A stretch of 41,397 bases of DNA. Source: Desulfuromonas sp. GTDB lineage: Bacteria; Desulfobacterota; Desulfuromonadia; Desulfuromonadales; Desulfuromonadaceae. Shown one piece after another: positions 1-41,397 of the stretch. The notes beneath the pieces were generated by a model that worked only from the letters and a program-made list of their open reading frames with translations, was not told the DNA's origin and made no database searches. Where the stretch lies: the NCBI GenBank assembly GCA_021162745.1, contig JAGGYC010000146.1, forward strand, positions 1 to 41,397, given 5' to 3'. Made by a program: the position numbers and the translations under genes. Numbering within the stretch: the first letter of the stretch is position 1; each line of letters opens with the position of its first letter.

Positions 1-54
1 TAAACAAACACGTTACTCAACGGCAACAGTGGTTTTGCCGGACGCTGCACAATT

Positions 55-297
55 CTAGGCTTGTCCGTCGCGCAATGGATCAAACAGGTACTCCAGGCCG
101 TTAACCTTGATGGTGTGTACCGTCTGCAGCATTTCGCCCAGTTTGCCGTTGGGAAATCCCTGCCCCGACAGCCACACCACGTAGGGTTCAGGCAGGTCGA
201 CAAGGCGACATCCCCGGTATTTGCCATAGGGCATCCGCGTGGTGTAGAGGGCGACAAAAACGTGGGGATCGGGTTGCTCTGGAGTGTTTGTCATCAT
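55..297 (-). CDS. DUF3820 family small protein
   Basis: This small protein of about 80 residues has the core of the DUF3820 family: a MPYGKYRG segment, then LPEPYVVWL and a GFPNGKLGEML stretch ending in NGLEYL. Family members are annotated as putative quorum-sensing-regulated virulence factors, but no biochemical role is established that I know of. I prefer the ATG at 297 (a second ATG is at 294). The upstream extension to 372 reads unlike family N-termini and has no ribosome binding site. It stands alone on the minus strand, downstream of the metallophosphoesterase and separated from it by about 120 bp. Confidence 0.7.
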   Translation of the reverse strand: MMTNTPEQPDPHVFVALYTTRMPYGKYRGCRLVDLPEPYVVWLSGQGFPNGKLGEMLQTVHTIKVNGLEYLFDPLRDGQA

Positions 298-419
298 AAC
301 TGCAGTGAATAGCGCATCAGCCTGAAAGTTGCAACGATAATAAAAATGTCTCTGGTGTTCGAAAACGGGCAATGGGACAGTTGTTTCAGAACAAAAGCAT
401 CGTAAAGCACAGTGCTAAT

Positions 420-1535
420 TTACTCCTTGTTAACAAATTCCAGCTCAATCCGCACAATCTCCGCCACGCTGCTGGTCCGCAGCGGCGGCCCCCACACGCC
501 GACGCCACTGCTGACATAGTAGAGGGTGTTGCCGCGTTTCAGCGATCCCCAACTCACATCATAGATTAACCCGGTAATCAGGTTGAAGGGAAACAGCTGG
601 CCGTTGTGGGTATGGCCGGATAGCTGTAACAGCGCACCCGCCTGCTCCGCTTCCAGCAAATGACGGGGATTGTGGTCGAGGACAATTAGCGGCAGTTCGG
701 CTTGGCGGTGGAGAATCTCAGCCAGTGGCAGGCGCGTGGCTCCGAACCGCTGGGCGCTGATATCGCGGCGACCGGCGATCAGCAGGCTGTCGTTGATCAC
801 CAGGGCTTCATCCTGCAGGACGGTAAAATTTAACTGCGCCAGTTGTTGCGCTGACCAGTCCGGGTTGAGGTAGTGCTCATGGTTGCCGAGAATCGCCACC
901 ACGCCAAGGGGTGCACGTAGTTGTCCCAGGGCCTCAACGGCGCCACTGGCGACGGCATTGTGATCGTCGAGGATATCACCGAGCAGCAAGATCAGGTCGG
1001 GCCGCTGGTTATTGATCCGGGCGACGATGTCGGCCACCCAGTCGCGGCTGACCAGCTTACCGGCATGGAGATCCGAAATCGCCACCAGGGTGATGGGGGC
1101 TGGGTTGGTGAGACGGGATGGTACGCTGAGTTTTAAGGTGTAAAGCTGTGGATGACGGGCGTTCCAGTAGCCGGCGGATAACATCAGTACGCACAGCACC
1201 GAAGTGACCGCCAAGGCCTGCGGACCACTGAGCAGCCAGCGCGGCGGCGCGTATTTTTTTATCAGCCAATGCAGTGGCTCGGCCAGCAGTGCTAAAGGAA
1301 AAAAGCACATGACAATGGCCGCCCAACTGTAGCCGATGGTCTGCAGCAGGCTGACCAACGCCGCCGGCAGCCACTGGTCACTGAACTGGACGATGGGCAG
1401 CGCCAGGGTGGTGAGGTCCATCACGCCGACAAAGGTGCGTCGTCGCGGCGTATCACACAGCAGTCGGTACATCCAGAAGCGGATGTACAGATAGCACAAC
1501 AGATAGATACTGACGGCAATCAGATAAAAGGTCAT
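420..1535 (-). CDS. Membrane-anchored calcineurin-like metallophosphoesterase
   Basis: The first ~130 residues are hydrophobic with about four membrane segments. A calcineurin-type phosphoesterase domain follows with its metal-binding motifs in order: ISDLHAGK (DxH), LLGDILDD (GDxxD), LGNHEHY (GNHE) and SGHTHNGQ (GHTH). This is the layout of YkuE/YaeI-like membrane phosphodiesterases, some of which act on lipid-linked substrates; the substrate here is unknown. I chose the ATG at 1535 because a GAAGGC ribosome binding site precedes it and it opens directly into the first membrane helix. The longer reading to 1619 adds a non-conserved stretch. It lies just downstream of the CpxA-like kinase on the same strand (about 90 bp), so co-transcription is possible. 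Confidence 0.85.
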   Translation of the reverse strand: MTFYLIAVSIYLLCYLYIRFWMYRLLCDTPRRRTFVGVMDLTTLALPIVQFSDQWLPAALVSLLQTIGYSWAAIVMCFFPLALLAEPLHWLIKKYAPPRWLLSGPQALAVTSVLCVLMLSAGYWNARHPQLYTLKLSVPSRLTNPAPITLVAISDLHAGKLVSRDWVADIVARINNQRPDLILLLGDILDDHNAVASGAVEALGQLRAPLGVVAILGNHEHYLNPDWSAQQLAQLNFTVLQDEALVINDSLLIAGRRDISAQRFGATRLPLAEILHRQAELPLIVLDHNPRHLLEAEQAGALLQLSGHTHNGQLFPFNLITGLIYDVSWGSLKRGNTLYYVSSGVGVWGPPLRTSSVAEIVRIELEFVNKE

Positions 1536-1625
1536 AGGGCCTTCATGGCAAAGCGCTGGAGAATGCGGCAGGCATTTTCTTAATACTACTTGAAATCCTC
1601 CGCTTGTCGTCAGACCCATCCGTGT

Positions 1626-2993
1626 TTAGCCGGGGGGCAATTGCACCACCACTTCAAGGCCGCCGTCGGGATGGTTGCGGGCGCTGATGGTGCCGCCGTG
1701 GCGGCGGATGGCCCGCTCACTGATGGCCAGACCGATGCCGGTACCGCCGGAGCGTCGGTCGCGGGCATCGGCGACGCGATAGAATGGTTGGAAGATCTTT
1801 TCCAACTCGGCGCTGGGTACGCCGGGGCCGCAGTCGCGAATGCGGATGGTCAACCCCTGTTTGCCATTCTGTTTATCATCCTGCTCGGCATGGATGGTCA
1901 CTTTACTTCCGGCATGGCTGTAGTGCACGGCGTTGCGGATAATGTTTTCCAGCGCTCGGCTTAACAACTCCTGTGAGCCATTGACCACCAGTTGTTGCGG
2001 CTGGTCGAGAATCACCCGTACCCCCTGGTGCTGGGCTTCGAAGTTGGCGTCGGCCACCAGCTGCTCAAGGATCGGTGTCAGTTCGACGTGGCCGCGGTGC
2101 TCCAGTTGATGGATGTCGAGTTGATTGAGGCTGAGCAATTGACCGATCATCTCGTTGAGGCGCTGCGATTCCCCTTCGATCCGATCCAGGGCCGAACTCG
2201 CCTCGTTGCCGGCACGTTGTCGAGCCAGCTCCAACGCTACGTTCAGCCTCGCCAGCGGTGAACGCAGTTCGTGGGAGATATCGCGTTGCAGCCGTTTTTG
2301 CGAAATGATCAGATCCTCGATCCGTTCCGCCATGCGGTTAAAGTCGAGCCCCAGTTGGTTGATCTCCGAACTGCCGAGACTGCCGGTTTCAACCCGAGTG
2401 GTCAGATCTCCATCGGCAAACTGGCGGGTCGCCGTGCGCAGGTGTCGGATGGGTGACGTCAGTGATCGGGCCAGCAGGAAGCAGATGATACTGCCGACAA
2501 GAAATAAGCTGAGCAGGCGCGGTACGACAAAGCGCGGCGAAAGCAGGTGGGGCGGGTGTGCAGACCCTTTGAATTCCGGCAGGACAACGCCGATCGCCAC
2601 GGCCGGGCGAAAGCGTTCATCCAGCGGCATGGCGATTTTCGGATGGCGATTACGCATGGAGCGGACCAGTTGTCCTTGATTCAGGGCGCGGCGCATGAGG
2701 CGATGCAGTGCGGGGGGGATCTGCTGTCGCTGCTGCGCGGGGATGAGGAAAAAAAGCTTAATCCCCTCCTGGCGCAAGCCCTCGCGATACTGTTGCAACG
2801 CTGCCGGGCCACCACTATGGTAGCTGCCCATGGCCTGAGCGGCGTATTGATTCAGGGACTGGCTGGCAAAGTTACTCAAGCCAAGTTGGGGACTTTCCGG
2901 TTTGTTATAATAGGCCCACATCCCGCCGATGGTGATAGAGAGGAGGATGATGGCGGCAAAGGAGAGGAAAATTTTCACAAATAGACTGCGCAT
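1626..2993 (-). CDS. cpxA: CpxA-like envelope-stress sensor histidine kinase
   Basis: A 455-residue sensor kinase. Membrane helix at about residues 7-28, a periplasmic sensor loop of about 125 residues, second helix at about 156-176, then HAMP. The HisKA domain carries the phospho-accepting His241 in the DISHELRSPL motif, close to the E. coli CpxA motif. The C-terminal HATPase shows an N-box (ENIIRNAVHYSH), GPGVP and GGTGIGLAI. It would autophosphorylate and pass phosphate to the adjacent regulator. Its ATG overlaps the regulator stop by one base (TGATG), so the pair is translationally coupled. The Cpx assignment rests on the kinase motif, the partner's sequence and two perfect CpxR-type boxes in the window; the periplasmic domain itself is diverged. 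Confidence 0.85.
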   Translation of the reverse strand: MRSLFVKIFLSFAAIILLSITIGGMWAYYNKPESPQLGLSNFASQSLNQYAAQAMGSYHSGGPAALQQYREGLRQEGIKLFFLIPAQQRQQIPPALHRLMRRALNQGQLVRSMRNRHPKIAMPLDERFRPAVAIGVVLPEFKGSAHPPHLLSPRFVVPRLLSLFLVGSIICFLLARSLTSPIRHLRTATRQFADGDLTTRVETGSLGSSEINQLGLDFNRMAERIEDLIISQKRLQRDISHELRSPLARLNVALELARQRAGNEASSALDRIEGESQRLNEMIGQLLSLNQLDIHQLEHRGHVELTPILEQLVADANFEAQHQGVRVILDQPQQLVVNGSQELLSRALENIIRNAVHYSHAGSKVTIHAEQDDKQNGKQGLTIRIRDCGPGVPSAELEKIFQPFYRVADARDRRSGGTGIGLAISERAIRRHGGTISARNHPDGGLEVVVQLPPG

Positions 2994-3694
2994 CAGCTTT
3001 CCTCCACGGTTAGGGCGTAGAGATAACCGACCCCGCGAATGGTCTTGATCCGTTCGTGATTGTCGTTGGTGGGGCCGAGCTTTTTGCGCAGGCTGCTGAT
3101 GTGGACATCGATACTGCGATCATAGGGCAATAGCCGGCGACCGAGCACCTGTTCCACCAGTATTTCGCGACTGACCACCTGACCGGCCTGCTGCAACAGA
3201 GCTTCCAGCAAGGAAAATTCCACCGAGGTTAGTTCGATGAACTTACCATCCTGATGAACTTCGCGTGAGCCCAATGACAGTTGCACATCGCCAACCCGGA
3301 GCTGCTGATTGCTCGCTGCCGTGTTAGCTGTCTGGTTGTCGGCGCGGCGCTGAATGGCGCGGATACGTGCCAGCAGCTCGCGGGGGTTGAATGGTTTGGG
3401 AAGATAATCATCAGCGCCCAGCTCCAGGCCGACAATGCGGTCAACATCGTCACCGCGGGCCGTCAACATGATCACCGGGATTTGCGAATTCTGGCGGATC
3501 TGGCGCAACACGTCAAAGCCATTCATGCCCGGCAGCATCACATCGAGGATGACCAGAGCGTATGGCTCAAGGGTCTGTTGGGCTCCCTGGCTGCCTTCGT
3601 GGACGCAATCGATCTCAAAGCCTTCCGGGGTCAGGTAGTCGCTGAGCAGTTCACACAACTCGGTATCGTCGTCAATGATCAGAATTTGGTTCAT
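2993..3694 (-). CDS. cpxR: CpxR-like OmpR-family response regulator
   Basis: The receiver domain has acidic pocket residues near the N-terminus (IIDDD), the phospho-acceptor Asp51 in VILDVMLPG, then LTARG and the KPF lysine. The C-terminal winged helix ends in RSIDVHISSLRKKLG and IRGVGYLY, as in OmpR/PhoB regulators. Overall it reads closest to CpxR (SREILVEQVLGRRLLPYDRSID). The start is ATG 3694, nine bases after a GGAAGG ribosome binding site; an in-frame GTG sits directly before it at 3697. It is transcribed away from the efflux operon. The intergenic region carries a perfect CpxR-type box, so autoregulation and control of the pump are both plausible. Confidence 0.88.
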   Translation of the reverse strand: MNQILIIDDDTELCELLSDYLTPEGFEIDCVHEGSQGAQQTLEPYALVILDVMLPGMNGFDVLRQIRQNSQIPVIMLTARGDDVDRIVGLELGADDYLPKPFNPRELLARIRAIQRRADNQTANTAASNQQLRVGDVQLSLGSREVHQDGKFIELTSVEFSLLEALLQQAGQVVSREILVEQVLGRRLLPYDRSIDVHISSLRKKLGPTNDNHERIKTIRGVGYLYALTVEES

Positions 3695-3761
3695 CACGGG
3701 GTTCCTTCCAACTACGGCTATGAAGATTTGTACAGTGTAAAGGAATCCGGCTGGATCGGGC

Positions 3762-3806
3762 GTAAAGAAATGTAAAATAGCGTGCGTGATCTTTCACATT
3801 TCTTTA
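3762..3806. promoter_or_regulatory. CpxR-type box within a larger inverted repeat
   Basis: Positions 3762-3776 read GTAAA-GAAAT-GTAAA, an exact match to the known CpxR consensus (GTAAA, about five bases, GTAAA). The same sequence recurs inverted at 3792-3806 (TTTCACATTTCTTTA), giving an inverted repeat with arms at 3763-3777 and 3792-3806. A further single GTAAA is at 3737. The site lies between divergent cpxRA-like and efflux genes, so it could serve both directions. Confidence 0.75.
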
Positions 3807-3914
3807 ATATATCAGGTGCTATCTTAACATCATCGGAGGGTTTGTGGCGTTATGATGGCCTTGTAGAGAACACTCTGAGAATAGCTTGATGATAACCCCA
3901 GTTAAGGATCATAG

Positions 3915-5360
3915 ATGGACAGCAAGAATGGCCGTCATTTAAGACGGATAACGATCATGCTGCTGCTGATGAGTTTACTCGGTTTGAACGGTTGTAGCAT
4001 GTTGGTGCCGACGCAGCGGGCGACGCTGACGGAACAACTGCCCGCCAGCTATACGCTGTATGGTGAGACAGTTTTCGCGCAGGCCGATGACGAATTAGCC
4101 TGGTGGAAAAGCTTTAACAGCCCGGAATTGAACCGCCTGATCGATATTGCTCTTGGCACTAATTTTAGTGTCCGGCAAGCCTGGGCACGGTTGAAACAGG
4201 CTGATGCAACCGCGATTAAAGGTGGTGCTGACGTGCAGCCGGATTTGACCCTGACCAGTGAGGTGTCCCACTACCGTCAGCGTAATAATGACAGTAGTTC
4301 AGATCGTATCAGCGATGGCGACAATTACCGTCTCGGTCTGACCAGCAGTTATGAGCTGGATCTATGGGGACGGGTGCGCGCCATGGCCAACGCCAGCCAG
4401 TTGGAGAGCCAGGCGACTCAGCTCGACTGGCAGACCGCTGTGGTCACCATGACCGCCGAGGTCAGCGAACACTGGCTGCGGCTGATCGCTCAACAACAGC
4501 AGATTGATGTCGCCCGGCAGCAGATTGTCGCCGCCCGGAACAGCCTGGAACTGATCCGCTGGCGTTTTCTCCATGGTCAGACGCCTCGTATCGATCTCAT
4601 TCGTCAACAGGAACAGTTGGCTCAGCGTCAGGCATCATTGGCGCCCCTCGAACGGGAGTGGCAGCGCCTGCAGCATCAACTTAATCTGTTGTTAGGCCAG
4701 CCGCCGCGCACGGATCTGGCCATGGATGAACAAACGCTGCCGGAGATGATGACCGCCCCGGTTCTTGGCCTGCCGGCCGATCTGCTGGCTCAGCGCCCCG
4801 ATGTACGCGCTGCCGGATTACGCTTGCAGTCCGCCGACTGGCAGGTTTCTGCCGCTCGCGCCGACCGCTTGCCGGCCATCCGTCTTGTCGCCAGCGGCAG
4901 CTTGCAGAGTCCGCAGGTTTCCGAGCTGTTTGATAACTGGCTGCTCAATCTGGCCGCCAGCCTCACCGGGCCGATCTTTGATGGTCACTATCGGGCCGCA
5001 GAAGTGGCTCGCAGCCGAGCCGTGGCCGATGAACGACTGGCCGGTTATGAACAGACGGTGTTGACGGCGGTGGTCGAGGTGGAAAACGCTCTGCTGGCGG
5101 AACAGAAACTGGCCGAAGAGTTGGCGGCGCTGGAGGTGCAACTCGACAGCGCCCGTCAGGTGGTGAGCGCCAGCTTAGCGCGCTATGGTCAGGGTATTGA
5201 TGATTACCGAACGGTACTGGTTGATCAGCAAACTCTTTATGGTCTGCAACTGCAACAGATTCAGCTTAAGCGCGATCTGCTGCTGGCGCGGATTGATCTG
5301 CACCGTGCACTAGGAGGTTGTCCGACAGTACAAGAGTCTGTCGCGAATAATCAGTCATAG
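3915..5360 (+). CDS. Outer-membrane efflux lipoprotein (OprM/NodT type)
   Basis: A TolC-superfamily outer-membrane channel for an RND pump, 481 residues, the usual size of OprM-like factors. A short signal sequence ends in the lipobox LNGC, so Cys27 is the predicted lipidated N-terminus. Two internally similar coiled-coil/barrel halves follow, with the typical LAQRPDVRAA motif at about residue 290. The start is ATG 3915 behind AAGGA. It is the first gene of the pump operon, but 320 bp of repeat-bearing DNA separate it from the membrane-fusion gene, which may weaken coupling. The CpxR-type box lies about 110-150 bp upstream. Confidence 0.92.
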   Translation: MDSKNGRHLRRITIMLLLMSLLGLNGCSMLVPTQRATLTEQLPASYTLYGETVFAQADDELAWWKSFNSPELNRLIDIALGTNFSVRQAWARLKQADATAIKGGADVQPDLTLTSEVSHYRQRNNDSSSDRISDGDNYRLGLTSSYELDLWGRVRAMANASQLESQATQLDWQTAVVTMTAEVSEHWLRLIAQQQQIDVARQQIVAARNSLELIRWRFLHGQTPRIDLIRQQEQLAQRQASLAPLEREWQRLQHQLNLLLGQPPRTDLAMDEQTLPEMMTAPVLGLPADLLAQRPDVRAAGLRLQSADWQVSAARADRLPAIRLVASGSLQSPQVSELFDNWLLNLAASLTGPIFDGHYRAAEVARSRAVADERLAGYEQTVLTAVVEVENALLAEQKLAEELAALEVQLDSARQVVSASLARYGQGIDDYRTVLVDQQTLYGLQLQQIQLKRDLLLARIDLHRALGGCPTVQESVANNQS

Positions 5361-5364
5361 CATC

Positions 5365-5398
5365 GTAGGTCGGGTTAGCGGAGCGTAACCCGACAACA
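5365..5398 (+). repeat. REP element, copy 1
   Basis: A hairpin-forming repeat whose core GTCGGGTTAGCGGAGCG continues into TAACCCGAC. The same sequence occurs at 10533-10567 and, inverted, at 11117-11147, where the two copies bracket a RAYT transposase. This copy lies just after the outer-membrane factor gene, as is usual for REPs, which sit between genes. Confidence 0.85.
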
Positions 5399-5444
5399 AC
5401 TGTTACTTATAACCAAAGTCAAGTTCGCGGGACTCGCCCCGCAG

Positions 5445-5488
5445 GCGACGTACTTTTTGCTAAGCCCCAAAAAGTAAGCAAAAATGGC
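5445..5488. repeat. Dispersed AAAAAGTA hairpin repeat, copy 1 (within gene-free 5361-5680)
   Basis: The segment forms a hairpin (TACTTTTTG pairing with CAAAAAGTA) and recurs at 10086-10127 and, inverted, at 26427-26472. The surrounding gene-free 320 bp (5361-5680) holds a REP, this repeat and GC-rich palindromic DNA, inserted between two genes of one pump operon. A 70-codon open frame on the minus strand here is repeat-derived and not credible as a gene. The only conventional signal is AAAGGATC just before the membrane-fusion gene. Confidence 0.75.
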
Positions 5489-5680
5489 TTTTTAAACAAA
5501 AGTAACCAACCATGGTATAGAACGGTTTCAGGGTGCGCACTGCGAGGCAGTCCGAGCTGCGGGGCGGGCCTGATCCCTTGCGGCCCGCGTAACCTGGTTG
5601 ATGATATTTCATCATGGACAGGGCGTAACACTTTTACTTACCTGCATTTCATGGATACATGAATTATAAAGGATCACTTC

Positions 5681-6925
5681 ATGGCTAACTTGAACGACTC
5701 ACAACCCCGACCGGGGCGCGGAAAACAACTGGCACTGCGTTTGTTGATCGCAGCCATCATTCTCGCTATTGGTGCGGTCATTGCCGTTTATTTAACCAAA
5801 ACGGCGCCGAAAGCCAATAAGCGGGCACCGAAAAAGACCAGTGCGTTAGTGCAGGTGATCACGGTGCAGCCGAGTCAGCAACAGGTTCGTGTCGCAGCCA
5901 GTGGCCAAGTGATGGCAGCGCGGCAGATGACCTTGCAGGCCCAAGTGGCCGGGCAGGTGGTGTCGATTCATCCCGACTTTATTGAAGGTAGCCTGATTCC
6001 TGCCGGTGGCGAGGTCTTGCTCATCGATCCAGCTGATTATCAGTTGATGGTGGCCGATAAGCAGGCCCGTCTGGCCGAGGTTCAGGCAGCCCTTGATCTT
6101 GAGTTAGGTCAACAACAGGTGGCCCAGCGTGAATGGGAGTTGTTTCAGTCCCAGGACGAACCGATGGAAAACTCGCCCAGTCTGGCGCTGGTGCTGCGTG
6201 AACCCTATTTGAAAAAAGCCCAAGCGGCGGTTAAAGCGGCCGAGGTGGCGGTAGCTAAAGCCCAGTTGGATCTCAAGCGGACCATGGTGCCGATCCCATT
6301 TGATGCCCTGGTGATCAGCAAGAGCGTTGATCTGGGCAGTCAACTCAGCGCTCAAAGTACCATTGCCGAACTGGTGGCCGTTGATACCTTCTGGTTGCAG
6401 TTGTCGTTGCCGATGGAAAAACTGGCCTGGATTGATATCCCCGCAGTCAGCAGTGAGCACGGCGCAATGGTGGAGTTGCAGTCCGCCGATGGTCAGCTGC
6501 GCCAGGGTACCGTTATACGGCTGTTGGCCGATCTCGAACAGCAGGGGCGGATGGCACGACTACTGGTCGCGGTTGACGATCCACTTGACCTTGAACAGCC
6601 CCTCGGCAAGCGTCATCCGCTGTTGCTGGGGGAATATGTGCAAACGCAGATTGTCGGCAAACCGCTGAACGAGGTGGTGGTGCTGCCGCGCAGCGTGGTG
6701 CATAACGGCAATCAGGTGTGGCTGGCTGTTGATGGTCATCTGCAGATTCGTGAGGTGGAGATCGTGTGGCGCGATGCCGGGCACCTGTTTATCAGCGCCG
6801 GGTTGCAGGCGGGCGAGCAGGTGATTGTTTCGCAACTGGCGACACCTGTTGCCGGTTTGCCGCTGCGCATTGATGTTCCAAAGGCGTTGGATCAACGCGA
6901 TCACGCCATGACGGAGTCGCACTGA
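5681..6925 (+). CDS. RND periplasmic adaptor (membrane-fusion protein, HlyD family)
   Basis: A 414-residue adaptor that joins the inner-membrane pump to the outer-membrane channel. A single N-terminal membrane helix at about residues 19-40 anchors it, and there is no lipobox. A biotinyl-lipoyl-like domain (QAQVAGQVVSIHPDF...EGSLIPAGGEVLLIDPADY) encloses a coiled-coil hairpin (about residues 125-205), followed by the beta-barrel and membrane-proximal domains. Its stop overlaps the pump ATG (TGATG at 6923-6927), so the two are translationally coupled. Start ATG 5681 follows AAAGGATC at good spacing. Confidence 0.92.
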   Translation: MANLNDSQPRPGRGKQLALRLLIAAIILAIGAVIAVYLTKTAPKANKRAPKKTSALVQVITVQPSQQQVRVAASGQVMAARQMTLQAQVAGQVVSIHPDFIEGSLIPAGGEVLLIDPADYQLMVADKQARLAEVQAALDLELGQQQVAQREWELFQSQDEPMENSPSLALVLREPYLKKAQAAVKAAEVAVAKAQLDLKRTMVPIPFDALVISKSVDLGSQLSAQSTIAELVAVDTFWLQLSLPMEKLAWIDIPAVSSEHGAMVELQSADGQLRQGTVIRLLADLEQQGRMARLLVAVDDPLDLEQPLGKRHPLLLGEYVQTQIVGKPLNEVVVLPRSVVHNGNQVWLAVDGHLQIREVEIVWRDAGHLFISAGLQAGEQVIVSQLATPVAGLPLRIDVPKALDQRDHAMTESH

Positions 6926-9900
6926 TGAGCACTGTGTTACGCGACCAGAATGAGCGAGGTCCTATCGCTTGGATGGCTGGAAATTCAGTGGCAGCCAACC
7001 TGCTGATGTTGTTTTTGCTCATCGGTGGACTGGTGATGGGCACCCGTATCAAGCAGGAGGTGTTCCCCGAATTTACTGTCGATGTCGTCACCGTCTCGGT
7101 AGCCTATCCCGGTGCCAGCCCCGAAGAGGTGGAGCAGGGGATTGTTCTCGCCATCGAGGAGGCGGTTCAGGGACTGGATGGGGTGGATGAAGTGGTCTCC
7201 AGTGCCCGCGAAGGGGTGGCGGTGGTCACCATCGATCTGCTACTCGGCGCCGATCTGCAGAAGCTGGCCAACGATATCGAGAATGAGATCGACCGCATCA
7301 CCACCTTCCCGGAAGAGTCCGAAGAACCACAGGTTGAGGTGGTCAGCCGCAAACGTCAAGTGGTGTCACTGGTGCTGTACGGTGATCAGACCGAACATAC
7401 TCTGCGCAACCTGGCTGAACAGTTGCGCGACAGCTTGTTGCAGGATCCTGATATCACCCAGGTGGAACTGGCCGGGGTGCGTAATCTGGAGATCTCCATC
7501 GATGTTGCGCAACATCAGTTGCGCCGCTACGGTCTGACCCTGGCCGAGGTGGCGCAGCAGGTTAATGAAGCGTCCCTTGACCTGCCAGGCGGTGGTATTA
7601 AGACCGAGTCCGGTGAAGTGTTGGTGCGGATGAAAGAGCGCCGCGATACCGGCGAGCAGTTTGCTGCCATCCCGGTGATCAGCAACAACGACGGTAGCGT
7701 TATCCGCCTCGATGAAATTGCCACCGTCAGTGATGGTTTTGAAGATAGTGATCGTTCAGCGATCTATAATGGCAAGCGTGCTGTGATGATCGAAGTCTAT
7801 CGCATTGGCGATCAGACACCGATCGAGGTTGCCGACGCCGTATTTGCCCAGATGGCAACATGGCAGACTAAGTTGCCACCCGGCATTGAGATGGCGGTGG
7901 TCAATGACAGCTCCGATGTCTTTAAACAACGCGCTGACCTGTTATTGCGCAACGCCTTTCTCGGTTTGGCGCTGGTGCTGGTGCTGCTGAGTATCTTCCT
8001 CGAAGCGCGGCTGGCATTCTGGGTCACCATGGGTATCCCCGTTTCGTTCCTCGGCGCATTTTTACTGCTGCCGCTGGCCGGGGTGAGTATCAACATGGTC
8101 TCCATGTTTGCTTTTATTATCGCCCTCGGTATCGTCGTCGATGACGCTATCGTCGTCGGTGAAAATATCTATAAATTTCGCCAGCAAGGGATGGCGCCCC
8201 ATCGCGCTGCCATCGCCGGGGTGCGTGAAGTGGCGGTGCCGGTCACCTTTAGTGTCCTGACCAATATTGTCGCTTTCATGCCGCTTTATTTTGTCCCCGG
8301 CACCATGGGTAAGATCATGCTGACCATTCCGGTGGTGGTGGTGAGTGTGTTCATCATCTCCCTGATCGAATCCTTGTATGTACTACCGGCGCACCTCGGT
8401 CATCTTGGCGATAAACGTCGCAACCGACCCATGGCGTGGTTGCATGAACGGCAGCAGCGCTTCAGTGCCTGGTTTACGCATCTGGTGGCTGATATCTATG
8501 GTCCGTTTCTCGACAAGGTGCTGCATCGTCGTTATATCACTATCGCATTAGCGGTGACGGTGCTGATGGTGACCACGGCCTATGTGAAAAGTGGCCGCAT
8601 GGGGATGACCATGTTTCCCAAGGTGGAATCTGATTTTGCTCAGGTACAATTGACTCTGCCCTACGGATCACCGGTGGCCAGCACTGAGGCCATCTGCCGG
8701 CAACTGTTGGCTGCGGCTGATGTTGTGGCCCAGCAGCATGGTGGTGATACCTTGGTGGTCGGCAGCTTTACTGAGATTGGCATCAGCGGCAGCCACACTG
8801 CCCGCATTCGCGTATTTCTAACCGACGCCGAGCTGCGGCCGCTCCCCACCGATCAGTTTGTTAAATTATGGCGTCAACAGACCGGTGAGCCAGTCGGGCT
8901 GGAATCGATAAAATTTGCCGCCGATGCCGGTGGTCCCGGTTCCGGTGATGCCCTGACCATCGAACTCAGTCACCCCGATCTCGATACCCTGGAGTTGGCC
9001 AGTGCCGATCTGGCCAAAGCCCTTAGTTATTATCCGCGTGTTACCGATATAGACGATGGCTTTGCCCCCGGTAAGCAGCAGCTCGATTTTACCGTTCGTG
9101 AATTGGGTCGCAGTTTGGGTCTTAATGCCCGCCAAGTGGCATTGCAGGTGCGCAATGCATACGATGGTGCCGAGGTCTTGCGCCAGCAGCGGGGTCGCAA
9201 CGAGATCAAGGTGGTGGTGCGCTTGCCCGAAGCCGAGCGGATCACCGAGTACAACCTGGAAGAGATGGTGCTGCGCAGCCCCAACGGCGTCGAAGTGCCG
9301 CTGTTTGAAGCGGTGGATGTTGATCGCGGTCAGGCCTATATCAGTATCGACCGTCGTCGGGGGCGGCGGGTGGTTACCGTTACCGCCGATGTCAATCCGC
9401 TTCCGCAAGCCGGTCAGGTGATCAGCGCTCTGGAACAGGATACGCTGCCCGAGCTGCTGGAGCGCTATTCTGGTCTGAGTTATTCTTTCGAGGGTAAGCA
9501 AGCGGATCTTCAAGAGAGTATGACGGGGCTGGCTATGGGGCTGGGTATGGCGTTGCTGTTGATCTACTTTTTGTTAGCCATTCCGTTTCGTAGTTACATT
9601 CAACCGACTATTATCATGATAAGTATTCCGTTCGGTATCGTTGGTGCGGTGGCTGGGCATATTCTGATGGGCTACAGCCTGAGTATCATGAGTCTGTTTG
9701 GTGTACTGGCCCTGTCGGGGGTGGTGGTGAATGATTCATTGGTGCTGATCGATTTTGCCAACCGGCGTCATAAGGCGGGGGATTCTGCGCATGATGCGGT
9801 GCTGGCGGCGGGGGTGCAGCGTTTTCGGCCCATTTTGTTGACCACCTTGACCACCTTCTGTGGCTTGGGGCCGATGATTTTTGAGACCTCGCGCCAGGCG

Positions 9901-10044
9901 CGGTTTTTGATCCCTATGGCGATATCGCTGGGCTTTGGTATTTTGTTTGCTACTTTGATAGCGTTGTTGTTGGTGCCGGTTTTGTATATGGTTGTGGAGG
10001 ATTTGCGGGGGTGGTGGAGCAAGGGGCATTCGCTGGATTCTTGA
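6925..10044 (+). CDS. RND efflux pump, inner-membrane transporter
   Basis: A 1039-residue AcrB-superfamily proton-driven pump with twelve predicted membrane helices in two repeats. The TM4 proton-relay pair is present in GIVVDDAIVVGEN. The second repeat has GVVVNDSLVLIDFANRR, with Asn in place of the Lys that HAE1 pumps such as AcrB carry in TM10. Two large periplasmic loops (about residues 40-340 and 560-850) form the porter and docking domains. It is the last gene of the outer-membrane factor / adaptor / pump operon. Substrates cannot be predicted; neighbouring Cpx-like control suggests toxic or envelope-damaging compounds. Confidence 0.93.
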   Translation: MSTVLRDQNERGPIAWMAGNSVAANLLMLFLLIGGLVMGTRIKQEVFPEFTVDVVTVSVAYPGASPEEVEQGIVLAIEEAVQGLDGVDEVVSSAREGVAVVTIDLLLGADLQKLANDIENEIDRITTFPEESEEPQVEVVSRKRQVVSLVLYGDQTEHTLRNLAEQLRDSLLQDPDITQVELAGVRNLEISIDVAQHQLRRYGLTLAEVAQQVNEASLDLPGGGIKTESGEVLVRMKERRDTGEQFAAIPVISNNDGSVIRLDEIATVSDGFEDSDRSAIYNGKRAVMIEVYRIGDQTPIEVADAVFAQMATWQTKLPPGIEMAVVNDSSDVFKQRADLLLRNAFLGLALVLVLLSIFLEARLAFWVTMGIPVSFLGAFLLLPLAGVSINMVSMFAFIIALGIVVDDAIVVGENIYKFRQQGMAPHRAAIAGVREVAVPVTFSVLTNIVAFMPLYFVPGTMGKIMLTIPVVVVSVFIISLIESLYVLPAHLGHLGDKRRNRPMAWLHERQQRFSAWFTHLVADIYGPFLDKVLHRRYITIALAVTVLMVTTAYVKSGRMGMTMFPKVESDFAQVQLTLPYGSPVASTEAICRQLLAAADVVAQQHGGDTLVVGSFTEIGISGSHTARIRVFLTDAELRPLPTDQFVKLWRQQTGEPVGLESIKFAADAGGPGSGDALTIELSHPDLDTLELASADLAKALSYYPRVTDIDDGFAPGKQQLDFTVRELGRSLGLNARQVALQVRNAYDGAEVLRQQRGRNEIKVVVRLPEAERITEYNLEEMVLRSPNGVEVPLFEAVDVDRGQAYISIDRRRGRRVVTVTADVNPLPQAGQVISALEQDTLPELLERYSGLSYSFEGKQADLQESMTGLAMGLGMALLLIYFLLAIPFRSYIQPTIIMISIPFGIVGAVAGHILMGYSLSIMSLFGVLALSGVVVNDSLVLIDFANRRHKAGDSAHDAVLAAGVQRFRPILLTTLTTFCGLGPMIFETSRQARFLIPMAISLGFGILFATLIALLLVPVLYMVVEDLRGWWSKGHSLDS

Positions 10045-10085
10045 TTCCTATGATCAAAACCGTGGGGTCTCGTCTCCACACGACG

Positions 10086-10127
10086 ACGTACTTTTTGCCA
10101 GGCCCCAAAAAGTAAGCAAAAATGGCC
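10086..10127. repeat. Dispersed AAAAAGTA hairpin repeat, copy 2
   Basis: This copy matches 5445-5488 almost base for base (ACGTACTTTTTGC, a short variable loop, then GCCCCAAAAAGTAAGC). It begins the gene-free, repeat-dense stretch 10045-10575 that separates the pump gene from the RAYT gene. Confidence 0.8.
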
Positions 10128-10138
10128 TTGAAAACTAG

Positions 10139-10297
10139 GCGACTATTGGGCTTTGGGATTCGTAGCGAAAAATCGGCTGGTCGAGATTCAGTTTGTTGAA
10201 AAATTGAGAACGAATAGCTTGTCTATTTGTCGATGGTTTTCGACGACCTGAGCCGATTAGACGATTTTGTAGTAGGATCACAGAGTCTAATAGTCGC
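10139..10297. repeat. Structured ~160-bp element with nested inverted repeats
   Basis: The outer arms GCGACTATT (10139-10147) and AATAGTCGC (10289-10297) are perfectly complementary. Inside, AATCGGCT-GGTCG pairs with CGACC-TG-AGCCGATT, and a CGAATAG/CTATTTG hairpin sits at the centre. The layout fits a non-autonomous MITE-like element or a structured RNA. No open frame or promoter is evident. A transposon relationship is inference. Confidence 0.55.
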
Positions 10298-10299
10298 TT

Positions 10300-10527
10300 T
10301 AGCCCTGCCGGGGGCCGCAGATCCACTTACGATGAGTCGTTTTCCGTTATGCTTCACCTTGGCGGCAAGTCGGACCTTTCGGCCGACTTAAGTGGTCTCT
10401 TTTTCAGAACCTCGGCATTGAGTAATTTGGTTGAGTGGGTGGTATCTACTTTTTTCATGGCATCGTTATGTAATATCCTGTTGGTGCTGCGCCAGCATCC
10501 CCCGTTTGTCGCCGTCGAGCGCAATGA
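10300..10527. repeat. Long dispersed repeat, copy A (inverted copy near 26210-26408)
   Basis: About 60 bp at 10318-10379 match the reverse complement of 26341-26400 nearly perfectly, including CTTACGATGAGTCGTTTTCC and GCTTCACCTTGGCGGCAAGT. Weaker, patchy similarity continues through GGCATTGAGTAA and ATCTACTTTTTTC. The block lies directly upstream of a REP and the RAYT gene and is non-coding. Confidence 0.75.
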
Positions 10528-10532
10528 TTTAT

Positions 10533-10567
10533 GTAGGTCGGGTTAGCGGAGCGTAACCCGACAACAA
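10533..10567 (+). repeat. REP element, copy 2 (left of RAYT)
   Basis: The same hairpin as 5365-5398, including the flanking GTAG and ACAACAA. It ends 8 bp before the RAYT start codon and forms an inverted pair with 11117-11147. Confidence 0.88.
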
Positions 10568-10575
10568 TACTACCT

Positions 10576-11112
10576 ATGGAATATCGAAGATCACATACAC
10601 CGGGTGGCTCATTCTTCTTCACCCTGGTCACAGAAAACCGTCGCCCAATATTTGCTTCAAAGGAAGCGGTAGCTGTTTTGCGTGAGGCCATGCGCCACGT
10701 CAAAAACTCACGTCCTTTTGACATCAATGCGGCGGTGATTTTTCCTGATCATATCCATTGTATATGGACATTGCCACCCGATGATGCGGACTTTTCTACG
10801 CGTTGGCGTTTGATCAAAACATGGTTTACCAAGCACTGCGATCCTTCGTTACGCGACAATCCGAATCGTGTTCGAACGGCCAAGGGTGGACAATCGATAT
10901 GGCAGCAACGCTATTGGGAACATCAGTTACGTGATGAGCAGGATTTTATTCGCCATGTGGAGTATATTCATTTCAATCCGGTGAAACACGGACTGGTTGC
11001 ATCGGTCAACGAATGGCCCTATTCAAGTTTTCATCGTTATGTTGATGAGGGTAATTACCCCAGTAATTGGGGCGCAGATGTTGTTGAATATTTGGATGTT
11101 GGTCGTGAATGA
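10576..11112 (+). CDS. REP-associated tyrosine transposase (RAYT, Y1_Tnp family)
   Basis: A 178-residue member of the IS200/IS605-like Y1 transposase family. The metal-binding HUH motif appears as DHIHCIW at about residue 58. The catalytic Tyr lies in the C-terminal RHVEYIHFNPVKHGLV motif, diagnostic of RAYTs. RAYTs are domesticated single-strand nucleases that recognise and spread REP hairpins. That role fits the inverted REPs on both sides (10533-10567 and 11117-11147) and the further copy at 5365. The frame is complete with all motifs, so the protein is probably active. Confidence 0.93.
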   Translation: MEYRRSHTPGGSFFFTLVTENRRPIFASKEAVAVLREAMRHVKNSRPFDINAAVIFPDHIHCIWTLPPDDADFSTRWRLIKTWFTKHCDPSLRDNPNRVRTAKGGQSIWQQRYWEHQLRDEQDFIRHVEYIHFNPVKHGLVASVNEWPYSSFHRYVDEGNYPSNWGADVVEYLDVGRE

Positions 11113-11116
11113 GGGC

Positions 11117-11147
11117 TGTCGGGTTACGCTCCGCTAACCCGACCTAC
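11117..11147 (-). repeat. REP element, copy 3 (right of RAYT, inverted)
   Basis: The reverse complement of the 10533 copy, starting 4 bp after the RAYT stop. Together they form the REP-RAYT-inverted REP arrangement called a REPtron. Confidence 0.88.
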
Positions 11148-11199
11148 GTACTACTTCGCAAAATAGATCACGAGCAGCTCAGAGATAGAGGAGTCACTC

Positions 11200-11604
11200 A
11201 TGGAATCCTCAACCCTGTTATTCCTTGCCGCAGATGCCCTGTTATTGCTGCATGTGCTGTTTGTCGCCTTTGTGGTGCTCGGTCTGATCTGCATCCTGGT
11301 GGGGAAGGTACGTGGTTGGTTGTGGGTGCGAAACCCATGGCTGCGCTTGAGCCATGCTGTGGCCATGGCGGTGGTGGTTCTCCAGACCTGGCTGGGTCTT
11401 ATCTGTCCGCTGACTACCCTTGAGATGGCACTGCGAAACCATGCTGGTGATGCCGTCTATGCCGATTCATTTGTTGGCCATTGGCTATCGACGTTGTTGT
11501 ATTATCAGTTTTCGGCCTGGGTGTTTGTCGTCTGCTATACGCTGTTTGGGCTGGCCGTCGCTGCCGGCTGGTTCTTGGTGCGTCCGCGCCGGTTGTTTAA
11601 ATAG
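11200..11604 (+). CDS. DUF2784 integral membrane protein
   Basis: A 134-residue hydrophobic protein with about four membrane helices. It matches the DUF2784 pattern: an N-terminal LHVLFVAFVVLG helix, a conserved WVRNPWLRLSH loop and LICPLTTLE followed by a polar stretch. The function is unknown. The start ATG follows a GAGGAG ribosome binding site. It stands alone between the RAYT region and the convergent export operon. Confidence 0.8.
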   Translation: MESSTLLFLAADALLLLHVLFVAFVVLGLICILVGKVRGWLWVRNPWLRLSHAVAMAVVVLQTWLGLICPLTTLEMALRNHAGDAVYADSFVGHWLSTLLYYQFSAWVFVVCYTLFGLAVAAGWFLVRPRRLFK

Positions 11605-11660
11605 ACATTTCCCGCATGAAATTGTGATGTTAAAGATGTCGGTTCATTGCTTTTTGATGC

Positions 11661-12977
11661 TCAAAAAAAGTAGCGGATTCGCAACTCAAGCTTGTCTTCG
11701 TTAAGCTTCTCACCATGCTCGGTGAACGTTTCTCCGGCAATATGTGAAAAACGCAGGCGCAGTTCCCAGTTGCTGAACCCGCTATAGACGGCTTCTGGGC
11801 TCAGGGAATAACTGTCATCGTCAAGGTTGATGATTGCGTTCAGGGCGGGGGTGAAATAGAGCAGGTCGAACGGTTCCTTGTGGATGATTCTGGCATATAG
11901 ATAGTTTCGCCCAAGCTGGGGCTTTGCATAGCCACTGCGACTGATGACTGTGGCTTTACGGAAGAGGCTGTCATCACCGCTGCTGCTGTAGAGGGTGTTC
12001 GCCTCATTGATCAGCTGGTAAAAGCGCTCCATCTCAGCTTCGGAGTATCCCGCATCGTTATGGTAGAATTCGAGGATGGTGGTGAGGTTGTTTTCAGTCA
12101 AATAACGCAAGCCGAACAGATAGCTGGTGACGGATCTGTCATGCTTTTCCAACAGGCCATAGCTGTTGAGAACCGTTACTCTCTGCTGTGGGACATGGGC
12201 AACCTCAGCGTGAATCTCAACATGGGGCGCAAGATTTTTGGAAAAATCGATGCCGTATCGGGTTGAACGGCTGTTGCCGGTGAAGACGACCATGTCGATG
12301 TCGGTATTTCGGTAGAGAAGATAGAGTTTAGCCGCCAGATTAATATGATCCTGTTCACCAAAGTCATCGTTGATCTCCTTCCATACCGGTAACACCACCG
12401 CAGTTAAGGCCAAGGTCTGAAGTGGCCCGGGGAAACTCCTGATCAGATCGACTCCGGCACCGATATAGCCTTCGAGGGCGTCTTCCGGGTTGTTGAGATC
12501 TTTAGGCCGGTTGATAAAGCCCACCGGATTCCAGGCATAGCCTGTACCCCATTTGAACGTTTTTTTCCCCAGTTCAAAGGTGATCGATGGCGACGGTTTG
12601 ATACTGGCATAGGCGGAAAAAATATCCAGCTGATCCTCGGTACCAACCTGATCCCTGCGAGTAGAGGCCTGCAGCAGCCCGTGGAAATCCACGATCCCCT
12701 TGTGATAGCTCCCCTCAAGTTGCAGGGTTGCCGTCAACCGATCCAGCTCGGCACGCGGATTATCATAGAACCCCAGTCGCCAAAAAGCGCCGGCGGTGTT
12801 AAGCCAGTGATGATCCCACTTCAGCTCAGTATAACCACCCCATTCAAAGCTCTTTTTTTCAAATTCTTCCAGATCGAAGCTGTAGTCTTCGGCCAGACTC
12901 ACGGCAGGGATGGCTAGTCCTCCCCATAACAGGGTGGCTAAACAGGTGAAAGCGATTATTTTTCGCATAAAAACCAT
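11661..12977 (-). CDS. Outer-membrane beta-barrel protein of the export operon
   Basis: A protein of about 438 residues with a signal peptide (MVFMRKIIAFTCLATLLWGG, cleavage near LAEDY). Long runs of alternating amphipathic strands end in RIRYFF, the C-terminal aromatic signature of barrels inserted by BamA. The KKTFKWGTGYAWNPVGF stretch resembles proteins found with LolA-like partners (DUF1302/alginate-export type). I chose ATG 12977, which follows AAAGAGA; the upstream extension to 13025 runs into a structured inverted repeat. It is the last gene of the five-gene minus-strand operon, about 160 bp after the LolA-like gene. The exported substrate is unknown. Confidence 0.78.
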   Translation of the reverse strand: MVFMRKIIAFTCLATLLWGGLAIPAVSLAEDYSFDLEEFEKKSFEWGGYTELKWDHHWLNTAGAFWRLGFYDNPRAELDRLTATLQLEGSYHKGIVDFHGLLQASTRRDQVGTEDQLDIFSAYASIKPSPSITFELGKKTFKWGTGYAWNPVGFINRPKDLNNPEDALEGYIGAGVDLIRSFPGPLQTLALTAVVLPVWKEINDDFGEQDHINLAAKLYLLYRNTDIDMVVFTGNSRSTRYGIDFSKNLAPHVEIHAEVAHVPQQRVTVLNSYGLLEKHDRSVTSYLFGLRYLTENNLTTILEFYHNDAGYSEAEMERFYQLINEANTLYSSSGDDSLFRKATVISRSGYAKPQLGRNYLYARIIHKEPFDLLYFTPALNAIINLDDDSYSLSPEAVYSGFSNWELRLRFSHIAGETFTEHGEKLNEDKLELRIRYFF

Positions 12978-13006
12978 AGACGTCTCTTTATTCAGCGCAC
13001 ATGTAG

Positions 13007-13113
13007 ATAAACTGGCGACGCCCATGGAAAGGGTATCTGTCGCCCGGATGGCGACAGTTAAGTACCCATGGATGGGCTTGACACGTCCCTTGGAATGGGC
13101 GTTGCCAGTTTAT
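13007..13113. repeat. Structured intercistronic inverted repeat
   Basis: Nineteen-base outer arms at 13007-13025 and 13095-13113 (ATAAACTGGCGACGCCCAT against its complement with one G-T mismatch) enclose nested stems: GGGTA with TACCC, and CTGTCGCC (13037-13044) with GGCGACAG (13050-13057). It lies between the LolA-like and barrel genes. It may stabilise or process the mRNA, or be a small MITE-like insertion. Confidence 0.65.
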
Positions 13114-13138
13114 CGGGTTGAATACATCATCCGCTGAT

Positions 13139-13900
13139 TTAACGCAACTCATCAACCCGTGACAGATAGTTGAGGGAAAAGACCTCATCCGCCAGTTCTT
13201 TTCGATTAATCTTGGCGTAGATCATGATCGATTTGTAGCCTTTGTAGAGCGGGCTGTCGGTTTCCAGTACCGACGGACGCACGACACCGTTACCAAAATC
13301 TTTCGTTTGTTTGTAATAGAGGGTTTTGATCAGCATGCCGCTGGCGGCATAGCAGGCGATGGTAGTGGGAATCAGGGATTGCTTGTCAACCCACATTTGC
13401 AGGGTGTCATAGGCGACGGCATTCGATTTCGCTTTGAGATCGAGCAGGTACAGCTCCTCCTCTTCCGTTACCTGTGCCACATCATATTCGGCACCATAAT
13501 CAAGGCGCAGGATATCGGAATTATTGAATACCCCGCCGACCACCGATTGCAAACTGGTGATACGGATTGGTCTGCCGACATTAGGGATATAGAGCCACAT
13601 ATTGTCACCCTGGCGCAGGGTGGAACGACCCTTTTCACTGGCCGGAGAGAGGAACAGGGCCACCATTTTGTCTTGCCCTTTTTTTACCGAATAGAGGACG
13701 AACTCTTTTTGGCTGCCGCTGGGCTCAATGTTGATCAGTTTGCGGTACATCTCGTATGATTCCGGGTTGAGGTTTTTGTCCACCTGCTTGAGGATGGTAC
13801 CGCCATCAAGCGCATAAGCGAGGGGCGCAGCACAGAAAAACAGCGGCAACAGTGCGAGCAGAAAGTTATTTTTCCTCAATAAGAGCTTGAACAATCTCAT
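13139..13900 (-). CDS. LolA-like outer-membrane lipoprotein-sorting family protein
   Basis: A protein of about 253 residues with a cleavable signal (hydrophobic NNFLLALLPLFFCAAPLAYA). A LolA/LppX-like half-barrel domain follows, with conserved LKQVDKNLNP, DNMWLYIPNVGRPIRI and VYTLNYLS-like (VFSLNYLSRV) segments. Relatives annotated as outer membrane lipoprotein-sorting proteins sit beside FtsX-type ABC transporters and are thought to carry hydrophobic cargo through the periplasm. ATG 13900 follows AGGAG and overlaps the end of the NifX-like gene by 35 bp, indicating one transcript. Confidence 0.82.
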   Translation of the reverse strand: MRLFKLLLRKNNFLLALLPLFFCAAPLAYALDGGTILKQVDKNLNPESYEMYRKLINIEPSGSQKEFVLYSVKKGQDKMVALFLSPASEKGRSTLRQGDNMWLYIPNVGRPIRITSLQSVVGGVFNNSDILRLDYGAEYDVAQVTEEEELYLLDLKAKSNAVAYDTLQMWVDKQSLIPTTIACYAASGMLIKTLYYKQTKDFGNGVVRPSVLETDSPLYKGYKSIMIYAKINRKELADEVFSLNYLSRVDELR

Positions 13901-14267
13901 GGGTATCTCCTGTTCGCATGACATATTTTATGCTGTATGAGTTCAGCGCACGTTCCATCTTGGTGCCGAATTCTCCGGCGACAACGAACGTAACCCCCTT
14001 GGCGTAGAGAAAAGATGCCACCTTGGGGCCTGCCCCGCCGGGCGCATCGGCAAAGGGGTTTTCCTCCGCCTCCAAGTAATTTCCACTACCATCAAAATAA
14101 AGGAAGTAGGCCGCCCTTGCCGCCTTGTCGCTGATCACGGCTCCATCCCCCTGGCTGCTGGCTGCAACGGCGATACAGGCAACATGCTCTGTAGCGTTTG
14201 CCCAACAGACCATCATTATCCCGAAAAAAATCAATAAAAAGTAGAGCGGTATTTTTTTATAAAACAT
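13866..14267 (-). CDS. Exported NifX/NifB C-terminal-like protein
   Basis: A 133-residue protein with an N-terminal signal (YFLLIFFGIMMVCWANA, cleavage near ANA-T). The mature domain has the NifX/NafY/NifB-C fold signature: an ACIAVAASS strand, the PGGAGPKVASFLYAKGVTFVVAG core and a GTKMERALNSYSIKYV helix. Cytosolic relatives bind iron-molybdenum cofactor precursors or other clusters. A secreted version inside an ABC export operon is unusual, so the cofactor role should not be assumed. ATG 14267 follows AGAGGA; the gap from the permease gene is 34 bp. Confidence 0.72.
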   Translation of the reverse strand: MFYKKIPLYFLLIFFGIMMVCWANATEHVACIAVAASSQGDGAVISDKAARAAYFLYFDGSGNYLEAEENPFADAPGGAGPKVASFLYAKGVTFVVAGEFGTKMERALNSYSIKYVMRTGDTHEIVQALIEEK

Positions 14268-14301
14268 ACTGTAGTCCTCTCGGCTTGTTTTTGCGACGCC
14301 A

Positions 14302-15546
14302 TCAAACATGCTTCAGGGCGGTAATCGGATCCATCCTTGATGCTTTCCAGGCCGGTTGCAAACTGGCGATCACGGCAATGGCGATAACCATGGCGACCAC
14401 CAGCACCACGTCTGCAACCCCGATGGTCGGCGAGAGCAGCAGACCGGTCTGGCGTCCGAAGTCGAAACGGATCTGCGTTACATTCATAATCGCGATACTG
14501 ACCAAACTGATCACCGTACCGATCGTGGTTCCCAGAATACCCATCAGCAAGCCTTCAACAATAAAAAGGGCGAGGATTTTATTTGGCAGCGTCCCGATGG
14601 CGGAAATGGTTCCGATCTCGTTGATCCGTTCATAAACAGCCATCACCATCACGTTCATGATACTGACCAGCACGATGGCCACCAGCATGATCTTGATGAA
14701 AAAAGTCATCAGATCAATCATCTTGGCAATGTTGAAGAAGGGTGAAATCTTTTCCCAAGTATGCATCTCAAAAACGGCACCTCCCTGCTGGGTTTTTATC
14801 GATCCAAGCTTTTTCTGCAGACGGGCAAAGACGGCGGGCAGCTGATCGATATCTTTCAGGCGAATGGCCACCTCACTGACCTCGGCAGTGCCGATTCTGA
14901 GTAGGGATTTGGCATCATCGATATGAATCATGCCATCGCGCCCACCCGGTCCGGAGATCCCTTCGAGAATACCACGCACCACAAAGGTCTGGCCGTTGAC
15001 TGAGCCATCCTTGTTGTTGGCTACCAGGACAATTGCATCACCGACCTTGACCTTCATCCCCTTGGCGAGCAGTTCCGGGATCAGGATCTCCCCCTGTTTA
15101 ATCAGCCCCTCCTTGTCACCAGCCAACAGCCGGTCGCTCAGCAGGGGCGCAGTCTTGATTTCATCCGTTGGGGTGACGGCATTTAAGCGAATATTGGTGG
15201 TCTCGATGAAATTGCTGAACATTGCCCCCAGCCTGATCCGCATGGAATAAGCTTCCACGCCATCTTCCTCAGCTAAAACCTGCACAATCTTATCCAGTTG
15301 TTTGCCGGTCAGGTTGCGGTTCAGGGGCAAGCTGTCAATGGAGGCCAGATAGCCTTTTTTGTGAATCTGGATATGACCCAGCATCGAATCGGTGATCTGG
15401 CCAACCATCAAGGCCTTGAAAGAGCCCGATACCGCGATAAACAGCAGCACGGCGACCACCCCCAGGGTGATCAACATGGAGGTCAGCAGGGTGCGTCGTT
15501 TGTAGCGAAACAGGTTGCGGGCAGCCAGTTTGAAAATATTAGACAT
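14302..15546 (-). CDS. FtsX/MacB-type ABC transporter permease
   Basis: A 414-residue permease with the LolC/LolE/MacB layout: one N-terminal helix (TLLTSMLITLGVVAVLLFIAVSG), a large periplasmic domain of about 230 residues, then three C-terminal helices in the FtsX domain. It includes the coupling segment AVYERINEIGTISAIGTLPNKI and ends in PAWKASRMDPITALKHV, typical of the family. It would use mechanotransmission to hand a lipid or lipoprotein to a periplasmic carrier. The start ATG 15546 lies behind GGGAGG and overlaps the ATPase gene by 8 bp. Confidence 0.9.
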   Translation of the reverse strand: MSNIFKLAARNLFRYKRRTLLTSMLITLGVVAVLLFIAVSGSFKALMVGQITDSMLGHIQIHKKGYLASIDSLPLNRNLTGKQLDKIVQVLAEEDGVEAYSMRIRLGAMFSNFIETTNIRLNAVTPTDEIKTAPLLSDRLLAGDKEGLIKQGEILIPELLAKGMKVKVGDAIVLVANNKDGSVNGQTFVVRGILEGISGPGGRDGMIHIDDAKSLLRIGTAEVSEVAIRLKDIDQLPAVFARLQKKLGSIKTQQGGAVFEMHTWEKISPFFNIAKMIDLMTFFIKIMLVAIVLVSIMNVMVMAVYERINEIGTISAIGTLPNKILALFIVEGLLMGILGTTIGTVISLVSIAIMNVTQIRFDFGRQTGLLLSPTIGVADVVLVVAMVIAIAVIASLQPAWKASRMDPITALKHV

Positions 15547-16255
15547 CATCACCTCCCACCATCCCTCCCGTCATCGTCTCCTGCCTGTGCAAGATTCCAT
15601 CTTCAAGGGTAAAGGTGATCTCGACACTATCGACAATGCGCTGATCGTGGGTAGAAAAGATAAACGTGGTGTTGAACTCATCGCGCATCTGCTTCATGAG
15701 ATCGATGATTCGGCTGGCCGTTTCACGGTCCAGATTGGCCGTCGGTTCGTCAGCCAGAACCAGCTTGGCATTGGTGACCAGGGCTCTGGCCACGGCAACG
15801 CGTTGCTTCTGGCCACCGGAGATCTGGCTGGGGTACTTATCTCCCTGATCCGCCATGCCGACCGCATCCAGCAGCTCCATGACCCGTTTTTTACGTTGTT
15901 GCCTGGGCCACTCTTGCACCATCTGTAATGGATATTCGACATTTTCAAACACCGTCAATACCGGAATCAGGTTGAAGTCCTGAAAGATAAAGCCGATATG
16001 TTCACCGCGAAAACGAGCCGCATCTGCACGGCTCAAGCTGGTGATCTCCTGCCCGGCAACCTGCAGGTAGCCGGACGTTGGCGGATCAAGGCAACCGATC
16101 ATGTTCAGCAGTGTTGTCTTGCCGCTTCCCGAAGGACCGATAAAGGAAACGAAGGAGGCTGGCTCAATGGAAAAATCAACCCCGCGAATCGCTTCAACCC
16201 GGATATCACCGCTGACATAGGTTTTAACCAATCGTTTTGCCACAACAACGGACAT
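15539..16255 (-). CDS. LolD/MacB-type ABC transporter ATP-binding protein
   Basis: A 238-residue ATPase with Walker A GPSGSGKT, Q-loop FQDFNL, signature ISGGQKQR, Walker B LVLADEP and switch His in STHD. The insertion pattern and length fit the LolD/FtsE/MacB group, which works with FtsX-type permeases. It is the first gene of the minus-strand operon ATPase, permease, NifX-like, LolA-like, barrel. The 144-bp divergent gap to nfeD (16256-16399) must hold its promoter; I saw no distinctive operator there. Confidence 0.92.
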   Translation of the reverse strand: MSVVVAKRLVKTYVSGDIRVEAIRGVDFSIEPASFVSFIGPSGSGKTTLLNMIGCLDPPTSGYLQVAGQEITSLSRADAARFRGEHIGFIFQDFNLIPVLTVFENVEYPLQMVQEWPRQQRKKRVMELLDAVGMADQGDKYPSQISGGQKQRVAVARALVTNAKLVLADEPTANLDRETASRIIDLMKQMRDEFNTTFIFSTHDQRIVDSVEITFTLEDGILHRQETMTGGMVGGDDV

Positions 16256-16399
16256 AGAGCACCTGTGCTTTCTTGATTCTGATTCAGGTTGATGTTGTAG
16301 GTCTGTCGAACTGCGGACTATGGTGTGTTTGTTCAGTCTAGCAAGGCTTTTGCGTCCGGCAATGTTTGACAGTTCTCTCCTCTTTGCTAACGTTGATCT

Positions 16400-17743
16400 A
16401 TGCGCACTTTACTTTTGACATGCTGTTGTTTGTTCCTTCTGGTCACATCCAGTCTGGCGACGTCTGCAATCGTGCGGGTGATCCCGCTAGAGGGGGTGAT
16501 CAATCCCATTATCGCCGGGTTTGTCGCTCAGCACATTACCGAAGCCAATGTGCTCAATGAGCGGGCCGTGCTGTTGTCGATGGATACGCCGGGTGGTTTG
16601 GACACGGCCATGCGCGATATCATCCAGTCGATGCTGGCGTCGCAGATTCCGGTGATTGTTCATGTCGCTCCGGCGGGAGCGCGGGCGGCTTCTGCCGGGG
16701 CGTTGATTACTCTCGCCGCCGATTTTGCCGTTATGGCACCGGGGACCAATATCGGTGCTGCTCACCCCATCGCCATCGGCATGGGACAGCAAACCACGGA
16801 CGATGGCGAGAGTCCGATGATGGAAAAGGTGATCAATGACGCGGCGGCCTATGCGCGCTCGGTGGCTGAGCAGCGCGGGCGCAGTGGCGACTGGGCCGAA
16901 CAGATTGTGCGGGAAAGTCTGTCCAGTACCGCCGAGGAGGCATTGCGGCTGCAGGTGATCGATGCCATTGCCTCGGATCGGCAACAGGCTCTACAGTCTC
17001 TGGATGGCCGCACCTATCTGCGTGACGGTCAACCGCACAGTTTTGATGGCAATGATGTGGTGTTCAGCGAGGTGGCGATGCCGCTGCGCGAACGGTTGCT
17101 CAATGTGCTGAGTCAGCCAGATGTCGCCTATCTGTTGATGATGCTCGGCTTTATGGGGATCTTTTTCGAGATCTCCCAACCGGGGGTGATCCTGCCCGGC
17201 GTGGTGGGGGTGATCAGCCTGTTGCTGGCCTTTTTTGCTTTTCAGACCCTGCCGATCAACTATGTGGGTATGTTGCTGATCATTGTCGCCATGGTGATGT
17301 TTATTCTCGAAGTGACGGTGGTCTCCTATGGCATGCTCACCGTCGGCGGCGTGCTGGCCCTGGGATTGGGTTCGCTGATGCTGGTTGACAGCCCCGATCC
17401 GCTGCTGCGGATCTCCATCGAGGTGATTGGCTCGACGGTGTTGGCTGTTCTGACCTGTCTGGGATTGGTGATCATGTTTGTGATGAAGTCCCAGCGCCGA
17501 GCACCGGTTTCCGGTCTGGAGGGGCTGATCGGTGAACAGGGGGTGGCCCTGTCCGATCTTCATTTAGCAGGGCGGGTGTTTGTCCATGGCGAGCACTGGG
17601 ATGCCATTGCCAGCGAAGATGTTTCCGCAGGGGAAGCCATTGAGGTGTTGAAGGTGACGGAGTTGCTGACGTTGCAGGTGCGTCCGCTGCCTGTGGACGC
17701 TGACGAGACGTCGGCAGAGCCTATCGAACAGAGGAGTGAATGA
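16400..17743 (+). CDS. NfeD-family membrane serine protease (ClpP class)
   Basis: A 447-residue protein with a signal sequence and a ClpP-like protease domain. The nucleophile Ser is in RAASAGALI and the general base Lys in [16 protein letters not shown], matching the Ser-Lys dyad of the archaeal PH1510 protease. About four membrane helices follow (residues ~235-370), and then a C-terminal OB-fold NfeD domain ([16 protein letters not shown]...[12 protein letters not shown]). Such proteases cleave hydrophobic segments of stomatin partners. Its stop overlaps the slipin start (ATGA), the usual partnership. Confidence 0.92.
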
Positions 17744-18507
17744 TGATACCGACTGGATTTATTGGCCTCGTAGTTATTCTGACTGTAGTGATCATGATCG
17801 CTGCCAGCGCGGTACGCGTTCTCTATGAGTATGAGCGTGGTGTGGTGTTCCGCTTTGGACGTTTTTCGACCGTCAAGGGACCGGGGCTGCGCTTTATCAT
17901 CCCGGTGGTGGATAAGATGATGAAGGTCAGTCTGCGTACCGTGGCCATGGATGTGCCGCCGCAGGATGTGATCACCAAGGATAATGTGTCGATCAAGGTC
18001 AACGCCGTACTCTATTTCCGGGTGCTGAAGCCTGAAAAGGCGCTGATTGAGGTGGAAAACTATCTCTACGCCACCAGTCAACTGGCCCAGACCTCGCTGC
18101 GCAGCATCCTCGGCCAGTCGGAACTGGATGAACTGTTGATCCATCGTGAAGAGATCAATGCCAGCCTGCAGACCATCCTCGATCGTCAGACCGATCCGTG
18201 GGGGGTAAAAATCTCCAATGTTGAGATCAAGCATGTCGACCTGCCGGTGGAGATGCAGCGTGCCATGGCTCGTCAGGCCGAGGCCGAACGCGAGCGTCGT
18301 TCCAAGGTGATCCATGCTAAGGGGGAATTGCAGGCTTCCTCTACCCTGGCCGAGGCAGCGGCTAATATTGCCAGTCAGTCGGGGGCGTTGCAGTTGCGTT
18401 TTTTGCAGACCTTGACCGAAGTGGCGACGGAAAAGAATTCGACCATTATCTTCCCGCTGCCGATGGATATGATCCGACCATTTATCGAGGCCAAGGAGAA
18501 GGAATAG
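17740..18507 (+). CDS. Slipin (stomatin/SPFH membrane scaffold protein)
   Basis: A 255-residue SPFH protein. An N-terminal membrane helix is followed by [13 protein letters not shown] and the band-7 domain ([35 protein letters not shown]), then an Ala/Glu-rich coiled coil (residues ~170-220) that drives oligomerisation. It forms the conserved NfeD-slipin pair, thought to organise membrane microdomains and protein quality control. Two overlapping ATG codons (17740 and 17743) follow GAGGAG. Confidence 0.93.
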
Positions 18508-18572
18508 CTGTCAAGTCTGCATCCATTTACTCTGAAATTGTCTGATCACCCCAGCTTTCCGCAAATTTTTGC

Positions 18573-18606
18573 CAAACAGGCAACCTGAATTCAGGTTGCC
18601 TGTTTG
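18573..18606. terminator. 34-bp perfect palindrome after slipin
   Basis: The left arm CAAACAGGCAACCTGAA is followed directly by its exact reverse complement, 17 bp each. Only a weak T-rich tail follows, so it may be a bidirectional terminator, an mRNA-end stabiliser or a protein-binding palindrome. Confidence 0.55.
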
Positions 18607-18925
18607 CTGTCAAATTTTGGCAGGTCTGATCTGGCAATCGGCCATTCATTAAGTAATATGCCAAACCGTCAATCTCCTTCCTCCCCTTTTTTTTATTCAG
18701 ATCAAAACAACGTGGTTTTTTTGTTGGCAAGTGCTTTGCAAAGATTAGCGGTTCATGTAATTGATTCCGGTTACGGATGTTATTTTAATCTTTCAAGTTC
18801 TCTAAGTATGTGTTTTGTCATGATAGATAAATTAATCAATTAGCGGCAGATAATTAGGCTTGCACCCCCACGGTGATTTGACGCCGTCATAAGACAGAGG
18901 ATTACTGTATTGACAGGAACAGTCC
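18607..18925. other. AT-rich gene-free upstream region of the GGDEF gene
   Basis: About 320 bp without a credible gene, notably AT-rich compared with the flanks, and therefore the likely promoter region of the diguanylate cyclase. I could not choose a -35/-10 pair with confidence. Confidence 0.4.
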
Positions 18926-19786
18926 ATGGATAATTTGGCAAATTTTCTGGTTGTTTTAGGCGCGTTGATTCTGCTTTTCTCCTTATCGCCGGTAAATCAT
19001 TTGCGCCGTCGTTTACCTCACAGTCCTTGCCGAACAGCGTGGATGTTTTTATCGGCGCTGATTGTTTCTTTCTTTGTCGGCTATCTTCTCTACGCCTATC
19101 TGTTTTGGGGGGAGACACGGCAGTTATCTGAATTGCTGGTGCCGATGGTCTTTTTCCTCGGGGCAATTTTTGTGTTTGTGGTCTGCACCTTCGCGGCCAA
19201 GACCGCAGACGATGTGACACGGCTTTGCCACCTTGAGCATGAAAATGTTACCGATCCGTTGCTGGGTATTTTCAATCGTCGTCATATGGATCGCAGTTTA
19301 CGACAGGAAGCGGCCAAGGCGCGACGTTATGGCTTGGATCTGTCGGTGATGCTTATCGATGTTGATTTTTTTAAGCAGGTCAATGACACCTATGGTCACG
19401 CTGTTGGTGATCGCGTGTTGCAAAGCCTGGCTCAACTGATTAAGGGCAGTGTGCGCGACTTTGATATGGTGTTTCGCTACGGAGGTGAAGAATTATTGGT
19501 GCTGCTGCCTTATACCAACGCCCAGGGGGCGCAGGTTCTTGGCGATCGTCTGTGCCACTGGGTTGCCGATCGCAGTCTGCTGTGTGGTCCTGAAGATAAG
19601 GGGAACGAGGATATCCGCGTTACGATCAGTGTTGGGGTGAGTGGTTTGAACCCTGATCTTAAAGATGAAGCCGAGATGGTAGCGCGTGCCGATGCGGCGT
19701 TGTATCGGGCTAAGGATAATGGTCGAAATTGTGTTGAAGTTTCTGATTTTGTCTGTGATGGAGCGCTTGTTCAACAGAACGGATGA
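18926..19786 (+). CDS. Membrane-bound diguanylate cyclase (GGDEF)
   Basis: A 286-residue protein with three N-terminal membrane helices (about residues 5-22, 38-61 and 70-90), a short linker, then a complete GGDEF domain starting at TDPLLGIFNRRHMD. The active site is GGEEL (186-190), an accepted variant, with metal-binding Asp in LIDVDFFKQVND. An intact inhibitory I-site RxxD (RDFD, 177-180) lies five residues before it. It should make cyclic di-GMP with product inhibition. There is no recognisable sensor domain beyond the membrane segments. A decayed GGDEF-EAL gene follows 41 bp downstream. Confidence 0.9.
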   Translation: MDNLANFLVVLGALILLFSLSPVNHLRRRLPHSPCRTAWMFLSALIVSFFVGYLLYAYLFWGETRQLSELLVPMVFFLGAIFVFVVCTFAAKTADDVTRLCHLEHENVTDPLLGIFNRRHMDRSLRQEAAKARRYGLDLSVMLIDVDFFKQVNDTYGHAVGDRVLQSLAQLIKGSVRDFDMVFRYGGEELLVLLPYTNAQGAQVLGDRLCHWVADRSLLCGPEDKGNEDIRVTISVGVSGLNPDLKDEAEMVARADAALYRAKDNGRNCVEVSDFVCDGALVQQNG

Positions 19787-19827
19787 TGCGATGCCTTTAA
19801 AGTTTCTAAAGATTCCGGTGGCCGGTT

Positions 19828-21230
19828 ATGGCTAGACAGTATTGGCTCAGTACTGGTGGTGTTCTGCTGGTTCTCATGCTCGCCATGTTGAGTGGTTATC
19901 ATTATTATGAGAGCAGGGGGCAGGCGCTGAAAAAAATTGACCAGCGTTTGTTTGCCGGGGCAACGGCTCTGCGCTATAGCGTTGGAGATACCCTCCATAA
20001 TCAATGGTTAAATCCTCAATCGTTGCTCTCTGAGCAACAGCGTCATGATGCGGCGATCCGGTTGACACAGCTGTGTAACGACCTGAAACTGAAAGATCTT
20101 TATACCCTGGTGAAGCATGATGGTGGACTTTACTTTACGATATCCAGTTTAACTGCCGAAGAACTGGCAGCGGAGCATTATCCGAGTGACTTTGAGCTTT
20201 ATGAGAATGCGGGTCCCGATGATTATACTGCCTAAGATGGAACGGAACCGCGTTATTTTGAGTCGGAGGATCGCTGGGGTTCGTTCCGTTCTGTTTTGAT
20301 CCCCTGTGTTACAGAATCGGGCTATCGTTATCTGGCGGGGGCGGATGTTGACGTTGACGTTGTTAAGCGTGCTATGGCCGCGACTTTAAACCAGACATTT
20401 ATTCAGTTTATTGTCCTGCTGCTCGCCGCTATGCCGGTGACGATGTTGTTTGTTGCGCCGTTGAGACATCAGTTGTACACCGATGAGTTGACGGGACTGC
20501 CCAATCGCAACAAGTTGAAGAAGGATTTACGGTCTTGCAGTTTTCCGCAGTTGATGTTGATCGACATTGATGCCTTTAAAGATATCAACAACTTTTATGG
20601 TGTTCACGTTGGCGACAAGTTGCTGGTTCGTGTTGCTTCCTGCTTGAAATCACTGGTGCCGGCGGGGGGCGCGGCTCTACCGACTGTCGGGTGATGAATA
20701 TGCTCTTTTGTGCGAATCAGCGCCGCGCTGTGTATCGGTGGATTACCTGATCCTGCGGATCAATGAGCAACGGTTTGAGATTGACGGCACCGAGTTTCGT
20801 CTGTCGGTTACAGCCGGGGTCGCCCAGGGACCGTATAAGATTATTGAGCACGCGGATCTGGCCCTGAAAGAAGCCAAGCGGGTTCTCAAGCCATTTAAGT
20901 TCTATTTGCCGCGCTTGCATACCGCGCAAAATAGCCATGCCAATCTGTTGTGGACCTACAAGCTGAAAGACGCTATCGAAGGTTAACGTCTGCTCGCCTA
21001 TTTCCAGCCTATTCATGATAATTGCACCGGCGTTGTCAGCCACTACGAGTCGTTAATCCGTATGAGGGAAGAAGATGGAACCGTTGTCAGCCCGGATTGT
21101 TTTATGGAAGCGGCGCGGAAATCCCGGGTTTATGGACATCTGACATTGTTTATGATTGATGCTGCGCTGCGTTGTATTGAGCAGAGCGGGGTGGCGTGTA
21201 CGGTAAATCTGTCGACCGAGGATATTATTG
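19828..21230 (+). pseudogene. Decayed GGDEF-EAL signalling gene
   Basis: The remnants read as one protein across four blocks: a membrane-anchored sensor N-terminus, a GGDEF domain (TDELTGLPNRNKL, LIDIDAFKDINNFYG, active site degenerate as SGDEY) and an EAL beginning (AYFQPIHDN, HYESLIRM, VNLSTED). It is broken by an in-frame TAA at 20233, a frameshift in the G6 run at 20664-20669, a second in-frame TAA at 20984, and loss of the EAL domain after about 21230, including the catalytic motifs. The frameshift could be a sequencing error in a homopolymer, but the two stops and the truncation could not. Confidence 0.88.
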
Positions 21231-21319
21231 GGGAGAACCGCAGCCGCAGCCCGTCAGCGAAACCCATCTTTAAACATCTCCACCCTCTCCGCCGGGAGTC
21301 CGTCGGATTTGATCCCCGG

Positions 21320-21334
21320 TTTACAAAACTTTAC
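21320..21334 (-). promoter_or_regulatory. CpxR-type box upstream of the CpxP/Spy-like gene
   Basis: Read on the minus strand this is GTAAA-GTTTT-GTAAA, an exact GTAAA-N5-GTAAA CpxR consensus, ending about 100 bp before the start codon at 21437. A TATACA hexamer at 21342 could be the -10, putting the box at the -35 position. Confidence 0.65.
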
Positions 21335-21436
21335 CTGAGCTATACACGACTTAACCACCGCTTAACATCAGAGCTGCTAGAGTTATACGGCATTCAACGC
21401 AAAGCCCATTTAATGCTTTAACAAAAGGAGTTCGTC

Positions 21437-21964
21437 ATGATGAAAAAATCAATGATCCCCCTGATGCTATTGGTTGTATTGATCGCCGGAGTCATAAATG
21501 TAAGCGCAACGGAAAATCGTTTTAACGCTGAGATGGATGCGGTGCCATTTGGTTCCATGGCAAGGATGCATCATGGCATGGTTGGTCCCGGCCAACGGTT
21601 TGAACTGCTGACCATCGCCCTGGATTTAAACGAAAGCCAACAGGTGCAGATCAGGCAGATGGTTGAAAATCAACGCCAGAAGATGCAGCAATGTCGTGAA
21701 GGGATGCGTCAAGATCAGATGCGGCTATGGCTGATGATGAGCGAGCAACCGTTCAACGAGACACAGTTTCGTGCCTTGGCGGAAAAAGTCGCGGATCAAC
21801 GGATCGATATGATGGTCAATCGGGTTAAAAGCAAGCAGCAGATCTTTTCGATCCTGACCCCGGCACAGCAGGAGAAAGCTCAGAAGATCTGGGATCTCAT
21901 GGGTCAGAAACACCGTGGCAAGGGCAAAGGGAAGGGGCAAAAGGCCATGGCAGGACGCAGCTAA
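21437..21964 (+). CDS. CpxP/Spy-like periplasmic stress protein (LTxxQ family)
   Basis: A 175-residue protein with a signal peptide (MIPLMLLVVLIAGVINVSA) and an all-helical mature region. It carries the two LTxxQ-type motifs of the CpxP/Spy/zinc-resistance family: a divergent first copy (LDLNESQQVQIRQ) and LTPAQQEKAQKI near the C-terminus. The tail is very basic (KHRGKGKGKGQK). Family members are periplasmic chaperones or feedback inhibitors of CpxA. A strong AAGGAG ribosome binding site precedes ATGATG. A perfect CpxR-type box upstream links it to the CpxRA-like pair 18 kb away. Confidence 0.82.
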   Translation: MMKKSMIPLMLLVVLIAGVINVSATENRFNAEMDAVPFGSMARMHHGMVGPGQRFELLTIALDLNESQQVQIRQMVENQRQKMQQCREGMRQDQMRLWLMMSEQPFNETQFRALAEKVADQRIDMMVNRVKSKQQIFSILTPAQQEKAQKIWDLMGQKHRGKGKGKGQKAMAGRS

Positions 21965-21995
21965 TCTTTTTGTCGTGATAGCGGTCGATTCATGG

Positions 21996-22037
21996 CAGGT
22001 ACAGGACTGAGCCTCTTAGTTCTGTACCTGTTTTTTT
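21996..22037 (+). terminator. Rho-independent terminator of the CpxP-like gene
   Basis: CAGGTACAGGACTGA pairs with TTAGTTCTGTACCTG (two mismatches) and is followed by seven T residues. Confidence 0.9.
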
Positions 22038-22095
22038 GTTTTTCTACCGGTTGATAGGGCAGGGACTAATATCAATTAGCGCTTGACTTGTTTGG

Positions 22096-22119
22096 CTATT
22101 TGGCTAAGCTGCCAAATAG
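22096..22119. promoter_or_regulatory. ArsR-type operator (perfect inverted repeat)
   Basis: Nine-base arms CTATTTGGC and GCCAAATAG flank a six-base spacer, ending 13 bp before the ArsR start codon. A TTGACT hexamer at 22083 places the repeat across the probable -10 region, the usual position for autorepression. Confidence 0.75.
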
Positions 22120-22132
22120 ATTGGAGGGAGAG

Positions 22133-22468
22133 ATGAACAATCACCACAGGCAACAGTTGGAGGCCAGGGCGCGGGTCTTGAAAGCCATGGCTCATCCGAC
22201 GCGGTTGTTTATTATCGAAGAGTTGGAAAAAGAGGAGCGCAGCGTCAATGATCTGACCGCCATGGTCGGCGCTGATGTGTCAACGGTGTCCAAGCATCTG
22301 GCGCAGCTCAAACAGGCCGGTCTGGTGCGCGATGACAAGCGCGGTAATCAGGTGTTTTACCGTTTGGCGGTGCCGTGCATCCTCAATTTCTTTGGCTGTG
22401 TCGAAGCGGTTTTGACTGAACAGCTTCAGCAGCAGTCGGCCGCTGCCACGTTACGGGTACGACCATAA
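22133..22468 (+). CDS. ArsR-family transcriptional repressor
   Basis: A 111-residue winged-helix repressor. HPTRLFIIEELEKEERSVNDLTAMV and the recognition helix DVSTVSKHLAQLKQAGLV are classic ArsR, followed by the wing DDKRGNQVFYRL. The metal-box cysteines (ELCVCDL) of arsenic sensors are absent. Cysteines occur only near the C-terminus (VPCILNFFGCVE), so the ligand may be another metal or a redox signal. ATG 22133 directly follows GGAGGGAG. It heads a three-gene operon with a permease and a redox thioredoxin and probably represses it from the operator at 22096. Confidence 0.9.
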   Translation: MNNHHRQQLEARARVLKAMAHPTRLFIIEELEKEERSVNDLTAMVGADVSTVSKHLAQLKQAGLVRDDKRGNQVFYRLAVPCILNFFGCVEAVLTEQLQQQSAAATLRVRP

Positions 22469-22517
22469 AAATTTATCCAGAAATTTAGCCGTCTGGCCAA
22501 AAAGTGAGTGAGGAACC

Positions 22518-23831
22518 ATGCAGTGGAATCGAGAATGGAAGCCGTTGGCGACCATCATCAGTGTGTTTGTACTCTGTTATTACCTGCCGGTGGAACGGTT
22601 ACAGGGCGATCTGTGGCCCGGCAATCCGCTGTGGGAGGCGTTATATCTGGTGCGTTGGTATGCTCAGGAGCATGTATTGCTGTGCCTGGTGCCGGCATTT
22701 CTGATTGCTGGAGCCGTCGGCGTGTTTGTCAGCCAAGCCGCGGTGATGAAGTATCTTGGTCCAACGGCCAATAAATTTCTCGCTTATGGTGTGGCCTCGG
22801 TGTCGGGTACCGTTCTCGCCGTCTGTTCCTGTACGATCCTGCCGCTATTTGCCGGCATCTATCGCATGGGGGCCGGTCTGGGCCCGGCCAGTGCCTTTCT
22901 CTACTCTGGCCCGGCGATCAATATCCTCGCCATCGTGTTAACGGCGTCGGTACTCGGCCCGGAGATGGGGATCGCCCGTGCCATCGGTGCCGTGGTGTTC
23001 AGCGTGCTGATCGGCTTGCTGATGCACCTGTTCTTTCGTAAGGAAGAGTTGCAAAAAGTCGCTGCCGCCGCAGCAATGCCCGAACCCGAGGTGTCCCGAC
23101 CGCTGTGGCAGGTGGGGATATACTTTGCCAGCATGGTCGGTGTGCTGGTGTTTGCAAACTGGGGGAAACCCCAGCAGATGGATGGATTGTGGCATGTGAT
23201 CTGGGCCAATAAATGGCTGATCACCAGCCTGTTTGCCGTGTTGCTTGGCCAGTGTCTGGTGTGGTGGTTTCGGGTGCGCGCCAGTGCGATTTTCGGTGTC
23301 GCTATTCCGGTGGCTTTTTTGGCGATCCTTTATTCAGAGCAGCCGTTGATCGCGTTTGTGGTTGGCGTGTTTGGACTCTGTTTGATTCTCAATAGCCGTA
23401 AAGACAACGAGGAGCTTGAGGAGTGGTTCGCTACCTCGTGGGATTTTGCCAAAAAAATTCTACCACTGTTGTTTTACGGCGTGTTGATTGCCGGAGCGCT
23501 GCTCGGTCGTCCCGGTCATGAAGGTTTGATCCCGTCGGTGTGGATCGCGAATCTGGTCGGCGGCAATGGCTTCGGTGCGAACCTGATGGCGTCGGTACTG
23601 GGAGCCTTCATGTACTTTGCCACCTTGACCGAGGTGCCTATTCTGCAAGGATTGATCGGCGCCGGGATGGGCAAGGGGCCGGCGTTGGCGTTGCTGCTGG
23701 CCGGGCCGGCACTGTCGCTGCCCAATATGCTGGTGATTCGCAGTGTGATGGGCACTAAAAAAACCGTGGTGTTTGTCTGCCTGGTGATAGTGATGGCGAC
23801 CATCAGTGGTTTGATCTATGGCACGTTCTGA
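22518..23831 (+). CDS. DUF318 / ArsP-type permease
   Basis: A 437-residue membrane protein with about ten helices in two repeats. The first repeat carries the family motif AVCSCTILPLFAGIYRMGAGLGPASAFLYSGPAINI, and the second SVLGAFMYFATLTEVPI with GPALSLPNM. The family includes ArsP, which exports trivalent organoarsenicals, and permeases implicated in metal export. The cysteine pair of CSC is present. Co-transcription with ArsR and a CxxC thioredoxin supports a metal or metalloid export role; the ion is not determinable from sequence. Confidence 0.88.
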   Translation: MQWNREWKPLATIISVFVLCYYLPVERLQGDLWPGNPLWEALYLVRWYAQEHVLLCLVPAFLIAGAVGVFVSQAAVMKYLGPTANKFLAYGVASVSGTVLAVCSCTILPLFAGIYRMGAGLGPASAFLYSGPAINILAIVLTASVLGPEMGIARAIGAVVFSVLIGLLMHLFFRKEELQKVAAAAAMPEPEVSRPLWQVGIYFASMVGVLVFANWGKPQQMDGLWHVIWANKWLITSLFAVLLGQCLVWWFRVRASAIFGVAIPVAFLAILYSEQPLIAFVVGVFGLCLILNSRKDNEELEEWFATSWDFAKKILPLLFYGVLIAGALLGRPGHEGLIPSVWIANLVGGNGFGANLMASVLGAFMYFATLTEVPILQGLIGAGMGKGPALALLLAGPALSLPNMLVIRSVMGTKKTVVFVCLVIVMATISGLIYGTF

Positions 23832-23862
23832 GGATAACACGCAGATATTTAAGGAGATTATG

Positions 23863-24099
23863 ATGAAAACGATTCAAATTCTGGGCACGGGTTGTAAAAA
23901 ATGTAGCGATCTGGCCGCCAACGCCAAACAGGCGGCGGCTGAGCTTGGCCTGGAGGTGAGTATTGAAAAAATTACCGATCTGACTCAGATTATGACCTTT
24001 GGCTGTATGGCCACTCCCGGTCTGGCCGTAGACGGGCAGTTGCTCAGTCAGGGCAAGTTGCTCAAGGCGACGCAGATTGCTGAGTTGCTGAAAAAATAA
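23863..24099 (+). CDS. Redox-active small thioredoxin (TM0996/MTH895 family)
   Basis: A 78-residue thioredoxin-fold protein with active site GCKKC near the N-terminus and the cis-proline motif ATPGLAVDG. This family is regularly encoded beside ArsR-regulated permeases and probably delivers electrons or metals to them. ATG 23863 lies six bases after AAGGAG; the adjacent in-frame ATG at 23860 is less well spaced. Confidence 0.9.
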   Translation: MKTIQILGTGCKKCSDLAANAKQAAAELGLEVSIEKITDLTQIMTFGCMATPGLAVDGQLLSQGKLLKATQIAELLKK

Positions 24100-24148
24100 C
24101 CGACGGGGCGCATGGCTCCCCTGTTATTGTGCGCTTAACCGCGAAGAG

Positions 24149-24175
24149 CCGCTGAATAGTCAGCGGATTTTTTTT
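24149..24175 (+). terminator. Rho-independent terminator of the ArsR operon
   Basis: CCGCTGA-ATAG-TCAGCGG hairpin followed by a run of nine T residues. Confidence 0.92.
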
Positions 24176-24510
24176 CGTCTCGATCTCTCACCGCGACCAA
24201 CTCTGCAATGTCCCGCTAATATCGACCGCTATCGATTTGGCAAGTCCGCAGGGTTGCAGCGTTGTTTTGGACTGGTATGTATTTTGCTCATTGGATGACA
24301 GGTAATGTTTTGGCGAGTGGTCGTTAACTCGCGTTGCCTTGATAAAGTTTTATGTAATTACGGTGTGTTGGCTTCGGTTTTAAAGAAGCTTTCGCCAAGG
24401 GGGTGCGTTTCCTGTAGCGCACGTTTTGCCGGAATGGTTCCGGTGGTGATGTGTTTCGGTGCATGCTGTTGCAAAACTTGGCAGAAAACTGCGGTCGATA
24501 AGGAGAGGGG
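24176..24510. other. Gene-free region upstream of the TPR gene
   Basis: About 335 bp with no credible gene; a 77-codon Cys-rich frame here lacks a ribosome binding site and family resemblance. It contains GTTCCGGTGGTGAT near 24436, which recurs exactly near 34083 in the DeoR/EamA intergenic region. An AAGGAG site precedes the TPR start. Confidence 0.4.
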
Positions 24511-25191
24511 ATGTCACAAGGGATTATGGATACCATAAACAGTGTGGTTGAACGGGGGCAAAAATTTCTTGATGCGGGTGATTATGCCCAGGCGCTGCCC
24601 TGCTTTGTTGAGTCTGCGGGGCTGTCTCGACAGCTGAGTCAGCAGGCCTATGTCAAGCAGATGACCATTGTGGCCAATATCTATTTTGAGCTTGAGCAGG
24701 TGGACGAGTGTCTCGAAGTTTATTGCACCCTGTTCGAACTATTTGGTGAGGAACAAAATGTACAGGCTCAGGCGCGAATCCTCAACAATATGGGACTGAT
24801 CAACACGCGCAGCGAACAGTATGACGATGCTCTGGACTGTTATTGTCGTGCGCGGCAGCTTTTTGAAGGCTTGGACGATGTTTATAATATTGCCGAGCAG
24901 TTTGAAAATATCGGCTCTGTCTATCGCGATAAACAGGACTATGTTCTGGGGTTGAAAAACTATCATGATGCTCTCAAGCTGTTCACCCTGATCGAGCATA
25001 AAGACAAGGTGGCTGACGTGCATACCGATGTGGCTTATGTCACGGCAATGCAGGGAGATAAACAGCATGCGTTGCAGTGGTATGAGGCGGCCTTGGATCT
25101 GTATCGCGTGACGGATAATCAAAAAAAATTACTGTTTGTCCAACAGAATGTCGATCGTCTCCGTGTCCTGACCGGTAGTCCGTCGGCGTGA
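24511..25191 (+). CDS. TPR-repeat protein
   Basis: A soluble 226-residue protein made of about four to five tetratricopeptide repeats (for example AQARILNNMGLINTRSEQYDDALDCYCRARQLF and the following copies beginning AEQFENIGSVYRDKQDY). There is no signal peptide or catalytic domain. It starts at ATG 24511 behind AAGGAGAGGG. Its TGA overlaps the GTG start of the DUF4037 gene, so the two are coupled and the TPR protein probably scaffolds it. Confidence 0.82.
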   Translation: MSQGIMDTINSVVERGQKFLDAGDYAQALPCFVESAGLSRQLSQQAYVKQMTIVANIYFELEQVDECLEVYCTLFELFGEEQNVQAQARILNNMGLINTRSEQYDDALDCYCRARQLFEGLDDVYNIAEQFENIGSVYRDKQDYVLGLKNYHDALKLFTLIEHKDKVADVHTDVAYVTAMQGDKQHALQWYEAALDLYRVTDNQKKLLFVQQNVDRLRVLTGSPSA

Positions 25192-26114
25192 CCGGACTGG
25201 AACTGGCAGAAGCCTATTATCGGGCTGTCGGTCAGCCGATGGTTGCAGCCGAGCTCGGTGCTGCCGCCCGGCGGGTGGCCGTGGGGCTGGCTGGCCCCGG
25301 TTCGGAATGCTTTGGTTTTGACGATCTCCTGTCGCGTGATCATGACTGGGGGCCGGGTTTCTGCCTGTGGCTCGACGACGATGATTATGCGCGCTATGGC
25401 GAGCCGTTGCAGCAGGCCTACCGTCAGTTGCCGACAACCTTTGGCGGATTCGGGCCGCGTATCGTCAGTGACGGAGAAGAGGGGCGGGTTGGTGTGGCGC
25501 GAATCAAAACGTTTTACCACACCTATACCGGTTTAGCCCATCCGCCGCAGAGTCTGCATGATTGGCTGCAACTTTCCGAACAGGCGCTGGGGTTGGCAAC
25601 CAACGGCCGGGTGTTCAGCGATTCCCATGGTCTATTCAGTCACTGGCGCAAGGTGTTGCTGGAACAGTGCCCTGATGATGTTCGGTTGCACAAAATTGCT
25701 TCGCGGTGCATGACGGTGGCGCAGTCGGGCCAGTACAATTATCAGCGTTGCCTGCAACGCGGTGAAGTGTTTGCTGCCCAAGCGGCAGAGAATCAGTTTT
25801 GCCGCGATGCCATGGAGTTGCTGTTCCTACTTAATCGGCGTTATCCCCCCTTCTATAAATGGTTGCACCATGCCTGTCGTCAGTTGCCGCTGGGGGGCGA
25901 TGCGTTGTATGGTCTGGTCGCTGGCTTGCTCAAGGCGGTAACGGTAGACGGTAAACAGCAGATCAGCGAGCAGATCTGCCGGTTATTGGTGGCCGAACTG
26001 CAGCGCCAACAGCTTACCGACAGTCACAGTGATTTTCTCGCCGAACATGCAGCCAGTGTTCATGGCCGGATCAGCGATGGCCGCCTGCGCAGCCGTTTTG
26101 TCCTCGCCCGCTAG
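25188..26114 (+). CDS. DUF4037 domain protein (nucleotidyltransferase-like)
   Basis: A 308-residue protein that starts at GTG 25188 inside the TPR stop. The central segment GSECFGFDDLLSRDHDWGPGFCLWLDDDDY is the DUF4037 hallmark. Its Gly-Ser plus spaced acidic residues resemble a nucleotidyltransferase active site, though activity is unproven. The C-terminal half is helical with conserved HHACRQLP and GRISDGRLRSRFVLAR. It normally travels with a DUF4125 protein, which lies downstream here but is separated by about 630 bp of repeat DNA. Substrate unknown. Confidence 0.75.
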   Translation: MTGLELAEAYYRAVGQPMVAAELGAAARRVAVGLAGPGSECFGFDDLLSRDHDWGPGFCLWLDDDDYARYGEPLQQAYRQLPTTFGGFGPRIVSDGEEGRVGVARIKTFYHTYTGLAHPPQSLHDWLQLSEQALGLATNGRVFSDSHGLFSHWRKVLLEQCPDDVRLHKIASRCMTVAQSGQYNYQRCLQRGEVFAAQAAENQFCRDAMELLFLLNRRYPPFYKWLHHACRQLPLGGDALYGLVAGLLKAVTVDGKQQISEQICRLLVAELQRQQLTDSHSDFLAEHAASVHGRISDGRLRSRFVLAR

Positions 26115-26209
26115 TACTCTGTTCGAGGAATAAAGTATTGTTCGCCATCAACGGATAGCTATTCACCAAAGATTGCCTATGTAGACGCTGCTGAATTATG
26201 ATTCGTTAG

Positions 26210-26408
26210 GTGAACAGACAAGCAATGGAGTTACGCCAACAGGGTTCTGCATAACAGTGCCACGGAAAAAGTAGAGAGCGATAAACGAACAAGTTACTCA
26301 ATGCCGTAGCTTAAGAAAAAGAGAAAACTCAGTCGACCTAAAGGGCGACTTGCCGCCAAGGTGAAGCATAACGGAAAACGACTCATCGTAAGTGGGTCTG
26401 CGACCCCC
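26210..26408. repeat. Long dispersed repeat, copy B (inverted relative to 10300-10527)
   Basis: The reverse complement of 26341-26400 matches 10318-10379 almost perfectly, with patchy similarity extending to about 26210. Further fragments (such as CCCCCGTTTGTCGCCG on the minus strand near 26660) also match the 10490-10515 area. The gene-free stretch 26115-26746 between DUF4037 and DUF4125 consists largely of this repeat material; the open frames in it are not credible genes. Confidence 0.72.
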
Positions 26409-26426
26409 GGAGGGCCGATTTTACAG

Positions 26427-26472
26427 GCCATTTTTTGCTTACTTTTTTGTGGCCCGTCAAAAAAGTACGTCG
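26427..26472. repeat. Dispersed AAAAAGTA hairpin repeat, copy 3 (inverted)
   Basis: The reverse complement reads ACGTACTTTTTTG, a short loop, then CACAAAAAAGTAAGC, matching 5445-5488 and 10086-10127 with a few changes. It lies beside copy B of the long repeat, in the same relative order as at 10086-10527. Confidence 0.75.
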
Positions 26473-26746
26473 GCTGCGGGACGAAACCCGTGACCTTGAT
26501 CTTGGTTCATGGCATCTTGACCAACAGGTCCACTATACACTGCCCTGCGGGTTCCCTCTTTCCAATCGCTACCACTGAGGAACCCGAAAAAACTCGCTGC
26601 GCTCAAACAGTTTTCGGGCAACCATCCTCGATGACGCTCATTACGTTCGGCGGCGACAAACGGGGGCCATGACCAAACAATTTAAGTTGGACAGAGTATT
26701 CGTGTCACGTGCGGGGAATTGTAGCGCCAGCGAAGGGAAAAATAAA

Positions 26747-27352
26747 ATGACCAATAATGAATCACTGATAGATCAGATTATTGAGCTTGAGTTAGAGATG
26801 TTTCTCCGTGTGCCGACGCAACAGAAAAGTAGCTGTCAGGATCATCCCGATAGTTTTTGTCTCCATCGCCGGGCCCAGTTTGTGGCGTGGTCACAGAGAA
26901 CCCTGGAAAGCTATCTTGCCGATTTGCGCCGGGCCGTTGTTGCGGGAGACAATCTGCTGACGCATAAGTATGTCCGGATGGATAATCTGCTGGCGCGAGA
27001 AAATCACAGTCCGCTGGTGGAACAGCTGGCTACGGTGATGTTGCGCTGGCAGCGCGAGTTTATTGAACGCTATCCACGGATGATGGCGAGTGGTCGTCCG
27101 CTCTGTTCGACTGAGGATACGCCGTGCAGTACCTCTTTTGAAACCTATCTTAAGGGGGAGTTGGAAAGTTATTCGGCTCGCACGCTGCAGTGCTTGAGTG
27201 AGGATGTTGCTGATTATCAGCTTCGACAGGCCAGCATGTCCGATGTCACCTATGATTATCTGGTCAAACAATGGGGGTTCGAGTCCGTTGAGCAGTTGAA
27301 TCAACGTCTGGGAGCCTGTCTGTCTGCGCCGGACCGTACTCTGTCCGATTGA
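26747..27352 (+). CDS. DUF4125 family protein
   Basis: A 201-residue soluble protein. The N-terminal LIDQIIELELEMFLRVPTQQKSSCQDHPDSFCLHRRAQFVAWS and the following TLESYLADLRRAVVAGDNLLTHKYVRMDNL are characteristic of DUF4125. It is Cys- and His-containing and of unknown function. I chose ATG 26747 (behind GAAGGGAAA) over an upstream ATG at 26669, which lies in repeat DNA. It ends with a strong terminator. The family partner DUF4037 is the preceding gene, now separated by the dispersed repeat. Confidence 0.75.
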   Translation: MTNNESLIDQIIELELEMFLRVPTQQKSSCQDHPDSFCLHRRAQFVAWSQRTLESYLADLRRAVVAGDNLLTHKYVRMDNLLARENHSPLVEQLATVMLRWQREFIERYPRMMASGRPLCSTEDTPCSTSFETYLKGELESYSARTLQCLSEDVADYQLRQASMSDVTYDYLVKQWGFESVEQLNQRLGACLSAPDRTLSD

Positions 27353-27378
27353 TTCATATTGCCATGTTCAACAAACAG

Positions 27379-27411
27379 GCCTGTTCCGCACTGCGGGGCA
27401 GGCTTTTTTTT
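27379..27411 (+). terminator. Rho-independent terminator of the DUF4125 gene
   Basis: GCCTGTTCCGCA pairs with TGCGGGGCAGGC (including G-T pairs) and is followed by eight T residues. Confidence 0.85.
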
Positions 27412-27428
27412 GTGCGCAACAGAACTTG

Positions 27429-27612
27429 TGTTCGTTTGTGTTGGTTTGCTGGGTGGTGGCGGCGGATGGTATGTGTTCGGTTTGGTGCCAAATATGTGCG
27501 CAGTTGTGAGGTGCCGACGCGCGGTCGTTTGTTGTATTTTGTATAACATGTTGTAGTTACATGGATATACTGCTGTGCGTTCTGTGTGTAGTAGGTGTGC
27601 GGATCGTGTTCG
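27429..27612. promoter_or_regulatory. Cluster of TGTTCG half-sites upstream of the glycyl radical enzyme
   Basis: TGTTCG occurs at 27429-27434, 27474-27479 and 27607-27612, the last 28 bp before the -35 hexamer. TGTTCG is the half-site of DeoR/GlpR-family operators, and a DeoR-type regulator is encoded at 33077-33886. The binding assignment is inference. The whole gene-free stretch 27353-27850 holds the terminator, these sites, promoter P1 and a 5-prime leader of about 175 nt. Confidence 0.5.
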
Positions 27613-27634
27613 GCGCTGATGATATTTATAAATA

Positions 27635-27669
27635 TTACACTTGACAACAAAACCAAACACCAATAGAGT
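27635..27669 (+). promoter_or_regulatory. Promoter P1 of the CutC-like gene
   Basis: TTGACA (27641-27646), 17-bp spacer, TAGAGT (27664-27669). The -35 sits in the block ATTACACTTGACAACAAAA, which is shared with P2 (34368) and P3 (37426). The predicted leader is about 175 nt and contains a GTGAC-AACG-GTCAC hairpin at 27782-27795. Confidence 0.72.
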
Positions 27670-27850
27670 TGTGAAAACAGAGTATACACTCACGGAGTCA
27701 CAAAAATGATCGTTGCGGTGTTTAGTCGGGCTGCCGAAAGCGGTCTGAATAAAGGCTGTTTAGATAATTGCTTGTGTCGGGGTGACAACGGTCACTGGGT
27801 TTTGGCTGGCCGAATACTTTTCGATTAATCCGAACAATGGAGAACACATT

Positions 27851-30268
27851 ATGTCATGTTGTGGAAAACCTGCTGAAGGTTCCGTCAAAACGTCTGATCT
27901 TCCTGAGCGTATTCAGAAGCTCAAAGACGCCTATCTGTCTGTAAAGCCGAGCATCTCTATTCACCGCTCCCTGGCGTTTACCGAGGTTGTTAAGGCAAAT
28001 CCTGGTATGCCTAAGATTCTTCAGCGCGCCATGGCGTTCAAAAAAGCGTGTGAAACAGCTCCACTGTTGATTCAAGATAACGAACTGATCGTTGGCCATC
28101 CCTGTGGTACCCCTCGTGCCGGTGCGTTTTCTCCTGATATCGCCTGGCGCTGGCTGCGCGATGAGATGGACACCATCGAAACACGTAGCCAGGATCCGTT
28201 TGTCATCAGTGCCGCAGACCGCGAGACTCTGGAAAAAGAGGTGTTTCCGTTCTGGGAAGGTCGTTCCGTTGATGAGATCTCTGAAACACAGCTGCGCGAA
28301 GCTGACCTGTGGTCCTGGTCCAGCGAAGCATACGTCTGTGATGTTTCCATCAAGACCTGTTCCGGCGGCGGTGATACCTGTCCCGGTTACGATGTAATCC
28401 TGATGACCAAAGGTTATGGCGGCATCAAGGCTGAAGCGCAGGATCACCTTGAAAACCTGTCCATGGATATCCCTGAAGATATCGACAAGATCTACTACTA
28501 CAAAGCCATTATCCTGACTTGCGAAGGTGTAATCGCTTACGCAAACCGTTTGTCTGCATACGCGACTGAGCTGGCTGAAAAAGAGGTCTGTCCTGAGCGG
28601 AAGGCTGAATTGCTGCAGATCGCTGAAGTTAACTCCCGTGTTCCCGAAAATCCTCCGACCACATTCCAGGAAGCTCTGCAGTCGATCTGGACCGTTGAGT
28701 CGCTGTTTGTTGTTGAAGAGAACCAGACCGGTATCTCTCTGGGGCGTGTTGACCAGTATGTGTTCCCGTTCTATGAGGCTGACGTGAAAGCGGGCCGCAT
28801 TGATCAAGATCAGGCTTTCGAGCTGCTGACTGCCTTCCTGCTCAAGACCGGTGAGATGATGTGGCTGACCTCTGAAGGTACGGCCAAGTACTTTGCCGGA
28901 TACCAGCCGTTCATCAACATGGTTGTCGGTGGTCAGAAGCGTAAAGGTGGCGATGCCGTTAACGATCTGACCTACCTGATCATGGATGCTTCCAAGCGTT
29001 TGGCGATCTATCAGCCTTCACTGGCCTGTCGTATCCATAACCAATCTCCACAAAAATACCTGAAGAAGATTGTTGACGTTATCAAGTCCGGTATTGGTTT
29101 CCCGGCCTGTCATTTCGACGATGCCCATATCAAGATGATGATGAGCAAGGGTTTCGACTTCGAAGACGCGCGTGACTATTGTCTGATGGGGTGTGTTGAG
29201 CCGCAGAAATCAGGTCGTCTCTATCAGTGGACCTCTACGGGCTACACTCACTGGCCAGCAGCGATGGAGATGGTCTTTAACCGCGGCATGTACACCTGGC
29301 ACGGCACCATGCAGGGTCTGGACACCGGGAATCCATCTGAGTTTGCAACATTTGAAGCGTTTGAAGACGCGTGTAAGGCACAGATCCAAGAGATCATTGA
29401 GCGTGCGGCTAAGGCGACCATCATCACCCAGCGGATCCACCGTGATGTCGTACCTAAGCCTCTGGTGTCGACGCTGATCGAAGGCTGTATGGAGCAAGGT
29501 AAAGACGCAACAGCGGGTGGTGCGGTAGTTAACATGGGTCCTGGTCTGGTTTGGACCGGACTGGCTGATTACGCCAACTCTATGGCTGCGGTCAAGAAGC
29601 TGGTCTTTGACGACAAGAAGTACAGTATGGCGCAAATGGTGGCGGCGGTTAACGCCAACTTCGAAGGTTTTGACGAAGTCCGTCAGGATTGCCTCAACGC
29701 ACCGAAGTACGGCAATGACATTGACTATGTCGATTCGTTTGCTTCGGAATTGATCGACTGGACTGAGGAGCAGCACCGTAAGCAGAACATGCTCTACGCA
29801 CCGATGATCCACGGTACATTGTCGATCTCCAACAACACTCCGGCGGGTGAGATCACTGCGGCTCTGCCGAGTGGCCGTCTGGCGTGGACTCCTCTGGCGG
29901 ACGGTATCAGTCCTTCGCAGGGGACCGACAAGAAAGGTCCTACTTCGATCATCAAGTCGATCAGCAAGATGAATGTTGAGTCCATGTCACTGGGTATGGT
30001 TCACAACTTTAAACTGCTCGAAGGTGTTCTGGAGACTGAGGAGGGTGAGAACGGCCTGATCACTCTGCTGCGTACCGCGTCCATCATGGGTAACGGTCAG
30101 ATGCAGTTCAGCTATGTAAAGAACGAAACACTGCTGGCTGCCCAGCAAGATCCTGAAGCATACCGTGACCTGATGATCCGTGTTGCCGGTTACAGCTCCT
30201 TCTTCGTCGAGCTGTGTAAAGAGGTGCAGGACGAGATCATTAGCCGGACCATGATCGACAAGTTCTAG
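27851..30268 (+). CDS. cutC: CutC-like glycyl radical enzyme (choline TMA-lyase family)
   Basis: An 805-residue glycyl radical enzyme closest in my recollection to choline trimethylamine-lyase, which cleaves choline to trimethylamine and acetaldehyde. The radical Gly780 is in RVAGYS and the thiyl Cys448 with Glu450 in [11 protein letters not shown]. Aligned to D. alaskensis CutC with a constant offset of 41, the choline pocket is kept: Asp175 (D216), Phe354 (F395), Glu450 (E491), Thr461 (T502), Tyr465 (Y506). Position 167 is Ile where CutC has Tyr208. The N-terminus is short (MSCCGKP) and lacks the extension of microcompartment-targeted CutC. I chose ATG 27851 (behind GGAG) over GTG 27782. 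The activase is at 36215. Choline is likely but not certain as substrate; a related amine is possible because of Ile167. Confidence 0.85.
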
Positions 30269-30281
30269 GAAAACTTTGTTG

Positions 30282-30314
30282 GGCCCCGCTTCCTCCTTTT
30301 GGGGGGGCGGGGCC
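30282..30314 (+). terminator. Strong GC-rich hairpin between CutC-like and porin genes
   Basis: GGCCCCGC pairs with GCGGGGCC, with additional wobble pairing inside; no T-run follows directly. It may be an attenuator or processing site that lowers porin expression relative to the enzyme, or a weak terminator. Confidence 0.5.
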
Positions 30315-30442
30315 TGCACGTAACAAAGATACTGCCAATGCTGCAGGCTTGAGGTGTGGGGATGCGACTTTACCTCTTTTTTTTGCAGAATTTTTTGTAT
30401 ACGCCTCACGGTGAGGGGGCAAAACGGAAGTGGAGGAAGTAG

Positions 30443-31804
30443 ATGCGAGGAGCAATAGTAAAGAATTTTTGTGTGGCCCTGCTGGCTGTCGCGTGCATGT
30501 TTGGCGCAACATCCGCCGAGGCGTTTTCTCTGTACAATAAGGGTGGATTCGCCTCCAGTCTCGATCTTGAGATGGGACTGGGTGTTTTTTCGTCGGACAA
30601 TGCCGGCTTTGGTGCCGGTGGCTGGGGTGCTGACCAATCTGCATCGGTAGGCTGGTACGAAATGTACGCCAAGCCGGTGCTCAATGCGTCATACACTAAT
30701 GAAACATTCGGTACCATCTATGGTGGACTGAGCATGGTTGCTTCATCGACCTATGGTGATGGCGATATCGCCGGCTTTACCTCGGACAACTCCGATGGCT
30801 GGGAATCAGAGCAAGCCTACCTCGGTTTCAAGACCGGCCTGCTGAGCGGTATGGGGATCGACAATCTGGACATCTCTGCCGGTGAACAGGAGTTCACCAT
30901 TGGTGATGGTTTCCTGGTTGCCGATGCTGAGTTCGACAGTGCCTATGGTTGCTACTGGATGGCACCGCGCAAGTCCTTCAGGAAGACCGCCATTGTTAAG
31001 GCTGACATGGGCGCTGTGCACACCGACCTGTTTTACCTGATGTCGGATCTTGATTATGGTGACACTGAACTGTATGGTGTCAACGTCGAATATGTCAGCG
31101 AGAAGCTGGGTACCGTTGGCGCTTCTTACATGACCGTTGACGATGCTAAGGAAGGTCACTTTTATCAGAATCGTAAAGGGATGGATATCTACAGCGTGCG
31201 TGGCCAGGGTAGTGTTGGCGTAGAGAACCTGTTTCTGGCTGCCGAGTATGTTCAGCAGACCGAAGGTGACCGTCAGGACGTCGATGCCAATGCGTACTAT
31301 GCTGAGGTGGCTTACACCTTTGCGCAATGCCCTTGGACTCCGACTTTGACCTACAAGTATGCATTCTTCAGCGGCGACGAAGATGGTGCTCTGTCGGTTG
31401 CCGATGGCGGCGATGGCGACTATGAGAACTTCGATCCCATGTTCTATGGCTTCCTGCGCGGCTGGGGTAACCACTTCATGGGCGAGATCGTTGGTGAGTA
31501 TTACCTGTTCAACAGCAACCAGAAGACCCATATGGTTAAGCTCGATGTTGCTCCCTTCGAAGGTTTGAATGTCGGTGCCATTTACTACGACTTTTCCCTC
31601 GATGAAGAGAATCTGTTCGGTCAGGACCTGAGCGATGATCACTTCGCCCAGGAGGTTAATATCTATGCTGACTATGCCGTTACGGATAACCTGTGGGTGA
31701 GTGCGGTATTCGCTTGGGCTACACCCAAGAAAGCCGGTGAAGAATACACCGGTGGTGAGCAGGATATGAAGTTGGTTGAGATCGGCGCGTTCCTGTACTT
31801 CTAG
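30443..31804 (+). CDS. Outer-membrane porin
   Basis: A 453-residue protein with a signal peptide (NFCVALLAVACMFGATSAEA, cleavage before FSLYNK). The mature protein is Gly/Asp/Tyr/Phe-rich with many short amphipathic strands and ends in IGAFLYF, a barrel-assembly signature. It resembles Desulfuromonas/Geobacter general porins rather than a named family. It lies 174 bp downstream of the radical enzyme on the same strand, with a hairpin between and no separate promoter that I can recognise, so it is probably the uptake pore for this locus. A terminator follows. Confidence 0.78.
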   Translation: MRGAIVKNFCVALLAVACMFGATSAEAFSLYNKGGFASSLDLEMGLGVFSSDNAGFGAGGWGADQSASVGWYEMYAKPVLNASYTNETFGTIYGGLSMVASSTYGDGDIAGFTSDNSDGWESEQAYLGFKTGLLSGMGIDNLDISAGEQEFTIGDGFLVADAEFDSAYGCYWMAPRKSFRKTAIVKADMGAVHTDLFYLMSDLDYGDTELYGVNVEYVSEKLGTVGASYMTVDDAKEGHFYQNRKGMDIYSVRGQGSVGVENLFLAAEYVQQTEGDRQDVDANAYYAEVAYTFAQCPWTPTLTYKYAFFSGDEDGALSVADGGDGDYENFDPMFYGFLRGWGNHFMGEIVGEYYLFNSNQKTHMVKLDVAPFEGLNVGAIYYDFSLDEENLFGQDLSDDHFAQEVNIYADYAVTDNLWVSAVFAWATPKKAGEEYTGGEQDMKLVEIGAFLYF

Positions 31805-31823
31805 CGTCCTGTTGAGTAGCAAT

Positions 31824-31857
31824 AAAAAAGCGGCCCTGTTGGGGTCGCTTTTTTTGT
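31824..31857 (+). terminator. Terminator after the porin
   Basis: AAAAAAGCGGCCC, TGTT loop, then GGGGTCGC and seven T residues. The A-run on the opposite side may let it also terminate the convergent kinase operon. Confidence 0.92.
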
Positions 31858-31915
31858 AAGAAAATAATGGTCTTGTAGGCTTTAGGGCGTGTTGCGGTGT
31901 TCAGGTGGCAGGGCC

Positions 31916-33064
31916 TTAAAGATCTTTCAGCGTTTCGCTGATGCGCCACTGGTGCTCTTCGATCCAGTACATCAGTCGTATGTTGTGTTGCAGGTAGGAC
32001 AGGTACTCACGTGGATCATGCTCATCGTCGTCAAGGGGGTTGTAGAAGGTATCCACCGTCGCCCACTTGATCAGCATCAGGTTGGCGGCTGCCATCATGC
32101 GTGGAAAGTGGCTGATGGCCTCATCGGAGATTGGTCCCAGGTCGGAGAGTTCGCGGGAGCGTTGCTGGTAGGCGCCGAGGAAGGTGGCGAAGCTTTCGAG
32201 ATCCAGTTCGCCATCGTTACGCAGCTCCCAGCTGCTGCAGAAGTAGACAATGGCCAGCGCCACGTCATAAAGGCGCAGGTCGATGGTGGTACGGTCGAAA
32301 TCGAAAATACCTTCGACCTCATTATCCTGGTATTTCTGGTTGCCGGGGTGGTAGTCGCCGTGGATGGCGATGCGCGGCAGGTTCGCCATTGCGTTCAGCC
32401 CTGTCTGGGTGGTGGCGGTGATCTCCTGGATTTGTGGATAGTGGGTCAAGAAGTAGCTGTCGAAGTCGCTATCGTTAACCTGGTCGAGGCAGTGGTGCAG
32501 GTTGTCGCTCAGTTCGCAGATCACCTCAGTGATGGTCGCCCGCGGGTTGCGTAGTGAATCCGGAACGAAGCCGCACGCCGCGTTGTGCATGCGTGCCATG
32601 ATCGCTCCAGCGCTGGAAAATTCCTGCGGGGTGAGTTGATTGTTGGTCCAGGAATACTTGTCCTCGCCACCAATAAAATCAAACAGAGCATAGAAGTACT
32701 GCTCATTTCTGCCGTTTTTCGCACGCAGTCGGCGTACATAGCGTCTGTTTTCCTTGGTGCGGATCACCCCCGCGATGATGTTGGCGCTGTGGCTGTCGAT
32801 GTGTTCGATCAGCGCACTTTCAAAGCGGATATTTTCGGCGCTTATGCCTCGTTTGTAGCGGCGGAAGAAGTGTTTCATGGGGCGACCATTGCGCTTGCTG
32901 TAGACTGCATAGCTTAAGTTGGTGTAGCCGCCGAGTAACTGCTCTATGTCAAACACATCGCCGATATCGTAGTCGGTCTCGATCACCTCGGTAACTTGCT
33001 GAAAGGCGGGCGCATCGGCACTTAACGGGATGCGCTGTGTGGTGGGTCGGATCATGAATGGCAT
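31916..33064 (-). CDS. APH-fold small-molecule kinase (choline/homoserine kinase-like)
   Basis: A 382-residue protein with the aminoglycoside-phosphotransferase fold. Nucleotide loop LLGGYTNLSYAV (43-54), candidate ATP-binding Lys64, catalytic Brenner motif HGDYHPGN (His235, Asp237, Asn242) and metal-binding DFD (255-257) are all present, so it should be active. The fold covers choline, ethanolamine, homoserine and sugar kinases. Beside a CutC-like enzyme and LicB-like transporters, a choline- or amino-alcohol kinase analogous to LicA is attractive but unproven. It is encoded 12 bp downstream of the DeoR-type regulator and is probably co-transcribed with it, divergently from the first transporter. 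Confidence 0.8.
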   Translation of the reverse strand: MPFMIRPTTQRIPLSADAPAFQQVTEVIETDYDIGDVFDIEQLLGGYTNLSYAVYSKRNGRPMKHFFRRYKRGISAENIRFESALIEHIDSHSANIIAGVIRTKENRRYVRRLRAKNGRNEQYFYALFDFIGGEDKYSWTNNQLTPQEFSSAGAIMARMHNAACGFVPDSLRNPRATITEVICELSDNLHHCLDQVNDSDFDSYFLTHYPQIQEITATTQTGLNAMANLPRIAIHGDYHPGNQKYQDNEVEGIFDFDRTTIDLRLYDVALAIVYFCSSWELRNDGELDLESFATFLGAYQQRSRELSDLGPISDEAISHFPRMMAAANLMLIKWATVDTFYNPLDDDEHDPREYLSYLQHNIRLMYWIEEHQWRISETLKDL

Positions 33065-33076
33065 AGAGTTGTTTCC

Positions 33077-33886
33077 CTAAGCGACAAAGGTGCGGACGCC
33101 GATGCCTTTAAGGTCGCGCAGATATTCGCTGGGTAGATTGTGATCCACCACCAGCATGTCAATTTTATCAATCGGTGCCACCACCATGTCGGCAACGCGA
33201 CCGAAGGAGGTGTGTTGCGCCATCGCGATCACGTGGCCGCGTGTTTGTTCGATCATGGCGCGTTCCAGAGAGGCTTCTTCAAACGAGTTGTGGGTGATGC
33301 CGTCCTTGAGGCTGATGCCGTCAACGGTGAGGAAGGCTTTTTTCGGGTGGAGATTGCGGATCATCTCCATGGTCAGGGGGCCTTCCAGTGAATTGGATTC
33401 GGCATTGTATATGCCGCCGAGGAGGATGATTTCGGCCCGTTTACCTTTGGATTGTTCAATGGCACCAACATTGTTGGTGTAGATGCGCACCGGCAGATCG
33501 GGGTCGAGGTGGTGAAGGAGTCGGCAGGCGGTGGTCCCTGAGTGGAGAAACAGGGTGTCGTGGGGTTCGACCAGGGTTGCGGCCTTGCGACCGATGAGGT
33601 TTTTGATCTCAGCGGATTCCTTGAGCTTGTTCTCGTAGTTGTAGTTCTCGTAGGTCATCCGCTCCTGGCGATAGACTGCGCCGCCGTGGGTGCGTTCCAG
33701 GGTGCCGTGCCGCTCCAGGGTTTCCAGGTCGCGACGGATGGTCATCTCGGAGACGTTGAGGAGTTGACTGAGTTCTGAAACGCGGATGGTGACCCGTTCT
33801 TGGAGAATCTCTTTGATCCTGAGATGGCGTTCGGCGGGCAACAGTGTGCCGGTTGAGTCATTTGGTTCGTTTGTGTTGTTTTTCAT
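33077..33886 (-). CDS. DeoR/GlpR-family transcriptional regulator
   Basis: A 269-residue regulator. The N-terminal winged helix has ERHLRIKEILQERVTIRVSELSQLLNVSEMTIRRDLETLERHGTLERTHGGA, the DeoR hallmark. The C-terminal sensor has the phosphate-binding LHSGTTACRL motif and a conserved DGITHNSFEEASLERAMI segment. Family members usually sense phosphorylated metabolites, which makes the adjacent kinase a plausible source of the effector. I chose ATG 33886; the longer TTG reading to 33919 adds residues that overlap GGAGGG. Its upstream region carries at least five TGTTCG half-sites. Confidence 0.9.
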   Translation of the reverse strand: MKNNTNEPNDSTGTLLPAERHLRIKEILQERVTIRVSELSQLLNVSEMTIRRDLETLERHGTLERTHGGAVYRQERMTYENYNYENKLKESAEIKNLIGRKAATLVEPHDTLFLHSGTTACRLLHHLDPDLPVRIYTNNVGAIEQSKGKRAEIILLGGIYNAESNSLEGPLTMEMIRNLHPKKAFLTVDGISLKDGITHNSFEEASLERAMIEQTRGHVIAMAQHTSFGRVADMVVAPIDKIDMLVVDHNLPSEYLRDLKGIGVRTFVA

Positions 33887-33924
33887 TGGCGTAATGGTTC
33901 CCTCCGCTCTCAGTGTCAAGTGTG

Positions 33925-34336
33925 TGTTCGTATTTTATCGCTAGTATATATAGCACTTGGCCCATGTCGGGTGCAATGTAATGTTTGTTGCTGGGCTCGA
34001 TGTTCGTTTTGTTTGTCTGGCGGGGAGTGTTCGATCGTTTGCTGACAACCTGCCGTTATTTAAGGTGAATTCGGTTTGAATCGTTCCGGTGGTGATTCAG
34101 TGATTCAGTGATTGTGTTGCAACTACCATTTGTTCGTTTTTTTGAGCTAAGTGTGATCAGATTTGTTGCAATATGTTTTTAGTCGTTAAGTGGGTGAACT
34201 CGTGGATAAACAATGGCTCTGCTTGGTTGCTGCTGTAAATTAGTGGCATGAAAACAGTGGTTTTGCGTGAATGCCTGCGGTGGCATGTCGAGGTGTGTGC
34301 TGCTTTGGCGGAATTGTTTGCGCATTTCAGTGTTCG
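33925..34336. promoter_or_regulatory. Array of TGTTCG half-sites between the DeoR and EamA genes
   Basis: TGTTCG starts at 33925, 34001, 34028, 34131 and 34331 (the last followed by ATAA, as in GlpR operators). This is far above chance for about 400 bp. The gene-free stretch 33887-34702 also has a TGATTCAG tandem near 34094, promoter P2 and a 300-nt leader; no gene was found in it. Confidence 0.55.
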
Positions 34337-34361
34337 ATAAATTAACAACATTTTCAGAATA

Positions 34362-34396
34362 TAACACTTGACAACACAAAAGCGCACACATACGAT
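34362..34396 (+). promoter_or_regulatory. Promoter P2 of the first EamA module
   Basis: TTGACA (34368-34373), 17-bp spacer, TACGAT (34391-34396), inside the shared block TATAACACTTGACAACACAAA. It implies a leader of about 300 nt. Confidence 0.72.
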
Positions 34397-34661
34397 AGGA
34401 GCTGTATACGAAAGCTTTTGTCCGGATGTGCACGTTCAATGGTTATTGATGATGTCGGAGTTTGTCGGAGGGGGTTAATGGGAGTTCCGTTGATCGAGCG
34501 GGTGTATCATCTCTCTTTTTTTGAATCCGACAGCTTCATAGTGTCCCTTGCGGTTAATCGTATCGCCTAGTTCTGAGTCCGTTTGCCTGCAGTCAAGGGG
34601 TGGGATGGTCGGCGTTATGTGGCCAATAGGACTACCCGCACGAGATACTAAGGTCGAGGAT

Positions 34662-34678
34662 TGACGCCTGTGGCGTCA
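34662..34678 (+). promoter_or_regulatory. Leader hairpin before the first EamA gene
   Basis: TGACGCC-TGT-GGCGTCA, a perfect seven-pair stem with a three-base loop, ends 24 bp before the start codon in the long P2 leader. It could influence translation. Confidence 0.45.
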
Positions 34679-34702
34679 GAAAATAAAACTGTGGAGGTTT
34701 TT

Positions 34703-35734
34703 ATGGCAAATGGAATAAGTTCGGCAGGCGCTGCTGCAAGGGTAGCGAGAGCAAAAGAGATTCGCGGCGAGAGAGAGTTGTCGTTTGCGAAGAAAGGTCT
34801 GTTTACGGCCGCTCTGTCTGGAGCCTTATGGGGTCTTGACGGTGTTGTCCTCGGGATGGCGCTGGCAATGGCTCCGTTTACCGGTGGTACTTCAATCTAT
34901 GCCGGTGGTCTGGTCGGTGGTGTACTGCACGATGGTTTTGCCGGTCTCTGGTTGTTGATTTACAACATTATGACTGGGCGTTCCAAAGAGGTGTTCCGCT
35001 CACTGAATACCTGGCCGGGCAAGTTGGTGTGTATCGCTGCTGTTTTTGGTGGTCCGCTGGCCATGGGTGGTTATCTGCTCGGCATTAAATTTGCCGGTGC
35101 CGCCTATGCCATGGGTATTTCGGCCCTCTATCCGGTTGTCGGTGCGGTTCTGGCGCAGATTGTTCTTAAAGAGCGTATTACTCCCCGTGTATGGATCGGT
35201 ATCCTGGCCTGTGTTATCGGTGCCTTTATTATGGGTTATGCACCACCGGAAGGTGACGCGATGCCTAATTTCTACCTCGGTCTCGGTTGTGCAGCGGTTG
35301 CTGCTTTTGGTTGGGGTGTTGAGGGTGTTCTCTCTACCTATGGTATGGATATGGTCGATCCGGCTGTTGCCATCAACCTGCGTGAAGCCACTTCGTCCAT
35401 CGTTTCCATCGTCTTTGTACTGCCTTTCGTTGCCGGTCTGCCGATGCTGATAGAGGCCTTTAGCCACTTTGACAGTCTGTGGTTGCTGGCGATCGCCGGT
35501 CTGGTCGGTGGTGCTTCGTACCTGTGCTGGTACCGCGGTTTCAGCATGTGTGGTGTCGGTCGTACCATGGCCCTGAATATCACCTACGCCATCTGGGGTC
35601 TGGTGTTCAGCTACTTCATGACCGATGTTGAGTTGACTGCGAACCTGGTTGTTGGCGCATTGGTTATCACGGCTGGCGCGATCCTGATTGTTGCAAATCC
35701 TAAAGAAATTCTTAACCTGCGTTCGGAGGCATAA
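34703..35734 (+). CDS. EamA/DMT-superfamily transporter 1
   Basis: A 343-residue transporter with ten predicted helices in two EamA repeats (SGALWGLDGVVLGMALAMAPF opening; GGYLLGIKFAGAAYAMGISALYPVVGAVLAQIVLKERITPRVWIGILACVIGAFIMGY; second repeat GWGVEGVLSTYGMDMV onward, ending PKEILNL). The superfamily includes LicB, the choline importer of lic1 loci, so uptake of choline or a related amine is plausible. ATG 34703 follows GGAGG. A 94-residue winged-helix-like protein starts 2 bp after its stop, and a paralogous pair is at 37659-38966. Confidence 0.85.
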   Translation: MANGISSAGAAARVARAKEIRGERELSFAKKGLFTAALSGALWGLDGVVLGMALAMAPFTGGTSIYAGGLVGGVLHDGFAGLWLLIYNIMTGRSKEVFRSLNTWPGKLVCIAAVFGGPLAMGGYLLGIKFAGAAYAMGISALYPVVGAVLAQIVLKERITPRVWIGILACVIGAFIMGYAPPEGDAMPNFYLGLGCAAVAAFGWGVEGVLSTYGMDMVDPAVAINLREATSSIVSIVFVLPFVAGLPMLIEAFSHFDSLWLLAIAGLVGGASYLCWYRGFSMCGVGRTMALNITYAIWGLVFSYFMTDVELTANLVVGALVITAGAILIVANPKEILNLRSEA

Positions 35735-35736
35735 AC

Positions 35737-36021
35737 ATGGTAACTACACTTCCTATGCGTTTTCGTATAATCCACTTCTTCTCTACGGTGGATGAGGCGT
35801 CTGTTGAGCAATTGATGGATGGCCTACGGGCTGAATACGGTCAAGAAGGTCAGTTTAACCGCAAGATTTTTGATGAGCATATTGCTTCCATGCGTCAAGG
35901 GGGGATCCTTCATGACCGCGATGTCGATCTCAACGACAAGGATGAGCTGGTACAGACATTCGCGATCACCGATTATGGTCGTGATCGTCTCAAGTATTTG
36001 CCTAAATCATTCAATGGCTAA
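35737..36021 (+). CDS. Small winged-helix-like protein 1, partner of EamA transporter 1
   Basis: A 94-residue protein with no assigned family that I recognise. It reads as a winged helix: a helix with SVEQLMDGLRAEYG, a putative recognition helix RKIFDEHIASMRQGGIL, then a wing and QTFAITDYGRDRLKYLP. It begins 2 bp after the transporter stop behind GGAGG, so it is translated from the same message. Its paralog at 38688 shares the layout (LPMRFR start; F, H, ASMR, ITD-GR-RLK-LP positions). It could be a dedicated regulator or a soluble partner of the transporter. Confidence 0.72.
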   Translation: MVTTLPMRFRIIHFFSTVDEASVEQLMDGLRAEYGQEGQFNRKIFDEHIASMRQGGILHDRDVDLNDKDELVQTFAITDYGRDRLKYLPKSFNG

Positions 36022-36055
36022 CTGCTAGATGTTCTGGCTGGCTTAAGATGTTCCA

Positions 36056-36091
36056 TTTGGCGCTGCCATGCTTAGCATGTGCAGCGTCAAA
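36056..36091. promoter_or_regulatory. Long hairpin upstream of the activase gene
   Basis: TTTGGCGCTGCCATGC pairs with GCATGTGCAGCGTCAAA (one mismatch and one bulge) around a three-base loop. No T-run follows, so it may be an mRNA processing or expression-balancing element between the transporter module and the activase. Confidence 0.5.
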
Positions 36092-36214
36092 TGCGTTCGT
36101 TGGGGACAAACAGTGTGGAAGCATAAAATTCGGCGGGCGAAAGAGCTGATATGTCGTCACGAGTAAAAACAGGGTGATGTTTTTGTTGAGAATAAAAGAC
36201 AACGAGGTGATGCT

Positions 36215-37168
36215 GTGGCAGAAGAGCGTGAAATTAAAGGGCTGGTGTTCAATGTGCAGAAGTACTCTATTTATGATGGGCCTGGGACGCGAACCCTGGT
36301 TTTTCTAAAAGGTTGTCCTTTGCGCTGCCGGTGGTGTTCAAACCCCGAGAGTCTATCGCCTAAGCAACAAATACTTCTGCTTCGGGATAAGTGTGTGGCC
36401 TGTGGCAAGTGTGTTCCCGTATGCCCGCTGGCTATTCATTCGATTGAGGTGGATGCTGCTGGTGAACCGCAGCATCTGGTTGATCGTTCGCTTGACTGCA
36501 CGGGCTGTGGTGCCTGTGTTCAGGTCTGTCCGAATGCGGCGCTACGCTTGGCCGGTGAGGAGATGACGGTACAGCAGGTTGTCGATATTGTGCTGGAGGA
36601 TGAACCCTTTTACTGGAATTCTGGTGGCGGCATGACCCTCAGTGGTGGTGAGCCAACCATGCAGCCTGAATTTGCCACGGCTATTTTGCGTGCTGTGAAG
36701 GAAGAGGGTATTCATACTGCCATGGAAACCTGTGGTCAGGCGGATCCGGAGGTTTACGAACGTCTTTACCGCTATGTCGACCTGTTTCTCTACGATTTAA
36801 AGCATGGCGATAGCGCTAAGCACAAGGAGTTGACCGGGGTTGGCAACGAAAGAATTCGCGACAACCTGAGTCGGCTGTTGCAGCTAGGGGCCAGGGTTGT
36901 GGTACGTATGCCGTTGATTGCCGGGATTAATGACGATCTGGACAGTTTACGCAAGACGATGACCTTCCTTGAAGTGTTGCGCAAGGAGGGCGGTCGGATT
37001 GAGGGGGTGGAGATTCTTCCCTATCATCGTTATGGCGTCGGTAAGTATGAACAGTTGGGCCAGGAATATGGGCTGGCAGATATTGAGGGGTATAGCGACG
37101 AGCAGCTGGCTGATTTTGAGACATTCTTTGCGCAGTTTGACTTGCCGGTTAAATTGATAAAGCACTAA
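36215..37168 (+). CDS. cutD: Glycyl radical enzyme activase (CutD-like radical SAM protein)
   Basis: A 317-residue radical SAM enzyme that would install the glycyl radical on the CutC-like protein. The SAM cluster cysteines are Cys34, Cys38 and Cys41 (GCPLRCRWC). A ferredoxin-like insertion gives two further 4Fe-4S sites (Cys60/63/66/70 and Cys95/98/101/105), as in the activases of this subfamily. The SAM-binding SGGEPTMQ and the METCGQ strand are present. The start is GTG 36215 behind GAGG; a nearby ATG is out of frame. It is the only activase seen here, although 6 kb from its likely target and separated from it by other genes. Confidence 0.92.
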   Translation: MAEEREIKGLVFNVQKYSIYDGPGTRTLVFLKGCPLRCRWCSNPESLSPKQQILLLRDKCVACGKCVPVCPLAIHSIEVDAAGEPQHLVDRSLDCTGCGACVQVCPNAALRLAGEEMTVQQVVDIVLEDEPFYWNSGGGMTLSGGEPTMQPEFATAILRAVKEEGIHTAMETCGQADPEVYERLYRYVDLFLYDLKHGDSAKHKELTGVGNERIRDNLSRLLQLGARVVVRMPLIAGINDDLDSLRKTMTFLEVLRKEGGRIEGVEILPYHRYGVGKYEQLGQEYGLADIEGYSDEQLADFETFFAQFDLPVKLIKH

Positions 37169-37194
37169 GGTTGCGCTGACAAAAGGTGGATGGA

Positions 37195-37225
37195 GGGGGC
37201 TTCTCGTTGAGGAGCCCCTTTTTTT
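37195..37225 (+). terminator. Terminator after the activase
   Basis: GGGGCTTCTC-GTT-GAGGAGCCCC followed by seven T residues. Confidence 0.92.
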
Positions 37226-37419
37226 GTGCGTTGATTGTTATTTTATGCGAGTTTGTGTTGGAATTATTTCGGTCTCTGGTGGTGGTGGATGTCGACGCTG
37301 TTTTCAATGATAACGTTAAGGTGTTGTTGTGCCGTGAATTTATAGTGTTTTCTGGGTGTCGCAAGCCGGTATCTGTCGTGTGGTGTTTATTGATAGAAAA
37401 GTTCGTTTCGCTTAAGCTA

Positions 37420-37454
37420 TAACACTTGACAACATAAATGATCATGTTTACACT
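37420..37454 (+). promoter_or_regulatory. Promoter P3 of the second EamA module
   Basis: TTGACA (37426-37431), 17-bp spacer, TACACT (37449-37454), within the shared block TATAACACTTGACAACATAAA. The gene-free stretch 37169-37658 holds the activase terminator, AT-rich DNA, this promoter, the operator below and a leader of about 200 nt. Confidence 0.75.
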
Positions 37455-37471
37455 ATTTTTACGTGAACTTT

Positions 37472-37507
37472 CGAACATGGTCCAGGCGATGGATGTTCGT
37501 TCGAACA
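37472..37507. promoter_or_regulatory. Palindromic TGTTCG operator just downstream of P3
   Basis: TGTTCG-TT-CGAACA (37494-37507) is a complete palindrome, with an extra CGAACA at 37472-37477. It lies about 10-45 bp after the predicted start site, a repressing position. The half-site matches the DeoR/GlpR class. Confidence 0.65.
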
Positions 37508-37658
37508 GATTCGCGGGTTGGCGCTGCTGGTGTTCTTCCCTTGGCGCTCGATCTGAGCAGGTTTGATGCGATTGGACGTATTGGCCTGTTGACATTGAGA
37601 TGGAATTCGCCGCAGCACGTAGATATAGTTAACGCTGTTAGGAATCGAGGAGTAAGTT

Positions 37659-38681
37659 ATGGCTGAAGTACAAGCGGTAGGCACATCAGCATCGCGCCAG
37701 ACCGCACTGGAGTTGAGCGGTAAGCGTAAGCTGGGGCATGCCAAAGCGGGTCTGCTTTGGGGTGCGTTCGGAGGTATGTCGTGGGGGTTTGCCGGGATTA
37801 TTCTCGGAATCGCCTTCACCATGGCTCCCTTTACCGGGGGAGCAACCATTTACACGGCGGGTCTGGTTGGTTCGGCAATGCACGATGGTTTTGCCGGAAT
37901 CTTTTTGACCTTCTACAACATTATTAACGGTCGTGGCAGCGAGATCTTCCGCACCTTGAAAACCTGGCCTGGTGTGCTGGTTTGCCTGGCAGCGCTGTTC
38001 GGAGGTCCGATTGCCATGGGCGGTTACCTGCTCGGCATTCAGTTCGCTGGCGCCGCTTATGCTCTGTCCATCACGGCATGCTTTCCGGTTATCGGTACGC
38101 TGCTGGCGTGGATTTTCCTCAAGGAAAAGATCACTCCTCTGGTCTGGGGTGGAATCATCTGCTGCGTGGCGGGTGCAATCATCGTTGGTTACACTCCTCC
38201 TGATGGTGCGGCATACCCTCACTTCTACCTGGGTATTGGTTGTGCTCTGCTGGCCTGCTTTGGCTGGGGTATTGAAGGTGTTCTGTCGACATTCGGTATG
38301 GACATGGTTGACCCTGATATCGCCATCGCGGTTCGTGAGTCGGTTTCCTGTATCGTATCTCTGGTCGGTGTCCTTCCTTTCGTTGCCGGTTGGGCAATGA
38401 TCGGTGAGTCTTTCACCAACCTGGACAGCCTGTGGATCCTGGCCCTGGCTGGTTGTATCGGTGGTGTCTCTTACCTGGCGTGGTACAAATCTCTGAACAT
38501 GACGGGTGTTGGTCGCGCCATGGCCCTGAACATCACGTATGTTATCTGGGGTCTTATCTTCGGTTTCTTCATGACCGACCTGGAGCTGACCCGTAACCTG
38601 ATCATCGGTGGTTGTGTTATCACTTTCGGTGGTGTTCTGGTTGTATGTAATCCTAAAGAACTTCTGAACCTGCGAGGATAA
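37659..38681 (+). CDS. EamA/DMT-superfamily transporter 2
   Basis: A 340-residue paralog of the transporter at 34703 with the same ten-helix layout. Signature blocks are nearly identical (MAPFTGG, GGPIAMGGYLLGIQFAGAAYALSI, GWGIEGVLSTFGMDMVDPDIAI, GVGRAMALNITYVIWG, NPKELLNL), and the N-terminal tail also ends in a basic stretch. It has its own promoter (P3) and operator. The pair could divide labour, for example amine import and product release, or differ in affinity; sequence alone does not say. GAGGAG precedes ATG. Confidence 0.86.
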   Translation: MAEVQAVGTSASRQTALELSGKRKLGHAKAGLLWGAFGGMSWGFAGIILGIAFTMAPFTGGATIYTAGLVGSAMHDGFAGIFLTFYNIINGRGSEIFRTLKTWPGVLVCLAALFGGPIAMGGYLLGIQFAGAAYALSITACFPVIGTLLAWIFLKEKITPLVWGGIICCVAGAIIVGYTPPDGAAYPHFYLGIGCALLACFGWGIEGVLSTFGMDMVDPDIAIAVRESVSCIVSLVGVLPFVAGWAMIGESFTNLDSLWILALAGCIGGVSYLAWYKSLNMTGVGRAMALNITYVIWGLIFGFFMTDLELTRNLIIGGCVITFGGVLVVCNPKELLNLRG

Positions 38682-38687
38682 TAAATC

Positions 38688-38966
38688 ATGGCAACTTTAC
38701 CAATGCGGTTTCGCCTTCTCTATCAGATGGCTAATACCAAAACGGCAACTGTTCACGAACTGATTGATGCCCTGAACAACGATTATGGCAATGAAGGTCA
38801 GTACTCTCTCAAGAGCTTTAATAATCACCTGGCATCAATGCGAGCTGTTGGTTTGATCGAAGAAGTTGAAGTGGATATGGATACCCAGGGCAACCTGCTG
38901 GAAACCTTTTCTATCACCGATTTCGGTCGCACCCGTCTCAAGCACCTGCCCCGGGCATGGCGCTAA
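38688..38966 (+). CDS. Small winged-helix-like protein 2, partner of EamA transporter 2
   Basis: A 92-residue paralog of the protein at 35737, starting 6 bp after its transporter. It shares TLPMRFR at the N-terminus, a helix VHELIDALNNDYGNEGQYS, FNNHLASMRAVGLIEEVE and TFSITDFGRTRLKHLPR. Conservation of the pair in both modules argues for a functional link with the transporter. No catalytic residues are evident. Confidence 0.74.
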   Translation: MATLPMRFRLLYQMANTKTATVHELIDALNNDYGNEGQYSLKSFNNHLASMRAVGLIEEVEVDMDTQGNLLETFSITDFGRTRLKHLPRAWR

Positions 38967-39058
38967 GGCAAGGTAAGTGATGTAAGAGGTTCATGTAATA
39001 CCTGTAGCGATGTCGATTCAGAGCAGGGTCGGCGTCGCTACTGACAGCCAGCGATAGC

Positions 39059-39097
39059 AAAAACACTTACGGGGTCGTTCATATCCAGTGTTTTTTT
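39059..39097 (+). terminator. Probable terminator of the second EamA module
   Basis: AAAAACACT pairs with AGTGTTTTT around a 19-base loop and runs into seven T residues. A second imperfect palindrome (CCTTATCCCGTATACGGAATAAGG, 39101-39124, pairing mismatched at one position) follows. The rest of 38967-39263 has no gene. Confidence 0.6.
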
Positions 39098-39263
39098 AGT
39101 CCTTATCCCGTATACGGAATAAGGGGCTTGTGCAATCGGTACAGAGCATGTATTGATGAAAAAAGGCGAAGAAACGGGGAGTTTGTTGTCGACGGATACC
39201 TGTTATAAAGCCAGGACTTTTCACCGATAATGTTAGAGATGAAAGGTCGGAAAGGACAGAGAG

Positions 39264-41219
39264 ATGAGCTGCAACGAGTTGATAAAAACAGATGTGATGA
39301 GTGCTCTTGATGAGCACGACATGGAGCTGCAGACAGGACGCTTCAGTCAGGTTGCCGCCAATTCATGGAAACGATGCTTGAAGCTGAAGGTGAACCCCAG
39401 TCGTCATGTCCGTGCTGATATCAGTGCCCGCGAACTGGAAAAACGGATTGCGGCCCATGATGACCTGGTCAAGGTGGCCACGCCGACCATGGAAAACATC
39501 TATAATTTTGTCAATGATGCCGACTTGCAAGTTGTCCTGTCCGATAATCATGGCTATCTGCTCAAGGTGCTTGGGGGTAAAAAAACATCGCAATGTTCAC
39601 CCCATGCGCAATTGTATCCGGGTGGGAACTGGACGGAGTCGCTGCGCGGAACCAATGCCATCGGCACCTGTCTGGTGGAAAAGAAGCCGCTTAAGATCCA
39701 TGCTGCCGAGCATTTCTTTGAAGACAACCGCAGCCTGAACTGTAGTGCTGCGCCGATCTTTTCTGCCGATGGTGAATTGCTGGCGGTCCTCAACCTGACC
39801 GGCGATCAGCAATATGCCAATGATCTGACCCTGGGCATGGTGGTGGCGGGTGCCAATGCCATCGAAAACCAGCTGCAACTCCATCGGGCCAACACAAAAC
39901 TGTTTGCCTCGTATAAATATTCAGACACCATCATCCGCACAATGTCCGAAGGCTTGATCAGCGTTGACCCGAAAGGACTGATCACCCAGCTCAATACCGT
40001 TGGTGCACGGATTATCGGTATAAATGCCCGTGACGCTGTTGGCCAGCACATCTCGGAACTTCTCGGTGAGAACGCTCCGCTCCTTGATCTTCTGCGCACC
40101 GGGGTGGGCTACGAAAATAAAGAAGTGGTTACTGATGGTGGTAAGCGCACCTTCTACAGCTCGGCAACCCTGTTGCATGATGACTATGGCAACATGATTG
40201 GTGCCGTTTCTGTGTTGCGTAACAGTAAAGTCAGTAAACGCAATGTGCGTCAAGGCACAACGGTTCAGCAGGCGCGCTACAGCTTTGATGAAATTATCGG
40301 TAACAGCGAGGCGATGCTGAAGACCAAGACGATGGCAGAGATTGCGGCCAAGAGTATGTCGACGGTGCTGATCCATGGCGAAAGTGGTACCGGTAAAGAG
40401 TTGATCGCGCAAGGGATCCATAACGCCAGCCCGCGCCATGCGCAGCCGTTTGTCGCCGTCAACTGTGCGGCGATCACCGAAACCCTGCTCGAAAGCGAGC
40501 TGTTTGGTTACGAAGAAGGGTCGTTCACCGGCGCGAAAAAAGGGGGACACCCCGGCAAGGTTGAGATCGCCAATGGCGGCACCCTGTTTCTGGATGAGAT
40601 AGGCGATATGCCGCTGCAGATGCAGGTCAAGCTGTTGCGGATGTTGCAGGAACGACGCATCTGCCGGGTGGGCTCGACGGAAGAGGTGTCCCTGGATATC
40701 CGCATTATTGCCGCGACCCACAAGGATATAAAAAAAGGGGTTCAGGACGGAACCTTTCGCAAGGACCTCTACTACCGTCTCAATGTGTTGCCGATCACGA
40801 TTCCGGCGTTGCGCGAACGACTGGACGATTTGCCCGATCTTGCCGAATATATGGTCAAAAAACTCAGCGAGCGCTTCGGTAAGGGCTCGGTATCGATCAG
40901 TAGTATGTTTCTGCGCGCCTGCCGCAGCTATGACTGGCCTGGTAATATCCGTGAGTTGGAAAATGTGATTGAACGGGCCCTGAACATGGTCGATGAGGGG
41001 GGCAAGCTGACGGCGGAACTGCTCGATCTCGACCCTGTTGAGCTGGCACCGGTCGGCGAGGCCGATGGTTCGGTGCGACCGCTTAAAGAGATGGAGCTGG
41101 AGATGGTCACCCGGGCGTTGGATATCTCGCGGGGTAACATCGTCCATGCCTCCACACTGCTGGGGATCAGTCGCAACACCATCTATCGCAAGATCAAGGA
41201 GTACGATATCGTGATCTGA
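39264..41219 (+). CDS. AcoR/DhaR-like sigma-54-dependent activator (GAF-PAS-AAA+-Fis)
   Basis: A 651-residue activator. A GAF-type sensor (about 70-205, with [13 protein letters not shown] as in AcoR/DhaR) is followed by PAS (about 215-320), then AAA+ with Walker A GESGTGKE (372-379), sigma-54 contact loop GSFTGA (419-424, Ser for the usual Ala), Walker B LFLDE (441-445) and a Fis-type helix-turn-helix ending [25 protein letters not shown]. AcoR/DhaR-type proteins activate catabolic operons for acetoin, glycerol or aldehydes. Placed after the second transporter module it probably regulates this locus, but I found no clear sigma-54 promoter here. ATG follows AAGGA. Confidence 0.92.
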
Positions 41220-41397
41220 TGATGTTTTATCCTTCATAAAAGTCTTATCCTAAACGCCCGGTTCTTGTCTGACTGGACTTTAGAGTTGCAGCAATCCCGT
41301 TACTACCATTTCCGGTAGCTGGAGATGCCAATTAAATTGTCAGTAAACACCGCTGTTAAGCTCTTTTGCGTTTATCAGGCGGTCGTTTGTTGTTTAA

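Follow-up and report, generated by a model that had tools for sequence, protein, structure and literature searches.

The Lol pathway takes the form of LolCDE or LolDF together with LolA, for example in E. coli, and the LolF type is common in other phyla. The operon described here shares with it a putative LolD-type ATPase, an FtsX-type permease and a carrier of the LolA superfamily, and has the single-permease layout of LolDF. It differs from the Lol pathway in that it adds a dedicated outer-membrane barrel and a NifX-fold protein, its ATPase and permease score below the equivalog cut-offs, and the hairpin that aligns with the Hook is short and polar. In Borrelia, the BBJ23-29 cluster encodes an ABC transporter, a LolA-like protein and an Omp85 barrel, for which a transfer of non-polar ligands to the outer membrane was proposed (PMC13078400). 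Its ABC transporter is homodimeric and MacB/LolE-like, and as in the present operon the genes for transporter, carrier and barrel are clustered. However, the Borrelia barrel belongs to the Omp85 family and is accompanied by TPR proteins, whereas the operon studied here combines a porin/AlgE-like, non-Omp85 barrel with the NifX-fold protein. Through the Borrelia cluster, the layout of ABC transporter, LolA-like protein and barrel has a published precedent, whereas no description of the exported NifX branch seems to exist. Apart from BBJ23-29, the literature search on this gene set or on exported NifX returned nothing relevant. A paper on pyrite and Allochromatium mentions 'dinitrogenase cofactor' genes, but these are different genes.

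The window, a 41,397-nucleotide stretch of contig JAGGYC010000146.1 of Desulfuromonas sp., a bacterium of a sulphidic habitat, belongs to a genome of 2.9 Mb that is 97% complete. Among named genomes, its closest relatives are MAGs from the Desulfuromonadales. Five genes are located on the minus strand from 16255 to 11661 in the order ATPase, permease, NifX-fold protein, LolA-like carrier and barrel. This bears out the original prediction, which had described five close or overlapping genes at 11661-16255, and the families match those it had named. The LolD-type ABC ATPase (238 aa, 15539..16255), which is also the first core gene in relatives, overlaps by 14 nt with the gene for the LolCE-like FtsX/MacB_PCD permease (416 aa, 14302..15552). 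A gap of about 34 nt separates the permease from the exported NifX-fold protein (133 aa, 13866..14267), an optional member of the operon. Its open reading frame begins at 14309, and we corrected the start to the most likely ATG at 14267, which has the Shine-Dalgarno sequence AGAGGA. Sequence reading and a hydropathy/cleavage heuristic indicate a type I signal peptide without a lipobox at 14193..14267 (MFYKKIPLYFLLIFFGIMMVCWANA, with predicted cleavage before TE). The gene for the LolA-like periplasmic carrier (253 aa, 13139..13900) overlaps the NifX gene by 35 nt; its start was corrected to the ATG at 13900 (Shine-Dalgarno AGGAG), and its predicted signal peptide is cleaved between PLAYA and LDG. 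The barrel (11661..12977) has a C-terminal Phe and a predicted signal peptide cleaved between AVSLA and EDY, with the start corrected to about 12977/12968.

The gap of about 160 nt between the LolA-like gene and the barrel is occupied by a dispersed palindromic, MITE-like element (13006..13114). It consists of inverted arms at 13006-13033 and 13087-13114, has a fold z-score of -7.95 and yields 31 matches within the same genome. The element lies inside the operon, yet it is no part of the export machinery. A scan of the minus strand for the sigma-70 consensus alone found no promoter-like site, a result of little weight given this narrow scope.

The ATPase matches PF00005, and its best NCBIfam match is TIGR02211 with 223 bits, below the equivalog cut-off of 307.75. 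The permease contains the MacB_PCD (PF12704) and FtsX (PF02687) domains and four predicted TM helices. Its solved structural relatives include LolE, LolF, LolC, MacB and YtrF. The MacB_PCD domain and the presence of MacB among these relatives would fit a MacB-type efflux pump for drugs or toxic compounds, in which the LolA-like protein is the periplasmic adaptor and the barrel the exit duct. We regard such a pump as very unlikely. The permease scores 118 bits against lolCE (TIGR02212, cut-off 362) and 39 bits against MacB. The arrangement also departs from MacAB-TolC, as the ATPase and the permease are encoded by separate genes and the operon contains neither a MacA adaptor nor TolC. In addition, proteins of the LolA superfamily are lipid carriers and not adaptors.

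The operon encodes one permease subunit only, which is probably homodimeric. The Hook of LolC and LolF recruits LolA and is thought to be universal (PMC10865981). In the permease, the region that aligns with the LolC Hook is a short conserved hairpin, (A/T)xNxDGS(V/I)N, of constant length in all 70 of 70 permease relatives. The hairpin is polar and, according to the HMMER alignments with solved relatives on which its placement is based, 4-5 residues shorter than the Hook, which in LolC and LolF enters the LolA cavity. The hand-over to the carrier would thus probably not be identical to that in the Lol pathway. Elsewhere in the host genome, on other contigs, we found a lolCE gene above the curated cut-off (384.5 bits) and two PF03548 LolA genes. 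Since canonical lolCE and LolA are encoded there, the operon studied constitutes an additional, paralogous line.

The LolA-like carrier belongs to PF17131 (E 8e-43, 146.6 bits) and not to the canonical LolA family PF03548; its relatives in the PDB are 3buu (E 7e-29), 4z48, 3bk5 and 9tp6. The barrel has no match to a Pfam or NCBIfam family. Lowering the Pfam threshold to E 10 gave scattered single-member matches only (Wzi, 0.028), and alignment against PDB sequences produced nothing beyond chance matches. Its AlphaFold2 model is a multi-stranded barrel of moderate pLDDT (71), with generic Foldseek matches to porins, AlgE and OprB at a TM of about 0.5. With porin-like fold matches and no Pfam match, the barrel is not assigned to Omp85.

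The same order of ATPase, permease, NifX, LolA and barrel is found in eight genomes of the bacterial order, as far as the contigs reach. Five further genomes of the order (G009, G074, G051, G084 and G129) carry the operon without NifX, with a comparable LolA identity of 60-84%; G073/L077 is indeterminate for NifX, as the contig stops inside LolA. The four-gene core of ATPase, permease, LolA-like carrier and barrel keeps its order in the order-level and the GTDB samples. Recurrence of the set in many genomes, with the genes in the same order, shows that it is not a chance arrangement. We scanned named genomes with a LolA alignment and inspected the best 80 LolA matches, which correspond to 80 loci and whose frequencies are not population estimates. 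These are nearly all from Desulfobacterota, with a few labelled Krumholzibacteriota, Electryoneota and Pseudomonadota. NifX is part of the operon in 33 loci (one degenerate), while 33 have a complete operon, with upstream sequence, lacking NifX and 14 are not judgeable; these calls were made in draft genomes, where genes can be missed. The NifX gene is placed between permease and LolA in 29 of the 33 NifX loci, including the degenerate L106, and upstream of the ATPase in four (L145, L148, L153 and L159).

The original prediction had taken the absence of the NifX gene from homologous operons as evidence against it. Such absence is indeed seen in the 33 complete operons, but NifX, where present, is linked to the operon. 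In an even sample of 394 genomes of the phylum, the LolA subfamily was detected in 52, and a clearly separated, high-scoring exported NifX (E <= 2.6e-35) in 16. Fourteen of these 16 also encode the LolA subfamily, 13 of them in the same operon, compared with 52/394 overall (Fisher p = 9e-12). Furthermore, the distances between NifX proteins correlate with those of LolA plus permease (Mantel rho 0.56, 0/2000 permutations as high), as expected if NifX travels with the operon.

On the LolA plus permease tree, the presence or absence of NifX requires 10 changes, 9 of them forced by well-supported branches, compared with 21 for shuffled labels. Remnants of the gene were found in two loci. The spacer of L094 keeps the C-terminal end of NifX (EQTGAAHDVVKSLIKE), whereas L106 has lost sequence in frame, so that the NifX N-terminus is joined to LolA. 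The tree itself cannot separate gain from loss, but repeated loss is favoured by these remnants and by the broad distribution of the gene. An exported NifX stands alone in L197, L199 and L203; the context in L198 is not judgeable because the contig begins there. The solitary copies in a few genomes imply that the partner of NifX need not be the Lol-like transporter. Together with the half of complete operons that lack the gene, they could indicate a passenger with an unrelated periplasmic role of its own that is merely under the operon's promoter. This is improbable in our view, as the association extends across many families and two operon positions, the divergence of NifX is correlated with that of the operon, and L200 contains a tandem NifX duplicate within one operon. 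NifX is a real but dispensable accessory of the operon and not a core subunit.

The NifX-fold protein matches PF02579 (E 1.1e-10, 42.1 bits, gathering score 26.3), and thus shares domain and fold with NifX/NafY/NifB-C, orange protein (ORP) and TM1816. Its AlphaFold2 model (pLDDT 82.5) is matched by Foldseek to TM1816 and ORP, both with a TMt of 0.81, and to NifX in 9ian with an E of 9e-4. The NifX/NafY chaperones are cytosolic, whereas the exported NifX is predicted to be secreted. A signal-peptide-like hydrophobic N-terminus followed by a cleavage-like site, with no lipobox, is present in 42/42 exported NifX proteins according to a heuristic (not SignalP), so that the NifX-fold protein with a signal peptide of the original prediction is upheld at the level of prediction. 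MrpORP, also from sulphate reducers, contains a C-terminal Di-Nase domain of the same family (PMC6345978). The match of the NifX-fold protein to the MrpORP NCBIfam model is weak (17 bits), and the Cys/His motifs and the P-loop domain of MrpORP are both missing from this protein.

The key FeMo-co ligand of NafY is H121, which lies within a His-Phe-Gly motif that also occurs in NifB and NifX (PMC8496260). NifX uses H35, and NifY/NafX are without the histidine (PMC13128457). In exported NifX, the His-Phe-Gly position reads x-Ala-(Ala/Gly): none of the 42 proteins has His48 or Phe49, and Phe49 is replaced by Ala in 38. We compared them with 56 PF02579-like ORFs that the searches had also returned, among them the window's own protein and some intermediates; here Phe49 is found in 47/56 and Arg or His at position 48 in 49/56. 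Position 104 is Met in 40/42 exported NifX proteins and Ala in 49/56 relatives. The family's ligand-pocket positions S46, R51, N70, G101, K103 and G120 are kept. Judged by this signature, the exported NifX proteins form a distinct subfamily, set apart from their PF02579 relatives by their own predicted signal peptide, the missing His-Phe-Gly and Met104, with no nif or orp link here.

The original prediction had proposed the NifX member as a metal- or cofactor-binding subunit. This finds no support: His-Phe-Gly is absent in 42/42, and the mature domains of the 42 proteins share no conserved Cys or His position, so a cofactor role of the NifX/NafY type is not indicated. The loss of the histidine does not exclude metal binding by itself, since ORP has Arg at the aligned position and nevertheless binds an S2MoS2CuS2MoS2 cluster non-covalently (PMC6345978). 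It is conceivable that exported NifX has a periplasmic ligand of this kind (a metal, metal sulphide or (thio)metalate) and makes export to the envelope depend on metal status. The closest folds are ORP and TM1816, most hosts are anaerobes belonging to the sulphidic Desulfobacterota, and Met104 is near-invariant. We nevertheless consider metal binding unlikely, because the ligands known from NafY and NifX have no counterpart in the conserved residues described above. Similarly doubtful is the proposal that the protein is a re-purposed extracytoplasmic branch of the NifX/orange-protein family, whose old pocket, in the periplasm of sulphidic anaerobes, binds metal sulphide or another anionic ligand, and which gates or loads a dedicated lipid or lipoprotein exporter. 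Exported NifX is probably a periplasmic helper rather than a metal chaperone. We infer that it most likely aids or modulates the carrier or the permease, either by contacting a protein or by way of a small ligand other than a cluster.

With moderate confidence, we conclude that the operon is a paralogous Lol-type export line with a dispensable periplasmic NifX-fold accessory in about half of the lineages. From the protein families we infer that the ATPase and the probably homodimeric FtsX/LolCE-like permease would pull a lipid or lipoprotein, as an amphipathic cargo, out of the inner membrane at its outer face. The soluble LolA-like carrier would take the cargo from the permease and shuttle it across the periplasm. 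Conservation of the operon suggests that it may then hand the cargo to the dedicated outer-membrane barrel, which would stand in place of LolB. The NifX-fold protein would be a soluble helper in the periplasm that some operons do without. The predicted path from the inner membrane through the periplasm to the outer membrane, as originally proposed, is supported. The flanks of the 80 best loci contain PAS/sensor proteins and generic genes, and no conserved neighbour that names the cargo. A SLAC1-type anion channel is encoded between LolA and the barrel in 5 loci, too few for a hint at the cargo.

Close relatives with and without NifX provide a natural comparison for the role of this protein. 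The cultured Malonomonas rubra carries the NifX-less line and is a possible test strain for the core operon. Our analysis points to a duplication of Lol-type export that gave rise, across Desulfobacterota, to a dedicated line equipped with an outer-membrane barrel of its own. It also indicates that a protein family best known for handling metal clusters in the cytosol includes an exported branch that is linked to a Lol-like operon.

The operon varies in composition among related loci found in database genomes. A channel of the SLAC1/TehA anion channel family (~400 aa) is encoded between the LolA-like protein and the barrel in five operons (L092, L094, L097, L098 and L111). At L142, the permease and the LolA-like protein share a single open reading frame (3801-5903), which represents either a genuine fusion or a sequencing error. 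One operon (L200, genome G141) contains two tandem paralogues of the exported NifX-fold protein (7228-8157). Reading by eye, we found a Spy/LTXXQ-like protein, an ArsR-like regulator and a ChrA-like transporter near this pair.

The exported NifX protein also occurs as a stand-alone gene, immediately upstream of a gene that, on inspection by eye, appears to encode a CLC-type chloride channel (L199, genome G492, 6127-8353). NifX-like proteins lacking a signal peptide are present at L201, L202 and L204, where they carry SPR(P/S)GRA(R/K)FY in place of the cofactor-binding His-Phe-Gly motif and their genes adjoin short permease-like genes. These proteins constitute an intermediate subfamily.

The genome that harbors the window operon contains a second Lol-like cluster (G000:C53:2475-5599; L211 and L213), in which a divergent LolA-like match is followed by two lolCE-like permeases. 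Elsewhere in the window, an LTXXQ/Metal_resist protein and an ArsP_1-type permease are encoded at 21437-23831.

Within the 10530-11150 region of the window, a Y1_Tnp transposase gene (10576-11112) is flanked on both sides by inverted 34-nt palindromes that are 97% complementary, the same layout as that of REP-associated tyrosine transposases. The spacer between the LolA-like and barrel genes contains a strongly folding palindromic element (13006-13114), with 31 matches of 77-100% identity within the same genome. Two relatives (L031 and L033) carry partial copies in the corresponding spacer region. The element is MITE-like, and it may influence expression of the barrel gene.
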